From contig JAKOVW010000031.1 in assembly GCA_029781865.1 (NCBI GenBank), forward strand, positions 62,001-126,000: a stretch of DNA of 64,000 nucleotides, read 5' to 3'. The notes beneath the pieces were generated by a model, which saw only the letters and a program-made list of their open reading frames with translations, made no database searches and was not told where the DNA came from. Position numbers and translations under genes: made by a program. This document shows, piece by piece, positions 1-64,000 of the stretch (its first letter is position 1; each line of letters opens with the position of its first letter). Origin of the DNA: Bacteroidota bacterium (GTDB lineage Bacteria; Bacteroidota; Bacteroidia; Chitinophagales; Saprospiraceae).

Positions 1-374
<374 letters not shown>

Positions 375-382
375 ATATTATA

Positions 383-390
383 TATATTTG
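383..390 (+). promoter_or_regulatory. Candidate -7 promoter box upstream of divIC
   Basis: The sequence TATATTTG fits the Bacteroidota -7 consensus TAnnTTTG. A TTTG at 363-366 could be the -33 element, but the 16-nt spacing is short. Transcription would start near 395, leaving a leader of about 24 nt before the ATG at 419. This is inferred by motif only. Confidence 0.35.
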
Positions 391-418
391 CCTAATATTC
401 CTGTGATTGTATTCGTAA

Positions 419-736
419 ATGAAAAGATCTATTCAAATCATTTCTTCTTTTCACATCTGGTTGGGGCGATATAAGTATTTGCTGGTCACTCTGTCATTTC
501 TGTGCTATATGTTGTTTTTTGATCAATACAGGATCCCTGTAGCTATTTCGATTTATTCGAATCTGGCTTCCTTAGAACAGGAAAAGCTGAATTATCAGAA
601 ATTAATTGTAAAAGTCAGAGAAGATAAACGCGATATTGAGAATAATTATGAGAAATTTGCGCGCGAAAAATATTACATGTCGCGCTCAGACGAAGACGTG
701 TTTATCATTGAAAATCAGGAATTCAAGAAAAAGTAA
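419..736 (+). CDS. DivIC/FtsB-like septum formation initiator protein
   Basis: A 105-residue bitopic membrane protein. It has a short cytoplasmic N-terminus, one transmembrane helix at about residues 19-36 ([15 protein letters not shown]), then a coiled coil at about 48-85 and an acidic tail. This is the shape of FtsB/DivIC proteins, which link FtsL/FtsQ in the divisome. The conserved segment [18 protein letters not shown] near the C-terminus matches the family's usual E-K-Y...E-D-V pattern. It lies directly after eno and 2 nt before sucD. Family assignment is good; the gene symbol is left blank because FtsB and DivIC cannot be separated here. Confidence 0.8.
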
Positions 737-738
737 TC

Positions 739-1617
739 ATGGCTGTATTGGTTGGTTCACATTCCAGGGTAATCGTTCAGGGATTTACCGGGAAAGAAGG
801 TAGTTTCCACGCGGAACAAATGATTGATTATGGTACGAATATCGTAGGAGGAATAACTCCTGGCAAAGGGGGTCAAACACATCTCAATAAGCCTGTGTTC
901 AATACTGTTAAAGATGCGGTCATTCATGAAAATGCAAATACATCGATCATTTTTGTTCCGCCCGCATTTGCTGCAGATGCAATCATGGAATCCGCCGAGG
1001 CCGGAATATCGGTTATTATTTGTATTACAGAAGGGGTACCCACACAGGATATGCTCCGGGTTAAGGAATATCTCAAGAACTATGCTTGCAGATTAATCGG
1101 TCCGAATTGCCCGGGAGTGATAACACCGGGTGAAGCTAAAGTAGGTATCATGCCGGGCTTTATTCACAATAAAGGAACAGTTGGTATTGTATCGAGATCC
1201 GGCACGCTGACTTATGAAGCCGTTGACCAGGTTACTAAAGCAGGTTTGGGCCAGTCGACCTGTATTGGAATTGGCGGAGATCCTGTACCTGGTACCACCA
1301 CTTTGGAAGCTGTCCAACTATTGATGGCGGACTATCAGACAGAAGGGATCATTATGATCGGAGAGATTGGAGGCAACATGGAATCAGAAGCAGCGGAATG
1401 GATTAAAAAATATGGTACCAAACCGGTGGTTGGATTTATTGCCGGACAAACAGCACCTAAGGGAAGGAAAATGGGCCATGCAGGCGCAATTATCGGAGGT
1501 AAAGATGATACTGCTGCAGCGAAGATGGAGATCATGGCCAAATGCGGAATTAATGTCGTTCAATCTCCGGCAGAAATCGGCGCAACGATGAAACGGGTTC
1601 TGGCAAAAGCGAATTAG
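739..1617 (+). CDS. sucD: Succinyl-CoA synthetase (ADP-forming) alpha subunit
   Basis: A 292-residue protein of normal length for the alpha subunit, which carries the CoA-binding domain and the phosphohistidine used to make ATP/GTP from succinyl-CoA in the TCA cycle. Visible signatures are the N-terminal Rossmann motif [16 protein letters not shown], the GPNCPG loop, the [10 protein letters not shown] segment and GHAGAIIGG with the active-site His at about residue 247. The ATG lies 2 nt after the divIC stop. The beta subunit (sucC) is not in the window. Its last bases overlap by 4 bp with the convergent crtZ-like gene. Confidence 0.96.
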
Positions 1618-2090
1618 TCCTTAGCTGTTTTTTTCTTACTGAAATATTTGGGATTTACAATCAACATTCCAAAAGATTCGCAATCTTCTTTTGTTTGTTT
1701 GGCATGATGAGCACCATGCGCTTTCAGAACTGCTTTGGAATAGAAATTATCCAATGGTTTGAACCAGTTAAACCTACGATGAATGTAAACATCATGTACC
1801 AGAAAATAACATAGTCCATATACTGAAATACCAATTCCAACAAATAATAAGAAGCGATATTCTGCATTCAAACTTCCGAGTAGATAACAAAAAAATGAAG
1901 GTATTGCAAAGACCAGGAAAAAACGGTCATTGCGCTCCCAAAATCCTTTTTTCATTTGCAGAGGTTTATGATGATCTTCATGCCAGGACCATAAGATGCC
2001 ATGCATTATATATTTATGGGTAAACCAAGCTACGAATTCCATGGCTAAAAACGAAAAAACGACTATGGCAAAATTTAAATAATAATTCAT
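1614..2090 (-). CDS. crtZ: CrtZ-type beta-carotene hydroxylase / fatty acid hydroxylase superfamily
   Basis: A 158-residue membrane protein with four hydrophobic segments and the histidine clusters that bind the di-iron centre of non-heme membrane hydroxylases: HKYIMH (about residue 25), HEDHH (about 38), HDVYIHRR (about 114) and HGAHH (about 135). The size and spacing match bacterial CrtZ, which hydroxylates beta-ionone rings to give zeaxanthin. Pigmented Bacteroidota commonly carry it. No other carotenoid gene is nearby, so the substrate is inferred from the family. It is convergent with sucD. Confidence 0.83.
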
Positions 2091-2143
2091 AATAATCTAC
2101 TTGGCTGAATTGAATTAGTTAACATTTGATAGTTGGAATTAGT

Positions 2144-5100
2144 TTATACCAATTTTTCATCACTTTCTTCCTCGGTTTTACTTTGAATGATGTTTTTCAT
2201 CAACGGCAACTCGAGGTAGAAACTCGTTCCGGTACCCGGCACCGTTTTAAAATAAATTCTGCCATTTGCCGATTCGATAATCTGTTGGCACATGGCAAGT
2301 CCTAAACCGGTTCCCGAACTTTTTGAAGTAAAATTGGGCAAGAACACCTTGGTCTGCATTTCTTCCGGTATTCCCGTTCCGTTATCCCGGACACAGATAA
2401 TGGCAGATCTGGAATTTGAATCAAGGCTAATTTCAATCTTTCCTCTTTTGTTTTCCGGTATAGCCTGAATGGCATTATTAATGAGATTGTTGAGAACCCG
2501 GATAATTTGATTTTTATCAGCAAAAACATAAAGCTCATCAATGGGCACCGAAAGTAGTATATCGAGATCTTCTCTTTTCCGAAATAGATCGTGGACAGAA
2601 GAAACGATTTCATTGAGTACAAGTTTCTCATTTTCCGCCTGTGGCATTTTGGCAAAATTGGAAAACTCAGTAGCTATTTTCGTAAGATTTTCTATTTGCT
2701 CCAGTAAGGTTACACTGACTTTTTGAGCCATTTCTGTTATATCTGCAGATCCGGATTTTATGGTTTGTTGTAAATACTGGATACTTAATTTCATTGGAGT
2801 CAACGGATTTTTAATTTCATGGGCCACTTGTTTAGCCATTTCCCTCCAGGCCATATCGCGTTCGTTTCGGGCAAGTAATTCAGCGCTTTCATCCAATTGA
2901 CCAACCATTTGATTATAGTTTTGTATCAACTCTCCGATTTCATCTTGTCCCTTCCAGTCCAATTTGTCGTTTGTTTTTCCTAATCGGATCTGACGGATTT
3001 TTTCTCCGAGATTTACCAATGGAGAAGTGATTGAATTGGCCAGGAATGTTGCGAGACTGGCGGCGATAAGAAACAAAAACACGTAAATGTTTAATAAAGT
3101 GTTGACGAGATTGGCAAGTCGGTCAGTTGCTTTATATTGCAAGGAAGCAATAGCCTCTACATGCAATATGGCTATTCGCTTATTATTGAAGAAGATGTTT
3201 CGGTATGCATTAAGACTGGGCGATTGGATGTCATTTTCAAGAATAATAATATCTTCTGCATTAGTAGGGTATCTAAAGTAAAATAAAGGATCCAGAAGCT
3301 TGTGAAAATTTAGTTTGAGTATATTGGATTGATAAATTTGTTTTTCTTTTCCATCCGGATTATAGAGATGAACATTGAAATCCACCATTTGACTGGATTG
3401 TTTGATTTGCTCGGCCAAGATAATTCTTGCGTCTTCCTCATTATGTGCAGACTCAATCGAATTTTCCAAATAACTGCTCAGGTTTTTTGTTTTGCTTAGC
3501 AGCGTTTCACGGAATATCTGATTCTCGGATCTTTTGGTAAAGAAAACAGTGGTAATGGCGATGATCAGAAAACTGATTACGATGCCAAGGATAACATAAA
3601 ATTGGATCCGGTTTTTAAGTGAAGGTTTGTCCTGAAAACTGATTTGCAAGTCTTCTGGTAGAAATGGAATTCGCTGATGCGCCAGACTAAGTATATAAGA
3701 AATCAGAATCAGTATAGTAAACAAATAAGAAAACAAAGACACTCCTTTTAAAGTAGACTCAAGCGGATTACTTATGACAATAAATTGATTGGGTAATGGT
3801 CTTAAATAAAAGACATCCTTATTGTCTTTTTGAACGTGCATCATACTGTCCCTCGAAAGTAATTTGTAAACCTGTTCCGGATCCGGTTTGAACACATTGC
3901 TCGAAAATTTTAATAAGCGGTCTTCATAAAAATACAAATCATAATAATTGGTATTGCAATTTTGGATCAGATCGGAAACACAATCCTGTTTTTGATCTTT
4001 AAGGCAATTTACATATTGATTGGCAATCTGATTTTTAATGTATCGTTTTTTTTCGTTTTGGTAGTGTAAAATAAGACTGGAATTCAGTATACTGATTACG
4101 ATAATCCAGGAAATCAGCCATAGGATATTTTTTTGATATTCTTCAGAAAAAAAATCCTGCATCCAAATAATGATTGAAGCTGCTGTAAAAAATGAAAGCA
4201 GACTCAATTCCATATTTGATTTGTAAATGAATGGAGTCAAAAGCACGCAGGCGCCCAGGTAATAAAACATTCTTTGCCCTAAGGAAAAATCAAACGTGTG
4301 CGTACTTAAGGTGAGTTTGTTTGTAATTAGAAAAATAGCAACCAGGATGATCAAGAGATCAAATAATAAAATATAGTGCTGGATATTGAATGAGAAAACA
4401 TTATTCAGATCAAAGTAATAGTCAGAATGGACAAAAACGGCATTAAAAATGAAGCAATAAATAATAATTGCAAAAATGGAAACGAGGTAATTTAAAATTA
4501 CAATAGTAGCATTCCAATATATTTTCAATGCACTGAATTTCAAATTAGCATATTTGTAAAAGAAATAACTCAAATGAAACAGCATTCCTGAAAAAATGCT
4601 GAATTCAAATAAAGTATAATTGTAAAACCGGGTGTGTATTAATTTGTCAGTAAGAATGCTATGGTAAAATTCATTTTGATGCACGATCCATTGACACATG
4701 CTTGTCGTCAATAATACACCTGTGAGTAATATCAAATTACCCCAGGGATAATTATTCTGATTGAAAAAATTGCGTGCAGTATTATGAAATGGCAAATAAA
4801 AAAGAAAAAGAACAAGTACATAAAATACGATGAGAATGTTGCCGAAAAAAGGAGCAAGGTATGCAGCGTCGATAATCAGATAGCCGACAACCGGTGAATT
4901 GGATAATCCGGAACGAATCGGAAGAGCAGTTCCTTTTTTCTTCTGTTGACTGATCTCGAGTGGTTGGTGACTATCATTAATAATGGCCAATGGAGTATAG
5001 CCTATGAAACGGTATTTTACCGAATCTATCAGATAGAATTGTGATTTTAAAAAGTAATATTCCCCATAGTAGTTAAAAACAGAAGCGACGGGAATGGAGT

Positions 5101-5449
5101 CAGGTTTGCACCAGATATCATCATAAAAATTATTTTTTCCTTTCCAGTATCTGATCTCCTGATTAACGCAGATGACATGATCTCCCGGTATCGTGCTTAG
5201 AAACTGTTGTATGTTGGATGAAAAAGATGTTCCTTTTTTTTGTTGTTCGAGTAACGATTTAAATTTTGCAGCGGAAATTTGTTCGGATTCAATAAAGTTT
5301 TTAATTTCCTCCTGTACCTGGTCGCGCAGGTAGTGACCTTGATCGTGTTGAAAGCTGGGGTAGGCCCATTCGTAGACCTTACCTAGACCTAATAATAGCA
5401 AAGCAGTCAGCCAAACTAGATACCAGTTTTTATTTGAGGTAATTTTCAC
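2144..5449 (-). CDS. Large NtrY-like membrane histidine kinase
   Basis: An 1101-residue sensor kinase. The N-terminal ~600 residues hold about ten hydrophobic segments and extracytoplasmic stretches. A further transmembrane pair flanks a sensor region (about 640-810), followed by a HAMP domain (SPLVNLGEKIRQIRLGK), a HisKA domain with phospho-acceptor His at about residue 876 (VAHEIKNPLTPMKLS) and a HATPase domain with the N box (LINNAIQAIPENKRG), the G1 box (DNGTGIPEEM) and the G2 box (SGTGLGLAM). The HEIKNPLTP box and HAMP arrangement resemble NtrY. The start codon is GTG. No response regulator is adjacent; the NtrC/NtrX-like regulator at 25194 is a possible partner, by inference. It is divergent from rnpB. 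Confidence 0.88.
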   Translation of the reverse strand: MKITSNKNWYLVWLTALLLLGLGKVYEWAYPSFQHDQGHYLRDQVQEEIKNFIESEQISAAKFKSLLEQQKKGTSFSSNIQQFLSTIPGDHVICVNQEIRYWKGKNNFYDDIWCKPDSIPVASVFNYYGEYYFLKSQFYLIDSVKYRFIGYTPLAIINDSHQPLEISQQKKKGTALPIRSGLSNSPVVGYLIIDAAYLAPFFGNILIVFYVLVLFLFYLPFHNTARNFFNQNNYPWGNLILLTGVLLTTSMCQWIVHQNEFYHSILTDKLIHTRFYNYTLFEFSIFSGMLFHLSYFFYKYANLKFSALKIYWNATIVILNYLVSIFAIIIYCFIFNAVFVHSDYYFDLNNVFSFNIQHYILLFDLLIILVAIFLITNKLTLSTHTFDFSLGQRMFYYLGACVLLTPFIYKSNMELSLLSFFTAASIIIWMQDFFSEEYQKNILWLISWIIVISILNSSLILHYQNEKKRYIKNQIANQYVNCLKDQKQDCVSDLIQNCNTNYYDLYFYEDRLLKFSSNVFKPDPEQVYKLLSRDSMMHVQKDNKDVFYLRPLPNQFIVISNPLESTLKGVSLFSYLFTILILISYILSLAHQRIPFLPEDLQISFQDKPSLKNRIQFYVILGIVISFLIIAITTVFFTKRSENQIFRETLLSKTKNLSSYLENSIESAHNEEDARIILAEQIKQSSQMVDFNVHLYNPDGKEKQIYQSNILKLNFHKLLDPLFYFRYPTNAEDIIILENDIQSPSLNAYRNIFFNNKRIAILHVEAIASLQYKATDRLANLVNTLLNIYVFLFLIAASLATFLANSITSPLVNLGEKIRQIRLGKTNDKLDWKGQDEIGELIQNYNQMVGQLDESAELLARNERDMAWREMAKQVAHEIKNPLTPMKLSIQYLQQTIKSGSADITEMAQKVSVTLLEQIENLTKIATEFSNFAKMPQAENEKLVLNEIVSSVHDLFRKREDLDILLSVPIDELYVFADKNQIIRVLNNLINNAIQAIPENKRGKIEISLDSNSRSAIICVRDNGTGIPEEMQTKVFLPNFTSKSSGTGLGLAMCQQIIESANGRIYFKTVPGTGTSFYLELPLMKNIIQSKTEEESDEKLV

Positions 5450-5513
5450 TCTTTAATTTCATTGTAAATTTAAGGGAATTATACATTATATCTAATCCTA
5501 ATGTATGACTATT

Positions 5514-5544
5514 GCCATCAAATACCAGATATAGCGTAATTTTA
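5514..5544 (+). promoter_or_regulatory. Candidate promoter of rnpB
   Basis: TTG at 5512-5514 and TAATTTTA at 5537-5544 (one base off TAnnTTTG) are separated by 22 nt. The box ends four bases before the first base of the P1 helix of RNase P RNA, the position expected for a -7 element. Confidence 0.45.
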
Positions 5545-5547
5545 CGC

Positions 5548-5908
5548 AGCCACGTCTTATCGCTTCGGGAAAGCCCGGAGAGGAAAGTCCGGACAATGTC
5601 GGGTATCGCACCATTTAAGAGATGGCTCAGAATTTATTCTGAAGAGATCGTGTCACAGAAAATAACCGCCTCACTTTGGTGAGGTAAGGGTGAAAATGTG
5701 TGGTAAGAGCACACAAGGTGATTGAGCAATCAATGACCTGGATAAACCTTGCGAATTGAAATGCCATGTATATCCATTATTCCTTGGAATCCTTTGTCCC
5801 GGAAGGTGTATTCGCCATTGCGCGAATCAGATGGAGGGGTAGGCAGCTTAGATAAATGATAAGAAGTTTTTGAAATTCAAAAACTACAGAATCCGGCTTA
5901 TAGTGGCT
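5548..5908 (+). ncRNA. rnpB: RNase P RNA, bacterial class A
   Basis: The region holds the universal bacterial RNase P RNA core. These are GAGGAAAGTCCGGAC (CR-I, 5579-5593), ACAGAAAATAACCGCC around 5656, GGTAAGGGTGAAAATGTG followed by GGTAAGAGCACAC (CR-II/III) and the 3' conserved segment ending ACAGAATCCGGCTTA. The ends were set by the P1 helix: agccac at 5548-5553 pairs with gtggct at 5903-5908. The length of about 361 nt is normal. The RNA matures tRNA 5' ends. It is divergent from the histidine kinase and followed by a strong hairpin. Confidence 0.96.
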
Positions 5909-5913
5909 TTTTT

Positions 5914-5955
5914 AAATGAGTATTTCAATTCTAATTTGAAATACTCATTTTTAAT
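5914..5955 (+). terminator. Strong hairpin terminator after rnpB, probably bidirectional
   Basis: A perfect 15-bp stem (aaatgagtatttcaa at 5914-5928 with ttgaaatactcattt at 5936-5950) closes a 7-nt loop and is followed by a T-rich tract on the plus strand. On the minus strand it lies just after the porV stop, so it can end both transcripts. Confidence 0.8.
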
Positions 5956-5972
5956 TTAGAATAACATCAAAT

Positions 5973-7208
5973 CTATTCCGGAACAGTTGCAGGAGCTTTC
6001 GCAGAAGCATCAAAATCATAACTGATGGAGAATCGAATGGTATTGGAAAGTGGACTTCGGTTATTCGTAGTAGGTATCAAATAGGATAAATTAATTCCAA
6101 AAACATTGTATTTAATTCCGCAACCTAAAGTCAAAAATTTACGGTTACCTTTCAATGCATTTTCATAAAAATAACCGGCACGTAAAGCAAATTGCTTGTC
6201 ATACCAATACTCAAGACCAACGGAATAGGTCAACTCCTGAAGTTCTTCCGTGAATCCTCCCGGGGCATCACTGAATGAACCAAAAATGCCTTCGAATAAT
6301 CCTTTTTCTCTGTAATCCGCAATCTTATTGCTATCAGCATCAAACAACGGATCTCCTTCTTTTCTTGGAGTTGGAACTAATAACTTGTCGATTTCCAAAG
6401 TTGCTGTCAATGAATTGTAATCGTCGAAATTCATTTCGTACGCCGCTCCCAGAGCCATATTGGAAGGAATGAAATCTTTTACGGTACTTTTAATATACGT
6501 TACTTTAGAACCGAGATTTGTGAGTGCTAATCCCACATTGAGATAATTTCGTCTTCCACTTGCGCCTAGTTTGTTGCGATAAAACAATCCGATATCAGCT
6601 GCAAAAGTAGTTGCTGTGGTGATGGTACTGTTTCCAACAATTTTTCCGGTTGCTAGATTGGAATAAGCAAACTTTGCAGATAAACTGGCTGAAAACTGAT
6701 CAGATAATTTTCGGCTATAAGCACCTACTATTTCCATTTCATTTGGTTGGCCAATTCCGATATCCTGACCATTTTCATCTCTGAATTCTATTTTGCCCAG
6801 TGAAAAATAACGCAATGCAAATCCTACTGTCTGAAGTTTATCAAGTTTGTAATATCCTGATAAATACAACAGATAAATGTCGTCAATACCCAGATTCCTT
6901 AGCCAGGGAGAATATGTGGCTGAAACCCCAACGTTATTTTCTGCGAAAGCAAGTCTTGCTGCATTATGATGCATAGCATTCGGGTCTGCGCTTAAAGCAA
7001 CCCCTGCGTCGCCAAGTCCTCCGGATCTGGTATCCGGATTAATTCTTAAAAAAGGCATGGCAGTAAGTATGGTATTTTGAAGGCATTCATCACTGGCATC
7101 CACGATGCAATGTTTGAATGGACTCCAGACTTGCGCTTGAAGATTTATGTTAACAATCAAAAACGTCGCTATTATTAAACTTCGCATAAAATGGGAATAA
7201 GGATTCAT
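5973..7208 (-). CDS. porV: PorV (LptO) type IX secretion outer membrane protein
   Basis: An outer-membrane beta-barrel of the FadL/PorV family. PorV shuttles type IX cargo and works with the sortase PorU. The mature N-terminus shows the PorV hallmark FLRINPDTRSGGLGDAGVA, then PNAMHHNAARLAF and a barrel with alternating aromatic strands to the end. The ORF extends upstream to 7340, but those 44 residues look like translated intergenic DNA. The ATG at 7208 gives MNPYSHFMRSLIIATFLIV, a signal peptide ending near LQAQ (411 residues); the ATG at 7187 is also possible. It sits next to porU, its usual partner. Confidence 0.93.
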   Translation of the reverse strand: MNPYSHFMRSLIIATFLIVNINLQAQVWSPFKHCIVDASDECLQNTILTAMPFLRINPDTRSGGLGDAGVALSADPNAMHHNAARLAFAENNVGVSATYSPWLRNLGIDDIYLLYLSGYYKLDKLQTVGFALRYFSLGKIEFRDENGQDIGIGQPNEMEIVGAYSRKLSDQFSASLSAKFAYSNLATGKIVGNSTITTATTFAADIGLFYRNKLGASGRRNYLNVGLALTNLGSKVTYIKSTVKDFIPSNMALGAAYEMNFDDYNSLTATLEIDKLLVPTPRKEGDPLFDADSNKIADYREKGLFEGIFGSFSDAPGGFTEELQELTYSVGLEYWYDKQFALRAGYFYENALKGNRKFLTLGCGIKYNVFGINLSYLIPTTNNRSPLSNTIRFSISYDFDASAKAPATVPE

Positions 7209-7214
7209 AAACCG

Positions 7215-7222
7215 CAAAAATA
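7215..7222 (-). promoter_or_regulatory. Candidate -7 box abutting the porV start
   Basis: On the minus strand TATTTTTG fits TAnnTTTG and ends 6 nt before the ATG at 7208. If used, the transcript would be almost leaderless for that ATG, or have a leader of about 22 nt for the ATG at 7187. No clear -33 element was seen. Confidence 0.3.
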
Positions 7223-7494
7223 ACATTAATTTAGATATAATTCTTTTATTTAATATGTTTTCTGATTCATAGAAGCTCAGAAACAATATTCTATATATCG
7301 GAAAAAAGTGCTTTTTAGTATTCATTTGCCACCGCGACAAAAAAAAATGTTAAAAAACAGCAATTATTGGCTGAATATCAAATAAAAGACAGCAATTTCA
7401 GACATTTTGAAAGCATGGAAACCTCAAAATTTAATACTGAATTGATAGAAGCCTCCAATCACCTAATTTAAGTCATTCGCGGAGTAGTTAGGTT

Positions 7495-10400
7495 CTATTT
7501 TAAAATGAGTAATTTCTGGTATTCAGAGGTTTTATGAATGGTTTCTGTGCCCAGCTTGGCATTTATACTCAAGCGGTACAGATAAACGCCATTTGCAAGT
7601 TCACTGCCAAAATCATCTTTGCCATCCCAGGCAATTCCACTGACCCGGTAACCTGTAGGCTGCACGTTTTTTTGTATGGTTTTAACCACTTTTCCGGAAA
7701 TGGATTGAAGCTGAATAACCACGTCCATTTCAACTGCGCCGAGGTTGCTTTCAAATTGAAATTCGGTATGTTTTGAAAATGGATTGGGATAATTAAACAC
7801 GCGGTCCAGATGGAGTTGATTCGGATCAATAACTATAAATTCGGTGCTTCCCTGTCCTGAGTTATTGGAGATATCCCATGCGGTTACGGTAATGGTATGT
7901 TTACCCGGACTTAAATTTTTGAGTGGGTATGTAAGTTCACCTTCTTTTGGATTGTTCAGTTTGGATTTGAATACCTGATTTAAGATAATCGGTGATTGTG
8001 TATTCTGATCGATTATGGCGGTTAAATCATGACCGATACTATTGCCACTGATATTGATTCCCAAATCATCACTGATTTGTGAATACAACTTTGGATTTGG
8101 ATCACAAATTCCACCGGAAACAAATTCAGCATCGTTGAGAAATACTTTAACAACTGGAGGTGTATCATCTTTTATACTGTCTTTAGATACGCCACCAATA
8201 ATCAGTCCGCTTTCATAGCCGGCTGCATCACGTGATTTTTCATCCGTAGCATACAGGCTTATTTTCCCTTTACCATATTCGTAATTGATATCTTTCGGAA
8301 CGATAAATGAAAACTCCCAATCCCCATTATGTACTTCGACAGATCCTTTGTAGATCACATTTCGCTGCAGCGAAAAATCGGTAGGATATGAAGACGGATC
8401 GTTTCCTTTGGTGCGCAATTTGATTTCTTTGTCAAACACCGTCGCGTATAATTTTCCTGAGAAATCGGATTGTTTGGCATTTTGTTGATTGGAAACAAAG
8501 CCCTTGACCTTGACTGTTTCCAATGCCCTGAATGTATCCGGAACGGCGGCCAGAATTTTATCATTTATCGAAGTAACCACATTCTTGAGCACGGGAATAG
8601 CTAGCTTTTGCGAAGGATCACCAAACAGTAAAAATTTTCTGGAATTGGTTCTGTTACCACTATTTGAATTTTCGTTTTTGGCTTTGCGCATAATTTCGCC
8701 TAAAGGGAGGGGACTACCGTTTTCGAATTCAAATAAATATTTATAAACTGAATTCGTCAAATCAAAATTGTCACTACTATAAACATCTCTTACGGTTGAG
8801 AACAGCGCAAGAAATCCACCACGCGGATTAAGCAGACCTTCTTCACCACCTGTTGTTTTTGTCGGATCATCGAAACCATTAAATGTACAGGATGCAATAA
8901 CGACTAATGGCAGCTTGTAGTAATTTTCCAATGCTTTGATGTCGGTATTTTGTAATACTCTTTCCTGGGCCAATCCGCTGTAGCCTCCATGACCGAGATA
9001 ATTAATGACCAGGGCGCCTTGATAAAAAGCATTGGCATATGCCTTATTTACATCCGGATATCGCTCGCCACCCGGGGTAGTTATTTGCTGATAGGCATCC
9101 AGGTATATTTTGTCCTGATTGAACAGCGGATGATTTGATTTTGCGGATTCTGAAATGCGTTCCGCCTGAATAAAATGGACATTGCCATCCTCATCATCTG
9201 CGGAGAAAACAATGTTGAGTTTCCAGTCTTCCAGGGTTTTGGGCTCCGAGTCATACCGAATGATTTTATCGACGAGAGTTTTCGCTTCATCTGCAGTACG
9301 TGCGCATAACCGGCCAATATTAATATCCAGCAATCCGGTCAGATCCTTTCCTTCGCCCGGATCCAGAAGTCCAAAATAATCATCAGATGGAAATGCAGTT
9401 ATTGGATCCAGACTTTCATCCGTTTCATAAGTGACCATTAGATTCTGATCTTCATTTTTGGTATAGATATGGCGAAGATCAAAACTTCCGTCTCCGAATA
9501 AAACCAGGTATTTGAAGCTTGGGTTGCGCAGATAGAGCATTCTCATCATGTTTCGTATTGCGGTTGGATCTTGCGATCCGGATGAGAATTCATTATAAAC
9601 CTGACTCAGCTCAACAGAAGTTACTTTTAGATTTGACCAGGTACTCCGGTGATTTTGTAATCGCTCTGCTTCTGTTTTAAAATCTTTGTTATAGATGATA
9701 ATCATATCTGGATCTTTGAGGCTATGCAAATTTTGATTACCAACGGATCCGATATAATCTGGAGCATTAAACGAAAGCGTTTCATCGAGAGCCAAAAATT
9801 GCTTATAGGTATTTAGTGTGGCAACGCTGAAGGTGATTTCATTCCCGTTTTTTTGATGATCTATTTGTGTGATATTTAATGGATCTGAAATATCCCATAT
9901 CAATTTCTCCGTTGCGCTATTTGTAATTTTAAATTCGGATACGTTGGAATTGGCAGTTGAAGGGTCCATGATATATAAAGGCTTGTTGCTCCAGATCAAC
10001 TTTTTCCATACTGCAATTTGAAAATAATCCAACCATCCTTCCGATACCGTACCGATAGAGGGATAAGAAACTTTAGCCTTGACTAGATCGCTGATCGGTG
10101 TGAAAGTGCCGGTTCCACTTACATCATTGGCATATGGACTGATGGAAGTGTTTATACTTACTGGAGGTATATTGACATTTGTTTTTTTGTCTTCGACGAT
10201 TGCGGATACGATAATATTCGTTGGGGAGCGACCTGCAAATGCAAAATTGAATTTTCCTTGTTTTGAAAGTTCAATATTGTCGAAAATAAATTCTGATCCA
10301 AAATCATATTCTCTGGAATTGCTTAATTCAATTCCGTACCAGTTTTTACCGGAGCCTTCATTATTCGGATCCACATCCAAAAGATTCTCGAGATCTTTTT

Positions 10401-11337
10401 CCGAATGCTTAAAGTCAAAACTTAAATTGGAATGATAATCGGGATTTGAAGCAGAATTAACTAGATTTATTCTTTTGCCTTTTGTATTGTCGATTTTGAC
10501 AAAGTAAAATGATTCATTCGAATACGGATTCTTGGTATACAAATAGTTCTGAGAAACCGGATCATAACTGTAGGCGTCAGGTCCGTTGGCATAAAAGAGA
10601 ATATAGTCAGTATCATCAAACTTTCCGTCATTTTCTCCCTTGATATAAATTGCATTTTCTGTCAGGTCATCCAGGAATGCAGCATCTGTGGATTCAGGCA
10701 ATACAGTACCTCCATTGCCATAGATGTGTATATTTCGGGGATCCACACTGCTAAAGTTTAATTTGAGGTTTTTCTCCAGAAATGCTTTATCTATTTTATA
10801 AACACCTTTTGATTTGATCGAAATTTTGTGCCATTCTCCGTTTGAAAGTGCAGATTGATACGTAAAGTTAGGCAAAGGTGCAGTCGGAGGATTGGGAATA
10901 AACTGGATTTGAATTTCGAAATCGTTTAAAATCTCAAGTGAAGTGCCATTCTGCAATCTTCTAATCGGAGTCAATTCTACAAAAGCTTTAAATGAATTTC
11001 TTTCTTTCATGACATCTGCCTGTATCTGATAATCCGCACCAATTGCATCCTTGTAGGGAATTGAATGATCAAAGGCAATTAACGAAGTTGATTTTGGTAT
11101 TAATGTCGCCTTGATTTTGCCTGCAGCATTTACTTCAAATTCTTTTTTGAATATTGGAAGTCCGGTGAATTTTGAACTCTTGTTTGAATGATCGAAATCC
11201 AAAGAATTTTTTGAGGAATTAAATTCATTTTTAGAATCGCTAACCTTCCAGTTAAGGCTTTGTTGAATATTGAATTGTTGTTGTGCAGAAAGAAAAAAAG
11301 TGAAAAGAGATAAAAAGCAAATAAATTTGAGCTTCAT
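7495..11337 (-). CDS. porU: PorU, type IX secretion C-terminal-signal peptidase (C25 family)
   Basis: A 1280-residue gingipain-family (C25) cysteine peptidase. PorU is the cell-surface sortase of the type IX system: it cleaves the C-terminal signal of cargo and attaches the cargo to the surface. A signal peptide lies at residues 1-18 (FLSLFTFFLSAQQ). The catalytic His is in INYLGHGGYSG (about residue 781) and the catalytic Cys in VVIASCTFNG (about 816), preceded by the C25 motifs YLVLFGDGSFD and DINIGRLCARTADEA. The C-terminus has an Ig-like part and a sorting-domain-like end (NYPNPFSK ... WDGKDDFGSELANGVYLYR), as expected for PorU. A candidate -7 box (TATATTTG, minus strand, 11368-11375) lies upstream. 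It is followed by porV on the same strand. Confidence 0.96.
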   Translation of the reverse strand: MKLKFICFLSLFTFFLSAQQQFNIQQSLNWKVSDSKNEFNSSKNSLDFDHSNKSSKFTGLPIFKKEFEVNAAGKIKATLIPKSTSLIAFDHSIPYKDAIGADYQIQADVMKERNSFKAFVELTPIRRLQNGTSLEILNDFEIQIQFIPNPPTAPLPNFTYQSALSNGEWHKISIKSKGVYKIDKAFLEKNLKLNFSSVDPRNIHIYGNGGTVLPESTDAAFLDDLTENAIYIKGENDGKFDDTDYILFYANGPDAYSYDPVSQNYLYTKNPYSNESFYFVKIDNTKGKRINLVNSASNPDYHSNLSFDFKHSEKDLENLLDVDPNNEGSGKNWYGIELSNSREYDFGSEFIFDNIELSKQGKFNFAFAGRSPTNIIVSAIVEDKKTNVNIPPVSINTSISPYANDVSGTGTFTPISDLVKAKVSYPSIGTVSEGWLDYFQIAVWKKLIWSNKPLYIMDPSTANSNVSEFKITNSATEKLIWDISDPLNITQIDHQKNGNEITFSVATLNTYKQFLALDETLSFNAPDYIGSVGNQNLHSLKDPDMIIIYNKDFKTEAERLQNHRSTWSNLKVTSVELSQVYNEFSSGSQDPTAIRNMMRMLYLRNPSFKYLVLFGDGSFDLRHIYTKNEDQNLMVTYETDESLDPITAFPSDDYFGLLDPGEGKDLTGLLDINIGRLCARTADEAKTLVDKIIRYDSEPKTLEDWKLNIVFSADDEDGNVHFIQAERISESAKSNHPLFNQDKIYLDAYQQITTPGGERYPDVNKAYANAFYQGALVINYLGHGGYSGLAQERVLQNTDIKALENYYKLPLVVIASCTFNGFDDPTKTTGGEEGLLNPRGGFLALFSTVRDVYSSDNFDLTNSVYKYLFEFENGSPLPLGEIMRKAKNENSNSGNRTNSRKFLLFGDPSQKLAIPVLKNVVTSINDKILAAVPDTFRALETVKVKGFVSNQQNAKQSDFSGKLYATVFDKEIKLRTKGNDPSSYPTDFSLQRNVIYKGSVEVHNGDWEFSFIVPKDINYEYGKGKISLYATDEKSRDAAGYESGLIIGGVSKDSIKDDTPPVVKVFLNDAEFVSGGICDPNPKLYSQISDDLGINISGNSIGHDLTAIIDQNTQSPIILNQVFKSKLNNPKEGELTYPLKNLSPGKHTITVTAWDISNNSGQGSTEFIVIDPNQLHLDRVFNYPNPFSKHTEFQFESNLGAVEMDVVIQLQSISGKVVKTIQKNVQPTGYRVSGIAWDGKDDFGSELANGVYLYRLSINAKLGTETIHKTSEYQKLLILK

Positions 11338-11410
11338 AAATGTGCAGTGTTAAAGATTAGCTTAGATCAAATATACACAGGAAAACGTTTATGGTTTTTG
11401 ATTATTGCCA

Positions 11411-12439
11411 ATGAAAGAACTTTTAAGAATCCGACAAAGATGGATGCTTTTCATAATAGCTGTGTTCATCTCCTGTGTAGCTTATAGCCAGGATCCTTTG
11501 TTTAGTCAGTATTACTCCCAACCGATGCATATTAATCCGGGATTTGCGGGTATCAGCTATGCCCCGCGGATTGAAATGATGTACCGCAATCAATGGCCTC
11601 AGCTTGAAAAGTCATTTGCGGGATATGTGACTTATGCCTTATCGTATGACCAGTACTTTAAAAAATACAACAGCGGAATTGGAATACAGCTGTTAGCCGA
11701 TGATGATGGGGGAGGATTGATCAAAACCTGGAAACTGGCTACTACGTATGGTTATCAGGCCAGAATTTCCCGAAATAACTATTTAAGAGGTGGCATAGAG
11801 CTGGGATTTGTACAGACCAGTTATGCCTGGGAAAAATTCATTTTCAGAGACCAGATCGACCCGCAGTTCGGACCGATTTCACCTGGAGGCACACCTTATC
11901 CCAGTGCTGAAGTGAGGCCTTCACAAACCAGCCCATCTTATTTGGATATTGGGACCGGACTATTGTATTACAATCCCTATTTCAACATCGGTGTATCTGC
12001 CAAACACATCAATACACCCAGAAATGATATTTTGAAGATTAATGGTTCCGCCTATTCAGGAATACCCATACGGTGGATTCTGCACGGCAGTGTTGAATTT
12101 GATATGTCTAAATCGGCTAAGGTCACATCCATCCTTTCACCAGCCATAATGATTGCCAGTCAAAGTGAGTTTTTTCAGCTTAATATTGGAGCCCAGTATC
12201 AGATTAGCACAGTTTTTGCCGGAGTATGGTACAGGCAGACCAGAAAGAATCCGGATGCCCTTATTGGGGTTATCGGATTTAAAAAAGGAGCCTGGAAACT
12301 TGGCTACAGCTTTGATTTTACCCTCTCTGATTTGGGGATCGCACAGGGGGGAAGTCACGAAATAAGCCTGGGGATTTTTTTGGATCAGGTGATCAAGGAG
12401 AAGCTCAACATCCAGGATTGCTTCGAGGCCTTCCGGTAG
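11411..12439 (+). CDS. PorP/SprF family type IX secretion outer membrane protein
   Basis: A 342-residue PorP/SprF-like beta-barrel. These proteins help secrete or anchor specific type IX cargo and are linked to gliding adhesins. The signal peptide ends at CVAYSQ, followed by the family signature QDPLFSQYYSQPMHINPGFAG and then YRNQWPQL. The frame is open from a TTG at 11405, but the ATG at 11411 gives the cleaner start. It is divergent from porU, separated by about 70 bp, and followed by gldJ, an order known from gliding Bacteroidota. Confidence 0.93.
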   Translation: MKELLRIRQRWMLFIIAVFISCVAYSQDPLFSQYYSQPMHINPGFAGISYAPRIEMMYRNQWPQLEKSFAGYVTYALSYDQYFKKYNSGIGIQLLADDDGGGLIKTWKLATTYGYQARISRNNYLRGGIELGFVQTSYAWEKFIFRDQIDPQFGPISPGGTPYPSAEVRPSQTSPSYLDIGTGLLYYNPYFNIGVSAKHINTPRNDILKINGSAYSGIPIRWILHGSVEFDMSKSAKVTSILSPAIMIASQSEFFQLNIGAQYQISTVFAGVWYRQTRKNPDALIGVIGFKKGAWKLGYSFDFTLSDLGIAQGGSHEISLGIFLDQVIKEKLNIQDCFEAFR

Positions 12440-12473
12440 AAAAAAATCTTTTTCCGTACAATAAATTATTGTT

Positions 12474-12481
12474 TAACTTTG
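12474..12481 (+). promoter_or_regulatory. Candidate -7 promoter box of gldJ
   Basis: TAACTTTG matches TAnnTTTG. The predicted start near 12487 leaves a leader of about 23 nt before the gldJ ATG. A -33 TTG is not obvious. The box lies in the short gap after porP/sprF. Confidence 0.4.
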
Positions 12482-12509
12482 TTCCCCTAAATTATAAAGT
12501 AGTAGTAGG

Positions 12510-14015
12510 ATGAAAGACAATTCGTTAAAAGTAGTTTTTCTATTGGGTATCTTATTGATCCTGGGAGCTTGCAGCAAAGGATCGAACAAGGACTCTTCTT
12601 CAGCCACAGGTTGGAAATACAATGATCAGAAATGGGGTGGATTCGAAAAGGTCGACTATGAAGGTCAGCCTACCGGTCCTAATTTGGTCCTCATTGAAGG
12701 GGGTACATTCACCATGGGCTTGACCGAAGAAGATGTTACTTATGAGTGGAATAACATACCCAGGAGGGTCACCGTCTCCTCATTTTATATGGATGAAACC
12801 GAAGTGAGTAATATCAACTACCGGGAATATATCTATTGGGTGAACAGGGTTTATAAGTCATACCCTGAAGTCTTTAAAAAAGCACTTCCCGATACTCTGG
12901 TATGGAGGGAGGAACTTGCTTATAATGAGCCATTTGTAGAAACCTATTTCAGGTATCCATCGTATGATGAATATCCAGTAGTAGGCGTAAACTGGTTACA
13001 GGCCAAAGACTATTGCAAATGGAGAACAGACCGGGTTAATGAGTACATACTTATTGAGCGGGGCATTCTGAATCCGAACCCTGATCAGGTTGATGCAGAC
13101 AACTTTAACACAGGTTCTTATCTGGCTGGTCAATACCAGGGAAATGTCCGCAAAAATCTTAAAGATCTTCAGACGGGTGGGGAAAGACCTCCGCGTTTCG
13201 AGGATGGAATATTGCTACCGGAATACAGATTGCCGACTGAAGCAGAATGGGAATATGCTGCATTGGCTCTAAAAGGCAAGCAGTCTGATAATAAAGATGA
13301 GTTAATCACAGACAGAAGAAATTTCCCATGGGATGGTAATACCGCCCGTTACAAAAGAAGAGATAAGTATATGGGTAATATTCTTGCCAACTTCAAGAGA
13401 AGTGGAGGAGACTATATGGGTATGGCTGGTAAGTTAAATGACCACGCTAATATTCCGGCTCCGGTAAAGACCTATTATCCTAATGATTTCGGATTGTATA
13501 ATATGGCCGGTAACGTGTCTGAGTGGGTTGAAGATTTATTCAGACCATTGACCTCAACTACGTTGAGAGATGTTGAGCAACAGGATTTGAACCCATTCAG
13601 AGGAAACGAATTCAAGGAATTGGTTCTGGATGAAGCTGGTGACCTGGTTGAAAAAGACAGTCTTGGTAGACTTCGTTTTCAAATGGTTTCCGATTCAACG
13701 GCTAATCTTCGTGAAAACTATAACAAAGGAGACGTAAAGAAATACAGAGACGATGACGATGAATTCGTGAAGTACCTGTATGGTAAATCTTCTTTGATTA
13801 ACGAAAAATCAAGAGTATACAAAGGTGGATCCTGGGCAGATCGTTTATTCTGGTGCTCCCCGGGAGCCCGCAGATTTAAAGATGAAGATAAATCCGATAG
13901 AACGATTGGTTTCCGTTGCGCTATGACGCGTACTGGAGGACCAGAAGGAAATGATGATGCAGGAGGATTAAACTTTAACAGGAAGCTTCCAAAGACAAAA
14001 AGAGTGAATAAATAA
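12510..14015 (+). CDS. gldJ: GldJ gliding motility lipoprotein
   Basis: A 501-residue lipoprotein with a type II signal peptide (LLILGACSKGS, lipobox Cys at about residue 21) and a formylglycine-generating-enzyme (FGE/sulfatase-modifying) fold. Visible FGE features are LIEGGTFTMG, the WLQAKDYCKWR block, EYRLPTEAEWEYAA, NMAGNVSEWVEDLF and the closing VYKGGSWADR ... RTIGFRCA. GldJ is an outer-membrane lipoprotein needed for gliding and for stability of GldK/type IX secretion. The related GldK is also FGE-like, but the porP/sprF neighbour upstream and murF downstream favour GldJ. A good terminator follows. Confidence 0.92.
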   Translation: MKDNSLKVVFLLGILLILGACSKGSNKDSSSATGWKYNDQKWGGFEKVDYEGQPTGPNLVLIEGGTFTMGLTEEDVTYEWNNIPRRVTVSSFYMDETEVSNINYREYIYWVNRVYKSYPEVFKKALPDTLVWREELAYNEPFVETYFRYPSYDEYPVVGVNWLQAKDYCKWRTDRVNEYILIERGILNPNPDQVDADNFNTGSYLAGQYQGNVRKNLKDLQTGGERPPRFEDGILLPEYRLPTEAEWEYAALALKGKQSDNKDELITDRRNFPWDGNTARYKRRDKYMGNILANFKRSGGDYMGMAGKLNDHANIPAPVKTYYPNDFGLYNMAGNVSEWVEDLFRPLTSTTLRDVEQQDLNPFRGNEFKELVLDEAGDLVEKDSLGRLRFQMVSDSTANLRENYNKGDVKKYRDDDDEFVKYLYGKSSLINEKSRVYKGGSWADRLFWCSPGARRFKDEDKSDRTIGFRCAMTRTGGPEGNDDAGGLNFNRKLPKTKRVNK

Positions 14016-14039
14016 TTCACCAATAAATTATAGTTTTGA

Positions 14040-14077
14040 AAAACTCACAGCAATCTTTGTTGTGAGTTTTTTATTTT
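14040..14077 (+). terminator. Rho-independent terminator after gldJ
   Basis: A 10-bp perfect stem (aaaactcaca 14040-14049 with tgtgagtttt 14061-14070), an 11-nt loop and a T-rich tail running up to the murF ATG at 14078. Because it abuts murF, that gene must rely on read-through or on a promoter inside this hairpin region. Confidence 0.7.
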
Positions 14078-15367
14078 ATGGAATTACCAATCTCATATAA
14101 AAGATATCTCGATCAGGGAAGGCAGCTATTTACGGATAGCAGACAAGTTATTCCGGGTGGGGTCTTTCTGGCCTTACACGGTCATAATTTTAATGGTAAT
14201 CAATTTGCCATGGATGCACTGGAGAAGGGTGCAGCATATGCCATAGTCGATCAGCTTATCTCCAATGATCCAAGATTGATTCTGGTCGGAAACACCTTGC
14301 AGGAACTGCAATCAATTGCCAATATTAACCGAAAGCTCAACAAAGCTAAAATCATTGCAATAACCGGCTCCAACGGTAAAACGACTACAAAGGAGCTGAG
14401 TTATTCCATTTTTAAGCGTGCGTCAAATTGTATTGCCACGCAGGGTAATTTCAATAATCATATTGGTTTGCCATTAACCTTGTTGCGAATAACAGAAGAA
14501 ACTGAATACGCGATCGTGGAAATGGGTGCTAATCAACCGGGCGATATTCACGCTCTGTGTGAGATTGCTTTGCCTGATATAGGTTTGATCACCAACATTG
14601 GAAAGGCCCATTTGCAGGGATTCGGAAGCATTCAAGGAGTGATTAAAACAAAAATGGAATTGTTTGATTTTATCATTCAGAATAAAGGAATTTGTGTGTA
14701 TAATTTATTCTCAGAACAGATTAGATCATTCTACAAAAAACAGGAAGGACGAATTAGTATTGGATTGGAAGAACAAAATGCAGATTATTTTGGGGAATTA
14801 AAGCAATCATTTCCAACTATTGAAATGAAATTCAATAATAGAAAAGAAGAGATTGCTTTGCGTTCAAATTTATTCGGGGAATATAATTTTCAGAACATCT
14901 TGTTTGCGTCAACTTTAGCTTCATTATGCGGAGTCGATTCAAAAAATATACAAGAAGGAATTGCATCTTATGTGCCTGGAAATATGAGATCGCAGATTTT
15001 GCAATTCAATGGAAATACTATTCTTTTGGATGCTTACAATGCTAATCCTAGTTCCATGAAAGAAGTCATTGAGATTTTTGACAAAATGAGTTTCAACAAA
15101 AAATGGGTGATTGTCGGTGAAATGGCAGAACTGGGTGATTACAAGGAATCAGAGCATCAGAATTTAGCTGAACTAATTTTATCCAAACGATTTGATCAAT
15201 CTATTTTTATTGGAAAGCTCTATGATGCCTTTGTAAAAAGTAAGGAGAGTCTTGTCTTTAATGAAGTTGGCGAATGCAGGAATTGGCTTGAATCACATTG
15301 GCCAGATCAAACGGCTATTCTGATAAAAGGTTCGCGGTCTTCGTATTTGGAAAAACTCATCCGTTAA
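14078..15367 (+). CDS. murF: UDP-N-acetylmuramoyl-tripeptide--D-Ala-D-Ala ligase
   Basis: A 429-residue Mur ligase that adds D-Ala-D-Ala to the UDP-MurNAc tripeptide, the last cytoplasmic step of peptidoglycan precursor synthesis. The N-terminal domain has FTDSRQVIPGGVFLAL. The ATP-binding domain has ITGSNGKTTTKEL (about residue 94) and the conserved NFNNHIGLPLTLL and EMGANQPGDI. The C-terminal domain shows LDAYNANPSSM and WVIVGEMAELG. The length is usual for MurF. It follows gldJ, an order known from flavobacteria, and its 3' end overlaps the convergent neighbour by 11 bp. Confidence 0.96.
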   Translation: MELPISYKRYLDQGRQLFTDSRQVIPGGVFLALHGHNFNGNQFAMDALEKGAAYAIVDQLISNDPRLILVGNTLQELQSIANINRKLNKAKIIAITGSNGKTTTKELSYSIFKRASNCIATQGNFNNHIGLPLTLLRITEETEYAIVEMGANQPGDIHALCEIALPDIGLITNIGKAHLQGFGSIQGVIKTKMELFDFIIQNKGICVYNLFSEQIRSFYKKQEGRISIGLEEQNADYFGELKQSFPTIEMKFNNRKEEIALRSNLFGEYNFQNILFASTLASLCGVDSKNIQEGIASYVPGNMRSQILQFNGNTILLDAYNANPSSMKEVIEIFDKMSFNKKWVIVGEMAELGDYKESEHQNLAELILSKRFDQSIFIGKLYDAFVKSKESLVFNEVGECRNWLESHWPDQTAILIKGSRSSYLEKLIR

Positions 15368-16418
15368 TCATTTCAAGTATCCTGTTTGGAATTTGATCTT
15401 TGGCGGTTGCCAGATACTCTTCATAACTGCAGGGAATGAGCTGATTGGAAAATTCATTATCAATTAACGGCTCTTCAAACCACCACTTTCCGGAATGTTC
15501 TGATTTATAGAATGTGATGATGTAATCCAAATCTTTTATTTCCACGAGGTATTGTGTAAGTGAATTTTTATCGAGATTTTGATCGAGTTGCTTCAGATGA
15601 CAGCCTTCCCAAAAGTACCATACCATTTGTGCAACGAGATTTGCGGTTATTTTGTCGAGATCTTTGTTTTCATTCCAATCTGAAACAGCAAATAGTTTTA
15701 ATCGGTCACTCATACCTGCCATTCTTGAAATGGAAGATGCTTCTTCAGCATAGAATCCGCTTGGATTTTTGACTAAACTTCCCGGGCTGTCACTGGAACG
15801 CATTGCGTTCAAATTAAAATAGATCAGGTCTGATCTTCTGATTGCAGGCTCTATAGTTGCTGGGTTATTGCGGTATTCTCCCAGTCGAAAATAATTGATA
15901 AACTTTTCAGAAACAAGCGAATGCTGTCTTTGAAAACCAATGACGTTGATTTCCTTCAAATAAATGGATTCAATATCCAGGTATTGTAAAGGTGAACTTT
16001 GATCCGTGATATAAGATATTGAAACAGGTTGAAATTGTTCATCCCACAATTTTTGCAACTTACTCATGAAATCAGGTGAGGCTCCAATTAACACAATTGT
16101 TTTGTTTTGATGCATGGCCAGATCATAAATTTTCAGAAGATCTGATTCATCCATCAGATCGCCTCCATCGGATAGATAATTTGCATCAAAGTAGTCGCAG
16201 GTAAATTCATTCAAGGCATTGCGCACCATTTCTCCCAGCACCGTATCGCAGGAAAAAAGTAACAACCTCGAATTGGCATTTTGATAGTAATTTGCGGCTT
16301 GTTTTGAAAAATACTGTCCGATGTTTTGTCCTTTGTAAGGATGATCCGTTGAATCGGACAAAGTAGAATCATTTGAGTTCATATGCAGTTTGGAGTTTTC
16401 ACAAGCAAAATTAAACAT
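15357..16418 (-). CDS. Arginase/formimidoylglutamase-fold protein lacking metal ligands
   Basis: A 353-residue protein that resembles the arginase superfamily in overall pattern: the central segment IVLIGASPDF is where arginases have GGDHS, SYITDQSSPL where they have DAHxD, and YFNLNAMRSSDSPG where they have DxDxxDP. In each place the Mn-binding residues are gone, so a ureohydrolase reaction is unlikely. Similar degenerate arginase-like proteins occur in Bacteroidota, and their role is unknown to me. The ATG at 16382 (MNSNDST) is an alternative start. It is convergent with murF and divergent from the amino-acid dehydrogenase. Confidence 0.65.
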   Translation of the reverse strand: MFNFACENSKLHMNSNDSTLSDSTDHPYKGQNIGQYFSKQAANYYQNANSRLLLFSCDTVLGEMVRNALNEFTCDYFDANYLSDGGDLMDESDLLKIYDLAMHQNKTIVLIGASPDFMSKLQKLWDEQFQPVSISYITDQSSPLQYLDIESIYLKEINVIGFQRQHSLVSEKFINYFRLGEYRNNPATIEPAIRRSDLIYFNLNAMRSSDSPGSLVKNPSGFYAEEASSISRMAGMSDRLKLFAVSDWNENKDLDKITANLVAQMVWYFWEGCHLKQLDQNLDKNSLTQYLVEIKDLDYIITFYKSEHSGKWWFEEPLIDNEFSNQLIPCSYEEYLATAKDQIPNRILEMING

Positions 16419-16441
16419 TAAAATTTTATTTAATATGAAAA

Positions 16442-16460
16442 TATGCGATTATTTCGCATA
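16442..16460. promoter_or_regulatory. Short palindrome between divergent genes
   Basis: A perfect 7-bp inverted repeat (tatgcga ... tcgcata) with a 5-nt centre lies in the gap between the arginase-fold gene and the dehydrogenase, 18 bp before the latter's ATG. It could be an operator or a small hairpin. No other copy was noticed. Confidence 0.25.
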
Positions 16461-16477
16461 GCACATTGATTTTCGAT

Positions 16478-17704
16478 ATGATGGATAAGTTAAAAACCTA
16501 TTTAGATAAGCCTGCTCAAATCGTTTTTGAATGGTCTGATCCGGAATCAGAAGCCAGGGCCTGGTTGGTTATTAATTCATTGAAAGGTGGAGCTGCAGGT
16601 GGTGGCACCCGGATGCGCAAGGGATTAACCAGGAACGAGGTGATTGATCTCGCCAAAACCATGGAGATTAAATTCAGCGTTTGCGGACCTTCAATTGGTG
16701 GGGCAAAATCAGGTATTGATTTTGATCCGCTGGATCCCAGAAAAAAAGAAGTATTAAAGCGATGGTATGTAGCAATTACTCCATTGTTGAAAAACTATTA
16801 TGGTACTGCAGGTGATCTCAATATAGACGAAAAAACAGAGGTGAATCCCATCCTTCAATCCTTGGGCGTCAATCATCCTCAGGAAGGTGTATTGGAAGGG
16901 CATTTTAAATATCCTGCAGAATTAAAAGCACAAACGCTGGAGCGACTTAAGTTAGGTTGTGAATTGTATGTACGCTCGCAAACATATAGCCCAAAGCCCG
17001 ATACAAACGAATACACAAGCATAGATCTCATTACCGGTTATGGTGTTTCCGAGTCAGTAAAGATATTTTATCAGTTGTATAAAAATCAAAGCCTTGAAAA
17101 CAAACGTGTGTTTATACAAGGGTGGGGCAATGTTGGTGCAGCAGCTGGCTGGTATTTGTCGAAAGCTGGAGCAAAGATTATTGTCATTCAGGACAAAGAT
17201 GGATATGTCTTGAATGAGTCCGGATTTGATTACAACGAAGTCACCCGGTTTATGAATGAGAAATTGAATAATACCTTGCAGGATTCTGGGAAAAAGAGCG
17301 GTGCTATTCCAATGGAAAAATTAGCAGAATTGAATATCGATATCTTTATACCTGCGGCCGCTTCCAAATTGGTGAAATCTGATTTTATCAATGAATTGAT
17401 CCGGAATGGATTAGAATTGATTTCATGCGGGGCTAATGTGCCTTTTTCCGAAGAGGGCATTTTTTATGGAGAACTCAGCCGCGCGGTGGATCACAGCGTT
17501 TCATTGATTCCGGATTTTATTGCAAACTGTGGAGTAGCCAGATTGTTTTCCTATCTCATGGAAAACAAGGGTCCGGTTACGGAAGAAGGCATATTTCAGG
17601 ATATTTCGGACACTATTTCAAAAGCGATTCATAAAATCCATGAGCATCATTCCGGGGATGTAAAGATCACACAGAATGCCTACGATATCTATGTTGGGAT
17701 ATAG
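16478..17704 (+). CDS. Glu/Leu/Phe/Val family amino-acid dehydrogenase
   Basis: A 408-residue NAD(P)-dependent oxidative deaminase. The dimerisation/catalytic domain has LKGGAAGGGTRMRKGL, the CGPSIGGAKSGIDFDP segment with the catalytic Lys, and YGTAGDLNIDE. The Rossmann domain has VFIQGWGNVGAAAGWYLSKAGAKII and the late AAASKLV ... ISCGANVPF. The frame opens earlier at a TTG, but tandem ATGs at 16478 and 16481 are better starts. Whether it prefers glutamate or branched-chain amino acids cannot be told from sequence alone. It probably links amino-acid breakdown to ammonium metabolism. Confidence 0.88.
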   Translation: MMDKLKTYLDKPAQIVFEWSDPESEARAWLVINSLKGGAAGGGTRMRKGLTRNEVIDLAKTMEIKFSVCGPSIGGAKSGIDFDPLDPRKKEVLKRWYVAITPLLKNYYGTAGDLNIDEKTEVNPILQSLGVNHPQEGVLEGHFKYPAELKAQTLERLKLGCELYVRSQTYSPKPDTNEYTSIDLITGYGVSESVKIFYQLYKNQSLENKRVFIQGWGNVGAAAGWYLSKAGAKIIVIQDKDGYVLNESGFDYNEVTRFMNEKLNNTLQDSGKKSGAIPMEKLAELNIDIFIPAAASKLVKSDFINELIRNGLELISCGANVPFSEEGIFYGELSRAVDHSVSLIPDFIANCGVARLFSYLMENKGPVTEEGIFQDISDTISKAIHKIHEHHSGDVKITQNAYDIYVGI

Positions 17705-17839
17705 CTATTAGACTTAATATCAACGACATATATATATGATTTTAATATTGCTTTGAAACTCCTAAAAATGGCTAAGTTTTTGTATAGCTTTGTTAATATA
17801 TTTAAGGCTTTGAGGGATCATTCAATTAAAATAAGGATC

Positions 17840-19666
17840 ATGTCTGTTAAGTATTGTCTTTTCTTTATCCTCTTCATGTGGATCAATGCTTCAATTGGAC
17901 AAAAGGCAGATTCTTTAAAAACGGTGGACAGTGGATTGACTGACGGAAGAGATACCATTCCTCCTGATGCCGTTTTAACCAGAGAAACAACCAGCAAAAT
18001 TCAGATTGCCGATCAGAATATGGAGGATTGGAAATCGGGAAAGTCTAAATACCCACCCAAACCGAAAAACATGTGGGAGTTAGGAATTGGATTGGGTAAT
18101 TATTTTATCAATGGAGATGTCGATGCCTGCATACCCGGATTCGGTGGAGCAATTCATTTGAGAAAGGCATTGTATTATGCATTTTCTATTCGCCTTGACT
18201 TTTTTTATGGAAGAGCATACGGACTGGAACCGCAACCTTACAAGGATGCTTTGGACAATGAACCTAATATATTTTCAGATGAGAAAGCGAATAAAGGTTA
18301 TGGTACAAAGTATAACAATTCATGGTTTCCTTCCTACAGGACAACCTATTACTATGGTGCGGTAGAAGGTGTTTTAAATTTAGGCAATATCCTTTTTCAC
18401 AAAGACAAAAATAACTGGAATTGGTATCTGTTTCTGGGCCTTGGACTTGATCACAACAGAACAGAGCTCGACCTCAAAGATGCCAATGGAAATTACTATA
18501 CCAATCTTGATAGCCTTACCGGATTTACTGTAGATAAATTTAATACAGGAAGCGGAAGGTCTGAGATAAAGGATAAATTGAAAAATATTTATGACGGTAC
18601 GTATGATACGGAAGCCAATAAGAAAAAAGGGATCGTCAGAATAAATAATGAATATAATATACATCCTGTGTTTATTACTGGAATGGGAATAGCCAGAAAA
18701 ATTAACAGAAGAATTAATATAGCATTAGAACACCAAATCCATTTGACGGATAATGATTATCTGGATGGAATTGTCTGGAGAAGCAGTACGGATCAAACAC
18801 CACACAACGATGTGCAACATTATACAGACTTGCGTTTGGCCATTAATCTGGGAAGTTTCAAAACGCGCAAAGAACCTTTGTATTGGTTAAATCCTCTTGA
18901 TGCAGCATATTCAGACATTGCAGAATTAAAACGCAGACCGAAATTTGATTTAAAAGATACTGATCAGGACGGAGTGATTGATTTACTGGATCAGGAGCCG
19001 GAAACACCAGCCGGAGCACCGGTTGATACAAGAGGAATTGCTTTGGATAGTGATAATGATGGAATAGCAGATTATAAAGATGAAGAACCGTATTCTCCAC
19101 CGGGATATCAGGTCAATGACAAAGGTGTAGCACAGGTTCCGGTTAAGCCTCAGATGTCAGAAGATGATATTAAGCGGATTATAGATCAGCGATTGGGTGT
19201 GCCACCGGGAACAATGGATAGTACCGGAGGAAGAGGATTGTTGAGTTATATCGATTGGTTTTTACCTATGATTCATTTTAAACTGGATGAGTATTGTATT
19301 GACTTGAAATACTCCCCGCAGTTGGCGAGTGTAGCTTATGTCATGAAAACGCATCCTGCATTAAAATTGGTAGTGGAAGGCCACACGGATATCAGACATA
19401 CCAATGAATACAATAAAGTGCTTTCTTATAATCGGGCAAAAGAAGCAATCGATTATCTCGTAACGGTATACAAAGTACCCAGGGAGCGATTAATACTCAT
19501 GTTTGAGGGAGAAGAAATTCCTTTAGGAGGACATAAAAATAATCATATGATTAATCGCCGTGTTGAATTCAGAGTTGCGACTTCGGAGGACAAAGAAATG
19601 GCGAAACCAGCTGGTCCTAAAGCCGGAGAGTGTCATAAAAAGAGAAACTTAAAAGCGCAGGAATAG
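17840..19666 (+). CDS. OmpA family outer membrane protein with type-3-like calcium repeats
   Basis: A 608-residue envelope protein. The ATG at 17840 is preceded by AAGGATC and starts a clear signal peptide (YCLFFILFMWINASIGQ); the 29 upstream in-frame codons begin at a TTG and look untranslated. Next come a barrel-like region, two acidic repeats of the thrombospondin type 3/OmpA linker kind (DTDQDGVIDLLDQEPETPAG and LDSDNDGIADYKDEEPYSPPG), and a C-terminal OmpA peptidoglycan-binding domain (VVEGHTDIRHTNEYNKVLS ... NRAKEAIDYL). It likely anchors the outer membrane to peptidoglycan. A TAGCTTTG box at 17785-17792 could be its promoter. Confidence 0.85.
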   Translation: MSVKYCLFFILFMWINASIGQKADSLKTVDSGLTDGRDTIPPDAVLTRETTSKIQIADQNMEDWKSGKSKYPPKPKNMWELGIGLGNYFINGDVDACIPGFGGAIHLRKALYYAFSIRLDFFYGRAYGLEPQPYKDALDNEPNIFSDEKANKGYGTKYNNSWFPSYRTTYYYGAVEGVLNLGNILFHKDKNNWNWYLFLGLGLDHNRTELDLKDANGNYYTNLDSLTGFTVDKFNTGSGRSEIKDKLKNIYDGTYDTEANKKKGIVRINNEYNIHPVFITGMGIARKINRRINIALEHQIHLTDNDYLDGIVWRSSTDQTPHNDVQHYTDLRLAINLGSFKTRKEPLYWLNPLDAAYSDIAELKRRPKFDLKDTDQDGVIDLLDQEPETPAGAPVDTRGIALDSDNDGIADYKDEEPYSPPGYQVNDKGVAQVPVKPQMSEDDIKRIIDQRLGVPPGTMDSTGGRGLLSYIDWFLPMIHFKLDEYCIDLKYSPQLASVAYVMKTHPALKLVVEGHTDIRHTNEYNKVLSYNRAKEAIDYLVTVYKVPRERLILMFEGEEIPLGGHKNNHMINRRVEFRVATSEDKEMAKPAGPKAGECHKKRNLKAQE

Positions 19667-19697
19667 TCGTTAGGCTACAGGCAATTCATTCTAAGGC

Positions 19698-19725
19698 ATC
19701 CGTGACATTCGGATCAGGATTTTTT
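19698..19725 (+). terminator. Weak hairpin plus T-run after the OmpA gene
   Basis: ATCCG and CGGAT (19698-19702 and 19710-19714) pair around the loop TGACATT, followed by CAGGA and six Ts. It lies between convergent genes. The same loop sequence recurs in a different stem at 63149-63170. Confidence 0.35.
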
Positions 19726-19775
19726 CAATTCATAGAACGATTTCTTATGGTGATAAGCCAGATTAATATTCTTGC

Positions 19776-21005
19776 TTATAACAACATTGATATTGGGTTT
19801 TCCAGAATCAACTTTAAAGTTTGTAAGAATTTTGCACCGGTTGCTCCATCAACTGCACGGTGATCACAGGATAAGGTTACTTTCATGCGGTTGGAAATGA
19901 CTATGGTGTCATTTTTCACAACAGCTTGTTTTAAAATGGATCCAATGGCCAATATACATGCATCGGGAGGATTGATAATTGCTGTAAAATGTTCAATATC
20001 AAACATGCCAAGATTTGAAATGGTAAATGTATTTCCCTGCATTTCGTCAAGCGTCAATTTGCGATCTTTTGCTCTGCCGGCTTTGTCTTGTATTTCTGTT
20101 TTCAAAGCAGTGAGCGATTTGCGATCAGCATGCGGAATTACAGGTACGACCAATCCTTCTTCGATAGCCACTGCAATGCCAATGTGAATATCATTGTGAT
20201 AAATCATTTTATCACCCATCCAGGACACATTGACACCAAGGTTTTTTCGGATGGCCAATGCGCATGCTTTAACGATAAGATCATTAAAAGAAAGCTTGAC
20301 TTCTCCAACATTATTTAATTGTGTTCTTGCTTCGATACATTTATCCATATCTATTTCTGAAGTAAGATAAAAGTGCGGGGCAGAAAACTTACTTTCAGAT
20401 AGTCGTCTTGCGATTGTTTTACGAATCTGACTCAATTGTACTACGCGATCTCCTAATGTGCTGATAGGAGCAGTTGATAAATTTGTGGAATCAGGAATAG
20501 TTATTTGAGCAGAAATGTTTTCGATGTCTTTTTTGACAATTCTTCCTTGTTCTCCGCTGCCTGAAACAGTTTCTAATGAAATTCCTTTTTCCTTTGCTAA
20601 AAACTTGGCAAGAGGAGAGGCTTTAATTCTCGATTCATCTGCAGGACCTGCGGGCATATTTTCTGCTGAGCCAGGTAAAGTTTTGATTTGATCCTTTGTA
20701 TTAATTTCTGTAGTGGTATTCTCACCAGCTTGTTGGTTTGGTGTATTAAGCAAAGAAGAGAAGTCTTCACCTTTGCTGCCAATAATTGCAATAAGGCCAT
20801 CAACAGGGACCGGGCCTTCGGCCACAGCGATATATAAAAGAACGCCATCCTGGTAGGCTTCCAAATCCATTGTCGCTTTATCCGTCTCTACTTCAGCCAA
20901 TATATCACCTGGTTTGACTGTATCTCCAACCTTTTTGCTCCAGGATTTAATATTGCCTTCCTGCATGGTGTCCGACAACCTGGGCATCTTAATTGCAATT
21001 GCCAT
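19776..21005 (-). CDS. pdhC: Pyruvate dehydrogenase complex E2, dihydrolipoamide acetyltransferase
   Basis: A 409-residue E2 subunit that transfers the acetyl group from pyruvate to CoA on a swinging lipoyl arm. It has one N-terminal lipoyl domain with the lipoylated Lys in VETDKATMD (about residue 43), a linker, a peripheral-subunit-binding domain (SPLAKFLAKEKGISLETVSG, about 133-168) and the catalytic domain with the active-site SCDHRAVDGA (His about 382). MPRLSDTMQEG at the start is typical of pyruvate rather than 2-oxoglutarate E2. No E1 or E3 gene is adjacent. A -7 box TAATTTTG (minus strand, 21021-21028) lies 15 nt upstream of the ATG. Confidence 0.92.
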   Translation of the reverse strand: MAIAIKMPRLSDTMQEGNIKSWSKKVGDTVKPGDILAEVETDKATMDLEAYQDGVLLYIAVAEGPVPVDGLIAIIGSKGEDFSSLLNTPNQQAGENTTTEINTKDQIKTLPGSAENMPAGPADESRIKASPLAKFLAKEKGISLETVSGSGEQGRIVKKDIENISAQITIPDSTNLSTAPISTLGDRVVQLSQIRKTIARRLSESKFSAPHFYLTSEIDMDKCIEARTQLNNVGEVKLSFNDLIVKACALAIRKNLGVNVSWMGDKMIYHNDIHIGIAVAIEEGLVVPVIPHADRKSLTALKTEIQDKAGRAKDRKLTLDEMQGNTFTISNLGMFDIEHFTAIINPPDACILAIGSILKQAVVKNDTIVISNRMKVTLSCDHRAVDGATGAKFLQTLKLILENPISMLL

Positions 21006-21020
21006 TCATCTGATTTTACG

Positions 21021-21028
21021 CAAAATTA
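21021..21028 (-). promoter_or_regulatory. Candidate -7 promoter box of pdhC
   Basis: On the minus strand TAATTTTG matches TAnnTTTG and ends 15 nt before the ATG. The predicted leader is about 10 nt. A TTTC about 20 nt further upstream is a poor -33 candidate. Confidence 0.35.
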
Positions 21029-21223
21029 AATCTTTCGGGGATTAATTAGCGAAATTGACATTACAAAGCTGTTGCGATAGTGGCATTTATGTGATACTGG
21101 AGTGTACATTGCATTGTTTAATCTGATTTATATCGACCTGGTTGCAGGCTTTAATTAAAACAATCTTGTTTCCGAAGGACTACAAGCCCGGGCCTGTACC
21201 ATAAACTTTCATTGGAATTGTTT

Positions 21224-21231
21224 TAATTTTG
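21224..21231 (+). promoter_or_regulatory. Candidate -7 promoter box of recR
   Basis: TAATTTTG matches TAnnTTTG, with about 30 nt to the recR ATG. No convincing -33 element was seen. The rest of the 256-bp gap before recR shows nothing recognisable. Confidence 0.3.
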
Positions 21232-21261
21232 CCCTTTGCAATTGGGTTTTAATGCAAGAAA

Positions 21262-21885
21262 ATGAATCAAACATCGAAAATTCTTGAAGAGGCAGTAAAT
21301 TCCTTTAGTTCATTACCAGGTATTGGAAGAAAAACCGCTATGCGTCTGGCATTGCATTTGGCCGGGCTCGATAAAAACAAATCAATTGAATTGGGACAAT
21401 CCATTATTCGCCTGGCTGAAGGTTTAATGACTTGCAAATCCTGTTTTGCATATTCAGATACTGAATTGTGTGCTATCTGTTCAGATGAAAAAAGAGACCA
21501 AAGCATTATTTGTGTAGTTGAATCTATTCGCGATTTGTTTGCCATTGAAGAAATACAATCGTACAGAGGGAGGTATCATGTTTTGGGAGGATTAATTTCT
21601 CCTATTGATGGAATAGGTCCGGAGAAATTAAATATTACCGAGTTGTTTGATAAGCTTTCTGCAAATAAGTATAAAGAAATGATTCTCGCCATTCGTCCAA
21701 CCATTGAAGGCGATACAACTGCATATTACATCAGTAAGCATTTAAGCAATCAGGATATTAAAATTAGTATGCTTGCAAGAGGCGTGTCTTTTGGCTCCGA
21801 ATTAGAATATGCTGACGAGCTTACACTGAGCAGATCATTGCTAAACAGAACTCCATACCCGGTTCACGATAATCAACTCACGTGA
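21262..21885 (+). CDS. recR: Recombination mediator RecR
   Basis: A 207-residue RecR of normal length. RecR with RecO loads RecA onto gapped DNA. It has the N-terminal helix-hairpin-helix region (LPGIGRKTAMRLALHL), a four-cysteine zinc finger (CKSCFAYSDTELCAIC, about residues 57-72), a Toprim domain starting IICVVES, and the Walker-B-like AIRPTIEGDTTAYY segment. The C-terminal ARGVSFGSELEYADELTLSRSL is also typical. Its TGA overlaps the GTG start of the next gene (GTGA), which suggests translational coupling. Confidence 0.96.
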   Translation: MNQTSKILEEAVNSFSSLPGIGRKTAMRLALHLAGLDKNKSIELGQSIIRLAEGLMTCKSCFAYSDTELCAICSDEKRDQSIICVVESIRDLFAIEEIQSYRGRYHVLGGLISPIDGIGPEKLNITELFDKLSANKYKEMILAIRPTIEGDTTAYYISKHLSNQDIKISMLARGVSFGSELEYADELTLSRSLLNRTPYPVHDNQLT

Positions 21886-23834
21886 AGCTAAGTGTAATTA
21901 TTGTCAATTATAATGTGCGTCATTTTCTGGAGCAATGCCTTGCATCGGTGACCAAAGCATTGCAACATTTAAATGCCGAAGTTATTGTTGTTGATAATGC
22001 ATCTGTTGATGACTCCGTGACCATGGTTCAGCAACAATTCCCAGGTGTAATCTGCATATCATCCAAAGTCAATCTGGGTTTTGCCAAGGCGAATAATCTG
22101 GCCGCAAAACAAGCAAGAGGGGAGTATCTGTTATTATTAAATCCGGATACACTTGTCGAAGAAGATTGTTTTGTAAAATGTATTGATTTTATGGAGTCTC
22201 ATTCTGATGCAGGTGCTGTTGGTGTAAAAATGATCGATGGAGCCGGAAAGTATTTGCCTGAGTCAAAACGTGGTTTTCCGGGTTTGTGGAATTCGTTTTG
22301 CCGGATGACCGGCGTCTATAAATGGTTTCCATCATCTTCTGTATTCAACGGGTATTATGCTGGTCATTTGAATGTAAATCAAACGAATGAGGTTGATGTG
22401 CTGACAGGGGCATTCATGATGATTCCAAAATCAATTTGGGAAAAGCTGGGTGGATTGGATGAATCTTTTTTTATGTACGGAGAAGACATTGATTTTTCCT
22501 ACAGAATTCAAAAGGAAGGGTATAAAAATTATTATTTGCCTGGCGTTTCAATAGTCCATTTTAAAGGAGAAAGTACCAGCAAGAGTAGTTTGAATTATGT
22601 CATCGCTTTTTATAAGGCAATGATCATATTTACGAGAAAACATTTTTCCGGGAGTAACAAACTGGCATTAGTTGGATTGTTGTCTGTGATTGTTTGGTTG
22701 AAGGCTGTAATTTCTTCAGTGAATTCATTTATTCTCAAATTCAGATTCGTATTTGTTGATGGAGTAATGCTGGCTTCCGGATTTTATCTGATCCGTCATT
22801 ATTGGGCAATCGCTTATCATGGTAGCGCAGATTATTTTAATAATCAGGCTACTTCATTCAATTTAGTTTTTTTTGTTATAGTTTGGATCAGCTGTTTTTT
22901 TTATCAGGGTGTTTATGAGAAAAAATATGCATTAAAGGATCTCCTTATTGCTGCAATATGGGGTTTTGTCATCAGTTTGATGATATACGCTTTGTTGCCT
23001 GAAAACTGGAGAGCATCCAGAATGTTATTAATTTTATCTTTTCTTTGGGTGGTTTGTTATTCTCTGTTAAGCCGCTTATTGTTTAATCGTGTTTTATTGA
23101 AATCATGGATTGTGGGTTCCGACAAATCAAAAAATGTGTTGGTTATCGGAGATGCAAGCCAGGTGGAGAAAGCCAATTTTCTGCTGAAGCAAAAAAGATA
23201 CTCGTTTAATTTAGTTTATAAGGATCCGCAGGAAACTCGTTTTTTTTCAAAAGACAAATGGATCGATTTGATTCGGATTCAGAAAATTGAAGAATTGGTA
23301 TTCTGTCAGAAGAATCTGGATTGGAAGGAGATTTTATTTGTCATGAGTGAATTAAATGAGCAAGTGGAATATAAAATCATGACGGAATCCGGATCAGGTA
23401 TCATTGGTAGTTCTTCCAAAAATGACAGGGGCGAAATTTATTCACTGGACCTGGATTACAATTTGGCTCAACAAGTATACATTCGTCAGAAGAGATTATT
23501 TGATTTTCTTTTTTCAGTGGTGTTGCTGATATTTATCTGGTTGCTTGTCTTTGTGTTTAAAGAAAAAAAACAGTTTATTAAAAACCTGTTTGGAGTATTA
23601 AGAGGTTCCATTACCTGGGTTTCCTATCGAACAAATGAAAACCGAAAGATCACATTACCTGTTATTAAACCCGGAATATTGTATCCGGTGCCATCTGCAG
23701 AGCATATTCTTTCGAATGATTTCGAAGATCAGTTATTGACTATGTATGCCTGGAATTATTCCGCGTGGACGGATCTCGAAATCTGTTTACGCGATTTTCA
23801 AAAACTAGATCAACCCATCTATGGATCCAATTAA
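21882..23834 (+). CDS. GT2 glycosyltransferase fused to a degenerate sugar-phosphotransferase-like domain
   Basis: A 650-residue membrane protein starting at GTG. Residues 1-~260 are a GT-A family 2 glycosyltransferase of the rhamnosyltransferase kind (SVIIVNYNVRHFLEQCL, VVDNASVDDSV, LLLLNPDTLVEEDCF, FFMYGEDIDFSYRI). The middle has several hydrophobic segments and a Rossmann-like stretch (VLVIGDASQVEKANFLL). The C-terminus resembles polyprenyl-phosphate sugar transferases (RQKRLFDFLFSVVLL), but the later catalytic motifs are weak. It probably builds a surface glycan. It is coupled to recR at its start and overlaps the amidohydrolase by 14 bp at its end, so the three genes look like an operon. 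Confidence 0.8.
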   Translation: MKLSVIIVNYNVRHFLEQCLASVTKALQHLNAEVIVVDNASVDDSVTMVQQQFPGVICISSKVNLGFAKANNLAAKQARGEYLLLLNPDTLVEEDCFVKCIDFMESHSDAGAVGVKMIDGAGKYLPESKRGFPGLWNSFCRMTGVYKWFPSSSVFNGYYAGHLNVNQTNEVDVLTGAFMMIPKSIWEKLGGLDESFFMYGEDIDFSYRIQKEGYKNYYLPGVSIVHFKGESTSKSSLNYVIAFYKAMIIFTRKHFSGSNKLALVGLLSVIVWLKAVISSVNSFILKFRFVFVDGVMLASGFYLIRHYWAIAYHGSADYFNNQATSFNLVFFVIVWISCFFYQGVYEKKYALKDLLIAAIWGFVISLMIYALLPENWRASRMLLILSFLWVVCYSLLSRLLFNRVLLKSWIVGSDKSKNVLVIGDASQVEKANFLLKQKRYSFNLVYKDPQETRFFSKDKWIDLIRIQKIEELVFCQKNLDWKEILFVMSELNEQVEYKIMTESGSGIIGSSSKNDRGEIYSLDLDYNLAQQVYIRQKRLFDFLFSVVLLIFIWLLVFVFKEKKQFIKNLFGVLRGSITWVSYRTNENRKITLPVIKPGILYPVPSAEHILSNDFEDQLLTMYAWNYSAWTDLEICLRDFQKLDQPIYGSN

Positions 23835-24996
23835 AAGTGCAATCAAAAACAAAGCGGAGTCTATTTTTAATGAACTGGTAGAAATCAGAAGGCATTTTCA
23901 TAAATATCCGGAGTTGTCTTATCAGGAAGAACAGACATCAAAACGGATTCAGGAAATATTAACCAGACTAGGCATTCCATATACCACAGGTTGGTGTAAG
24001 CATGGGGTGGTTGGAATACTAAAAGGCAATCTTCCCGGCGAACGTGTTATTGCATTGCGTGCGGACATGGATGCGTTGCCAATTCTGGAAACCAATGAAA
24101 CGGATTATATTTCAACTCATGATGGAATCATGCATGCCTGTGGTCATGATGTGCATATGACGAGTCTAATTGGTACATTAATGATTCTGAACGAGCTTAA
24201 AGATCATTTTTCAGGTATCATCAAATTTATTTTCCAACCAGCAGAAGAAAAACTGCCGGGAGGTGCATCTGTACTGATAGAAGAAGGAGTACTTAAAGAT
24301 CCGGTGCCGCAACTTATACTTGGGCAACACGTGCAGCCTGGTTTACCCGTTGGTCAAATCGGTTTGTCTGCAGGAGCGTTTATGGCATCCTGTGATGAAA
24401 TTTATATCACCATTAAAGGAAAAGGCGGGCATGCAGCGCAGGCTCATCTATGTGTGGATCCGGTGTATATCAGTTCGCAATTAATCAATGCGCTGCAATC
24501 CGTAATCAGCAGAGAAAAACCTGCGTCCATACCCTCTGTATTGAGTTTTGGAAGCATTCATTCGGTTGGAGGAACCACCAATGTTATTCCGGATGAAGTT
24601 AAACTGGAAGGAACATTCCGGTCTTTAAATGAGGAATGGCGAATGAGAGCAATTAAGCGCATCCGTGAAATTGGTCATGGGCTTGTGAGTTCTTTAAATG
24701 GATCTTGTGAAATCGATATTCAGCGTGGTTATCCCTGTCTTATAAATAATGACCAAAAGACTGCGGAATTGATTGAACAAGCCAGACAATTCCTGGGGGA
24801 TGAGAATGTAGTCCATCTGGAGCCCAGGTTGACATCTGAGGATTTTGCTTATTATACCCATCAGATTCCGGCCGTATTTTATCGTTTAGGGGTAGGCGAA
24901 GTGCCTGGAGTCCATACATCGAAGTTTGATATAGAAGAATCCGCGCTCAGAACGTCCAGCGCTTTAATGGCTTATCTGGCTATTCAAATGGCTTAA
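23821..24996 (+). CDS. M20 family amidohydrolase (N-acyl amino acid hydrolase type)
   Basis: A 391-residue metallo-amidohydrolase of the M20D group, which frees amino acids from N-acyl forms. Metal and catalytic motifs are present: ALRADMDALPI, HACGHDVHMTSLIG, FIFQPAEEKLPGGA and the late LTSEDFAYYTHQIPAVFYRLG. A lid/dimerisation domain with GKGGHAAQAH lies in between. The natural substrate cannot be told; hippurate, acetyl amino acids and IAA conjugates are all known for the family. It overlaps the end of the glycosyltransferase gene. Confidence 0.9.
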   Translation: MDPIKSAIKNKAESIFNELVEIRRHFHKYPELSYQEEQTSKRIQEILTRLGIPYTTGWCKHGVVGILKGNLPGERVIALRADMDALPILETNETDYISTHDGIMHACGHDVHMTSLIGTLMILNELKDHFSGIIKFIFQPAEEKLPGGASVLIEEGVLKDPVPQLILGQHVQPGLPVGQIGLSAGAFMASCDEIYITIKGKGGHAAQAHLCVDPVYISSQLINALQSVISREKPASIPSVLSFGSIHSVGGTTNVIPDEVKLEGTFRSLNEEWRMRAIKRIREIGHGLVSSLNGSCEIDIQRGYPCLINNDQKTAELIEQARQFLGDENVVHLEPRLTSEDFAYYTHQIPAVFYRLGVGEVPGVHTSKFDIEESALRTSSALMAYLAIQMA

Positions 24997-25113
24997 TCCC
25001 GATAATATCTGACCTGAATTTCAGGTGATTATATAAATTAATTGGTTAATATGTTAATTGATGAATGACTTAAATATTCAAAAATTATTGATACATATAA
25101 AATATTTACGTGA

Positions 25114-25148
25114 TTTGTAAGTAAATATGCTCCAGAGTATTATTTTTG
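25114..25148 (+). promoter_or_regulatory. Candidate promoter of the NtrC-like regulator
   Basis: TTTG at 25114-25117 and TATTTTTG at 25141-25148 are separated by 23 nt and fit the Bacteroidota -33/-7 pattern. The predicted leader is about 40 nt. Confidence 0.4.
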
Positions 25149-25193
25149 TATTCTCAAGAAATTGGTAAATCAAATAGTTGTCTATAATCATTC

Positions 25194-26465
25194 ATGGCTA
25201 GGATTTTAATTGTTGATGATGAGCAGGCTATCCGAAGAGCTCTAAGAGACATATTAGTGCAGGAGAAGTATGAGGTCGAGGAGGCTTTAGATGGATTGGA
25301 CTGCCTTGTTAAATTAAAGCAGAAGGATTTTGACATTATCATCCTGGACATCAAAATGCCTAAAATGGATGGCATGGAAGCCCTGGATAAAATACAGCTC
25401 ATGGCACCTGATACGCCGGTAGTCATGATTAGCGGACATGCGACAATTGATACTGCTGTTGAAGCTGTTAAAAAAGGTGCCTTTGATTTTATTTCTAAAC
25501 CTCCGGATCTCAATCGCTTATTGATAACCATTCGCAACGCCATTGATAAGTCATCTTTGATCACGGAAAAGAAGGTGTTGCAAAAGAAAGTTTCAAAGAT
25601 TAAAATTCAGGAAATCGTTGGCGAATCCAAGCATATTTTAAAAGTTCGCGAAACCATTGATCTCGTTGCTCCGACAGAAGCCAGAATTCTGGTCACTGGT
25701 CCCAATGGAACAGGTAAAGAGTTGGTAGCACGCTGGATTCATGAGAAAAGCAATCGAAATAGCGGAAATATCGTAGAAGTAAACTGTGCAGCTATTCCTT
25801 CTGAATTAATTGAAAGTGAATTATTCGGACATGAGAAAGGATCATTCACATCTGCGGTTAAACAAAGAATAGGAAAATTTGAATTGGCGAATGGCGGCAC
25901 TTTGTTTTTGGATGAAGTAGGAGATATGAGCTTATCCGCACAAGCTAAAGTGCTGAGGGCGCTGCAGGAAAGCAAGATCACCAGGGTAGGAGGTGATAAA
26001 GAAATTCCGGTTGATGTTCGTGTTGTCGCGGCTACCAATAAAGATTTACGTGAAGAAATTGCAAGAGGAAGATTCAGGGAAGATTTATATCATCGCCTTG
26101 CAGTCATCATCATCGAAGTCCCATCATTAAATGATCGGGTAGATGATATACCGATTTTAGTCGATTATTTTGTGGAGCATATTTGTTATGAATATGGATT
26201 AGCTGTGAAAAAAGTCGACGATGCAGCAATTGAGGAGCTTCAAAAATATAACTGGACAGGAAATATCCGCGAGTTGCGCAATGTCATAGAACGACTGATA
26301 ATCTTATCTAAAAATAAAATAGGCAGAAAAGAAATTCTGGACTATGTAATTCCAGCCAGCCAGCGAAACTTCAGATTCAAGGAATTATTTGATCAGTTCG
26401 ATAATGTCCAGGAATTGAATGATTTTATCAAAAAGGAATTTGCTGCGTTTAAAATGCCTGCCTAG
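25194..26465 (+). CDS. NtrC/NtrX-like response regulator without a DNA-binding domain
   Basis: A 423-residue protein. Residues 1-~120 form a receiver domain with acidic pocket DD (9-10), phospho-acceptor Asp52 (IIILDIKMP) and Lys102 (SKPP). Residues ~140-375 form an AAA+ sigma-54 activator module with Walker A GPNGTGKE (169-176), Walker B LFLDE (~241) and the R-finger region FREDLYHRL. Two things are odd. The sigma-54 contact loop GAFTGA reads GSFTSA (216-221). The usual C-terminal Fis-type helix-turn-helix is absent: the protein ends about 50 residues after the AAA+ lid with no HTH pattern. It may act without binding DNA. The histidine kinase at 2144-5449 is a conceivable partner. Confidence 0.85.
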   Translation: MARILIVDDEQAIRRALRDILVQEKYEVEEALDGLDCLVKLKQKDFDIIILDIKMPKMDGMEALDKIQLMAPDTPVVMISGHATIDTAVEAVKKGAFDFISKPPDLNRLLITIRNAIDKSSLITEKKVLQKKVSKIKIQEIVGESKHILKVRETIDLVAPTEARILVTGPNGTGKELVARWIHEKSNRNSGNIVEVNCAAIPSELIESELFGHEKGSFTSAVKQRIGKFELANGGTLFLDEVGDMSLSAQAKVLRALQESKITRVGGDKEIPVDVRVVAATNKDLREEIARGRFREDLYHRLAVIIIEVPSLNDRVDDIPILVDYFVEHICYEYGLAVKKVDDAAIEELQKYNWTGNIRELRNVIERLIILSKNKIGRKEILDYVIPASQRNFRFKELFDQFDNVQELNDFIKKEFAAFKMPA

Positions 26466-26470
26466 GACAG

Positions 26471-26643
26471 GCCATTAGGCTGTTAGCTTTTTAGTCTATT
26501 AGCTGGAGAAATTCAATTTTTAAATGGTCTGATTAGTTCTTTGCTGATATGAGATATCTTACTTATTCATCACTTTTTTTCCTGTTTTTCTTCAACCCTA
26601 AAAACCTAACATCCTAAATACCTAATCGCCTAAAAACTTAACA
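26471..26643. repeat. Pair of inverted octamer arrays (TTAG and CTAA types)
   Basis: The gap between two genes holds four 8-nt units ending in TTAG in strict register (26471-26502) and, about 95 bp later, six 8-nt units of the form nCCTAAnn (26596-26643, one unit imperfect). The two arrays are in opposite orientation, and their outer ends pair (ggctgttag with cttaacagcc), so the region could fold into a long imperfect hairpin. Its effect is unknown; it may act as a terminator or be a relic of a repeat element. Confidence 0.7.
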
Positions 26644-26654
26644 GCCTTCCTCTT

Positions 26655-27350
26655 ATGAAAACACAAAAACAATGGTCTCAATTAAAAGGCGAGAATAGCT
26701 GGACCATGTTTAAAGTTCTTGCAGAATTTGTAGAAGGATTCGAAACTTTAAACAGAATAGGTCCTTGTGTAGCCATATTCGGTTCAGCCAGAGTGCGGCA
26801 GGACAACCCCCATTATCAGTTGGCAATTAAAATTGCAGCCAGATTAACTGAAGAGGGATTTGGAGTCATAACAGGTGGAGGCCCCGGAATAATGGAAGCA
26901 GCCAATAAAGGTGCTTTCGAAAATAAAGGAATTTCTGTTGGTTTGAATATTCAGTTGCCATTCGAACAATCGACCAATAAGTATATTGATGCAGACAAAA
27001 ATTTGAGGTATCACTTCTTTTTTGTTCGCAAAGTGATGTTTGTAAAATATTCTCAGGCTTTTATTGCTATGCCCGGGGGGCTTGGAACACTTGATGAATT
27101 ATTTGAAGTACTCACGCTGATTCAAACCGGAAAAATAAATCGCGTTCCTATTATCCTGGTAGGTTCAGCCTTTTGGGAGCCCATGCAAAATTGGATTTCC
27201 CAAACGTTGATTCAACAATACGCGTATGTGAGTCCCGAAGATCTTGACCTGATATCTGTTGTGGATACACCAGATGAAGTTGTAAATGTAATTCTGAAAT
27301 TTTATGAAGGAGAATACTCCAAGGGATTGAGGCCAACATTCGAGTTGTAA
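26655..27350 (+). CDS. LOG family protein (TIGR00730-like)
   Basis: A 231-residue protein of the LOG (lysine decarboxylase-like, really cytokinin riboside 5'-monophosphate phosphoribohydrolase) family. The hallmark PGGLGTLDE is present, with VAIFGSARV near the N-terminus and GGGPGIMEAANKGA. Family members cleave nucleoside monophosphates to base and ribose 5-phosphate; the biological role in Bacteroidota is not settled. The protein is longer than the short plant-type LOG proteins, which fits the bacterial type II group. Confidence 0.88.
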   Translation: MKTQKQWSQLKGENSWTMFKVLAEFVEGFETLNRIGPCVAIFGSARVRQDNPHYQLAIKIAARLTEEGFGVITGGGPGIMEAANKGAFENKGISVGLNIQLPFEQSTNKYIDADKNLRYHFFFVRKVMFVKYSQAFIAMPGGLGTLDELFEVLTLIQTGKINRVPIILVGSAFWEPMQNWISQTLIQQYAYVSPEDLDLISVVDTPDEVVNVILKFYEGEYSKGLRPTFEL

Positions 27351-27370
27351 ATGTTGAATGGAGTTTTGAT

Positions 27371-27425
27371 TAGAATTAATTATGATTTTTCCAGTTGAAG
27401 GATTAGTGTTCTTAAATTAATTCTA
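27371..27425. repeat. 11-bp inverted repeat between convergent genes
   Basis: tagaattaatt (27371-27381) and aattaattcta (27415-27425) are perfect inverted copies 33 nt apart, between the LOG gene and the convergent porin-like gene. It is AT-rich and may serve as a shared transcription end, but it lacks a clear T-run. Confidence 0.3.
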
Positions 27426-27466
27426 CGCAAAATAATTCCTGGTAAAAGAAGACTAAGATTGTAATT

Positions 27467-28459
27467 TTATTGAAGATAAAAGCGGTAAGAGATACCAGCG
27501 GTCATTAGAAATTCCGAGCCAATTTGAGATTTGGTTACATATTGGTAAACTGGAAAATCACTTAAAACATAAAACGCCAGATTGCCTTTGGAATAACTTA
27601 GTTGAGGTGAGATAAATACTTTTTTATAGCCGGTAGCTTCCGGGTCGTAATTCGGATATGCATTTTGAAGAATGGTTTCGTTGATTTTCATCTTTTCAAC
27701 CCATTCAGCTCTGACTTGTAGGGTGACACCAAGTTTTTCAAAAAATGTTTTGCCAATAAACAAGCCGACACTTGCAAAATCACCGAGCTTTTCGCCGATG
27801 GGATTCCAGCCTTTTTTAATATACAGCGCATTGGCAAAAATCCGGAAATTTTTCAATGGATAGCCTCTGAATAGAAACAAATAAAAAATAATATCCTGTG
27901 CACCGGTTGAAAGCTGCACGGACTGGGGATTGGTGACATAAAATGTTTTACCGGAAAATGGTTCGATATTTCCTGTCGAATCATTATAACTGCCCAAAGG
28001 AATCTTGTAACCTAATCCCAAAGTAACTTCAGTTCTCTGGTCTTCTTCTGTCCGGTTAATAATATCATATCTTGGAAATAGTATTAAATCGCCAATGCCT
28101 GAGGAAGAATAGGTTGTAGTTGGATTATTATTTAAACCAACCTCTTTTTTTGAAAAGTAATATCCGCTTTCAAGGGACATGGTGAAATTGTAGTTTACTC
28201 CATACGCTATCCTGAGATATTGATAGGTGCTGCTGAAATGATCAAAATATTTTGATGGATCTTTAGAATCACCCTTAAAAAATTGATCGGTATATATAAA
28301 CTGGAAGTTGGTATTTAAATCGAATTGTCTTCCTGCTAAAACGCCCTGGGAGGCGCCACCCGCGATAGGACTTCCGCTGCCACCCGAACAGCATTGCGGA
28401 TAAATTCTGCAGTCAATCCCGATAGAAAAGAGCATAGCAAGCAGAAATGCGTTTTTCAT
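27467..28459 (-). CDS. Putative outer-membrane transporter-like beta-barrel
   Basis: A 330-residue protein with a signal peptide (residues 1-~22), then an unusual Cys-Gly-rich mature start (CCSGGSGSPIAGGASQGVL), then alternating amphipathic strands to an aromatic C-terminus (YRFYLQ), as in outer-membrane barrels. The Cys-rich start recurs, to my recollection, in Bacteroidota proteins found near thioredoxin-like genes. Here the upstream gene on the same strand is a thioredoxin-like secreted protein, so the pair may work together. The substrate is unknown. Confidence 0.6.
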   Translation of the reverse strand: MKNAFLLAMLFSIGIDCRIYPQCCSGGSGSPIAGGASQGVLAGRQFDLNTNFQFIYTDQFFKGDSKDPSKYFDHFSSTYQYLRIAYGVNYNFTMSLESGYYFSKKEVGLNNNPTTTYSSSGIGDLILFPRYDIINRTEEDQRTEVTLGLGYKIPLGSYNDSTGNIEPFSGKTFYVTNPQSVQLSTGAQDIIFYLFLFRGYPLKNFRIFANALYIKKGWNPIGEKLGDFASVGLFIGKTFFEKLGVTLQVRAEWVEKMKINETILQNAYPNYDPEATGYKKVFISPQLSYSKGNLAFYVLSDFPVYQYVTKSQIGSEFLMTAGISYRFYLQ

Positions 28460-28545
28460 TTTAATTGCGGGAAAGGTTAATTGAATATATCATAAGGTAG
28501 TATTCGCTATTTATGGTGAGATTATGTTTGAAAATATTAAGTCTA

Positions 28546-29328
28546 TTAATGAGATATTGTCAAATGTTTGGATTTCATCCCATATGAAGTTTTAATTTTT
28601 ACAAAATAATTTCCAGGTGGATAATTGGCGGTATTTAGAATAAATGTATTTTCACCTGAATTCAGTTTGCCATTATAAATAGTTTTAAGAATAAGCCCTG
28701 TTTCATTTAAAAGATCGATCATTGCGTTTTGGGGTTCTTCGGAGATGCAGGAAATGGTTGTGGAAGCACTGGCTGGATTAGGATCAATGGTGATAGGAAT
28801 TGAACTGCCTGTTATTTTTGTCGTACTTGTAACCAGCAGAGCATTATCAATAGTTTTTTGTAAAGTAACGGCATTTACTGTATTATTGGCAATGTATAAA
28901 GTCTTATGGTCTTTGCCGCCCAGGACAACAATTTTAGGCATTCCGCTAATGCCATAATCAGTCATTTTTATTTTCGAATTGGAAAAGCGTAAACTAAAAC
29001 TACTTTGATCTATTCCATTTGAAGTACACCAACTATTAAGAGATGAGCAACTGGTGTTTGCCAAGTCATCTGTGAGATATAAAAATACTTTGCCCGGATT
29101 AGTACTCTGGTAACTTTTTACAATATTATAACAGGTGAGTGCTGGTCCGGTACATGCGCCACAAGGCATAACCCACACCAGGACAATTATCTTACCTGAA
29201 TCAAGTTCTTTGAATAGCTCATGGGAGGTTCCACTGCAATCATTACATATAAAATTGGTAGCCGTCAACTGTGACATTAAGGTAGTTGAAAAGGCCAGAA
29301 GGATAATGGAGAATAGCTGATTTTTCAT
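28546..29328 (-). CDS. Secreted thioredoxin-fold protein with type IX sorting domain
   Basis: A 260-residue protein. The ATG at 29328 is chosen over the TTG at 29343 because it starts a signal peptide (MKNQLFSIILLAFSTTLMSQ). A thioredoxin-like domain follows with the redox motif PCGACTGP and a cis-Pro-like SGMPKIVVLGG. The last ~80 residues are a type A C-terminal sorting domain (ITIDPNPASASTTI ... YPPGNYFVKIKTSYGMKSKHL). It is thus a likely type IX cargo anchored at the surface, with disulfide or metal-related redox activity. A -7-like box (TAAATTTG, minus strand, 29366-29373) lies upstream. Confidence 0.78.
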   Translation of the reverse strand: MKNQLFSIILLAFSTTLMSQLTATNFICNDCSGTSHELFKELDSGKIIVLVWVMPCGACTGPALTCYNIVKSYQSTNPGKVFLYLTDDLANTSCSSLNSWCTSNGIDQSSFSLRFSNSKIKMTDYGISGMPKIVVLGGKDHKTLYIANNTVNAVTLQKTIDNALLVTSTTKITGSSIPITIDPNPASASTTISCISEEPQNAMIDLLNETGLILKTIYNGKLNSGENTFILNTANYPPGNYFVKIKTSYGMKSKHLTISH

Positions 29329-29554
29329 TTTCTTGTATTTCAATAAATCATGAAATAGGATTCAACAAATTTAAGTATGAACTGCATCCAGGGACTTTAT
29401 AATTAGATGATAATTATTACCCCGCTTAATGATTTTCATTAGTAACAAGTAACTATTGTTTATGTATTCAAATAGGCCAATGACCTTGAACAGGCATTAA
29501 GAAGTCACAATCCTGAATTGTAACTATATTTTATTTATAAAAAGGGCGTCTGTT

Positions 29555-30442
29555 TCACAAAGAGGATGATCGCAAGGTATCAGCAAGAAGTTCGTCAATG
29601 AAAATTTGATTGGAAGAATGAACTATAGTATTGCATGTGACAAGTTGATTGATGCCGGAATTCTTAAGGTTGAAAAAGGCATTATTTGCAAAAATGCCAT
29701 GAATTCCTATGCATGCCGGACTCATCATACCACTTTCTTTTAGGTGATTGATCGTTTCGAGCATTGTTTTCGCGGTTGAAATAATATCATCTACCAGTAC
29801 AGGAGTGTAATCATTGTATTTGTCAATTTGGGGAACGGTTATTTTGACTTCAGAATCATTTATTCGCATTTTTTCGAGTACGACATATGGAGCCTCAGCT
29901 TGTTTGGCAATTTCAGATACCCATTGTTTGCTTTCGCTATCAGGGCCTATCAATAGAGGGCGTTCAATATTTTTCTTAATCCAGCCGGCAATCAGCTGGG
30001 TTGTATTCACTACTTTAGCAGGAATCGAATAAATTTCGGACAATGATTGAAAACGATGTAGATGTGGATCTATGGTAATTAAAGAATCAACAAATGTCGA
30101 AATTAGTTTGGCGAAGTAAACGGAGGTAACTCCTTCTCCTGGCTGGAACCGCTTATCTTGCCTCATATAGGCAAGGTAGGGTGCGATGAGGCAAATGCTT
30201 TTAACGCCCAGGTCTTTTAGTGTTTGTGATAAATAATATAATGATAACAATTTAGGATCCGGATTACAAAGTGTGCATACTATAATTGCCTCCTTATCTT
30301 GAACATCAGATTCAATTTTAAGGTAGGTTTCTCCGTCGGGAAATTGACGTATAGATACAACGCCGTATTCTCCCTGGCATCTTTCGCAAAGTGATTTGGT
30401 TAGATCTTCATTCCCGGGCAATGCAAAAAAAATTCTATTCAT
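29555..30442 (-). CDS. Divergent ribose-phosphate pyrophosphokinase (PRPP synthetase family)
   Basis: A 295-residue protein of the PRPP synthetase fold (two phosphoribosyltransferase-like domains). Recognisable are RQFPDGETYLKI near the N-terminus, APYLAYMRQDKRF (catalytic loop region), ITIDPHLHRF and LVDDIISTAKTM, the place of the ribose-phosphate loop. The last is STAKT instead of the usual DTGGT, so it may not be the main PRPP synthetase. The ATG at 30442 is preferred to the TTG at 30451 and lies 1 nt after the stop of the phosphorylase gene, so the two are surely co-transcribed. Confidence 0.82.
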   Translation of the reverse strand: MNRIFFALPGNEDLTKSLCERCQGEYGVVSIRQFPDGETYLKIESDVQDKEAIIVCTLCNPDPKLLSLYYLSQTLKDLGVKSICLIAPYLAYMRQDKRFQPGEGVTSVYFAKLISTFVDSLITIDPHLHRFQSLSEIYSIPAKVVNTTQLIAGWIKKNIERPLLIGPDSESKQWVSEIAKQAEAPYVVLEKMRINDSEVKITVPQIDKYNDYTPVLVDDIISTAKTMLETINHLKESGMMSPACIGIHGIFANNAFFNLKNSGINQLVTCNTIVHSSNQIFIDELLADTLRSSSL

Positions 30443-30443
30443 G

Positions 30444-31955
30444 TTATTCAATAGTAATGATATGGTTTGAAGTCTTTAAATAATCCAGACTATAATTTAG
30501 TTCGCCTTCTGATTCTGCATAAATGGTAAATAAGGTTTGGCCTTTTTCCACTTGAGTTCCAATCGGAGCTTCGAAATAAATTCCCGCAGCAGGGTAGTGG
30601 GGTGCACCTGCAAGTTTGGCGACCTTGGCAAGTTTGCGATTATCGATGGACACTACTTTTCCAACTACTGTGGATTTAATTTCTGTTTTGAATTTTCCGT
30701 ATTTCGGTTCAGTAAAGCCTCCCTGAGCTTTACAAATGCGCAAAAATTTATCGTATGCCTTACCGCTTTCCAAAATTTGTTTAGCTTCCAAAATCCCTTT
30801 TCCTTTTTCCATTTGACCGGATAATTCAAACAAAGCGCCGGAAATCATCAAGGATTTATCTTTTAGATCAGACGGGGCATCTTTTTTATTTCTCAAAACA
30901 GCAAGTACATCCATCGCTTCCAAAGAAGGACCGATACCTTTTCCTACAGGTTGACTACCATCTGTAATTAATACTTCAATATTCAACCCAACAGCATTGC
31001 CCACTGCTTTAAAATAGTATTGCAGCTTAAGGCCTTCGGCCTGGGTTCTCACTTTTGCCGTTTCTCCAACCGGAATTTCGATTACAACGTGTGTTGCGCC
31101 TGCTGCAACTTTTTTGGATAAGACGGAGGCAATCATTTGCCCGGCGCTATCCACATCCAATGCTTTTTCAACGGTAATCAGAATGTCATCAGCGGGACTT
31201 AATTTGACGGTACCGCCCCAGGTGAAGCAACCTTTTTCTTTTTTGACAACTTCCTGAATCTTTTCAATCGATAGGTTTACCGGGGTCATTGTCTCAATGG
31301 TATCTGCGGATCCTGCCGGTGAAGTGATAGCCCTGGAAGACGTTTTAGGAATGGTAAGTCCTGCAGCAGCAATAATAGAAACGATGATAGGTGTGGTACG
31401 GTTTCCGGGAAGCCCTCCGACACAATGTTTATCCAAGATTAGTTTTTCATTCCATTTTATTCTGGACCCATAATGGATCATCGCTTCGGTCAGCCAGGTA
31501 ATTTCTTCCAGATCTAAATTATCGCCCGCGCAGGCAGCAATAAAGGCTGCAATTTCAATATCCGCATAAAATCCTTTTGTTATATCATGGATAATTTGAA
31601 AGTATGCATTTTTATCAATTTTATGATGAAACATTTTAGCTCTTACGTCGCTAAGAGATTCAATGGGTTTAAGATGTGATATAGAAATATGATCACCATC
31701 TGTTACACCCAATTGCTTCATTGCCATTTCTGAAAGTGCTGCTTCAGAATCCAACAACAAATTTGATTTTACTACATTTAATGTTGCAATAATTGATTTA
31801 TTCTTATGGTGTACAACCAAACGGGTCAATGCCGTAAATCCTTCTGATAGACAAATGTGACAATCACTTCGCATGAAAATGATGTTTTCCCTGTAGGTAT
31901 CTATGCCAAGAGATCTTAATTTTAGTTGATGAACGTGATTTCGTTGTTTGTTCAT
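30444..31955 (-). CDS. Thymidine/AMP phosphorylase family, type 2
   Basis: A 503-residue nucleoside phosphorylase of the long type shared by bacterial 'thymidine phosphorylase type 2' and archaeal AMP phosphorylase. It has an extra N-terminal domain of about 90 residues, KHCVGGLPGNRTTPI, then SSRAITSPAGSADTIE, which replaces the classic TP signature and is the AMP-phosphorylase-like form, and VLITDGSQPVGKGIGPSLEA. AMP phosphorylases turn NMPs plus phosphate into base and ribose 1,5-bisphosphate. The adjacent PRPP-synthetase-like gene fits a ribose-phosphate route. The exact substrate is not provable here. Confidence 0.85.
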   Translation of the reverse strand: MNKQRNHVHQLKLRSLGIDTYRENIIFMRSDCHICLSEGFTALTRLVVHHKNKSIIATLNVVKSNLLLDSEAALSEMAMKQLGVTDGDHISISHLKPIESLSDVRAKMFHHKIDKNAYFQIIHDITKGFYADIEIAAFIAACAGDNLDLEEITWLTEAMIHYGSRIKWNEKLILDKHCVGGLPGNRTTPIIVSIIAAAGLTIPKTSSRAITSPAGSADTIETMTPVNLSIEKIQEVVKKEKGCFTWGGTVKLSPADDILITVEKALDVDSAGQMIASVLSKKVAAGATHVVIEIPVGETAKVRTQAEGLKLQYYFKAVGNAVGLNIEVLITDGSQPVGKGIGPSLEAMDVLAVLRNKKDAPSDLKDKSLMISGALFELSGQMEKGKGILEAKQILESGKAYDKFLRICKAQGGFTEPKYGKFKTEIKSTVVGKVVSIDNRKLAKVAKLAGAPHYPAAGIYFEAPIGTQVEKGQTLFTIYAESEGELNYSLDYLKTSNHIITIE

Positions 31956-31977
31956 ATTAAATGAAAATTGAAAGAAT

Positions 31978-31992
31978 TTTATTGGGATTCAT
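31978..31992. repeat. 15-bp near-direct repeat, left border of the split cus segment
   Basis: tttattgggattcat here and tttattgttattcat at 39535-39549 match in 13 of 15 bases in the same orientation. They sit exactly at the stop of the N-terminal cusA half and the start of the C-terminal cusA half. Confidence 0.6.
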
Positions 31993-33256
31993 TTAAATGA
32001 GCATCACTTAGATGCCGGTATGCATTTTCAACCATTACGATGCCATCATCCACAATTACTCCAATGGCCAATGCAATTCCTGTGAGTGACATGATGTTGG
32101 AAGAAAAACCAAATGCATTTAATAGGATGAAAGCTGACGCGACTGAAATGGGAATTTGGACAAGTATAATGATGGCACTTCTCCAATGAAACAGAAATAA
32201 TAATATAATGATCGTAACACTAATGAATACTTCCACTAATGTTTCTTTTACAGAACTAATTGCTTCTTCAATTAAACCGCTTCTATCATAATCGATATGA
32301 AATTTTACGCCCTCGGGTAATCCTTTTTGCACATCATCCATTTTTACTTTTATTTGTTTAATAACAGCATCTGCATTTTCACCATAACGCATGACGACGA
32401 TACCGCCTACCTTTTCTCCTTCCCCATTCTGATCAAAAATTCCATAACGAATGTCTCCACCCATTTGCACGGAACCGACATCTTTAATGCGGATTGGTAC
32501 ATTGTTTGAATTGCTTATAGAAATATTTTCAATTTCATTGATTGATTTAATATAACCCAACCCACGAACAATATATGCCTTGTCACTCATTTCAAATTTT
32601 CGTCCACCCACATCATTGTTATTGGATTTGATAGATTTTAGCACATCCATCATAGAGAGATTGTAGTAATTCAATTTGACCGGATCAATAATGGCCTGAT
32701 ATTGTTTTTGAAAACCACCAAATGAAGCCACTTCACTCACACCAGGCACAGTTTGCAAAGCAAATTTAATGTACCAGTCTTGCATAGCACGTTGTTCACC
32801 TAAGTCAAATCCTTTTGCATCCAGGGTGTACCAAAAAATATGCCCTACTCCTGTACCATCAGGTCCCAGCGTTGGTGTAATCCCTTCGGGCAGGAGTTTT
32901 TGTGCAAAGTTTAATCGCTCAGCTACTCTGGTTCGTGCCCAATAAATGTCAACATTATCTTCGAACACGAGATACACGAAGCTCATACCAAACATAGATG
33001 CACCTCTAATATTTTTTAGTTTGGGAATACCCTGAAGATTAGCCACTAACGGATAGGTAACCTGGTCTTCCAATACCTGAGGACTTCTACCCATCCATTC
33101 AGTAAAAACAATCACTTGATTTTCGGATAGGTCCGGAATGGCATCCACTGGATTATGTTGTACCTCGTAGATACCCCAACCGAAAAGTCCACCGGCAATC
33201 AGCAGGACTACCAACCTATTGCGCAATGAAAATGTAATAAACCAATCTACCATCAT
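31979..33256 (-). CDS. cusA: CusA/CzcA heavy-metal RND pump, N-terminal half (split gene)
   Basis: A 425-residue ORF covering the first part of a heavy-metal RND permease: TM1 (LVVLLIAGGLFGWGI), the first periplasmic porter domain (NPVDAIPDLSENQVIVFTEW, FGGFQKQYQAIIDP) and TM2-TM4 with the proton-relay Asp pair in AIGVIVDDGIVMVENA. It then stops (TAA) in the cytoplasmic loop after TM4. The missing part, starting DNKERIKLIEKSSKQVGP, is the separate ORF 4.4 kb upstream in transcription. No frameshift or decay is visible, so a two-piece pump is possible. It starts 1 nt after the small metal-binding gene. Confidence 0.9.
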   Translation of the reverse strand: MMVDWFITFSLRNRLVVLLIAGGLFGWGIYEVQHNPVDAIPDLSENQVIVFTEWMGRSPQVLEDQVTYPLVANLQGIPKLKNIRGASMFGMSFVYLVFEDNVDIYWARTRVAERLNFAQKLLPEGITPTLGPDGTGVGHIFWYTLDAKGFDLGEQRAMQDWYIKFALQTVPGVSEVASFGGFQKQYQAIIDPVKLNYYNLSMMDVLKSIKSNNNDVGGRKFEMSDKAYIVRGLGYIKSINEIENISISNSNNVPIRIKDVGSVQMGGDIRYGIFDQNGEGEKVGGIVVMRYGENADAVIKQIKVKMDDVQKGLPEGVKFHIDYDRSGLIEEAISSVKETLVEVFISVTIIILLFLFHWRSAIIILVQIPISVASAFILLNAFGFSSNIMSLTGIALAIGVIVDDGIVMVENAYRHLSDAHLNESQ

Positions 33257-33526
33257 TTAATGTTTAATTATTGATTCCAGATCCATCCCGCATACTGGGC
33301 AGGCTCCGGATTTATCTGAAATTACTTCAAGATCCATAGGGCATTGATAATAAGACTGTCCGCTTTTTAAGGTTGTAGTATCAAATTTGAATTGTTGTAC
33401 CGCATTCTCTTTTTTTATTGGTTCTGAAGCAGCAGGTTCATTTTTAATTGGCTCATTCTTTGAAGCCGGATTGTTACAAGAAGCAAGAATTAAAAAAAAT
33501 ACGGAAATCATCATTGCGTTTTTCAT
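33257..33526 (-). CDS. Small lipoprotein with heavy-metal-binding (YHS-like) domain
   Basis: An 89-residue lipoprotein. MKNAMMISVFFLILASCNN gives a type II signal peptide with lipobox LASC; a longer start at 33535 is possible. A charged linker of Pro-Ile-Lys-Asn-Glu repeats leads to a zinc-ribbon-like metal-binding domain, YYQCPMDLEVISDK followed by CPVCGMDLE. Such domains are common in periplasmic parts of copper/silver efflux systems and may pass metal to the pump. It lies between the second adaptor and the N-terminal cusA half. Confidence 0.85.
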   Translation of the reverse strand: MKNAMMISVFFLILASCNNPASKNEPIKNEPAASEPIKKENAVQQFKFDTTTLKSGQSYYQCPMDLEVISDKSGACPVCGMDLESIIKH

Positions 33527-33548
33527 TATATACATAGTTTAAGATTTA

Positions 33549-34988
33549 TTACATTTTCATACCCGGCATATCCTGGTGACCTTCCATTGGATTTGCACCT
33601 TTTTTAAATATATACTCACTGTTTAATAAATAAGCACCCGAGATAACTACGATATCACCTTCAATCAAACCTTCCAAAATTTCAATTTCACGGTTGTTTT
33701 GAATGCCAATGGTTACCATTCTGTTTTCGAATACACCATCTTTGTTTAATATCCACACATTTGCTCCGTTGCTGTCCTGATTTATTGCATCCAATGGAAT
33801 CGTAATTGATTTATTTTTTTCTGTTTGCAAAGAGATATTTGCCATCATTCCGGGTTTTATCTGTTGAGAAGGATTTGTAATTAGAAATCGGGCTATTACA
33901 AATCGCTCCGGCGATTGCAATTGGGGATCAATAAAAATTACCTTGCCGTTAAACATTTTTTGACTTGCAGCGGGTATTGATAATTTAGCTTCAGTTCCAA
34001 TTTTTAAAAAGGGTAAATAGGGCAGATATACCTGAGCTTCTACCCATAAAGAACCAAGCGAATTAAATTGAAAAAGTGTAGTACCTACCGCGACATAGTT
34101 GCCTTCAACAACCGGTATTTCAATTACATAGGCATTTGTGGATGCATAAACTGGAACTGAATGCAATACCTGGTTTGAAAATTTTAATTGATTGATTTGC
34201 CCTTCGCTCATACCATACAATAGCAATTTGTTTTTAGAAGCTTCGCTAAATTCCTCCTGTGAAGTATTTTTATGATTTGCAAGAAGGTATTCTTGTTGCG
34301 CAATATTTAAATCCTCACTATAAATTTCGTATAGTAATTGCCCTTTTTTAATAAAATCACCTACATTTTTCACCGCCAATTTTTCAATTCGGCCCTGAAC
34401 TCTTGAGCTTATTGCAGTGGATAGGTTTTGATCAATAGTTACTCTCCCTGTAAGTGTGATTTTTTTAGTTAGCACGGATGTCCGAACAGTATCTAAGGTG
34501 ATATTACCTAGGCTGATTTGTTGCGAACTAAGTTTTATCTGACCCGATTTCAGATTATTCTTTTTTACTTTAATAAGTTTCATGTGACAAATAGGACAGT
34601 TGCCTGCTTTGTTTTCTATCACCTGAGGGTCCATTGAGCAGGTGTAGTATTCATCATCACCGGCCATTTCCGCAGGATGGTTTTTTGGGTTGCATGATGA
34701 TAAAAGGAAGAGACAAGAGGCAAGAGGCAAGAGGTAAGAGGCAATGGGCAGGAGGAAGTTTGCAATTTGCAGTTTGAAGATTGCGGTTGCCAAGAAGCGG
34801 GGAGAAAGAGTCGATTTGAATATGTAATTTAGATTTATTTTTTTCCAAATGGCAAAATGCAAATAAATTACTTTTCTAAAAAACAACTTAGAATCTTTAG
34901 GAATATTTATCCAGAAATAAAATGGCAAGGTATAATTCGGAATAGCCTTCACATTATTTGTTGCCATTATTTTATTATTAATTAACAT
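33549..34988 (-). CDS. HlyD/CusB-type efflux adaptor with N-terminal metal-binding domain
   Basis: A periplasmic membrane-fusion protein of 479 residues as drawn. Residues 1-~65 look like translated non-coding DNA. A heptamer array (34702-34792) then encodes a periodic stretch (LLPIASYLLPLASC) that runs into a lipobox LLSSC at Cys99. The mature part has a metal-binding domain (YYTCSMDPQVIENK ... CPICHMKLI) and then adaptor domains: barrel/lipoyl (LYEIYSEDLNIAQQEYL), helical hairpin and membrane-proximal parts, ending LNSEYIFKKGANPMEGHQD. It links the RND pump to the outer-membrane channel. The real start codon is unclear. Confidence 0.85.
   Translation of the reverse strand: MLINNKIMATNNVKAIPNYTLPFYFWINIPKDSKLFFRKVIYLHFAIWKKINLNYIFKSTLSPRFLATAIFKLQIANFLLPIASYLLPLASCLFLLSSCNPKNHPAEMAGDDEYYTCSMDPQVIENKAGNCPICHMKLIKVKKNNLKSGQIKLSSQQISLGNITLDTVRTSVLTKKITLTGRVTIDQNLSTAISSRVQGRIEKLAVKNVGDFIKKGQLLYEIYSEDLNIAQQEYLLANHKNTSQEEFSEASKNKLLLYGMSEGQINQLKFSNQVLHSVPVYASTNAYVIEIPVVEGNYVAVGTTLFQFNSLGSLWVEAQVYLPYLPFLKIGTEAKLSIPAASQKMFNGKVIFIDPQLQSPERFVIARFLITNPSQQIKPGMMANISLQTEKNKSITIPLDAINQDSNGANVWILNKDGVFENRMVTIGIQNNREIEILEGLIEGDIVVISGAYLLNSEYIFKKGANPMEGHQDMPGMKM
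34702..34792. repeat. Heptamer array inside the signal-peptide region of the second adaptor
   Basis: Thirteen consecutive 7-nt units in perfect register, drifting from agaggca-like (34716-34743) through gtttgca/atttgca to gttgcca. Read on the minus strand in frame, 21 nt make 7 codons, giving the 7-residue period LLPIASY-LLPLASC-LFLLSSC of a lipoprotein signal peptide. Confidence 0.8.
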
Positions 34989-35021
34989 TATTGCTAGATA
35001 CTTTTGCCAATTGCATATTGC

Positions 35022-36338
35022 TCATTGAATTTTAATAAAGCTTTCACTATCTATCATAAATTGAGCATTATATGCAACCTGTTCATCGTTTTGCAAACCG
35101 CTTATGATTTGAATTAGGGAATCGGATAAATAACCAGAGCGTATTGATTTTGTAATGAAATGATTTTTGGTTTTTAGAAATACGATGTCATTTTGTCCTA
35201 AGCTAATTACAGCAGAACGGGGCAGCCACCAACCATTAATTTGAGTAGTAGTAATTTTAGCTGAAAGAAGTGTTCCGATTTTCAAATGTAGATTTTCTTC
35301 ATTTTTCAAATAAACTCTTGCTTTGATTGCAAATGTTTTTTGTACGGTTACCGGTTCGATATAGTTGATATGTGCATAGATTGTTTTGGTTGGATTTGAT
35401 TCCGTAATGATGGACACAGGATCACCCGTTTTTATAAGCGCAGCATCATTAGGAAAAATATTGATTACTGCCCAAACCTGATCAATATTATAAATTGCAA
35501 AAACCGGTTGTCCGCTTTCTACATACATCCCTTCTTTAATGGTTAGAGCAGAGGATTGAGCTGATGGAATATTTTCAATTTGTACCTGGGAAGTTGAAGA
35601 AGCATTACTATTCATTCCTGAATTCACACCTGTATTCATGGCGGATGGAGCATTTTGGTTGCCGGTAATCCCTATATCGTGAATATGACCACTGTATGGA
35701 CTGTAAACAGGTAATGGATTAATCAACTGCTTTGTTTTTTCAATTTGTTTTATTTGTGCATCTGATAAGCCAAACAATTGCAATTTACGTTTGGTCGAAT
35801 TAATTAGCAAAACATCAGATTCGTTATTCTTTAAAAGGTCAATTAAATTTTGTTGGGAAGTTAAAATATCCGGACTATAGATGTCCATGATGCGTTGTCC
35901 TTTTGAAATGTTTTCAAAATTAAACCTTGGATATAATTTTTCAATTCGTCCACTGAATCTTGCACTTATATTGTTAATTAAACGAGGATCATAAGAAATT
36001 AATCCCGTTGCATTCAATACAGGAGTAATGGATTGTTGTATTGGCGAAATTGTTTTTATTTCACTGAAAACGGTTTGATTGGTTGGTTGTTCCAATCCAT
36101 CTAATGTGCCTGACTTGCCGGAATTTATATGTTTGTGTTCATCTTTTACATGACAAGCGGAGAAGCAGGCAATAAACAATAGGCAATTGACAAAGCTCAA
36201 TAAATAGTTGGCAATTGCTCCCGAAGTCTTTCCGGACCAATTGCCTATTGCTTGTTGCTCCCGAAGGCTATAGGGACTCCTTGCTCCTTGCCTCTTGCTT
36301 CTTGCCGAATTCCTACCGTATTTCCATTTCCCTTTCAT
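35022..36338 (-). CDS. HlyD/CusB-type efflux adaptor lipoprotein
   Basis: A 438-residue membrane-fusion protein. A lipobox-bearing signal peptide (LLSFVNCLLFIACFSAC, Cys about residue 60) is followed by HVKDEHKH, then lipoyl/barrel features (RFSGRIEKLYPRFNFENISKG), a helical hairpin (SQQNLIDLLKN) and VKYS-like adaptor strands. Residues 10-45 precede the signal peptide and are encoded by repeat DNA (NSARSKRQGARSPYSLREQQ), so the native start is uncertain. It overlaps the end of tolC by 26 bp and probably assembles with the split CusA and that TolC. Confidence 0.87.
   Translation of the reverse strand: MKGKWKYGRNSARSKRQGARSPYSLREQQAIGNWSGKTSGAIANYLLSFVNCLLFIACFSACHVKDEHKHINSGKSGTLDGLEQPTNQTVFSEIKTISPIQQSITPVLNATGLISYDPRLINNISARFSGRIEKLYPRFNFENISKGQRIMDIYSPDILTSQQNLIDLLKNNESDVLLINSTKRKLQLFGLSDAQIKQIEKTKQLINPLPVYSPYSGHIHDIGITGNQNAPSAMNTGVNSGMNSNASSTSQVQIENIPSAQSSALTIKEGMYVESGQPVFAIYNIDQVWAVINIFPNDAALIKTGDPVSIITESNPTKTIYAHINYIEPVTVQKTFAIKARVYLKNEENLHLKIGTLLSAKITTTQINGWWLPRSAVISLGQNDIVFLKTKNHFITKSIRSGYLSDSLIQIISGLQNDEQVAYNAQFMIDSESFIKIQ
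36162..36307. repeat. Inverted pair of heptamer arrays in the 5' part of the first adaptor gene
   Basis: The left array (36162-36217) has eight 7-nt units near gcaatag. The right one (36238-36307) has ten units in register near ctattgc/cttgctt. The inner arms caataaacaataggcaattg (36170-36189) and caattgcctattgcttgttg (36238-36257) pair with only two mismatches over 20 bp. The sequence ctcccgaag appears twice in and next to the centre. The left array encodes the signal peptide of the adaptor. Confidence 0.8.
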
Positions 36339-37650
36339 AGTCCACTTGTAATTTCAGAAATAGATTCAACTGATCAAGTTCATTTATTTTGGCCATCCTG
36401 TACATTTTCAACCCATCCAGAACCACAAATAAATCTTCCGTATTTTGCTCATATGCATGCATGGAAGATTGGTAACTTTTAGAGTAGGCAGGAATGATGT
36501 TGATTGTATAATTATTTAATTGCTGTTTTGCAGATAGTAGTTGAGTTTGTAAGGATGCAATCATTCCTGTTGTTTCATTTAAGATGGATTGTTTTTGGTA
36601 GTTGAGTGCATTCACATTATTATCAAGGCCTTTAATTCTGGATTTATATTCTTTGGAAGCCCAGGGAACGATAGGAATAGTTACCATGCCCATAAGTGAA
36701 AATTGATTGGGAACAGTGCCTAATGATTGCATGTGATTAATTGAAACTCCAAATTCTGGAAGCCTTTTTGAATATTCATATTGTTCTTGAAGTTTTACCA
36801 ATCCAATGTTTGCATCTAGTTGTTTGATATCGCTACGCGCACTTGATATTAAAGAAGTATCCGGTAATTGCAATTCGTAATTGTGCAACAGAAGGGTGGT
36901 GTCAACTTCAAACACGAATGATTTGTCAATATTCATGAGTGTGTTGAGTTCAACATTTTTCATTCTCATGTCATTGAACATCATGATCTCCATGTTTCGC
37001 AATTCATACAGATCAGCCTGTGCTTTATAAATCGTGTTTAGTTTCTCTTTATTATAAGTATATCTGAGTTGAGCCACCTGCACAATGTAATTTAAAAGGG
37101 AATCTGTTTGAATCAAGACATCATATTTCTTTTTAATTACAATCCACTCAAAGTAATTGCGTTTCGCCATAGCAAATAATTCGTTTTTCTTTGCCGCTTT
37201 TCCATGTTGCTCAATAGAAGCCATGCCTTTCATCAAATTATAATTCGCATTTTGTTTCGTTCGGTTCGGTATCATTTGTTCACCTGTAATCATCCACATA
37301 CCATCTTTAAAACTACTATAAGGAGTTTGCCAGGGACCTGTTGAAAGGGTAGGTGGCATCCAGGCTTTTGCCATTTCAGCATTCTCGTTTATAGCAAATA
37401 TTTGTTCATCATACATTTTGAACATCGGATTATTGTCCTCCATTCTGTTTAAAACAGAATCAAGTGTGAGAATCTGGGAAGAGGAAGAAGTAGGAAATAG
37501 GAAAGTAGCAATAGACAATAGGCTATAGGAAAGGGGCCCGGAGAGCTTTCGGGAGTATTTGGCAAAGGGAAAGAAATAATTTAAGAAAGATTTTGATTCT
37601 CTTGCTTTTTGCCGATTGCCAATTGCCACTTTTATTTTAGAGTTCTTCAT
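36313..37650 (-). CDS. TolC-like outer membrane efflux channel
   Basis: A 445-residue outer-membrane factor. It has a signal peptide (LLSIATFLFPTSSSSQ) and two long coiled-coil halves of the OEP fold with typical VTIPIVPWASKEYKSRI and IASLQTQLLSAKQQL. It forms the outer-membrane exit of the tripartite metal efflux pump. The ATG at 37677 is open but the one at 37650 gives a smaller overlap with the cusA C-terminal half. The 5' region to about residue 60 is built from heptamer repeats (37476-37531 and 37599-37626), so the start is uncertain. Confidence 0.87.
   Translation of the reverse strand: MKNSKIKVAIGNRQKARESKSFLNYFFPFAKYSRKLSGPLSYSLLSIATFLFPTSSSSQILTLDSVLNRMEDNNPMFKMYDEQIFAINENAEMAKAWMPPTLSTGPWQTPYSSFKDGMWMITGEQMIPNRTKQNANYNLMKGMASIEQHGKAAKKNELFAMAKRNYFEWIVIKKKYDVLIQTDSLLNYIVQVAQLRYTYNKEKLNTIYKAQADLYELRNMEIMMFNDMRMKNVELNTLMNIDKSFVFEVDTTLLLHNYELQLPDTSLISSARSDIKQLDANIGLVKLQEQYEYSKRLPEFGVSINHMQSLGTVPNQFSLMGMVTIPIVPWASKEYKSRIKGLDNNVNALNYQKQSILNETTGMIASLQTQLLSAKQQLNNYTINIIPAYSKSYQSSMHAYEQNTEDLFVVLDGLKMYRMAKINELDQLNLFLKLQVDYEREMEIR
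37476..37626. repeat. Inverted pair of heptamer arrays in the 5' part of tolC
   Basis: Eight 7-nt units in register at 37476-37531 (ataggaa type) and four at 37599-37626 (ctcttgc to caattgc) in the opposite sense. The centre contains gagctttcgggag, like the cttcgggag found twice in the element in the adjacent adaptor gene. The first array encodes the core of the TolC signal peptide (SYSLLSIATFLFPT). Confidence 0.78.
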
Positions 37651-39535
37651 CTTTACCCGGTAATTTAATTTTTCCATGTTTTTTTAATTCCCGTTCTTTG
37701 GCTATTTCATAAATAACAGGTGTGACTAGCAATACATATATCGTTGAACTTAAAACTCCCCCAATTAATGGAATTGTGATTGGAAGCATGATGTCACTTC
37801 CGGTACCGGTTGCCCAAAGAATCGGAATCAGACCAAACAGCGATACAGAAACTGTCATTAATTTAGGGCGTAATCGTTGGACAGCGCCATCCATGATGTA
37901 TTTGCGCAAATCTTCTTTTGAAATCGTTGCTGACGAATTGCCTTTGTCCTTTACCAGTTTTTCCATATACTCATTCAGGTATATTGTCATCAACATGGCA
38001 GTTTCAATTGCTACGCCAAATAATGCAATAAACCCAACTGCAACCGCAACAGATAAATTTACTCCGTAGAAAAATACCATGTACACACCACCTATTAATG
38101 CAAATGGAACTGTGATCATGGTAAGTAATGCTTCTTTCAGCGATTTGTAGGTAAAATAAAGCACCATGAATATGATTAATAATACAATTGGCATGATCAA
38201 TGACAGTGTTTTATTTGCACGTATCTGATTTTCCCATTGGCCACTCCACTCCAGATTATATCCTTTTGGTAGTTTTGAAAAAAGTTTATTCAACTTGTCT
38301 TGTGCTTCTTTTACAGTACTTCCAAGGTCTCGATCGCGGACATTAAATAAAACGGTTCCCCGCAACATAGCATTTTCAGAATTTATCATAGGCGGACCTT
38401 CTGATATTTTTACTTCAGCAATTGCTGAAAGCGGTATGGTCCCGTAATTGAATGTTTTTACAGGAATCTGATTGATAGCTTCTAAACTATTCCGGTAATC
38501 TTGTGCAAATCGAGCATTCACACTAAATCGTTGTCTGCCTTCAATGGTAGTGGTTATATTCATTCCTCCTAAAGCCGTTTCCACATACATGTTCACATCA
38601 TCTACGCTCAATCCGTATTTTCCGATTTCATTTTTCTTCACTGTGATGTCCACGTATCTACCGCCGGTAATCGGTTCAACATATAAATCTTTAATGCCGT
38701 TGATTCCTTGTAATTCATTTTTCATGTGGGTTGCCAGAATATATATGGAATCCAGATTTTGACCATATATTTTTAAGCCAACATCTGTCCGGATACCGGT
38801 CGATAACATGTTGATCCGGTTGATGATTGGTTGTGTGAATCCATTGACAACTCCGGTTATTTGCAATTTTGCATTTAATTCATTAATGATATCTTCTTTA
38901 GTTAAGCCGGTTCTCCAAGCCGTTTTTGGTTTTAAAAGAATAATGGTTTCGATCATACTGATTGGAGAGTTGTCGGTTGCGGTATTCGCCCTTCCTGCTT
39001 TTCCCAATACATTTTCAACCTCTGGTATCGATTTAATTATTTTGTCTTGAACCTGCAATATGCGTTTCACTTCAGAATTTGAAACATCGGGAAGGGTCAC
39101 GGGCATAAACAGAATGGAACCCTCATCCAAAGGAGGCATAAACTCGGAACCCATACGAAGCATCATGATAACACCAACACTAAGTGCAACAATATTTATG
39201 GCAAGCACAGTTTTACGCCATTTTAAACACCAGGCCAGAATAGGTGAATACATTTTCTCCAGAGTACGAGTTACAGGATTTGCATTTTCAGGTTTTAGTT
39301 TTCCTTTCAGAAATAACGAAATCAGAACAGGAGTTAATGAAATAGCAAGGAATGCATCTATGATAAGTATAAATGTTTTGGTCCAGGCAAGGGGATGAAA
39401 GAGTTTTCCTTCTATGCCGGTTAATAGAAACACAGGAAGAAAAGAGGTGATTACTACGATGGTTGAATAAAAGACTCCGGGGCCTACTTGTTTGGAGGAT
39501 TTTTCGATCAGTTTTATGCGCTCCTTGTTGTCCAT
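37637..39535 (-). CDS. cusA: CusA/CzcA heavy-metal RND pump, C-terminal half (split gene)
   Basis: A 632-residue ORF that starts MDNKERIKLIEKSSKQVGP, which aligns with the loop just before TM5 of intact CusA (E. coli has LDNK at that point), and runs through TM5-TM12 and the second porter domain to a normal C-terminus. Visible landmarks are FLPVFLLTGIEGKLFHPLAW, MPPLDEGSILFMPVT, ALIGGVYMVFFYGV and FGLIPILWATGTGSDIMLPI. Two stop codons lie in frame directly upstream, so it cannot be a fragment read from further up. It is the first gene of the cluster and overlaps tolC at its end. The partner half is at 31979-33256. Confidence 0.92.
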   Translation of the reverse strand: MDNKERIKLIEKSSKQVGPGVFYSTIVVITSFLPVFLLTGIEGKLFHPLAWTKTFILIIDAFLAISLTPVLISLFLKGKLKPENANPVTRTLEKMYSPILAWCLKWRKTVLAINIVALSVGVIMMLRMGSEFMPPLDEGSILFMPVTLPDVSNSEVKRILQVQDKIIKSIPEVENVLGKAGRANTATDNSPISMIETIILLKPKTAWRTGLTKEDIINELNAKLQITGVVNGFTQPIINRINMLSTGIRTDVGLKIYGQNLDSIYILATHMKNELQGINGIKDLYVEPITGGRYVDITVKKNEIGKYGLSVDDVNMYVETALGGMNITTTIEGRQRFSVNARFAQDYRNSLEAINQIPVKTFNYGTIPLSAIAEVKISEGPPMINSENAMLRGTVLFNVRDRDLGSTVKEAQDKLNKLFSKLPKGYNLEWSGQWENQIRANKTLSLIMPIVLLIIFMVLYFTYKSLKEALLTMITVPFALIGGVYMVFFYGVNLSVAVAVGFIALFGVAIETAMLMTIYLNEYMEKLVKDKGNSSATISKEDLRKYIMDGAVQRLRPKLMTVSVSLFGLIPILWATGTGSDIMLPITIPLIGGVLSSTIYVLLVTPVIYEIAKERELKKHGKIKLPGKDEEL

Positions 39536-39549
39536 TTATTGTTATTCAT
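39535..39549. repeat. 15-bp near-direct repeat, right border of the split cus segment
   Basis: tttattgttattcat, the partner of the copy at 31978-31992 (13 of 15 identical). It overlaps the ATG of the C-terminal cusA half by one base. Confidence 0.6.
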
Positions 39550-39737
39550 CCTTAATACTATTCTGTTAAATAAAATTAAGGAATTTCGATTAATTGATTT
39601 ATATAGGATTTAGTCCTGATTTAATAAATTGTAGATCATAGCAAGAACCGTTAAGATTAATCGTTTGCCAGTATAATAATATGCAAATGAGAATGCCATT
39701 CAATATATGCTCAACATTTTTGAATTGCATATAGTTT

Positions 39738-40811
39738 CTAAAACGGACTTTTGTATTCCGGATTAGTAATGTAAGTCGGGTCAGATAATGTTTTCAAAAA
39801 GGCAATCAAATCCGATTTATCCTGGTTGGAGAGATTCAGTCCCTTTAAATTGTTTAAAAGAAGATCACTGGAGGTATACGATTTTTTAACATTTGAATTG
39901 TAATGATCGATTACCTCTTCCAAAGTTTTGAACCTGCTGTCATGCATATATGGTGCCGTTAAAGAAATATTTCGGAGTGAAGGCACCTTAAATTTAGCTT
40001 TATCGAGATTATTATTACTAACATTATATCTGCCTAGATCTTTAAAATTAGCTTCTTCGTCGAGACCATTATTCAGGAATTCATTATTTGTAAAATTCGG
40101 GCCATTGTGACAATGAAAACATTCAGCTCCTTTAATATTGTTGGCTGGATCGGCCTCAGTAAAAAATAATTCCTTACCATGTAACTCTTCTGGTGTAAAA
40201 TTCACTTCACCTTTTAAGTATTTGTCGTATTTAGAATCATGACTTACAATGCTGATCATAAACTGTTCAATGGCAAGACTTATTTTTAAAGCATCCACAG
40301 AGTCAGTTCCAAAAGCACGGATAAATTGGTCTTTAAATTTTGGATCATTTTGGATTTTTGCTACCGCATTCGGTAAGGATTCATTCATTTCGAGTGGATC
40401 CTGAATTGGTTTTAAAGCCTGGTCTCTCAATAACGGTGCCCGACCATCCCAGAAGAATCCGTTGGTATGATAGGCGAGATTAAATAGTGCCATGGCGTTT
40501 CGCTTTCCTTCTTTTTTTTCTACGCCAATGCTGAAAGGCCTTATATCTGAGAAGGCATCCTTTTGTAAATGACAATCTGCACAAGCCTGAGTAAGATCTT
40601 TCGATAATTTTTTTTCATAAAACAACATTCTTCCCAGTTTAACTTTTGAAATGGTAAGTGTATTGTCTAAAGGAATGGCAGGATCAGGAAGATCTCCGTT
40701 CAGATTAAGGATATAAGGTGTAGTATCATAAACCGGTTTTACATCATCTTTACTGCAGGTAATCGTCATAAATAGAATAAAGACAAATGCAATAGCGAGC
40801 TGAATTTTCAT
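39738..40811 (-). CDS. Di-heme cytochrome c peroxidase / MauG-like lipoprotein (second of pair)
   Basis: A 357-residue periplasmic or surface di-heme protein with two c-type heme sites, CADCH (about residue 79) and CFHCH (about 229), and the MauG/CcpA landmarks LGRMLFYEKKLSKD, GKRNAMALFNLAYH, FFWDGRAPLL and KVPSLRNISLTAPYMHD. Its signal peptide ends in a lipobox-like TITCSK. Its start codon overlaps the stop of the preceding peroxidase gene by 4 bp. With MbnP as the first gene of the operon it may be an MbnH-type enzyme that oxidises a tryptophan of MbnP, or an ordinary H2O2 peroxidase. Confidence 0.9.
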   Translation of the reverse strand: MKIQLAIAFVFILFMTITCSKDDVKPVYDTTPYILNLNGDLPDPAIPLDNTLTISKVKLGRMLFYEKKLSKDLTQACADCHLQKDAFSDIRPFSIGVEKKEGKRNAMALFNLAYHTNGFFWDGRAPLLRDQALKPIQDPLEMNESLPNAVAKIQNDPKFKDQFIRAFGTDSVDALKISLAIEQFMISIVSHDSKYDKYLKGEVNFTPEELHGKELFFTEADPANNIKGAECFHCHNGPNFTNNEFLNNGLDEEANFKDLGRYNVSNNNLDKAKFKVPSLRNISLTAPYMHDSRFKTLEEVIDHYNSNVKKSYTSSDLLLNNLKGLNLSNQDKSDLIAFLKTLSDPTYITNPEYKSPF

Positions 40812-41824
40812 TGAATTCTAAAATTTGGATTGTTGATAAAATGATTATCCGTTAATGATTTTAAAAAATTGACAAGATCCTGTTTTTCTTGAGCTGTAAT
40901 TGTAAATCCGGTTATTAAAGGACTTTTGTGCGGATTGTTTTTGCCACCGGATGCGTAGTGTTCAATGATTTCTTCCAGTGAGTTTATGCTTCCATCGTGC
41001 ATGTAAGGATAAGTCACTTCAACATTACGAAGACTAGGTACTTTAAATAAGGAACGATCTTCTTCTTTATTGGTAAGGCGCATTCTGCCTAAATCCGGAT
41101 CGTCTTCATACAATCCATTATTGATAAATGCATAATTGCTAAAGTTGATTCCGGAATGACATTGACTGCATTTTAAAGCAGAACTGTTGAATAGCTTCAG
41201 GCCATTTTTTGCAGATGAGGATAGAGCGAGTTGATCTCCATTTATAAATTTATCATACGATGAATTACCACTAATTAAAGCTCTTTCAAAGCAGGCAATA
41301 GCACGTGTAATGACAAAAGGATCCGGTAGACGATTATAGGCTTGTAAGCACAAGTCTCGATAATTGGACTGGCGATTTAATTTGTCCGCAATCAGCAGAA
41401 TATTATCGTCAAATTCATTGTGTTCCTGAATGGGTACACCTACCTGCATTTCCAATGTTGGGACGCCACCTTCTCTTAATAAATAGGGTTGATAAACCAC
41501 ATTTCCAAGAGACGGTGCGTTGCGTGTGCCAATTCTTGACATGATTCCTTCGCTGACTTTCTTTCTGTCTGTGAAGGCAAATTCCGGTCTATGGCATGTT
41601 GCGCATGAAACCGTTGAATCGCTTGATAAGATGGGGTCATAAAACAACTTGCGTCCAAGTAGAAATCGGACTTCAGTAAATTCATTATCTGGTGGAAATG
41701 CTGGAATTGGAAACCCGGCAGGAACTTCAAAATAAGCTTCTACTTTTGTTTCTTCTTTTTGACATGATCCTATCATGAAAATTAGCAAGAAAACTATCCA
41801 TTGCATTTCAGGTTTCCAACCCAT
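40808..41824 (-). CDS. Di-heme cytochrome c peroxidase / MauG-like lipoprotein (first of pair)
   Basis: A 338-residue paralogue of the next gene. Heme motifs are CATCH (about residue 76) and CSQCH (about 221), with LGRKLFYDPILSSD, GTRNAPSLGNVVYQPYL and KVPSLRNVEVTYPYMHDGS. The lipobox is MIGSCQ. It lies 11 bp after MbnP in the same transcription unit. In methanobactin operons MbnP is paired with one MauG-like protein (MbnH); here there are two, which is unusual. Confidence 0.9.
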   Translation of the reverse strand: MGWKPEMQWIVFLLIFMIGSCQKEETKVEAYFEVPAGFPIPAFPPDNEFTEVRFLLGRKLFYDPILSSDSTVSCATCHRPEFAFTDRKKVSEGIMSRIGTRNAPSLGNVVYQPYLLREGGVPTLEMQVGVPIQEHNEFDDNILLIADKLNRQSNYRDLCLQAYNRLPDPFVITRAIACFERALISGNSSYDKFINGDQLALSSSAKNGLKLFNSSALKCSQCHSGINFSNYAFINNGLYEDDPDLGRMRLTNKEEDRSLFKVPSLRNVEVTYPYMHDGSINSLEEIIEHYASGGKNNPHKSPLITGFTITAQEKQDLVNFLKSLTDNHFINNPNFRIQ

Positions 41825-41835
41825 GCGAATAAAGA

Positions 41836-42810
41836 TTATCTTTTAGAAATTTTACCGGTTGATAAAGTTTGATTTCCTTGTGTAAATGCATAGAAATAAT
41901 TTCCGGCATTTAATTGGTTTTCGATAGCAATTCTGCCCTCCTTAGATTGTATCCTGGTTTCCTGAATGGTGTTGCCATTTAAATCATACAAATTGAAAGA
42001 TAGATTTGAGATAGAAGGAAATGAATATTTTACAAATACATCGTTAGAAACATACACAACCTCAGACAAATTATTTTTATATATATCTTTTGTAGCAGTT
42101 GGTGAAGAAGGACTGAACACTTTTTGAGAGGCATTTGCTACAAGAACAGCGGCACTTCCGGTTTCTCCATGATTTGTCGCACCACCAGCAATCACGATTT
42201 CTTCAAGCAATTTATTGTATTCAGCAATCATTTCAATATAGATTTTACCATTTTCAATGGTTCCGCTAACCGGGTAAGATTTTACTTTGTAATTTGAATC
42301 GCCCAATCCTTCGATGTTAACAGCATCTATGAATGAACCATTTGTTCTTGCTGCATTCGCTGAAAGAGAAATGAAGCGGTAACCTGCGGTCCATCCCCAA
42401 TTCATAGTAGGATTTTTTGGAGCCAATGGATGATTTAATGGGAATGAAGCCGGGTCTAAATGATTTGAGGCAGCATCCACTCCACATGCAAATTCGATTT
42501 TCTCAATACTAGTCACATTGGGTAATACGCCAAGTGAAAATTCACTGGAAGAGGGAACTGAAGGGTCAACAAACAGATAAACAGTACTTAATGATAATTC
42601 CTGCCCACCGTCATGAGTAATCTTCAGACCAGATAAATAAAATTGCAAACGGGTCACTTTATATTTAGTGCCTTTTGGAGATGTTGCTTCCTGATTCAAA
42701 GCAAATTTTTTGCCGTCGAGACGATGATCGAAGCGAAGAATGACTTCAGATTGACCATAAATTAATTTCCCAAAAGCAATGAGAACTAAAAATAGTAAAA
42801 GTTTTTTCAT
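41836..42810 (-). CDS. MbnP-like copper-binding protein with type IX sorting domain
   Basis: A 324-residue secreted protein. After a signal peptide (residues 1-~19) comes an MbnP-type domain: LRFDHRLDGKKFALN, KVTRLQFYLSGLKI, DPASFPLNHPLAP and the marker MNWGWTAGYRF. In known MbnP a Trp is converted to kynurenine by the MauG-like partner to make a copper site. The last ~70 residues form a sorting domain (YSFPSISNLSFNLYDLNGNTI ... LSTGKISKR), so it should be surface-bound through the type IX system. It heads an operon with two di-heme peroxidases and lies next to copper-type efflux genes. Confidence 0.83.
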   Translation of the reverse strand: MKKLLLFLVLIAFGKLIYGQSEVILRFDHRLDGKKFALNQEATSPKGTKYKVTRLQFYLSGLKITHDGGQELSLSTVYLFVDPSVPSSSEFSLGVLPNVTSIEKIEFACGVDAASNHLDPASFPLNHPLAPKNPTMNWGWTAGYRFISLSANAARTNGSFIDAVNIEGLGDSNYKVKSYPVSGTIENGKIYIEMIAEYNKLLEEIVIAGGATNHGETGSAAVLVANASQKVFSPSSPTATKDIYKNNLSEVVYVSNDVFVKYSFPSISNLSFNLYDLNGNTIQETRIQSKEGRIAIENQLNAGNYFYAFTQGNQTLSTGKISKR

Positions 42811-42971
42811 GGTATAGAATTTAATTTTGAATTGATAATTAGTTATTTCTGAAAAATGTTAATTGAATTTTTTGTTGAATTGTAGATATATGAATTGTCT
42901 GAGTAAATAATTGACAAACAAAATTTTAACCCAACTTATGAAGGGGTTTCACAAAAGCACTACAAGAAGAT

Positions 42972-43412
42972 TTAACAGCGGTAAACGCGGTACATCAATA
43001 AGATATCTTTGAGTACCGGTGGCGGATCATAGTAAGGGACAAACTTTTTGGAGTTATATGCAATTGAATTACTTTGGGTCAATAGAGGGCTGTTGAAGAT
43101 GTGTTTTACGAGGTAAAAATTCTTAATGCATTTATTCAAATTACCCTGAGCTGCATCTGTCTTATTCTTGATAAAACTCGTCTTGTCTTTACAGCAGGGA
43201 TCTTTGGTGAATTGACAAGCTATTTTAGATGGTCTTTCTGTTATTTCCTTAGTAACATGGCAGGGTTTCTTTTTACCCGAACAACAGGATTTGGGAATCA
43301 AATAAAAAGCAAATTGGCTGCCCAGTCTTTTACAATGGTGTTCATATACTGGTATTCCATAGGTGGAAATCAATATATTGAATATTAATAATATGTGTAA
43401 GGATCTAATCAC
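42972..43412 (-). CDS. HYC_CC_PP-like cysteine-rich envelope protein
   Basis: A 146-residue protein starting at GTG, with a signal peptide and a pattern I associate with the Bacteroidota HYC_CC_PP family: EHHCKRLG near the start, KSCCSGKKKPC, DPCCKD, and a C-terminal YDPPPVLKDILLMYR. The many Cys/His residues suggest metal binding, perhaps sensing or chelating copper. It lies between MbnP and the second RND system. A TAAATTTG -7-like box is at 43446-43453 on the minus strand. Function unknown. Confidence 0.68.
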   Translation of the reverse strand: MIRSLHILLIFNILISTYGIPVYEHHCKRLGSQFAFYLIPKSCCSGKKKPCHVTKEITERPSKIACQFTKDPCCKDKTSFIKNKTDAAQGNLNKCIKNFYLVKHIFNSPLLTQSNSIAYNSKKFVPYYDPPPVLKDILLMYRVYRC

Positions 43413-43654
43413 CAGTAAATTAATAGTAAATTCGAATTATACCTTCAAATTTACAGAAAATTACCAAATTCCACTATTTCTAATGTTGATTTTGTTTAGA
43501 TTTTTAATTAAACAGTACCACGTTTAATTTATACCTATAGTGTTATGCTAAATCCAAAAATCCAATTTGGCAGATAAATTATGTGCTATCTGTTTTGTAA
43601 TTAATTGTGATTTATGATAAGAATTAATTGACAGAATTAAGTTGGCAGATTCTT

Positions 43655-44821
43655 TTATTCATTGTGCTTGCCTTCGCCTTTCGTTAATTGACTCATTAAG
43701 TAATATGCTCCGTTAATTACTATTTTCGAACTATCTGAGAGCGCTTCTGTAGGTATGATTTCGGTAAAGCCCATGTCACTGGTCCCAAGATGAACCTGTA
43801 TCTGTCTGAACGAATTATCATCTAGCATTAAGAAAATAAAGTGTTCTTCTCCACTGCTTACTATAGCCTCTTCAGGTAATGCCATCGCTTTGTAGTCGTC
43901 AATTTGGATTCGGGCCTCGATAAACATACCGGGAAATAAATTGTCTTCCACTTTGTGAATTTTTGCATGCGCTATAACGGCTTGTGTATTATCCTCAAAA
44001 GCTTTGTTGATACTGAAAATGGAAGCTGTATGCGTATGATGCGGATCGTTGATTATTGAGAATGTAAGATTTTGTCCCTCATGTACTTTGGCAACATCTT
44101 GTTCGTATATGGTCAGGTCTATATGAAGGAACCGGTTATCGACAATTTCAAATTGTGGTAAATTGGGCTCGGCAAATTTACCAATAAACAAATTGATCTG
44201 TTTAATGTAACCGGTAATTGGGGCAGTCATGTTGAATGTTGACTTTATTTTATCTGGTGTAAGGGTTTCCGGATTCAGGCCGAATAATTTTAATTTTTCA
44301 GTATATAAATTCTTTTTTGAAATCGCAATATTGTAGTTATTCTGTGCTTGCTGGAGGATTTTTGTTGCATTAATATTGTCATTGCGCAATTCTTTTTGAC
44401 GGTCAAGTTCAGCTTTCAACAATTCAAGGGAAGAAAGGCTTTCCAGGTAATCCTGTTGAAATTGAAGAAACTCTGTGTTTTCCAGTATGGCAAGTATTTG
44501 TCCTTTGTTGACGAACTGACCTTCAGTAACCGGAATATCTTTTACGATTCCTCCAATCAAAATGCTTACCTGCGCCTTATTCTGAGGGGGCAATTCCAGT
44601 TTGCCATTTACTTTAAGAGAAGTCCGGAGGTTTCGATAGGAGATACTTCCCGGTTTTATTCCAATTGCTTTTATTTGCTCGTTGGTGATTCTAACTATGT
44701 TACTTTCAGATTGATCAGAAGTATTTTTGTTCAAAGACTCACTTGTTTTTTTATTCTGGCAGGAAGAAAGCAGCACAAATGAAATAAGATATATTGCCGG
44801 AAATTTCATTTTGTTTATCAT
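43655..44821 (-). CDS. CusB/CzcB-type RND efflux adaptor
   Basis: A 388-residue membrane-fusion lipoprotein (FVLLSSCQNKK). It has the barrel/lipoyl halves (LIGGIVKDIPVTEGQFVNKGQILA and MTAPITGYIKQINLFIGKFAEPN), a helical hairpin between them (LESLSSLELLKAELDRQK) and the C-terminal SSGEEHFIFLMLDDN strand. It connects the fused CusA-TolC pump. It is 7 nt downstream of that gene and clearly co-transcribed. No metal-binding HMBD is attached, unlike the adaptor of the split system. Confidence 0.9.
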   Translation of the reverse strand: MINKMKFPAIYLISFVLLSSCQNKKTSESLNKNTSDQSESNIVRITNEQIKAIGIKPGSISYRNLRTSLKVNGKLELPPQNKAQVSILIGGIVKDIPVTEGQFVNKGQILAILENTEFLQFQQDYLESLSSLELLKAELDRQKELRNDNINATKILQQAQNNYNIAISKKNLYTEKLKLFGLNPETLTPDKIKSTFNMTAPITGYIKQINLFIGKFAEPNLPQFEIVDNRFLHIDLTIYEQDVAKVHEGQNLTFSIINDPHHTHTASIFSINKAFEDNTQAVIAHAKIHKVEDNLFPGMFIEARIQIDDYKAMALPEEAIVSSGEEHFIFLMLDDNSFRQIQVHLGTSDMGFTEIIPTEALSDSSKIVINGAYYLMSQLTKGEGKHNE

Positions 44822-44828
44822 TGAATTA

Positions 44829-47800
44829 TTATTGATTAAGAAGATAATTAAGTGTGATTACGGATTGATTGTAATTATTTAGAGCCTGGAGATAGTTTTT
44901 CTTTATTTCATAGGACTGTGTAATATTTTGTATCAATTCCAAATAACCGATTTCACCAGCTTTATAAGATTTGATGGCTAATCCTGTCATAGTATTTGCC
45001 AAAGCCAGTCCATCGTTTGAGTAGTAAGTCAATTCTTCATAATTCTGATTAAATTGTTGCAATGCTTCCTGATAGAGATTGTTAAAACTTAACTTAAAAT
45101 GATCAAATTCAGCCTGAGTTATTTTTGTCTGAAGATTCGCTGCATTGACTTTACCCGCCTGACCTGTTTTGATAATTGGAATGGATGTGCCAATCACCCA
45201 ACCCCAGAAAGGGGTAACCTTGTCTATACTTTGATTAAAAGCACCGAACTGAAAAGCGGGATACCATTTTGATTTTTCGAGATTCCATTCTGCAATGCTT
45301 AGATTTACCTGCTGTTCTTCATATCGATATAGAGGATTTTCAGCGATCCTGTTTTTGTCAATGAGCAGAGGTGGAGCAAGGGCCTGAAAGCCTTGATCCT
45401 TGATTTTTATGGGAGAAGTTAGTCCTGTCCATTGTTGCAATGCACTTTGAGAAATTAAGATATCTTTCTCTGCCTGCAATTTCTGAAGTTGAATTTGTTT
45501 AAGCTGTGCCTCGGCATTTAGCTTTTCCAAAAGATTTGATTCGCCAAGTTGATATTTTTTACCGGCAAAATTTGTAAAGTCCTTGTATATACTATCCAAT
45601 TGAACATATAATTTTAATTTTTGCTCAGCACTAGCCAGGTTAAAATAGGCTGAAGAAACTTTTTGTATGAGTTCTTTTTGAGTAACATTTAATTTTGATT
45701 TGGACAAGGCAATTTTTAATTTCTGCAATTGAGTCTGCCTGGCAATTACAAATGGATTTTGAATTCCGGTCGTAATACTGAGATTGTAATCATTTTTACT
45801 ACTGTTTATTTGTCCTCTTTGATATTGTATACTAAAGGGGTCAATGGTAAAAGTAGTTTTCATCAATTGTTCCTGTTGTTGTATGGCAAGATTAGCGGAT
45901 TGTGATAGCGGATGATGGCTGAGGGCAATCGATATACAACTGTCCAGAGAAAGATCGCTATATATATCAGATGTTGTATTCTTTGAATCAGTAGATAAAA
46001 TTAGTGATGATTGTGATTTTAAATTATTGGGTAAAGAAGTACCATGTAAAACCAATAAAATACTTAATGCAGCGCCTTTTACGGAGAGCCTGTTATTTTT
46101 ACCAAACAGGGAGTACAATACAGGTAAAACAATAAGAGTTAGAAATGTCGATGAAATTAAACCGCCGATGACAACAGTGGCTAAAGGTTTTTGAACCTCA
46201 CTACCGGATGAAGTAGAAATTGCCATTGGCAAAAAACCTAATGAAGCTACTGCAGCAGTAGCCAATACGGGTCTTAAGCGGGCGGCAGTACCTTTCATTA
46301 TTCTTCGGGTAATATCGCCTTCACCATCTTTTTCCAATCGATTGAAATAAGAAATCAAAACAATGCCGTTTAATACTGCCACTCCAAACAAAGCAATAAA
46401 TCCAATTCCTGCACTTATACTAAAATTCATCCCACGAATATAGAGTGCAACTACACCACCAATTGCTGCCAAAGGGATGGCTGAAAAAATGATCAGCGAT
46501 TCGGTGAAAGACCGGAAGCTTAGGAATAACAATAGAAAAATGAGTAACAAAGCAACGGGGACGGCAATCATTAAGCGGTCCTTTGCTTCCTGTAAGTTTT
46601 GAAAGGTGCCACCATATTCAATATAGTAACCCGCCGGGAGCTTTAGATTTTTATGAAGGGCAATATTTATTTCTTCAACAACACTTTGAATGTCACGGTT
46701 GCGGACATTGGATTCGATAACGATTCTGCGTTCCCCGTTGTCTCTGCTGATTTGAGCGGGTGCTGATTTAAAAGAAACATCTGCTAACTGAGAAATCGGG
46801 ATTTGGCTGCCATTTGGCAATGAAATAAAAATATTTTTTACTTTTTCTATATCTGCATCATGGTAATCAGCATATCTGACCACGAGATCAAATTTTTTTT
46901 CACCCTCATATACAACGCCAGCCTTGCCACCGGCAAGCGCAGTATTTATGATTCTATTGGCATCTGCAATATTTAATCCGAACTGTGCTATTCTGTCGCG
47001 ATTCCATTTTACAATAAGTTGAGGCATTCCGATGATCTGTTCTACCTTAATATCGACGGCACCATTTATAGTACTGATTAATTTTGCTGTTTCATTTGCT
47101 TTCTCAAAAAGCACATCCAGATTGTCGCCAAATATTTTTATGGCAATGTCTGATTTGACACCGGCGATTAATTCATTAAACCGCATTTGGATGGGTTGCT
47201 CAAAGGATAAATTCACGCCTGGTATCACGGATAGTTTGTCATTCATCTTTTCTTCCAGATCTTCTCTGTTTTGTGTAGTCACCCAATCTTTTTTATCCTT
47301 CAGGACGATAATTAAGTCGGCGGATTCTATCGGCATCGGGTCAGTCGGTATTTCAGAAGTACCAATTTTTGAAACGACTTCAGATATTTCCGGAAAATTC
47401 TTCATGAGAATGTTTTCCAACTGCGTTCCAACCTCTATGGTTTGAGACAAGCTACTGCCCTGTCGGATTGTGTAGTTGGTTGCAAAATCGCCTTCATCCA
47501 GTTCAGGAATAAACTCTCCTCCCAATGAGTTGAAAAGCTGCATCGTCGCTATGAGTAGTAAGATAGAAAAGATCAATACGATGATTCTGTTTTTTAAAAA
47601 ATAGTTTAACGAGGGTGTATAAAATTTTTGAAGCCACGCCAAGAATCGTTCATTAAAAGTGATTTTTTCTTTTATACTTTTAGAAAGAAACAGGGAACTC
47701 ATTAGTGGGATGTAGGTTAAGGAAAGGATTAAAGCACCTATGATTGCAAAGCTGACGGTTAGCGCCATCGGTTTAAACATTTTGCCTTCAATTCCGACAA

Positions 47801-49193
47801 GAGCAAAAATGGGAACATAAACGATTAGGATGATGAATTGTCCGAATACTGCACTATTCATAATTTTAGAAGAAGAAGATATGATTTCGTGGTCCATTTG
47901 AGATTGGCTCAGCATTTTATTTTTAAACTTATCATGCAGTAAAAAGATAATGCTTTCTAAAATAATTACTGCTCCATCGACAATTAAACCAAAATCAAGA
48001 GCTCCCATGCTCATAAGATTTGCGGAGATGCCAAATGCATTCATCATAATGATTGCAAATAACATAGAAAGTGGTATGATCGAAGCGACTATGAGTCCCG
48101 CCTGAATATTACCTAGCATTAACACCAATATAAAGATCACAATGAGTGCACCGAGGAGCAAGTTGTGTTCTACAGTATCAATGGTGTTAGATATCAATTT
48201 AGTTCGATCTACAAAAACATCGATGTAAATGCCTTCCGGAAGTGATTTTTCCACCTGCTTCATTCTTTCTTTCACATTTTTAATGACTTGCATGGAGTTT
48301 TCACCTTTCATCATCAATACAATTCCACCTACAGTTTCACCAAGTCCATTCCTGGTCATTGCTCCGTAACGGGGTGCATAACCAAATTGAACTGTTGCAA
48401 GGTCTTTTATATAGACTGGCATATCATTTTTGGTGGATACAATAATTTTCTCGATATCGCTTAAAGAATTGATTAAGCCTTCGCCCCTGATAAAATAGAT
48501 ATTGGGACCCTTGTCTATGTAACTTCCACCCGTATTCTCATTGTTCGCACTTAATGCATCGTAGACTTGAAGCAGGGAAATGTTCATGCTGATTAATTTC
48601 CTGGGATCCACTGCAACTTCATATTGCTTTAGCTTGCCTCCAAAACTGCTTACTTCGGCAACTCCGGGGACCCCAAGCAATTGACGTTTGACAATCCAGT
48701 CCTGAAAAGTCCGTAAGTCCATTTCATTGTATAGTTTTTTATGCAAACTATCCACTTCCAGAGTGTATTGAAAAATTTCTCCAAGACCGGTTGTTGGTGG
48801 AAGCATTTCAGGAGAGCCGAAGGATTTGGGTATATCCTGATCCACTTTCTGTAATCTCTCGCTTACCAGTTGACGGGCATTGTTTACCGGAACATTTTCT
48901 TTAAAAACAAGTGTAATCACGGATAGCCCACTGCGTGAGGTGGAACGCAATTCAATTAAATCAGGCAGGTTTTTGAAATTGAGTTCAAGAGGATATGTTA
49001 TAAACTGTTCAATTTCCTGAGTAGCCAGATTGGGTGAAACTGTAATTACCTGCACCTGGTTATTGGTAACATCCGGCAAAGCATCGATGCTGAGCTGAGA
49101 AGCTGAGTAAACTCCAAGCACTACAAAGATCAATAATAATACTCCTGTAATGAATTTGTTGTTAACTGAAAATTGAATGATGCGATTAATCAT
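44829..49193 (-). CDS. CusA/CzcA heavy-metal RND pump fused to a TolC-like domain
   Basis: A 1454-residue fusion. Residues 1-~1030 are a complete heavy-metal RND permease with twelve transmembrane segments: FSVNNKFITGVLLLIFVVLG (TM1), QLSIDALPDVTNNQVQVIT, DFGLIVDGAVIILES (TM4 proton-relay Asp), GEFIPELDEGDFATNYTIRQ and AIGGVVALYIRGM. After a short linker that reads like a signal peptide (AALSILLVLHGTSLPNNLKSQ), residues ~1075-1454 are a TolC/OEP domain. Such fusions are known in Bacteroidota. The exported ion may be copper, silver, zinc or cobalt; the neighbours favour copper. Confidence 0.93.
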   Translation of the reverse strand: MINRIIQFSVNNKFITGVLLLIFVVLGVYSASQLSIDALPDVTNNQVQVITVSPNLATQEIEQFITYPLELNFKNLPDLIELRSTSRSGLSVITLVFKENVPVNNARQLVSERLQKVDQDIPKSFGSPEMLPPTTGLGEIFQYTLEVDSLHKKLYNEMDLRTFQDWIVKRQLLGVPGVAEVSSFGGKLKQYEVAVDPRKLISMNISLLQVYDALSANNENTGGSYIDKGPNIYFIRGEGLINSLSDIEKIIVSTKNDMPVYIKDLATVQFGYAPRYGAMTRNGLGETVGGIVLMMKGENSMQVIKNVKERMKQVEKSLPEGIYIDVFVDRTKLISNTIDTVEHNLLLGALIVIFILVLMLGNIQAGLIVASIIPLSMLFAIIMMNAFGISANLMSMGALDFGLIVDGAVIILESIIFLLHDKFKNKMLSQSQMDHEIISSSSKIMNSAVFGQFIILIVYVPIFALVGIEGKMFKPMALTVSFAIIGALILSLTYIPLMSSLFLSKSIKEKITFNERFLAWLQKFYTPSLNYFLKNRIIVLIFSILLLIATMQLFNSLGGEFIPELDEGDFATNYTIRQGSSLSQTIEVGTQLENILMKNFPEISEVVSKIGTSEIPTDPMPIESADLIIVLKDKKDWVTTQNREDLEEKMNDKLSVIPGVNLSFEQPIQMRFNELIAGVKSDIAIKIFGDNLDVLFEKANETAKLISTINGAVDIKVEQIIGMPQLIVKWNRDRIAQFGLNIADANRIINTALAGGKAGVVYEGEKKFDLVVRYADYHDADIEKVKNIFISLPNGSQIPISQLADVSFKSAPAQISRDNGERRIVIESNVRNRDIQSVVEEINIALHKNLKLPAGYYIEYGGTFQNLQEAKDRLMIAVPVALLLIFLLLFLSFRSFTESLIIFSAIPLAAIGGVVALYIRGMNFSISAGIGFIALFGVAVLNGIVLISYFNRLEKDGEGDITRRIMKGTAARLRPVLATAAVASLGFLPMAISTSSGSEVQKPLATVVIGGLISSTFLTLIVLPVLYSLFGKNNRLSVKGAALSILLVLHGTSLPNNLKSQSSLILSTDSKNTTSDIYSDLSLDSCISIALSHHPLSQSANLAIQQQEQLMKTTFTIDPFSIQYQRGQINSSKNDYNLSITTGIQNPFVIARQTQLQKLKIALSKSKLNVTQKELIQKVSSAYFNLASAEQKLKLYVQLDSIYKDFTNFAGKKYQLGESNLLEKLNAEAQLKQIQLQKLQAEKDILISQSALQQWTGLTSPIKIKDQGFQALAPPLLIDKNRIAENPLYRYEEQQVNLSIAEWNLEKSKWYPAFQFGAFNQSIDKVTPFWGWVIGTSIPIIKTGQAGKVNAANLQTKITQAEFDHFKLSFNNLYQEALQQFNQNYEELTYYSNDGLALANTMTGLAIKSYKAGEIGYLELIQNITQSYEIKKNYLQALNNYNQSVITLNYLLNQ

Positions 49194-49228
49194 CAGTAAA
49201 AAGTGATTTAGAAATTAAGCTTAGAATG

Positions 49229-49250
49229 CGCTACAAGTTGTTATGTAGCG
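49229..49250. promoter_or_regulatory. Palindrome upstream of the cusA-tolC fusion
   Basis: CGCTACA and TGTAGCG form a perfect 7-bp inverted repeat with an 8-nt centre, 36 bp before the ATG of the fused pump. It could be an operator or a small hairpin. Confidence 0.35.
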
Positions 49251-49279
49251 AATATTAAGGAAGTATCATGAAATAAAAA

Positions 49280-49600
49280 TCAAGCTAATCGTGGTGGCTG
49301 CCAGATTTTACCCGTAAAATTGAAAAAGTAAATCGAATTATAATTATAATCAGATAATATAATCGCGATTGGGTTAATCCATGTTGATATGATGTTAAAA
49401 TCAATACAAATTATTTGTTGACCGCAGCATGAACAATTGCAAAAGGGACTGCAAGCGTCATGCGTATCGTGGTGATTGTGCTCTGTATTATTATTGAATA
49501 GGGTAGCATTGAAAGCATTGCCACAGTCATCCATGTCTCTGCAAGGAAGACAAGCAAGCAGCAACAGGTAAAGGCTTAGACTAAAGGAGAACGCATTCAT
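49280..49600 (-). CDS. Small Cys/His-rich secreted protein, DUF6660-like
   Basis: A 106-residue protein with a signal peptide (FSLSLYLLLLACLPCRD), a His/Asp-rich middle (NTEHNHHDTHDAC) and a Cys cluster (CSPFCNCSCCG), ending in KIWQPPRLA. I recognise this shape as the DUF6660 group found upstream of CusA genes in Bacteroidota, from memory only. It may bind metal in the periplasm. A TATATTTG -7 box on the minus strand (49606-49613) ends 5 nt before the ATG. Confidence 0.65.
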   Translation of the reverse strand: MNAFSFSLSLYLLLLACLPCRDMDDCGNAFNATLFNNNTEHNHHDTHDACSPFCNCSCCGQQIICIDFNIISTWINPIAIILSDYNYNSIYFFNFTGKIWQPPRLA

Positions 49601-49605
49601 TGCGA

Positions 49606-49637
49606 CAAATATATAAATAATCTGTCACAGAGCTGTG
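49606..49637 (-). promoter_or_regulatory. Candidate promoter and small palindrome upstream of the DUF6660-like gene
   Basis: TATATTTG (minus strand, 49606-49613) fits TAnnTTTG and ends 5 nt before the start codon, implying a near-leaderless transcript. CACAG-ag-CTGTG at 49626-49637 lies between the -7 and the expected -33 position, where a repressor could bind. Confidence 0.33.
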
Positions 49638-49893
49638 GATTTTATATTAATCGGAGGACGACATTTCGGAAATTTAACTATATATATTCCGGTATTTAAA
49701 GAGTCTTGAACTGTTTAAATGGAATGAATTCTCAGGGACACCTGGAGGTATATAAATATCGATTCTTTTAATTGCTTAGTTGGAAGCAATCAATTAATTC
49801 GTTATTGCAAGATGAGTAGACTATTATTCAAATTTGAAAAATACTTGCGAATAAATATGTCATTTCCTTGGATCACTCCATAATATTGAAGAA

Positions 49894-50541
49894 TTAATGT
49901 AACTCTTGCTTTAAATAATTCCAAAGTCCAACTGACGATATTGAACCTGAAATTGGAGCAAAAATATAAATCCATAAATTGGTTAAATTTCCGGAAACGA
50001 TAGCTGGAGCGATAGATCGGGCAGGATTCATAGATGCCCCTGTAACAGGTCCTGCAAACATAGCTTCCAATAAAACAACTGAGCCAATTGCAAGACCTGC
50101 GAACATTCCTTGTTCCTTTGATCCATGAGCGACATGGATGATTACAAACATCAGAATGAATGAAAGAATATATTCTATAACAAAACATTGGCCTGTAGAG
50201 CCTGAAGGCATGGTAGCACCTAAGAATTGATTTTCAGGGAATAACAATTTAAGTGTACCGCTGGCGGATAGGGCCCCGAATAATTGAGCAAATAGGTATG
50301 GAAGTATCTCTTTGGATGAAAATCTGGATGCAATATAAAATCCTATAGTGACAGCAGGATTGAAGTGAGCTCCGGAAATATTTCCAAGTGCATAAATCAT
50401 GGTCATTACGGTAAGTCCAAATGTCATTGCTATGCCTACATGTGTGACGGAACCATTGGTTTGTTGGTCAATAATTATTGCACCGGTACCACAAAATACC
50501 AGTACAAATGTTCCTGTAAATTCTGCTACATATTTTCTCAT
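49894..50541 (-). CDS. Aquaporin family channel in the arsenic operon (AqpS-like)
   Basis: A 215-residue MIP channel with six transmembrane helices and both pore motifs, as NPAVTIG (about residue 62) and NPARSIAP (about 171). In Sinorhizobium an aquaglyceroporin (AqpS) replaces ArsB and lets arsenite leave the cell. The position here, its start overlapping the arsC stop by 4 bp, supports the same role. No ArsB or Acr3 pump is present in the operon. The ~290-bp region downstream before the next gene's promoter shows nothing further. Confidence 0.87.
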   Translation of the reverse strand: MRKYVAEFTGTFVLVFCGTGAIIIDQQTNGSVTHVGIAMTFGLTVMTMIYALGNISGAHFNPAVTIGFYIASRFSSKEILPYLFAQLFGALSASGTLKLLFPENQFLGATMPSGSTGQCFVIEYILSFILMFVIIHVAHGSKEQGMFAGLAIGSVVLLEAMFAGPVTGASMNPARSIAPAIVSGNLTNLWIYIFAPISGSISSVGLWNYLKQELH

Positions 50542-50978
50542 TCCGAAGCAATGGAAATATCATGAATAAATTTCAAAACAGCTGTTTTAATCTGATCTCT
50601 GACTAATCTTGTAGCCAGTAATTTATCCTCGTGAGTACCGGAAAAAGCAGATGGATCTTCAAATGACCAATTGATTTTTTCGGAAAGCATTGGAAATACC
50701 GGACACCGGTCTGAAGATTCTTTGTCACAGACTGTTATCACATAATGAAATGATTTTTTCTGTTCGTATAGTTGAAATACGTCTTTGGTTTTATTCGTTG
50801 AGATGTCTATTCCGGCTTCCTTCATAACTTCAACAGCTAAAGGATTTAGTATACCGGGTTCTAGTCCGGCGCTTTCTGCCTCAAATTGATCTCCGCCATA
50901 TTTTTTCAAATAGGCTTCTGCCATCTGGCTTCTTGCACTGTTGTGAATGCAGAGAAATAGCACCTTGATTTTAGTCAT
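50538..50978 (-). CDS. arsC: Arsenate reductase, thioredoxin-linked low-molecular-weight phosphatase type
   Basis: A 146-residue ArsC that reduces arsenate to arsenite. The P-loop CIHNSAR (Cys10-Arg16) and the resolving cysteines in VCDKESSDRCPVFP are present, as is WSFEDPSAFSG, whose Asp is the general acid. These show the thioredoxin-coupled family rather than the glutaredoxin type. It is followed without gap by the aquaporin gene. Confidence 0.95.
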   Translation of the reverse strand: MTKIKVLFLCIHNSARSQMAEAYLKKYGGDQFEAESAGLEPGILNPLAVEVMKEAGIDISTNKTKDVFQLYEQKKSFHYVITVCDKESSDRCPVFPMLSEKINWSFEDPSAFSGTHEDKLLATRLVRDQIKTAVLKFIHDISIASE

Positions 50979-50987
50979 AGGGAGAAT

Positions 50988-51112
50988 AATTACTAATTAT
51001 AAATTACTAATTACTAATTACCAATTACGTTTGAAATTAAATTAATTATTTTGAAATAACTACGCTAAATTTTAAATAACTGCTAACTGCCTACTGCTAA
51101 CTGTTAACTGCC
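50988..51112. repeat. Two heptamer arrays between arsM and arsC
   Basis: Six units of aattact type in register (50988-51029) and five of aactgct type (51078-51112), about 48 nt apart. The second array ends one base before the arsM stop codon. Both belong to the same class of 7-nt degenerate arrays seen in the efflux cluster. Confidence 0.8.
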
Positions 51113-51113
51113 T

Positions 51114-51956
51114 TTATTTGCAACAGGTATTTTTATCACAACATTCCGCTTTCATTTTTTCTGCATAAACGGTGATACTAAAAATTCCAACACCACTTTC
51201 CTTATATAATTTAATTTCGTCGTTGGACAGATAATTGCTTAGAATATCATCCGGTACCGTAATCGGTTTTTCTTTTTGCAGGGTGATGTTTTCAAAACCG
51301 AGTTCTCTGATGATGTTGAGGTATTCGTCTTTTTGTATTGCGCCAGCCACGCATCCAGCATACATTTCGGCGGTACGCATGATTTTTTCAGGCAGGACAC
51401 CAGTAAGTACAATATCCGAAATAGAGAAATGTCCGCCGGGCTTTAAAACTCTTTTTATTTCTTCGAATGCTTTTCTTTTATCGGGAACCAAATTGAGTAC
51501 GCAATTGCTGACAATTACATCAGCAGTATCTGAGTTGACAGGCATGGATTCAATTTCGCCAAGGCGAAATTCAACATTATTAAAATTCAATTTTTCCGCA
51601 TTAATTCTGGCCCGATTTATCATGGCTTCGGTCATGTCAATTCCGATTACTTTTCCGGTTTCACCTGTTTCTGCCCTTGCAACGAAACAGTCATTTCCTG
51701 CACCTGAACCCAGGTCAATAACCACATTGCCCTTTTTAATTTTCGCAAACTGAGTTGGCAGGCCACAACCCAAACCCAGATCGGCATCAGGATGATAACC
51801 TTCTATATTTTTGTATTCATCTGCCATAATGTTGTAGACCTCTGTGCAGCACGAAGTGGCACCACAGCAGGAGGAGCTATTTTGTTCTTTGTTTTGTAGT
51901 GCAATTTTACCGTATTGCTCTTTGACCATAGTTTTAATGTCATTTGATGTTTGCAT
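51114..51956 (-). CDS. arsM: Arsenite S-adenosylmethionine methyltransferase
   Basis: A 280-residue ArsM that methylates arsenite to less toxic or volatile forms. SAM-binding motif I is VIDLGSGAGNDCF, followed by VIGIDMTEAMI and VSNCVLNLVPD. Cysteines at the places used by ArsM for As(III) binding are visible in LGLGCGLPTQFA, VSNCVLN and YAGCVAGA, with extra Cys pairs at the N-terminus (SSSCCGATSCC) and C-terminus (CCDKNTCCK). An ArsR-type operator copy lies 36 bp before its ATG. Confidence 0.95.
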   Translation of the reverse strand: MQTSNDIKTMVKEQYGKIALQNKEQNSSSCCGATSCCTEVYNIMADEYKNIEGYHPDADLGLGCGLPTQFAKIKKGNVVIDLGSGAGNDCFVARAETGETGKVIGIDMTEAMINRARINAEKLNFNNVEFRLGEIESMPVNSDTADVIVSNCVLNLVPDKRKAFEEIKRVLKPGGHFSISDIVLTGVLPEKIMRTAEMYAGCVAGAIQKDEYLNIIRELGFENITLQKEKPITVPDDILSNYLSNDEIKLYKESGVGIFSITVYAEKMKAECCDKNTCCK

Positions 51957-51991
51957 GATTTATTTATTTAGGTATGATTAATCTTTTTATG

Positions 51992-52010
51992 TTCGTAATA
52001 TTACGATGAA
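51992..52010. promoter_or_regulatory. Probable ArsR operator upstream of arsM
   Basis: ttcgtaatattacgatgaa contains the perfect 14-bp palindrome TCGTAATATTACGA and matches the copy at 52369-52387 in 17 of 19 bases. It lies between arsR and arsM, so arsM and the genes after it can be controlled on their own. Confidence 0.65.
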
Positions 52011-52025
52011 TCCAATCAAATTTTT

Positions 52026-52355
52026 TTAACAGCATTTTTTACCGGCAAGGGGAGTGTTCAATAAAACTCCTAAATACAATTTTGCCTGCTCCCATTCCTT
52101 TTCATTGATACAATAACAAATTTTTACCCCTTCAATATCTCCTTTTATAAGACCTGCATTTTTGAGCTCCTTAAGATGCTGGGAGACCGTTGATTGGGAC
52201 AAAGGCAATTCGTCGACAATATCACCACAGATGCAAGACTGATTCTTGAGCAGCATTTGGATAATGGCTACCCGGGCAGGATGAGCCAGAGCTTTAGCAT
52301 AAAGAGCTATTTTATTCTCCTTTACCGTAAATTCCTCGACTTTGGTTAATCCCAT
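52026..52355 (-). CDS. arsR: ArsR family transcriptional repressor
   Basis: A 109-residue winged-helix repressor that leaves DNA when As(III) binds. The HTH is LPLSQSTVSQHLKELKNAGL. The sensing Cys pair is C41/C43 in QSCICGD, and the C-terminus ends KKCC. The ORF is open to 52475, but the operator copy at 52369-52387 lies in that extension, so the ATG at 52355 (MGLTKVEEF) is preferred. It heads the arsR-arsM-arsC-aquaporin operon. Confidence 0.93.
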   Translation of the reverse strand: MGLTKVEEFTVKENKIALYAKALAHPARVAIIQMLLKNQSCICGDIVDELPLSQSTVSQHLKELKNAGLIKGDIEGVKICYCINEKEWEQAKLYLGVLLNTPLAGKKCC

Positions 52356-52368
52356 TAATCTGTATTTA

Positions 52369-52387
52369 ATCGCAATATTACGATGAA
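52369..52387. promoter_or_regulatory. Probable ArsR operator upstream of arsR
   Basis: atcgcaatattacgatgaa, 14 bp before the arsR ATG; 17 of 19 bases equal the operator before arsM. Autoregulation of arsR follows from its position. Confidence 0.65.
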
Positions 52388-52611
52388 ATTTCGAAATTCC
52401 CAAATATTTTTTAAAAATGTGAAAAATTTGGCCATTTCCCTTCTCATAGTTGATTTGATAGGTTATTAAATTCAAAGAATCTGGAGATTAATAATTGTTC
52501 ACTATTCAGATCGAAATTCAGTTACTTCTTTTAGTCATTAGTCATTTTCTTTTCTGTCATAAGGCAGCGGAAGCAAATAAAAACTACTCTTCTATTCAAA
52601 TCAATTATTAC

Positions 52612-54744
52612 ATGCTGCACTTTATTAAAAGCGGCGTTATAGTCGCATTAGCATTGCTATTCAATTCAATATCAGCCCAAATTATAGCCCCAAGGAATAA
52701 GATGTTTTCGCAACCATTGATAGAAGTCTTTTCTGGTATTAACTGTAATTTTTGCGATCCCGGAGATCAGGTTTTAAATAGTATGGTCACTGCAAATGGT
52801 TCCTGCCCTGTAAATATTATTGAATATAATGCGGGTATCGATGCCAGGCCAGCTAATTCAAATCAAACTGATTTAAGATCTTCATGTGGCGATACGATAC
52901 TCGGATTTTTTAATATACCCGCCACACCATTAGCCATAATAAACAGGGAGTCTGGTTCTTTAAAAATTTATCCGGAATGGGCTAATGCATTTTCGTTTCA
53001 AAAAAATAATCTGACGCCTGTAAACCTGGGTATGAAAGTAGACTATGATTCAACATTACGCGAATTGAATATCCTTGTGGAAATATATCCTCTGCAAACA
53101 GAGAATATACATAGCTGTATTTTAAATTTAATGCTCACAGAAAATCGGGTTAAAGGATATCAAAAAATGTATGGTGGAAATGAGAATTATAATTATTTTC
53201 ATAATTATGTTTTCAGATCTCCTATAACTGCTTGTTTTGGCGATACAATAAAGTCCCTGGTTCCTGGTGCGCCGTTTCAGGTCCGTTATTTGTATCGATT
53301 ACCTGAATCAGTTAATCCTGATTTGTCACGAGTTATTGGATTTGTTACAAGTTCAATATATCCTGTTGAATTTTATACTTCTGAATCTATTCCGGTATCA
53401 GGTGGCCGTACTTTTGTGGATGGAGTACTTAGTGATGATCAGGATGAAGAAGTTATTGTAAAACCCGGAGAAGACATCGTTCGGGAGTTAAATTATCAAT
53501 CAATGGCAGCGTCAAAACAAGTGGTGCAATTTAAATTCATATTTGACAAACCTGATTTTTGGGATTTGACGGTTGAAGTTGATGGTAAACAATTTGCTGA
53601 TACAATTTCATACGAATTTCAACCCGGAGAACGCAAAAACATACAAATCGTATTTGCAACACATGGCTATAATGGATTTGCTGATTTTGAATTGGTTATT
53701 ACACCCAATTCGACGAAGAGCCAATGCCCATCTATTCCTCATTCAAAAAAGTTAAAATGCAAGCCGGCTGAATGCGGTACTATTGTAGTTTATAATACAA
53801 GTAAACGAACGGACGGCCTTCCGAATACAGTGAATTTATGGAAACCAATTACGGATGCTCTCGATTGTTTTTTATGCAAGGATTATGTTATCTTGAAGGA
53901 TTTCGAATTTGAACGAATGTTTACACTGGATACGTCTAAAGTGCCTAAGGCTATTTACTACCAGGTTGGATGGGGGATTCCACTGGTGAGTTCAACGAAT
54001 TATGCAATTTTGAGAAGATTAATGGATAAAGGAACAGCATTGTTTATGGCCGGGCAAGACATTTCATATCAAATGGGAAGTAATTTGCCGGGTTCATTCA
54101 CCAATGCCAATTCCAGGTATTTTCACAATATTTATTTGTCTGCAAAGTATGTATGGAATGGAGATTCAACTTTGCATCACATAAATGGAATTACAACAGA
54201 TCCTGTATTTGGACAATTGAAAAGTTCTGATTTAAAGCCGGTTTACAATACTGCAACTACCCTCAATTTATTTCCCGATGTTATTAGTTCTACTTCAGCA
54301 AATGCTAAAACGTTTTTAAGCTATGATGATGGTCGGATATGTGGTTATTATTTTAACAGGCCCCCTCATAAAGTTATATTTTTAGGGGTTGGTGTTGAAA
54401 TGATTGAAGACATGAAATTCAGAAAAGATCTCATCACTACCGCACACATTTGGATGTTGGGATGTGATAAATTGATTTCCGGAGTGGCCGATTTGAAATC
54501 ATCCGCTTTTGCTGAAGTCTATCCAACCTGTTCGGCTGGTGAACTAAATGTAGGGATTTCAATATTGCAGGACCGAATGAAGATGTATTTGTATAATCTG
54601 AATGGTCAGTTACTTCATGTATTTCAAATTAAAAATGGCAGTCAGGTTTTGGATCTGAGCGGTTTGAGTCAGGGAGTTTATTTGTATAAACTGTTGTTTG
54701 CTGAAGATAAAGTAGGGCAAACCGGAAAATTTATCAAAATCTGA
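52612..54744 (+). CDS. Omp28-like secreted protein with type IX sorting domain
   Basis: A 710-residue secreted protein. The ATG at 52612 gives a signal peptide (MLHFIKSGVIVALALLFNSISAQ); the 39 codons before it start at a TTG and are not needed. The first part resembles Omp28/thioredoxin-like outer-membrane proteins (VFSGINCNFCDPGD, a CxxC in a redox-like place, and GFFNIPATPLAIINRES). The middle is of unknown fold. The end is a type A sorting domain (LNVGISILQDRMKMYLYNLNGQ ... LSQGVYLYKLLFAED). A surface-bound role is likely; its exact function is unknown. Confidence 0.75.
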   Translation: MLHFIKSGVIVALALLFNSISAQIIAPRNKMFSQPLIEVFSGINCNFCDPGDQVLNSMVTANGSCPVNIIEYNAGIDARPANSNQTDLRSSCGDTILGFFNIPATPLAIINRESGSLKIYPEWANAFSFQKNNLTPVNLGMKVDYDSTLRELNILVEIYPLQTENIHSCILNLMLTENRVKGYQKMYGGNENYNYFHNYVFRSPITACFGDTIKSLVPGAPFQVRYLYRLPESVNPDLSRVIGFVTSSIYPVEFYTSESIPVSGGRTFVDGVLSDDQDEEVIVKPGEDIVRELNYQSMAASKQVVQFKFIFDKPDFWDLTVEVDGKQFADTISYEFQPGERKNIQIVFATHGYNGFADFELVITPNSTKSQCPSIPHSKKLKCKPAECGTIVVYNTSKRTDGLPNTVNLWKPITDALDCFLCKDYVILKDFEFERMFTLDTSKVPKAIYYQVGWGIPLVSSTNYAILRRLMDKGTALFMAGQDISYQMGSNLPGSFTNANSRYFHNIYLSAKYVWNGDSTLHHINGITTDPVFGQLKSSDLKPVYNTATTLNLFPDVISSTSANAKTFLSYDDGRICGYYFNRPPHKVIFLGVGVEMIEDMKFRKDLITTAHIWMLGCDKLISGVADLKSSAFAEVYPTCSAGELNVGISILQDRMKMYLYNLNGQLLHVFQIKNGSQVLDLSGLSQGVYLYKLLFAEDKVGQTGKFIKI

Positions 54745-54762
54745 ATTAGTAATCAATTCAGA
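54740..54762. terminator. Hairpin spanning both stop codons of convergent genes
   Basis: tctgaatt and aattcaga pair perfectly (8 bp) around a 7-nt loop. The hairpin covers the stops of the Omp28-like gene and of the porin gene. On the minus strand it is followed by TTTTG, so it best serves the porin transcript. Confidence 0.4.
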
Positions 54763-56660
54763 AATGTCCATTGCAGGCCAAAATTCAAATAAAAATCATA
54801 AAATGGATACTTCTCCACAAGGGAAGGTCTGTTCTTAATCCAAAAGGAATCAATATTATCCAAATCAAGTAATAGCTGAAAATCGGAAACTTTAAAATGC
54901 ATGAATACACCCAATGAATAAATCATTTTATTCGGCAGGTCGGAAGGATAAAAGAGTTGAATAACCGGATTAAAATTGTATTTGTATTTATAGTCATATA
55001 ATTTCAGAGAAGCCCCTAATTCTGCATTGACGACTTTTTTAAATAAAGAACGATTGAAGGATAGTTGGTGATTGGAGTTCCAACCTGTGAAGTGGGAAGG
55101 ATCCGGATTTAAAGAATGATAATTAAATTGAGAATTCAATGTTATCCATTTAAAGCGTATTGGCAGATTTATGCCGATATTCAGTTTTTGAATGCCATCT
55201 TGACTTATGGGAAAAGAGAAACTGTTTAGAAAAATAAAATTCGAAAACTCAGACCAGCTGACATGAATGGACGAATGAATCCATTTTTCGGTATTTAATG
55301 TAAAAGAAATACCGGTTTCCCTGATAAAATTGTTTTGAAAGTCGTTTTGCCAAAAAAACTTTTTATTGATAATCAATTTGCGATAAATATAGGGTATGGG
55401 ATCAGATGTGATGAATGCATTGATTTGGCCATAAATATTGGTCTGATTACCTATGTTCAGACCAATTCGGAGATCAGGGGATAAACTTTCCTGAAAGTGT
55501 TTGAGTGCCAGTTTTGCATTCAGATCAAAATTTGTATTGATGTTGTATTTGCCGGATGCTTCAAACTGATACACATTTCTGTTTAATGGAAATGTGTCGT
55601 GATCATAACTTTGATATTCGTACCTGAAACCTATTTTGGTTTCCATTTTTGAATTGGCAAATAATCGAATTCCGGCTGAATGGGTCCATATCTTTTGGGT
55701 AAGCAGATTATTCAGGTTAGAACTGTCTATATGAAATGGTTGTGTAGACTGCTTGATTGAGTCAATGCCGCTGTCCGTATACCGATATGAATAATCCGTG
55801 TAAAAGGTTTTAAAGTATACAACAGGATGGAATATATCCGAATGTATGTTAATCGGGAAGTCCGTATTTACACCAATAGACCGATCATAACTTGTAGTTA
55901 AAGCAATGGTATTGTTTACGGGCACTGATTCACGGATATCATAATTCGGGTTGTTGAATATAGTATCTGAGCTGATTCCCCAATTATTTTCAATAGTATG
56001 CCTTTCGTCCAGATAAAGTACATTTAAATGAAATTTATCTGTTTTGCCGGTATACTGAACACCTGTGGTAAAAAGTGAATTTTTTTGTCTGCTATTAGCG
56101 TAGATGCCTTTGAAATTGTCTTTGTCATAGGAAAAATTCCACAGCAATTTATTGCGGAAGTTTTCAGCGAAAATTAAATGAATGTCTATGTTGTCAGAAA
56201 AAGTTGCCTGTGAATTGGAAAATGCCCTTCCCCGGTGAGTAGCTATTTCCGCATATGGTTTGTTCGGCGAAATGAATGAGTAATTATCAAAACCTGTCAT
56301 AGAAAAATTCATTGAATTGATACCGTGATCATACAGTTTATCGGAGTGTCGGTAATTTGACAGATGCAATTGGGGAGAGTTAAAGTTGTTTAGATTTATT
56401 TCGTTGAATTCATTCTGGCGTAACAATGAACTGTTGGAGTCTACCTGAATGCGGGCCTCAACCAGATCTGCCTGAAAGCGATAAATGAGTAATGGGATTC
56501 TGGCCAGACTATCAAAACGAAGTTGTTGCAAAGAATCCGATTCTGTTTGCGCAAATAAATTCGGACAGCAGGTTACAAGAAGAATTAAAATCAACGCAAT
56601 TCCATGATAGGAAAAAATGCGGAGGTTTTTGTTGTCAAAATAATTCTTCAGTATAATCAA
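54753..56660 (-). CDS. Putative beta-barrel porin (Porin_10-like)
   Basis: A 635-residue outer-membrane protein. The start is taken as the TTG at 56660, just after the stop of the gene before it, because no ATG precedes the signal peptide (IALILILLVTCCPNLFAQ). The sequence is a long run of alternating strands with many aromatic and Asn residues (NFSYDKDNFKGIYANSRQKN, FRYEYQSYDHDTF) and ends FLN, as in the Bacteroidota 'putative porin' family. It follows the choice-of-anchor-B gene by 2 nt, so the two form an operon. The transported solute is unknown. Confidence 0.72.
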   Translation of the reverse strand: MIILKNYFDNKNLRIFSYHGIALILILLVTCCPNLFAQTESDSLQQLRFDSLARIPLLIYRFQADLVEARIQVDSNSSLLRQNEFNEINLNNFNSPQLHLSNYRHSDKLYDHGINSMNFSMTGFDNYSFISPNKPYAEIATHRGRAFSNSQATFSDNIDIHLIFAENFRNKLLWNFSYDKDNFKGIYANSRQKNSLFTTGVQYTGKTDKFHLNVLYLDERHTIENNWGISSDTIFNNPNYDIRESVPVNNTIALTTSYDRSIGVNTDFPINIHSDIFHPVVYFKTFYTDYSYRYTDSGIDSIKQSTQPFHIDSSNLNNLLTQKIWTHSAGIRLFANSKMETKIGFRYEYQSYDHDTFPLNRNVYQFEASGKYNINTNFDLNAKLALKHFQESLSPDLRIGLNIGNQTNIYGQINAFITSDPIPYIYRKLIINKKFFWQNDFQNNFIRETGISFTLNTEKWIHSSIHVSWSEFSNFIFLNSFSFPISQDGIQKLNIGINLPIRFKWITLNSQFNYHSLNPDPSHFTGWNSNHQLSFNRSLFKKVVNAELGASLKLYDYKYKYNFNPVIQLFYPSDLPNKMIYSLGVFMHFKVSDFQLLLDLDNIDSFWIKNRPSLVEKYPFYDFYLNFGLQWTFLN

Positions 56661-56662
56661 GA

Positions 56663-58084
56663 TCAGGGAAGTTTTGTCAACCTGTTATTTGAATACAGTT
56701 GCCCATTCACATAAAGGTTCAGGAAATAAATTCCGGGTAATAATTTATCAACATTAATGGAGTGTATGGAGGTTCCATCATGCAGTGATCCTTTTTGAAC
56801 TTCAACTCCATTGCTATTAATGATTTCATATTTTACAAGAGACAGGCCATTCTCATTTTGGATATTCAAAAAATCAGAAACCGGGTTCGGGTAAAAGGTG
56901 AAGTTGGCATTTAGTGTATTGGTTTTTGTTGTAACAGGTTGGCAGGAATACACTGCATTACAAGGCTTTTCAAGTCCTTCCACCACAAACATGCCATTCT
57001 GCATATCAGCTACCACAACGTTTCCTGAAGGCAAGTAAGGATAATTACCCCATGATCCTTTGTAGTTTCTGAGATTTGGTAAAGTGCAGGTTGGATAATA
57101 AGCTTCCAAAACCGGTTTTGCGGGATTTTTAATATTGTATACCTGAAGTCCGTCATAGTAATAGGAAACATAGGCATAATCGCAAGAGACTAACGGATTA
57201 TGTGGAATGGCATTCATGGTATCTTTCTTCGCAAATAAAGTGGAAACCACTTTTCCGTTTCTGATATCGGTCAGGTCAAAAACTTTTAAGGGCAATCCGT
57301 GATTTTCATCTGCCATAACATAGGTTTTTCCATTTGGTGTCAGCCAGCCGGAATGATTGTAACCTGCAAATGGATACTCACTAGGTTTCCTGGTGAGTAT
57401 TGGTTTGGGATTGGAAGGATCGCTAAAGTCCATGATTGCCAATCCATCCGGTCCGCAATTTAAATAAGCAGTATCATTTCTTACATAAGCATCGTGAACC
57501 TGAGATGCGGTAATATCTCCAAATTGACTGTAATGACCGATGAATTTGGGGTGAACAGGATCGCTGATGTCGTATAGTCCGAGTGGGGAATAGCCATGTG
57601 CACCATTTTCAATACAGGTGTATAGTCTGGCCTTGGGAATGTCAATAAAAATATTATGTGCTCTCGTCAGAAATTCCCGTGAATCATAAACGACAAATGC
57701 GGTGTCCGGTAGTTGTGAAATATCGATGATCTGCAAACTGCTGGTTCCTTCATCACATACTGCATACAAATAGCATTTGAAGTCGTCATAGTCGCGATGA
57801 ACGACATGTGGCCCATTGGAAGCACCCGGAATCAAAATGCGTTGAAATATATTGTTGGGATCGGTTACATCAATGATATGAGTACCGGAAGTAGAGCCTA
57901 TGACGCCATATTCCCTATTGTTTACCCAAAAGCCCCAGGCTTCATTAAATGCATTGTCATAAGCTGAGGATCCGACAACGCTGCTGTCTCTCCAATGACC
58001 GAGTAATTTCAATTGTTTAACCTGTGCAAACACGCAGGCAAACTGGATTGAAATAAATGCTACTAAGAGAATTGCTATTTTCAT
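56663..58084 (-). CDS. Choice-of-anchor B family protein with LVIVD-type repeats and sorting domain
   Basis: A 473-residue secreted protein with a signal peptide (IAILLVAFISIQFACVFAQ) and several beta-propeller-like repeats (GTHIIDVTDPNNI, LQIIDISQLPD, LGLYDISDPVHPKF, LAIMDFSDPSNPK, LQVYNIKNPAKPVLEAYYP). These are the LVIVD repeats of the choice-of-anchor-B group. The end is a type IX sorting domain (NFTFYPNPVSDFLNIQNENG ... LLPGIYFLNLYVNGQ). It is probably a cell-surface protein; the ligand is unknown. Confidence 0.83.
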   Translation of the reverse strand: MKIAILLVAFISIQFACVFAQVKQLKLLGHWRDSSVVGSSAYDNAFNEAWGFWVNNREYGVIGSTSGTHIIDVTDPNNIFQRILIPGASNGPHVVHRDYDDFKCYLYAVCDEGTSSLQIIDISQLPDTAFVVYDSREFLTRAHNIFIDIPKARLYTCIENGAHGYSPLGLYDISDPVHPKFIGHYSQFGDITASQVHDAYVRNDTAYLNCGPDGLAIMDFSDPSNPKPILTRKPSEYPFAGYNHSGWLTPNGKTYVMADENHGLPLKVFDLTDIRNGKVVSTLFAKKDTMNAIPHNPLVSCDYAYVSYYYDGLQVYNIKNPAKPVLEAYYPTCTLPNLRNYKGSWGNYPYLPSGNVVVADMQNGMFVVEGLEKPCNAVYSCQPVTTKTNTLNANFTFYPNPVSDFLNIQNENGLSLVKYEIINSNGVEVQKGSLHDGTSIHSINVDKLLPGIYFLNLYVNGQLYSNNRLTKLP

Positions 58085-58180
58085 GTATAATTTTTGTCTT
58101 AGATTGTTCTATTTGGATTTTACGATGTAAATACTTTTTTGATTCCTAAGTTTATTCAAGTCATATATGAAGTTTTAACA

Positions 58181-58236
58181 TCTTCAAACTTCAATTCCGA
58201 TTCTTTAAAACCAAATTCTAAAATCCAAATTACGGT
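58181..58236. repeat. Degenerate heptamer array downstream of fabI
   Basis: Eight 7-nt units in register (tcttcaa, acttcaa, ttccgat, tctttaa, aaccaaa, ttctaaa, atccaaa, ttacggt). More diverged than the other arrays, but the same period. Confidence 0.5.
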
Positions 58237-58244
58237 TACTCGGG

Positions 58245-59048
58245 TTACATATCAAGAATGGCCGGATTCATTCCCATTGTTGAAAATCCTCCATCGTGAT
58301 ATAAGTTTTGCATGGTTACCATTCTCGTAAGATCAGAGAACATAGCGACGCAATAATCACCACATGCGTCTGCAGATGCGTTTCCAAGCGGACTCATTTT
58401 ATTTGCATAATCATAGAATTCTTTAAATCCTTTAATTCCTGATCCAGCAGTAGTCCAGGTAGGCGATTGAGATATGGTGTTCACCCTGACTTTTTTCAGG
58501 GTGCCAAAATGATATCCGAAACTTCTGGCGAATGACTCCAACAATGCTTTTGATTCTGCCATTTCACTATAGTCGGGAAAAACCCTTTGTGCGGCGATAT
58601 AAGTAAGTGCGAGAATAGAGCCTCCTTCTGAAATCGCATCTAATTTGTATGCAGATTGCATGAGTTTATGAAAGGAAATGGCCGAGATGTCAAACGTCTT
58701 GAGCATAAAGTCATAATTGATATCTGTATAGGATTTCCCTTTTCTAACATTTAATGACATTCCAATGGAATGCAGTATAAAATCTATTTTTCCTCCTAAA
58801 ACCTGCATGGATTGTTTTAACAGGTTTTCCAGATCCTCCACGGATGTGGCATCGGCACCGATAAGTTCTGCGTTTAATTTGGCAGACAATTCCTGTATCT
58901 TACCCATTCTCAGTGCTACAGGAGCATTGGTCAGGGTGATTTTAGCACCTTGCTCTACACACTTTTCAGCGACATGCCAGGCTATAGACTGCTCGTCCAA
59001 TGCCCCAAAAATGATCCCTTTCTTATTGGCTAAAAGATTATTTGACAT
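58245..59048 (-). CDS. fabI: Enoyl-[acyl-carrier-protein] reductase (NADH)
   Basis: A 267-residue SDR-fold enzyme for the last step of fatty-acid elongation. It has the nucleotide-binding start KKGIIFGALDEQSIAWHVA, HSIGMS, the catalytic pair Y-x6-K in FPDYSEMAESK (about residues 159 and 166) and the late VNTISQSPTWTTAGSGI. These are FabI, not FabG or FabL, features. A promoter-like TTTG-N22-TAATTTTG lies 16 nt upstream. Confidence 0.93.
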   Translation of the reverse strand: MSNNLLANKKGIIFGALDEQSIAWHVAEKCVEQGAKITLTNAPVALRMGKIQELSAKLNAELIGADATSVEDLENLLKQSMQVLGGKIDFILHSIGMSLNVRKGKSYTDINYDFMLKTFDISAISFHKLMQSAYKLDAISEGGSILALTYIAAQRVFPDYSEMAESKALLESFARSFGYHFGTLKKVRVNTISQSPTWTTAGSGIKGFKEFYDYANKMSPLGNASADACGDYCVAMFSDLTRMVTMQNLYHDGGFSTMGMNPAILDM

Positions 59049-59064
59049 ATAGATTTATTTTAGG

Positions 59065-59098
59065 CAAAATTAAAAGTATATCTGGTAATGTACTCAAA
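59065..59098 (-). promoter_or_regulatory. Candidate promoter of fabI
   Basis: On the minus strand TTTG (59095-59098) and TAATTTTG (59065-59072) are separated by 22 nt. The -7 box ends 16 nt before the ATG. Confidence 0.45.
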
Positions 59099-59244
59099 TA
59101 TTATAACAATTAACCCTCAGTATTTAAAGGACATCTGTTTGTGCAAGCGCTTATTAAAAACCTGAAAATTACACCTGGTGCCAGTAAATCAGAATGATTT
59201 AGTCAATGTTGAATTTTTCTTTTTCTTACTGTGTCTGTTTATAT

Positions 59245-60897
59245 TTAAGTCATTTCGATTAGTTCCATCGCATTTTTTAATGCTGCTTTCGTTGGTGGTT
59301 CACCGCTCAGCATTTTCGCTAACTCATTCAAGCGTTCCGTTTTATTAAGTGATTTGATATTGGTATTTGTTTTCTTACCCAGGTGCTCTTTGTACACGTA
59401 ATAATGATGATTAGCCCTGGAGGCAACCTGCGGAGAATGGGTGATGCAGATGACCTGCTGATGAGAAGACATTTGTTTGAGAATATTTCCCATCTGCAAT
59501 GCGATTTGGCCGGATACACCTGTGTCGATCTCATCAAAAATTAAACAACCGGCTTCATTTTTTTGAGCCACCTGGGACTTAATGGCCAAATTGAATCTGG
59601 CAAGTTCGCCTCCGGATGCCTGATCTTTAATCGGCCGCAATGTGCTTCCTTTGTTTGCAGAAAATAAAAATTCAATCTGGTCTTTTCCGGTTTCTTTTAG
59701 TTCGTCTGTCTCAGTCAGCTGAATATTAAATTTGGCAAATTCCATTCCTAATTGCAAGAGTAGTTGATTCGTTTTTTGAATCAATTCAGCCGATTTTGCA
59801 ATGCGTTCCCTGGAAATTTGTGCTGCTTCTTTCAGGAGATTCTTTTTAGATTCTTCTATCCGATGATTGAGTTGTTCAAGAGATGCGTCGGATGTAGTGA
59901 TCAGATCCAGTTTATTTTGTAATTCATTTCTAATGGCAATTAACTCACTATCTGTGCTCACCCTGTGTTTTTTCAATAGACGATTGAGCAAATCAATGCG
60001 CTGGTTGACCGTTGCGATTTTCTCAGGACTGAATTCAGTTTGATCAGCAACTTGTTCCAATTCGCGGCTAATATCTTTAAGTTCTGTCTTAAGCTGATCC
60101 AGTCGATCATACAGGGATTTCATGGTTTCATTGATGCGAATATTTCGGATCAGGTTGAGACTGATTTGAATCTGATCTAAAATACCTGCTTCTTTCTGAA
60201 TTAAATCAAACGATTGACTGGCATTGGATTTGATTTCTTCAGATTTGGACACTGTATTTAATTCTTCTTCCAGTTTGACTAATTCATTTTCGTTCAAATT
60301 GGCAGAATCCAATTCATTAAATTGAAATTCGACGAATTCTTTTTCTATTAGTCCTTGTTTGATTTTCTCTTCTATTTCCTTTTTCTGGAAAAGCAGATCC
60401 TGGTAATCTTTAAAGTTTTTTTTGTACTTCAGTGTATGCTCTGTCAGGCCTGCAAATGAATCGAGAACGGCGAGCTGATAATTTTTATCAAAGAAATCAA
60501 GATGATCGAATTGCTGATGGATGCTCAATAATAAAGGAGCAATCTGTAGTATATCGCTCAACAAAGCCGGGCTGTCATTTATAAACGATCTCGATTTTCC
60601 GGAGGGCAAAATTTCTCTTCGGATAATCAACTCTTCATCCATTTCTATATCCAGCTTTTCTCTGAGCATATTTTGGACAGATGGAGTGCACTGAAACAGA
60701 ACTTCGACCAGGCATTTCTCATCCGGATTCCTCAGGATTTTTACATCAGAACGGCTTCCCAATACCAATTGCAATGCGCCAATGATGATGGATTTACCTG
60801 CGCCTGTTTCTCCGGTGATTACAGTAAAGTCTTTTTTCCAGTCAATTTCGAGTTGGTCGATAATAGCATAATTCCTGATCTGAAGTGAACGCAGCAT
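59245..60897 (-). CDS. recN: DNA repair protein RecN
   Basis: A 550-residue SMC-like ATPase for double-strand break repair. It has the N-terminal Walker A (FTVITGETGAGKSIIIGAL), then two long coiled-coil stretches (about residues 150-370), and the C-terminal ABC signature (LRPIKDQASGGELARFNLAI) with Walker B CLIFDEIDTGVSG and ICITHSPQVAS. The length is usual. It ends a run of two genes after the TPR membrane protein gene, 13 bp away. Confidence 0.96.
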   Translation of the reverse strand: MLRSLQIRNYAIIDQLEIDWKKDFTVITGETGAGKSIIIGALQLVLGSRSDVKILRNPDEKCLVEVLFQCTPSVQNMLREKLDIEMDEELIIRREILPSGKSRSFINDSPALLSDILQIAPLLLSIHQQFDHLDFFDKNYQLAVLDSFAGLTEHTLKYKKNFKDYQDLLFQKKEIEEKIKQGLIEKEFVEFQFNELDSANLNENELVKLEEELNTVSKSEEIKSNASQSFDLIQKEAGILDQIQISLNLIRNIRINETMKSLYDRLDQLKTELKDISRELEQVADQTEFSPEKIATVNQRIDLLNRLLKKHRVSTDSELIAIRNELQNKLDLITTSDASLEQLNHRIEESKKNLLKEAAQISRERIAKSAELIQKTNQLLLQLGMEFAKFNIQLTETDELKETGKDQIEFLFSANKGSTLRPIKDQASGGELARFNLAIKSQVAQKNEAGCLIFDEIDTGVSGQIALQMGNILKQMSSHQQVICITHSPQVASRANHHYYVYKEHLGKKTNTNIKSLNKTERLNELAKMLSGEPPTKAALKNAMELIEMT

Positions 60898-60910
60898 GTT
60901 GTGTTATTTA

Positions 60911-62785
60911 TCATTGAATTTTTTCACCCAACCTGGATGCTTGTTGTAAGTCTTGATTTGAAGCAGCTTTATTTCCAAGCAATTCATAAGTACGTCCGCG
61001 TTCGAGATAATACAATCCGACATTCGGATTCATTCGAATTGCTGTTGAATAATACTCAACTGCTTTATTCGGATTATTAAGTGCTCTCAGACATCGTCCT
61101 CCTTCATACCATAAGTCCGGATTCCTGGGATCGAGTTTGAGATAACTATCAATATCTTTTAGGGCAAGATCAAATTGGCCGGATTGATTATAAATAATCG
61201 AGCGATTCAGATAACCCACTTTCCAGGTTTTATCGATTTCCAGACCCTTGTTAAAATCCGCCAGCGCTTCATCCATTCTGCCCAGTTTAGCTTTAGCTGC
61301 GCCTCGGTTGACATAGTATTCCGCCATGGGTTGCAGACTAATCGCCTTATCGTAGTCCAGTATCGCTTTGGCATCTTCGTTTTTGTTGAAAAATAATTTA
61401 GCTCGACTGTTGTATGTGCTGTGCCCTGCTTTTAATTCAATCGCTCTGTTGTAATCGGGAAGTGCGAGATCGAACAATTTATTGTCACGATAATAATTGG
61501 CTCTGTTGTTATAGGGTAATGAAGTATTCTTATAGTATTGCAAAACATGAGTCCATAGCGTACCTGAATTTTTCCAGATTTTGGTTTGATTAAATGTGAG
61601 ATAAGATAAAAACAAAATATAAATGCCACAACAAGACAAGATTGCGGAACTCTGTCCCTGATTTTTATTCGAATACTGTTGGAGATAAAAGATAAATATA
61701 AAAAACAAACCAATGTAAGCGATGTAGGTAAAACGATCTGCGAGGTATCCCTGGCCGGCTCCCAGTATTTGCAACAGAAAAACGATATTGACAAAAAAGA
61801 AAAGAAAACCAAAGACCAGGGGTTTGATATTCTTCCGGTATGCCCAATAGATAGCACCCAGCAATAGCAATGCAGCAGGCAATGATAGATAATGCCAGAT
61901 CGTTAATTTATCCGGATATGGATAAAGCGGAGACATCATGTACGGAAACAGCCATTTGATACAATAGGTGATCAAACTATACGAACCGATTAAAATCCGT
62001 GATGCACCTGTTTGCGTACCTTCATTAGTATCTAATGCACCCTGCTGGTGAAGAAAATAGATTCCAAGACAGCCATAGATAAAGGCAGCTGCGAAGAAAT
62101 ACCATTTTTCGAGAACGAGATTAAATCGCAAAGGTCTTTCTTTGTAATAATCGATGACCAGCATGGTTAAAGGCAAAGCAACCATTTGAATTTTCGCAAA
62201 GAGACCGATCAGAAATAAGAGAAATATCCAAAGGGTTCTGCTGGTTTTTTTGTCATCCAGGTTCCTGATATAAAGCAATAATGCGGCACAAAAAAATGAA
62301 CCGTACAATACATCTTTTCGCTCTGTTATCCACGTAACTGATTCAACCCGCAAAGGATGGAGTGCAAATAATGCGGCTCCCAGTAATGCGAATGTCAACT
62401 CAAGTTTTAAAGCTCTGAAAATTTTAAACACCAGGAAAACACAAAGCATATGAAGCAGTACATTAGTAAGGTGCATCATCTTCGGATTCATTCCAAAAAA
62501 ACGATGTTCGATCGCATAGCTCAAAATATTAAGGGGGTTATAAGTGCCGATAACAGTCTGCGTAAAAATGGCTTTGAGATTCAGATCCTGAACTAAAGGA
62601 TTTTCGTAGACATTGCGGTCATCATCCCAGTTGACAAACTCATTCTTGAGAGATGGACTGAAGACCAAAAAGGTAAATCCTAAGAGAATGAGTAAGTACA
62701 ATGTTTCCCCTTTTGACTTTTCAATGACAGGAGATTTCTGCGAAACAGCTGGAATGGCTTTGGCTTTGGTTTTCTTTTGTCCCAT
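60911..62785 (-). CDS. Multispanning membrane protein with C-terminal TPR repeats (TMTC/GT-C-like)
   Basis: A 624-residue protein. Residues ~30-410 contain about ten membrane segments, beginning with NEFVNWDDDRNVYENPLV. The acidic WDDD after TM1 is the catalytic-loop pattern of GT-C/TMTC protein O-mannosyltransferases. HPLRVESVTWITERKDVL is a further conserved TMTC-like stretch. Residues ~425-610 form at least five TPR repeats (LPYNNRANYYRDNKLFDLAL, YYVNRGAAKAKLGRMDEALA, LWYEGGRCLRALNNPNKAVE). It may transfer sugars to exported proteins. Catalytic activity is inferred. Confidence 0.82.
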   Translation of the reverse strand: MGQKKTKAKAIPAVSQKSPVIEKSKGETLYLLILLGFTFLVFSPSLKNEFVNWDDDRNVYENPLVQDLNLKAIFTQTVIGTYNPLNILSYAIEHRFFGMNPKMMHLTNVLLHMLCVFLVFKIFRALKLELTFALLGAALFALHPLRVESVTWITERKDVLYGSFFCAALLLYIRNLDDKKTSRTLWIFLLFLIGLFAKIQMVALPLTMLVIDYYKERPLRFNLVLEKWYFFAAAFIYGCLGIYFLHQQGALDTNEGTQTGASRILIGSYSLITYCIKWLFPYMMSPLYPYPDKLTIWHYLSLPAALLLLGAIYWAYRKNIKPLVFGFLFFFVNIVFLLQILGAGQGYLADRFTYIAYIGLFFIFIFYLQQYSNKNQGQSSAILSCCGIYILFLSYLTFNQTKIWKNSGTLWTHVLQYYKNTSLPYNNRANYYRDNKLFDLALPDYNRAIELKAGHSTYNSRAKLFFNKNEDAKAILDYDKAISLQPMAEYYVNRGAAKAKLGRMDEALADFNKGLEIDKTWKVGYLNRSIIYNQSGQFDLALKDIDSYLKLDPRNPDLWYEGGRCLRALNNPNKAVEYYSTAIRMNPNVGLYYLERGRTYELLGNKAASNQDLQQASRLGEKIQ

Positions 62786-62805
62786 GGGTCAGATTCGTCT
62801 TCAAA

Positions 62806-62813
62806 CAAAGGTA
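62806..62813 (-). promoter_or_regulatory. Candidate -7 box of the TPR membrane protein gene
   Basis: TACCTTTG on the minus strand matches TAnnTTTG, with a predicted leader of about 15 nt. No good -33 element was found. Confidence 0.38.
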
Positions 62814-63148
62814 CAAAACCCCTTTGAACCCCTGACTTCCGAAAATGTATATTCGCTTTTGCAGGAATGTGTTCCGGATCAGCCACTAACCATAGCAATT
62901 CATGTGTTTATCGGTTGATATTGTCCTTTAAAGAGACTTTCTTTCAACGATGTTAGAGCGCTGTGGCTTCTGGTTTAGAATCAAGGAGTTTTTCTTAAGT
63001 GATTTCTAACCTTATGAAATAGTGAATAGGCTACCTCAACTATCCTTAACCAAACTCCATGCAACTGTCATAATTATCAGATATTCAATGACTTGCAAAT
63101 AAGATCAAATCTCATAATACAAGGCAGGCTGGGATTCCCTGATTTTAA

Positions 63149-63170
63149 TAAACCCGAATGTCAGGGTTTA
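63149..63170. repeat. Hairpin with conserved loop TGACATTC
   Basis: taaaccc and gggttta pair over 7 bp around the loop gaatgtca, which reads TGACATTC on the minus strand. The loop equals that of the hairpin at 19698-19714, but the stem differs. No T-run follows on either strand. Confidence 0.4.
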
Positions 63171-63191
63171 GGGTCTTCCGTCTTATAAATC

Positions 63192-63221
63192 TTTGGCTTT
63201 CCTTTCAAATTTGTAGTTTTG
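63192..63221 (+). promoter_or_regulatory. Promoter of lpxD (candidate)
   Basis: TTTG (63192-63195), an 18-nt spacer and TAGTTTTG (63214-63221) fit the Bacteroidota -33/-7 consensus well. The -7 box ends 4 nt before the GTG, so the message would be leaderless or nearly so. Confidence 0.55.
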
Positions 63222-63225
63222 TCCT

Positions 63226-64000
63226 GTGAAAATCACGGCGGGTGAATTAGCCAAGTTAGTCAATGGGACTCTGGAGGGTGATCCGGAAATCCTGATAACA
63301 CATCCAAGTAAAATTGAGGAGGGAGGTGAAGGGAGTATCTGCTTTCTGGGTAACCTTAAATATGAATCTCATCTTTATAACAGCAAAGCCTCGGCAATTT
63401 TAATTGACCGGTCCTTTGTTCCTAAAGAAAAAGTAAAGCCGGCACTGATCAGAGTCGATAATGTCTATCTTACAGTAAGTCAATTACTCGAACAATTTAA
63501 TCAAAAAGAAAAAGGCAACGGACTGGATACCAAGGCTGAAATTCATCCATCTGCCATATTAGGTGAAAACTGTAGTGTTGGTCCATTTAGTGTAATATCT
63601 GAAGGTGTCGTTATCGGTAAAAATTGTATTCTTCATTCTCAGGTATTTATTGATAAGAATGTACATCTTGGAGACGACACCATTATTTATCCCGGTGTTA
63701 AAATTTATAAAGATTGCAAAATAGGTAACCGCTGTATACTGCATTCAAATTCAGTTATAGGTGCAGATGGATTTGGATTTTCTCCGGATGGCAATGGAAA
63801 TTATCAAAAAATCGCTCAGCTTGGAAATGTTGAAATCGGGGATGATGTTGAGATAGGCTCTAATACTACAATCGATCGCGGTACACTGGGTTCCACGCGA
63901 ATAGGCAATGGATGTAAATTGGATAATCTGATCCAGATAGCACACAATGTTCAGATTGGAAATGATACCGTAATAGCTGCACAGGCAGGCATCGCAGGCA
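63226..64000 (+). CDS. lpxD: UDP-3-O-acylglucosamine N-acyltransferase, N-terminal part (runs off window)
   Basis: The first 258 codons of LpxD, which adds the second acyl chain in lipid A synthesis. Translation from the GTG gives [20 protein letters not shown], the usual LpxD start, then the uridine-binding domain ([15 protein letters not shown]). A left-handed beta-helix of hexapeptide repeats follows from about residue 105 ([19 protein letters not shown]) with the LpxD-specific [11 protein letters not shown] and [16 protein letters not shown]. The His of the late IAHNVQIG is the catalytic-base position. The 3' end lies outside the window. No SD sequence precedes the GTG. Confidence 0.95.

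Follow-up and report, generated by a model that had tools for sequence, protein, structure and literature searches.

RND metal pumps are regarded as single polypeptides containing an internal repeat, and the locus described here raises the question of whether such a pump can exist as two polypeptides and, if so, whether the unusual order of its genes is what divided it. ORF calls and Pfam searches across the window (the whole 64-kb stretch of DNA that was analysed) revealed six genes running in the same direction on the minus strand, in the order C half of CusA, tolC, B1, B2, HMBD and N half of CusA. As a preliminary description of this DNA had claimed, cusA is present as two clean halves at the ends of the cluster: the first gene (37637-39535) encodes the C half (632 aa, ATG to stop, matching positions 418-1019 of the Pfam ACR_tran profile) and the last gene (31979-33256) encodes the N half (425 aa, likewise ATG to stop, ACR_tran profile 1-419), such that the C half precedes the N half with ~4.4 kb and other genes between them. 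The intervening genes encode a TolC/CusC-like outer-membrane factor (36313-37677; Pfam OEP), the CusB-like periplasmic adaptor B1 (35022-36338; Pfam HlyD_D23) and a second CusB-like adaptor, B2, that carries a heavy-metal-binding domain (33549-34988; Pfam HlyD_D23 and HMBD), all three given as the longest ORF, followed by a small HMBD (heavy-metal-binding domain) protein of 92 aa (33257-33535; Pfam HMBD) whose stop directly abuts the ATG of the N half. The true start of the TolC-like gene may lie further in, since alignments to most relatives begin no earlier than about residue 50-65. With an outer-membrane factor (OEP) and two adaptors (HlyD_D23) encoded alongside the pump halves, the cluster holds the components of a tripartite efflux system. 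The genome from which the window derives (93 contigs, 99% complete) has a single close copy of the split cusA; the CusA-like genes nearest to it elsewhere in the genome are uninterrupted (frames of 1043, 1463 and 1461 aa), with identities of 34-35%, which speaks against the collapse of a second, intact copy during assembly.

Taken together, the two halves amount to one full pump, as had been proposed. A search against solved structures matched the N half to residues 8-427 of the E. coli CusA chain (6.3e-125) and the C half to residues 437-1044 (6.5e-162), and on the TIGR00914 model (1051 positions) the N half covers 1-425 and the C half 432-1043, so that the whole RND length is matched. The C half begins with MDNK where CusA has LDNK, a correspondence that the preliminary description had pointed out and that is seen in the CusA alignment. 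Four hydropathy peaks in the N half and eight in the C half, in two ORFs rather than in a single chain with 12 TM helices, agree with a cut in the loop after TM4; TM1-TM4 together with the first periplasmic domain thus fall in the N half, TM5-TM12 with the second periplasmic domain in the C half. The claim that no residues were lost is no more than roughly right, since the TM4-TM5 loop itself varies in length.

The residues that serve metal binding and proton transfer are distributed over both halves. In CusA the Cu(I) ligands are M573, M623, M672 and E625 and the proton relay consists of D405, E939, K984 and T987, as given in the available part of PMC8092243. The three-Met site corresponds to M144, M194 and M243 of the window C half, whereas the relay equivalents are shared out between D403 in the N half (D405 in CusA) and E511 and K558 in the C half (E939 and K984), which obliges the two chains to complete the relay jointly. 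Equivalents of D405, M573, M623, M672, E625, K984 and T987 occur in all 122 aligned rows, that of K482 in 121 and that of E939 in 116, the exceptions at E939 being five adjacent-split rows with Gln and the permuted locus L038 with Lys. At the three TM methionine positions compared, the window keeps M391 and has I for M403 and L for M486. The locus resembles CusA of the E. coli CusCBA system (HME-RND; TIGR00914 CusA/CzcA family) in its match over the full length once the two halves are taken together, its three-Met site, its equivalents of the D405/E939/K984 relay (residues from the available part of PMC8092243) and its TolC- and CusB-like partners. By contrast, E. coli CusA is one polypeptide, whereas here there are two (4 + 8 TM), with two adaptors and with the halves at opposite cluster ends.

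Searching relatives for the same split and for the intact form, as the preliminary description had suggested, turned up both, the split in many Bacteroidota. The class, phylum and family searches scored at most three candidates per genome (four in the class search with the N half), and their counts overlap across ranks and are neither totals nor additive. Among the 65 matches listed for the C-half query in the class sample (395 genomes, E<=1e-150), 58 had a short C frame (631-728 aa) and 7 a long one, and pairing by hand from the match listings placed an N half on the same contig for 58 of 58 short C halves. The N-half query returned, among the matches listed for the same sample, 60 short N frames at no less than 57% identity, which by hand classification adjoin C in 51 cases, are permuted in 8 and are cut by a contig end in 1. 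Within the phylum sample (395 genomes), 130 matches were listed: the 29 at 55% identity or more are all short, while 98 of the 101 listed matches at 54% identity or less are long (at least 1031 aa, four with readthrough of one TGA), the remaining three being shorter and one of these a partial match. The family sample (398 genomes) yielded 25 matches above 680 bits, comprising 16 with a short C frame, 8 of full length and 1 at a contig edge, and the genus sample (9 genomes) yielded the window and one adjacent split. Adjacent halves are also carried by four complete plasmids, which belong to Adhaeribacter swui, Runella slithyformis, where the plasmid is pRUNSL02, Haliscomenobacter hydrossis and Hymenobacter sp. 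DG01; three of the four have copper genes (for a multicopper oxidase, a heavy-metal P-type ATPase or a copper-binding protein) beside the split. The cut of CusA between TM4 and TM5 is thus common to many Bacteroidota, the halves usually being neighbours with N ahead of C. In Hymenobacter radiodurans, which matches more distantly, the C-half match is in two pieces and the annotated gene spans only part of it, so this genome holds a broken copy or a sequence error there.

If the halves were a pseudogene pair or a non-functional remnant, scores like those obtained with TIGR00914 might be expected: singly, the N and C halves reach 460 and 607 and so stay below the NCBI full-length cut-off of 701, which is set for the whole protein, and the interrupted C half of the distant relative H. 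radiodurans would point in the same direction. However, both frames are open not only in the window but also at nine other permuted loci, the metal-site residues are invariant and the halves occur together for every short C half listed in the class sample. Moreover, comparison of the window with the nine permuted relatives gave low dN in both halves (0.06-0.20) with pS of 0.71-0.94; because synonymous sites are near saturation, most dN/dS ratios are not computable, and the two that could be computed were 0.041 (C half, L041) and 0.030 (N half, L043). Loss of function is therefore extremely unlikely, and the view that the halves show no decay is borne out. We put the probability that the cluster encodes a genuine, functional two-polypeptide CusA, with halves translated separately and paired as one pump, at roughly 0.87 on the strength of these sequence comparisons.

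The halves behave as two separate genes rather than as parts of one joined product. Among relatives, the distance from N stop to C start (taking the first ATG as start) ranges from an overlap of up to 53 nt, through direct abutment, to a gap of up to 591 nt, the aligned parts of N and C lie up to 842 nt apart, and the frame relation of the halves is 0, 1 or 2. Given this variation, the argument that the two halves are in the same frame with a single TAA between them carries no weight. Joining by readthrough or frameshifting is ruled out by the varying frames, by the HMBD gene that separates the halves at L174 and L175 and by the rotated order; since C comes before N in the rotated clusters, with genes between, these exclude any joining in cis, be it by readthrough, frameshift or a fused frame. 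A split intein was rejected as well: the end of the N half and the start of the C half are RND sequence with no long added tail by eye, and Pfam detected ACR_tran only. Provided that the cluster works, the rotated clusters would constitute a natural test that two polypeptides suffice.

How common is the rotated order? Gene order could be classified at 99 loci, not all of them from distinct genomes. The commonest order is (HMBD-)N-C-tolC-B1-B2, and the rotated order C-tolC-B1-B2-(HMBD-)N was found at 10 of the 99, including the window; one of these, L184, has its HMBD gene ahead of C instead. Beyond the ten, L199 (G574) is an eleventh rotated locus whose C half is truncated where the contig begins, G643 a twelfth case known from coordinates only, and L066 and L168, whose contigs are equally long and probably come from one genome, have the order tolC-B1-B2-HMBD-N-C with tolC in two frames. 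HMBD directly precedes N in many relatives, and this pair is kept in 6 of the 10 rotated clusters. The circular permutation reported initially therefore holds in so far as the order is a rotation of the usual (HMBD-)N-C-tolC-B1-B2; the accompanying notion that the rotation cut cusA does not, as the cut is older (see below). An artefact of assembly or binning might be suspected, because the window comes from a 93-contig assembly and seven permuted relatives are MAG contigs, and a complete isolate genome with the rotated order was not found among the sampled genomes. Yet the same order recurs in separate assemblies (at ten loci besides the window, counting the one truncated by a contig start), drawn from further genomes as well as from these MAG contigs, with neighbouring genes that mostly differ and only a few gene families common to 2 to 6 loci, and the split itself is present in complete plasmid sequences. 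We thus regard an artefact as barely conceivable, and the order is not peculiar to one assembly.

To order the events, one tree was built from the C half and another from the N half (quick searches, SH-aLRT support only), with a midpoint root that separates intact rows of another family from all remaining rows. The permuted rows form one clade in both (support of 100 in the C tree and 99-100 in the N tree) that is nested among split rows, and because the rotated clade is nested inside the split family in the trees of both halves, the split is older than the rotation. This bears on the possibility that the rotation itself, by way of a circle or a transposition, cut a one-piece cusA in this lineage and that the halves happen to have stayed usable. 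In line with such a scenario, the gene order is rotated exactly, and the ends of the cluster in the window (around the N stop and the C start) share 13 of 15 bases, a similarity reached by 1 in 300 random pairs. On the other hand, many relatives have the same cut with adjacent halves, and tblastn of the six cluster proteins against the flanks of ten permuted loci (up to 3 kb per side, E<=0.01) recovered no remnants of N or C, as a tandem duplication might have left, and hit nothing but sequence of HMBD type, in one case the HMBD portion of B2. We consider a cut by rotation very unlikely. The similarity of the ends, taken as an integration mark, is probably due to chance and, as relatives share the rotation, need not date from it.

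The intact rows are less simply placed than the permuted ones: they occupy an outgroup (six rows of family f84, about 53% identity) and three or four places inside the tree. A C tree with all intact rows on one side was rejected (p-AU 1.9e-7) in an AU test on 46 rows picked by hand from the full 120-row tree (11 intact versus 35), for a group seen on the tree beforehand. These placements could reflect recurrent fission, the TM4-TM5 loop having been cut several times independently. Such a history would take more steps than a single fission plus three or four fusions. In both length and sequence, moreover, the nested intact forms have loops unlike one another's and unlike those of the intact outgroup, which is what separate re-joinings should produce, though loops also diverge fast. 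Recurrent fission is accordingly doubtful, albeit with an appreciable minority chance, and the data, read by parsimony with the midpoint root, favour one old fission followed by three or four re-fusions. On this best parsimony reading, a single early fission in this Bacteroidota subfamily would have produced adjacent genes, typically in the order HMBD-N-C-tolC-B1-B2, the nested intact forms would represent the later re-fusions, and in one clade the order would have rotated to C-tolC-B1-B2-HMBD-N. The rotation may have come about because N moved along with the HMBD gene that accompanies it, or because the cluster was duplicated in tandem and the two copies then lost complementary parts. At L044 an HMBD gene flanks the cluster on either side, a pattern to be expected if such a duplication had been resolved only in part; with HMBD genes common at these loci, this is a weak hint.

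Transporters of this fold made of two chains are familiar from SecD/SecF, whose two-gene form is common. According to the available part of PMC8277102, SecD/SecF, of the RND superfamily, is likewise an RND-fold transporter of two chains that is also found fused, and it divides 6 + 6 TM; here the division is 4 + 8, with the cut inside the first six-helix repeat. Furthermore, SecDF assists protein export and is no metal pump, whereas the halves described here belong to a metal-pump family. The window itself encodes a further member of the CusA/CzcA family with an altered chain architecture, an RND-TolC pump of 1454 aa (44829-49193; ACR_tran then OEP in Pfam), but this is a fusion and not a fission. 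A literature search of titles and abstract starts found no description of a split CusA, a weak result given that most subscription journals lay outside the search, and the available part of PMC10434189, on CusA/CzcA genes of Bacteroides, has nothing on a split.

We propose that the N and C halves are translated separately, inserted in the inner membrane and then paired, and that three N + C pairs would form the usual RND trimer. Judging from the conserved residues and the neighbouring genes, this assembly would export Cu(I)/Ag(I) together with the encoded TolC-like channel and the two CusB-like adaptors, its proton relay being completed across chains, with the TM4 Asp supplied by the N half and both Glu and Lys by the C half. 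In a wider sense, it seems likely that a stable two-chain RND metal pump with a relay between polypeptides is widespread in Bacteroidota, that the split made rotation of the operon possible and that the halves re-fused more than once. One practical consequence concerns annotation: in the four complete plasmids both halves bear one generic RefSeq name, 'efflux RND transporter permease subunit', and since this name is shared and each half falls below the CusA/CzcA full-length cut-off, copper/silver pumps of Bacteroidota may be miscounted. A natural TM1-4 piece that carries the key relay helix (TM4) would offer a direct way to probe proton-metal coupling, and the split also bears on how large membrane pumps withstand being divided and rejoined. 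If our reading is true, the same pump exists naturally in one-piece, two-piece adjacent and two-piece distant versions.

Three gene junctions of the split-pump cluster carry degenerate TTGCNNN heptamer arrays, which lie at 35004-35024, 36241-36261, 36281-36308 and 37602-37629. Such arrays occurred at a mean of 0.0 in shuffled windows (n = 20), and the four-unit form is present at 4 places genome-wide, 2 of them within the cluster. Resembling arrays were also seen in the related locus L039, near the tolC start and around the HMBD gene and the gene for the N half. At the cluster ends, the region of the N-half stop (31969-32008) and that of the C-half start (39526-39565) share 13 of 15 bases, a match equalled in 1 of 300 random pairs; judged from the window alone, this likeness is probably due to chance.

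Among the relatives, L066 and L168 display a third rotation (tolC-B1-B2-HMBD-N-C), with tolC spread over two frames. The rotated cluster of L044 is flanked on either side by HMBD genes, a pattern that an unresolved duplication might have left. An intact cusA of Bacteroidota type (L069) resides on a 4.3-kb contig that was binned as Actinomycetota and is probably misbinned.

The residue equivalent to the relay glutamate E939 of E. coli CusA is Gln in the C halves of five loci (L139 and L142-L145), which cluster with each other in the C-half tree, and Lys in that of L038. These replacements perhaps reflect altered coupling or sequence error.

Two adjoining minus-strand genes occupy 39738-41824, the first encoding a di-haem cytochrome c peroxidase (CCP_MauG match) and the second resembling it by eye (CxxCH motifs). 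Approximately 5 kb from the split CusA pump, another minus-strand gene (44829-49193) joins an RND pump and a TolC-like domain in a single chain of 1454 aa (ACR_tran followed by OEP); one neighbourhood holds both a fusion (the RND-TolC pump) and a fission (the split CusA).
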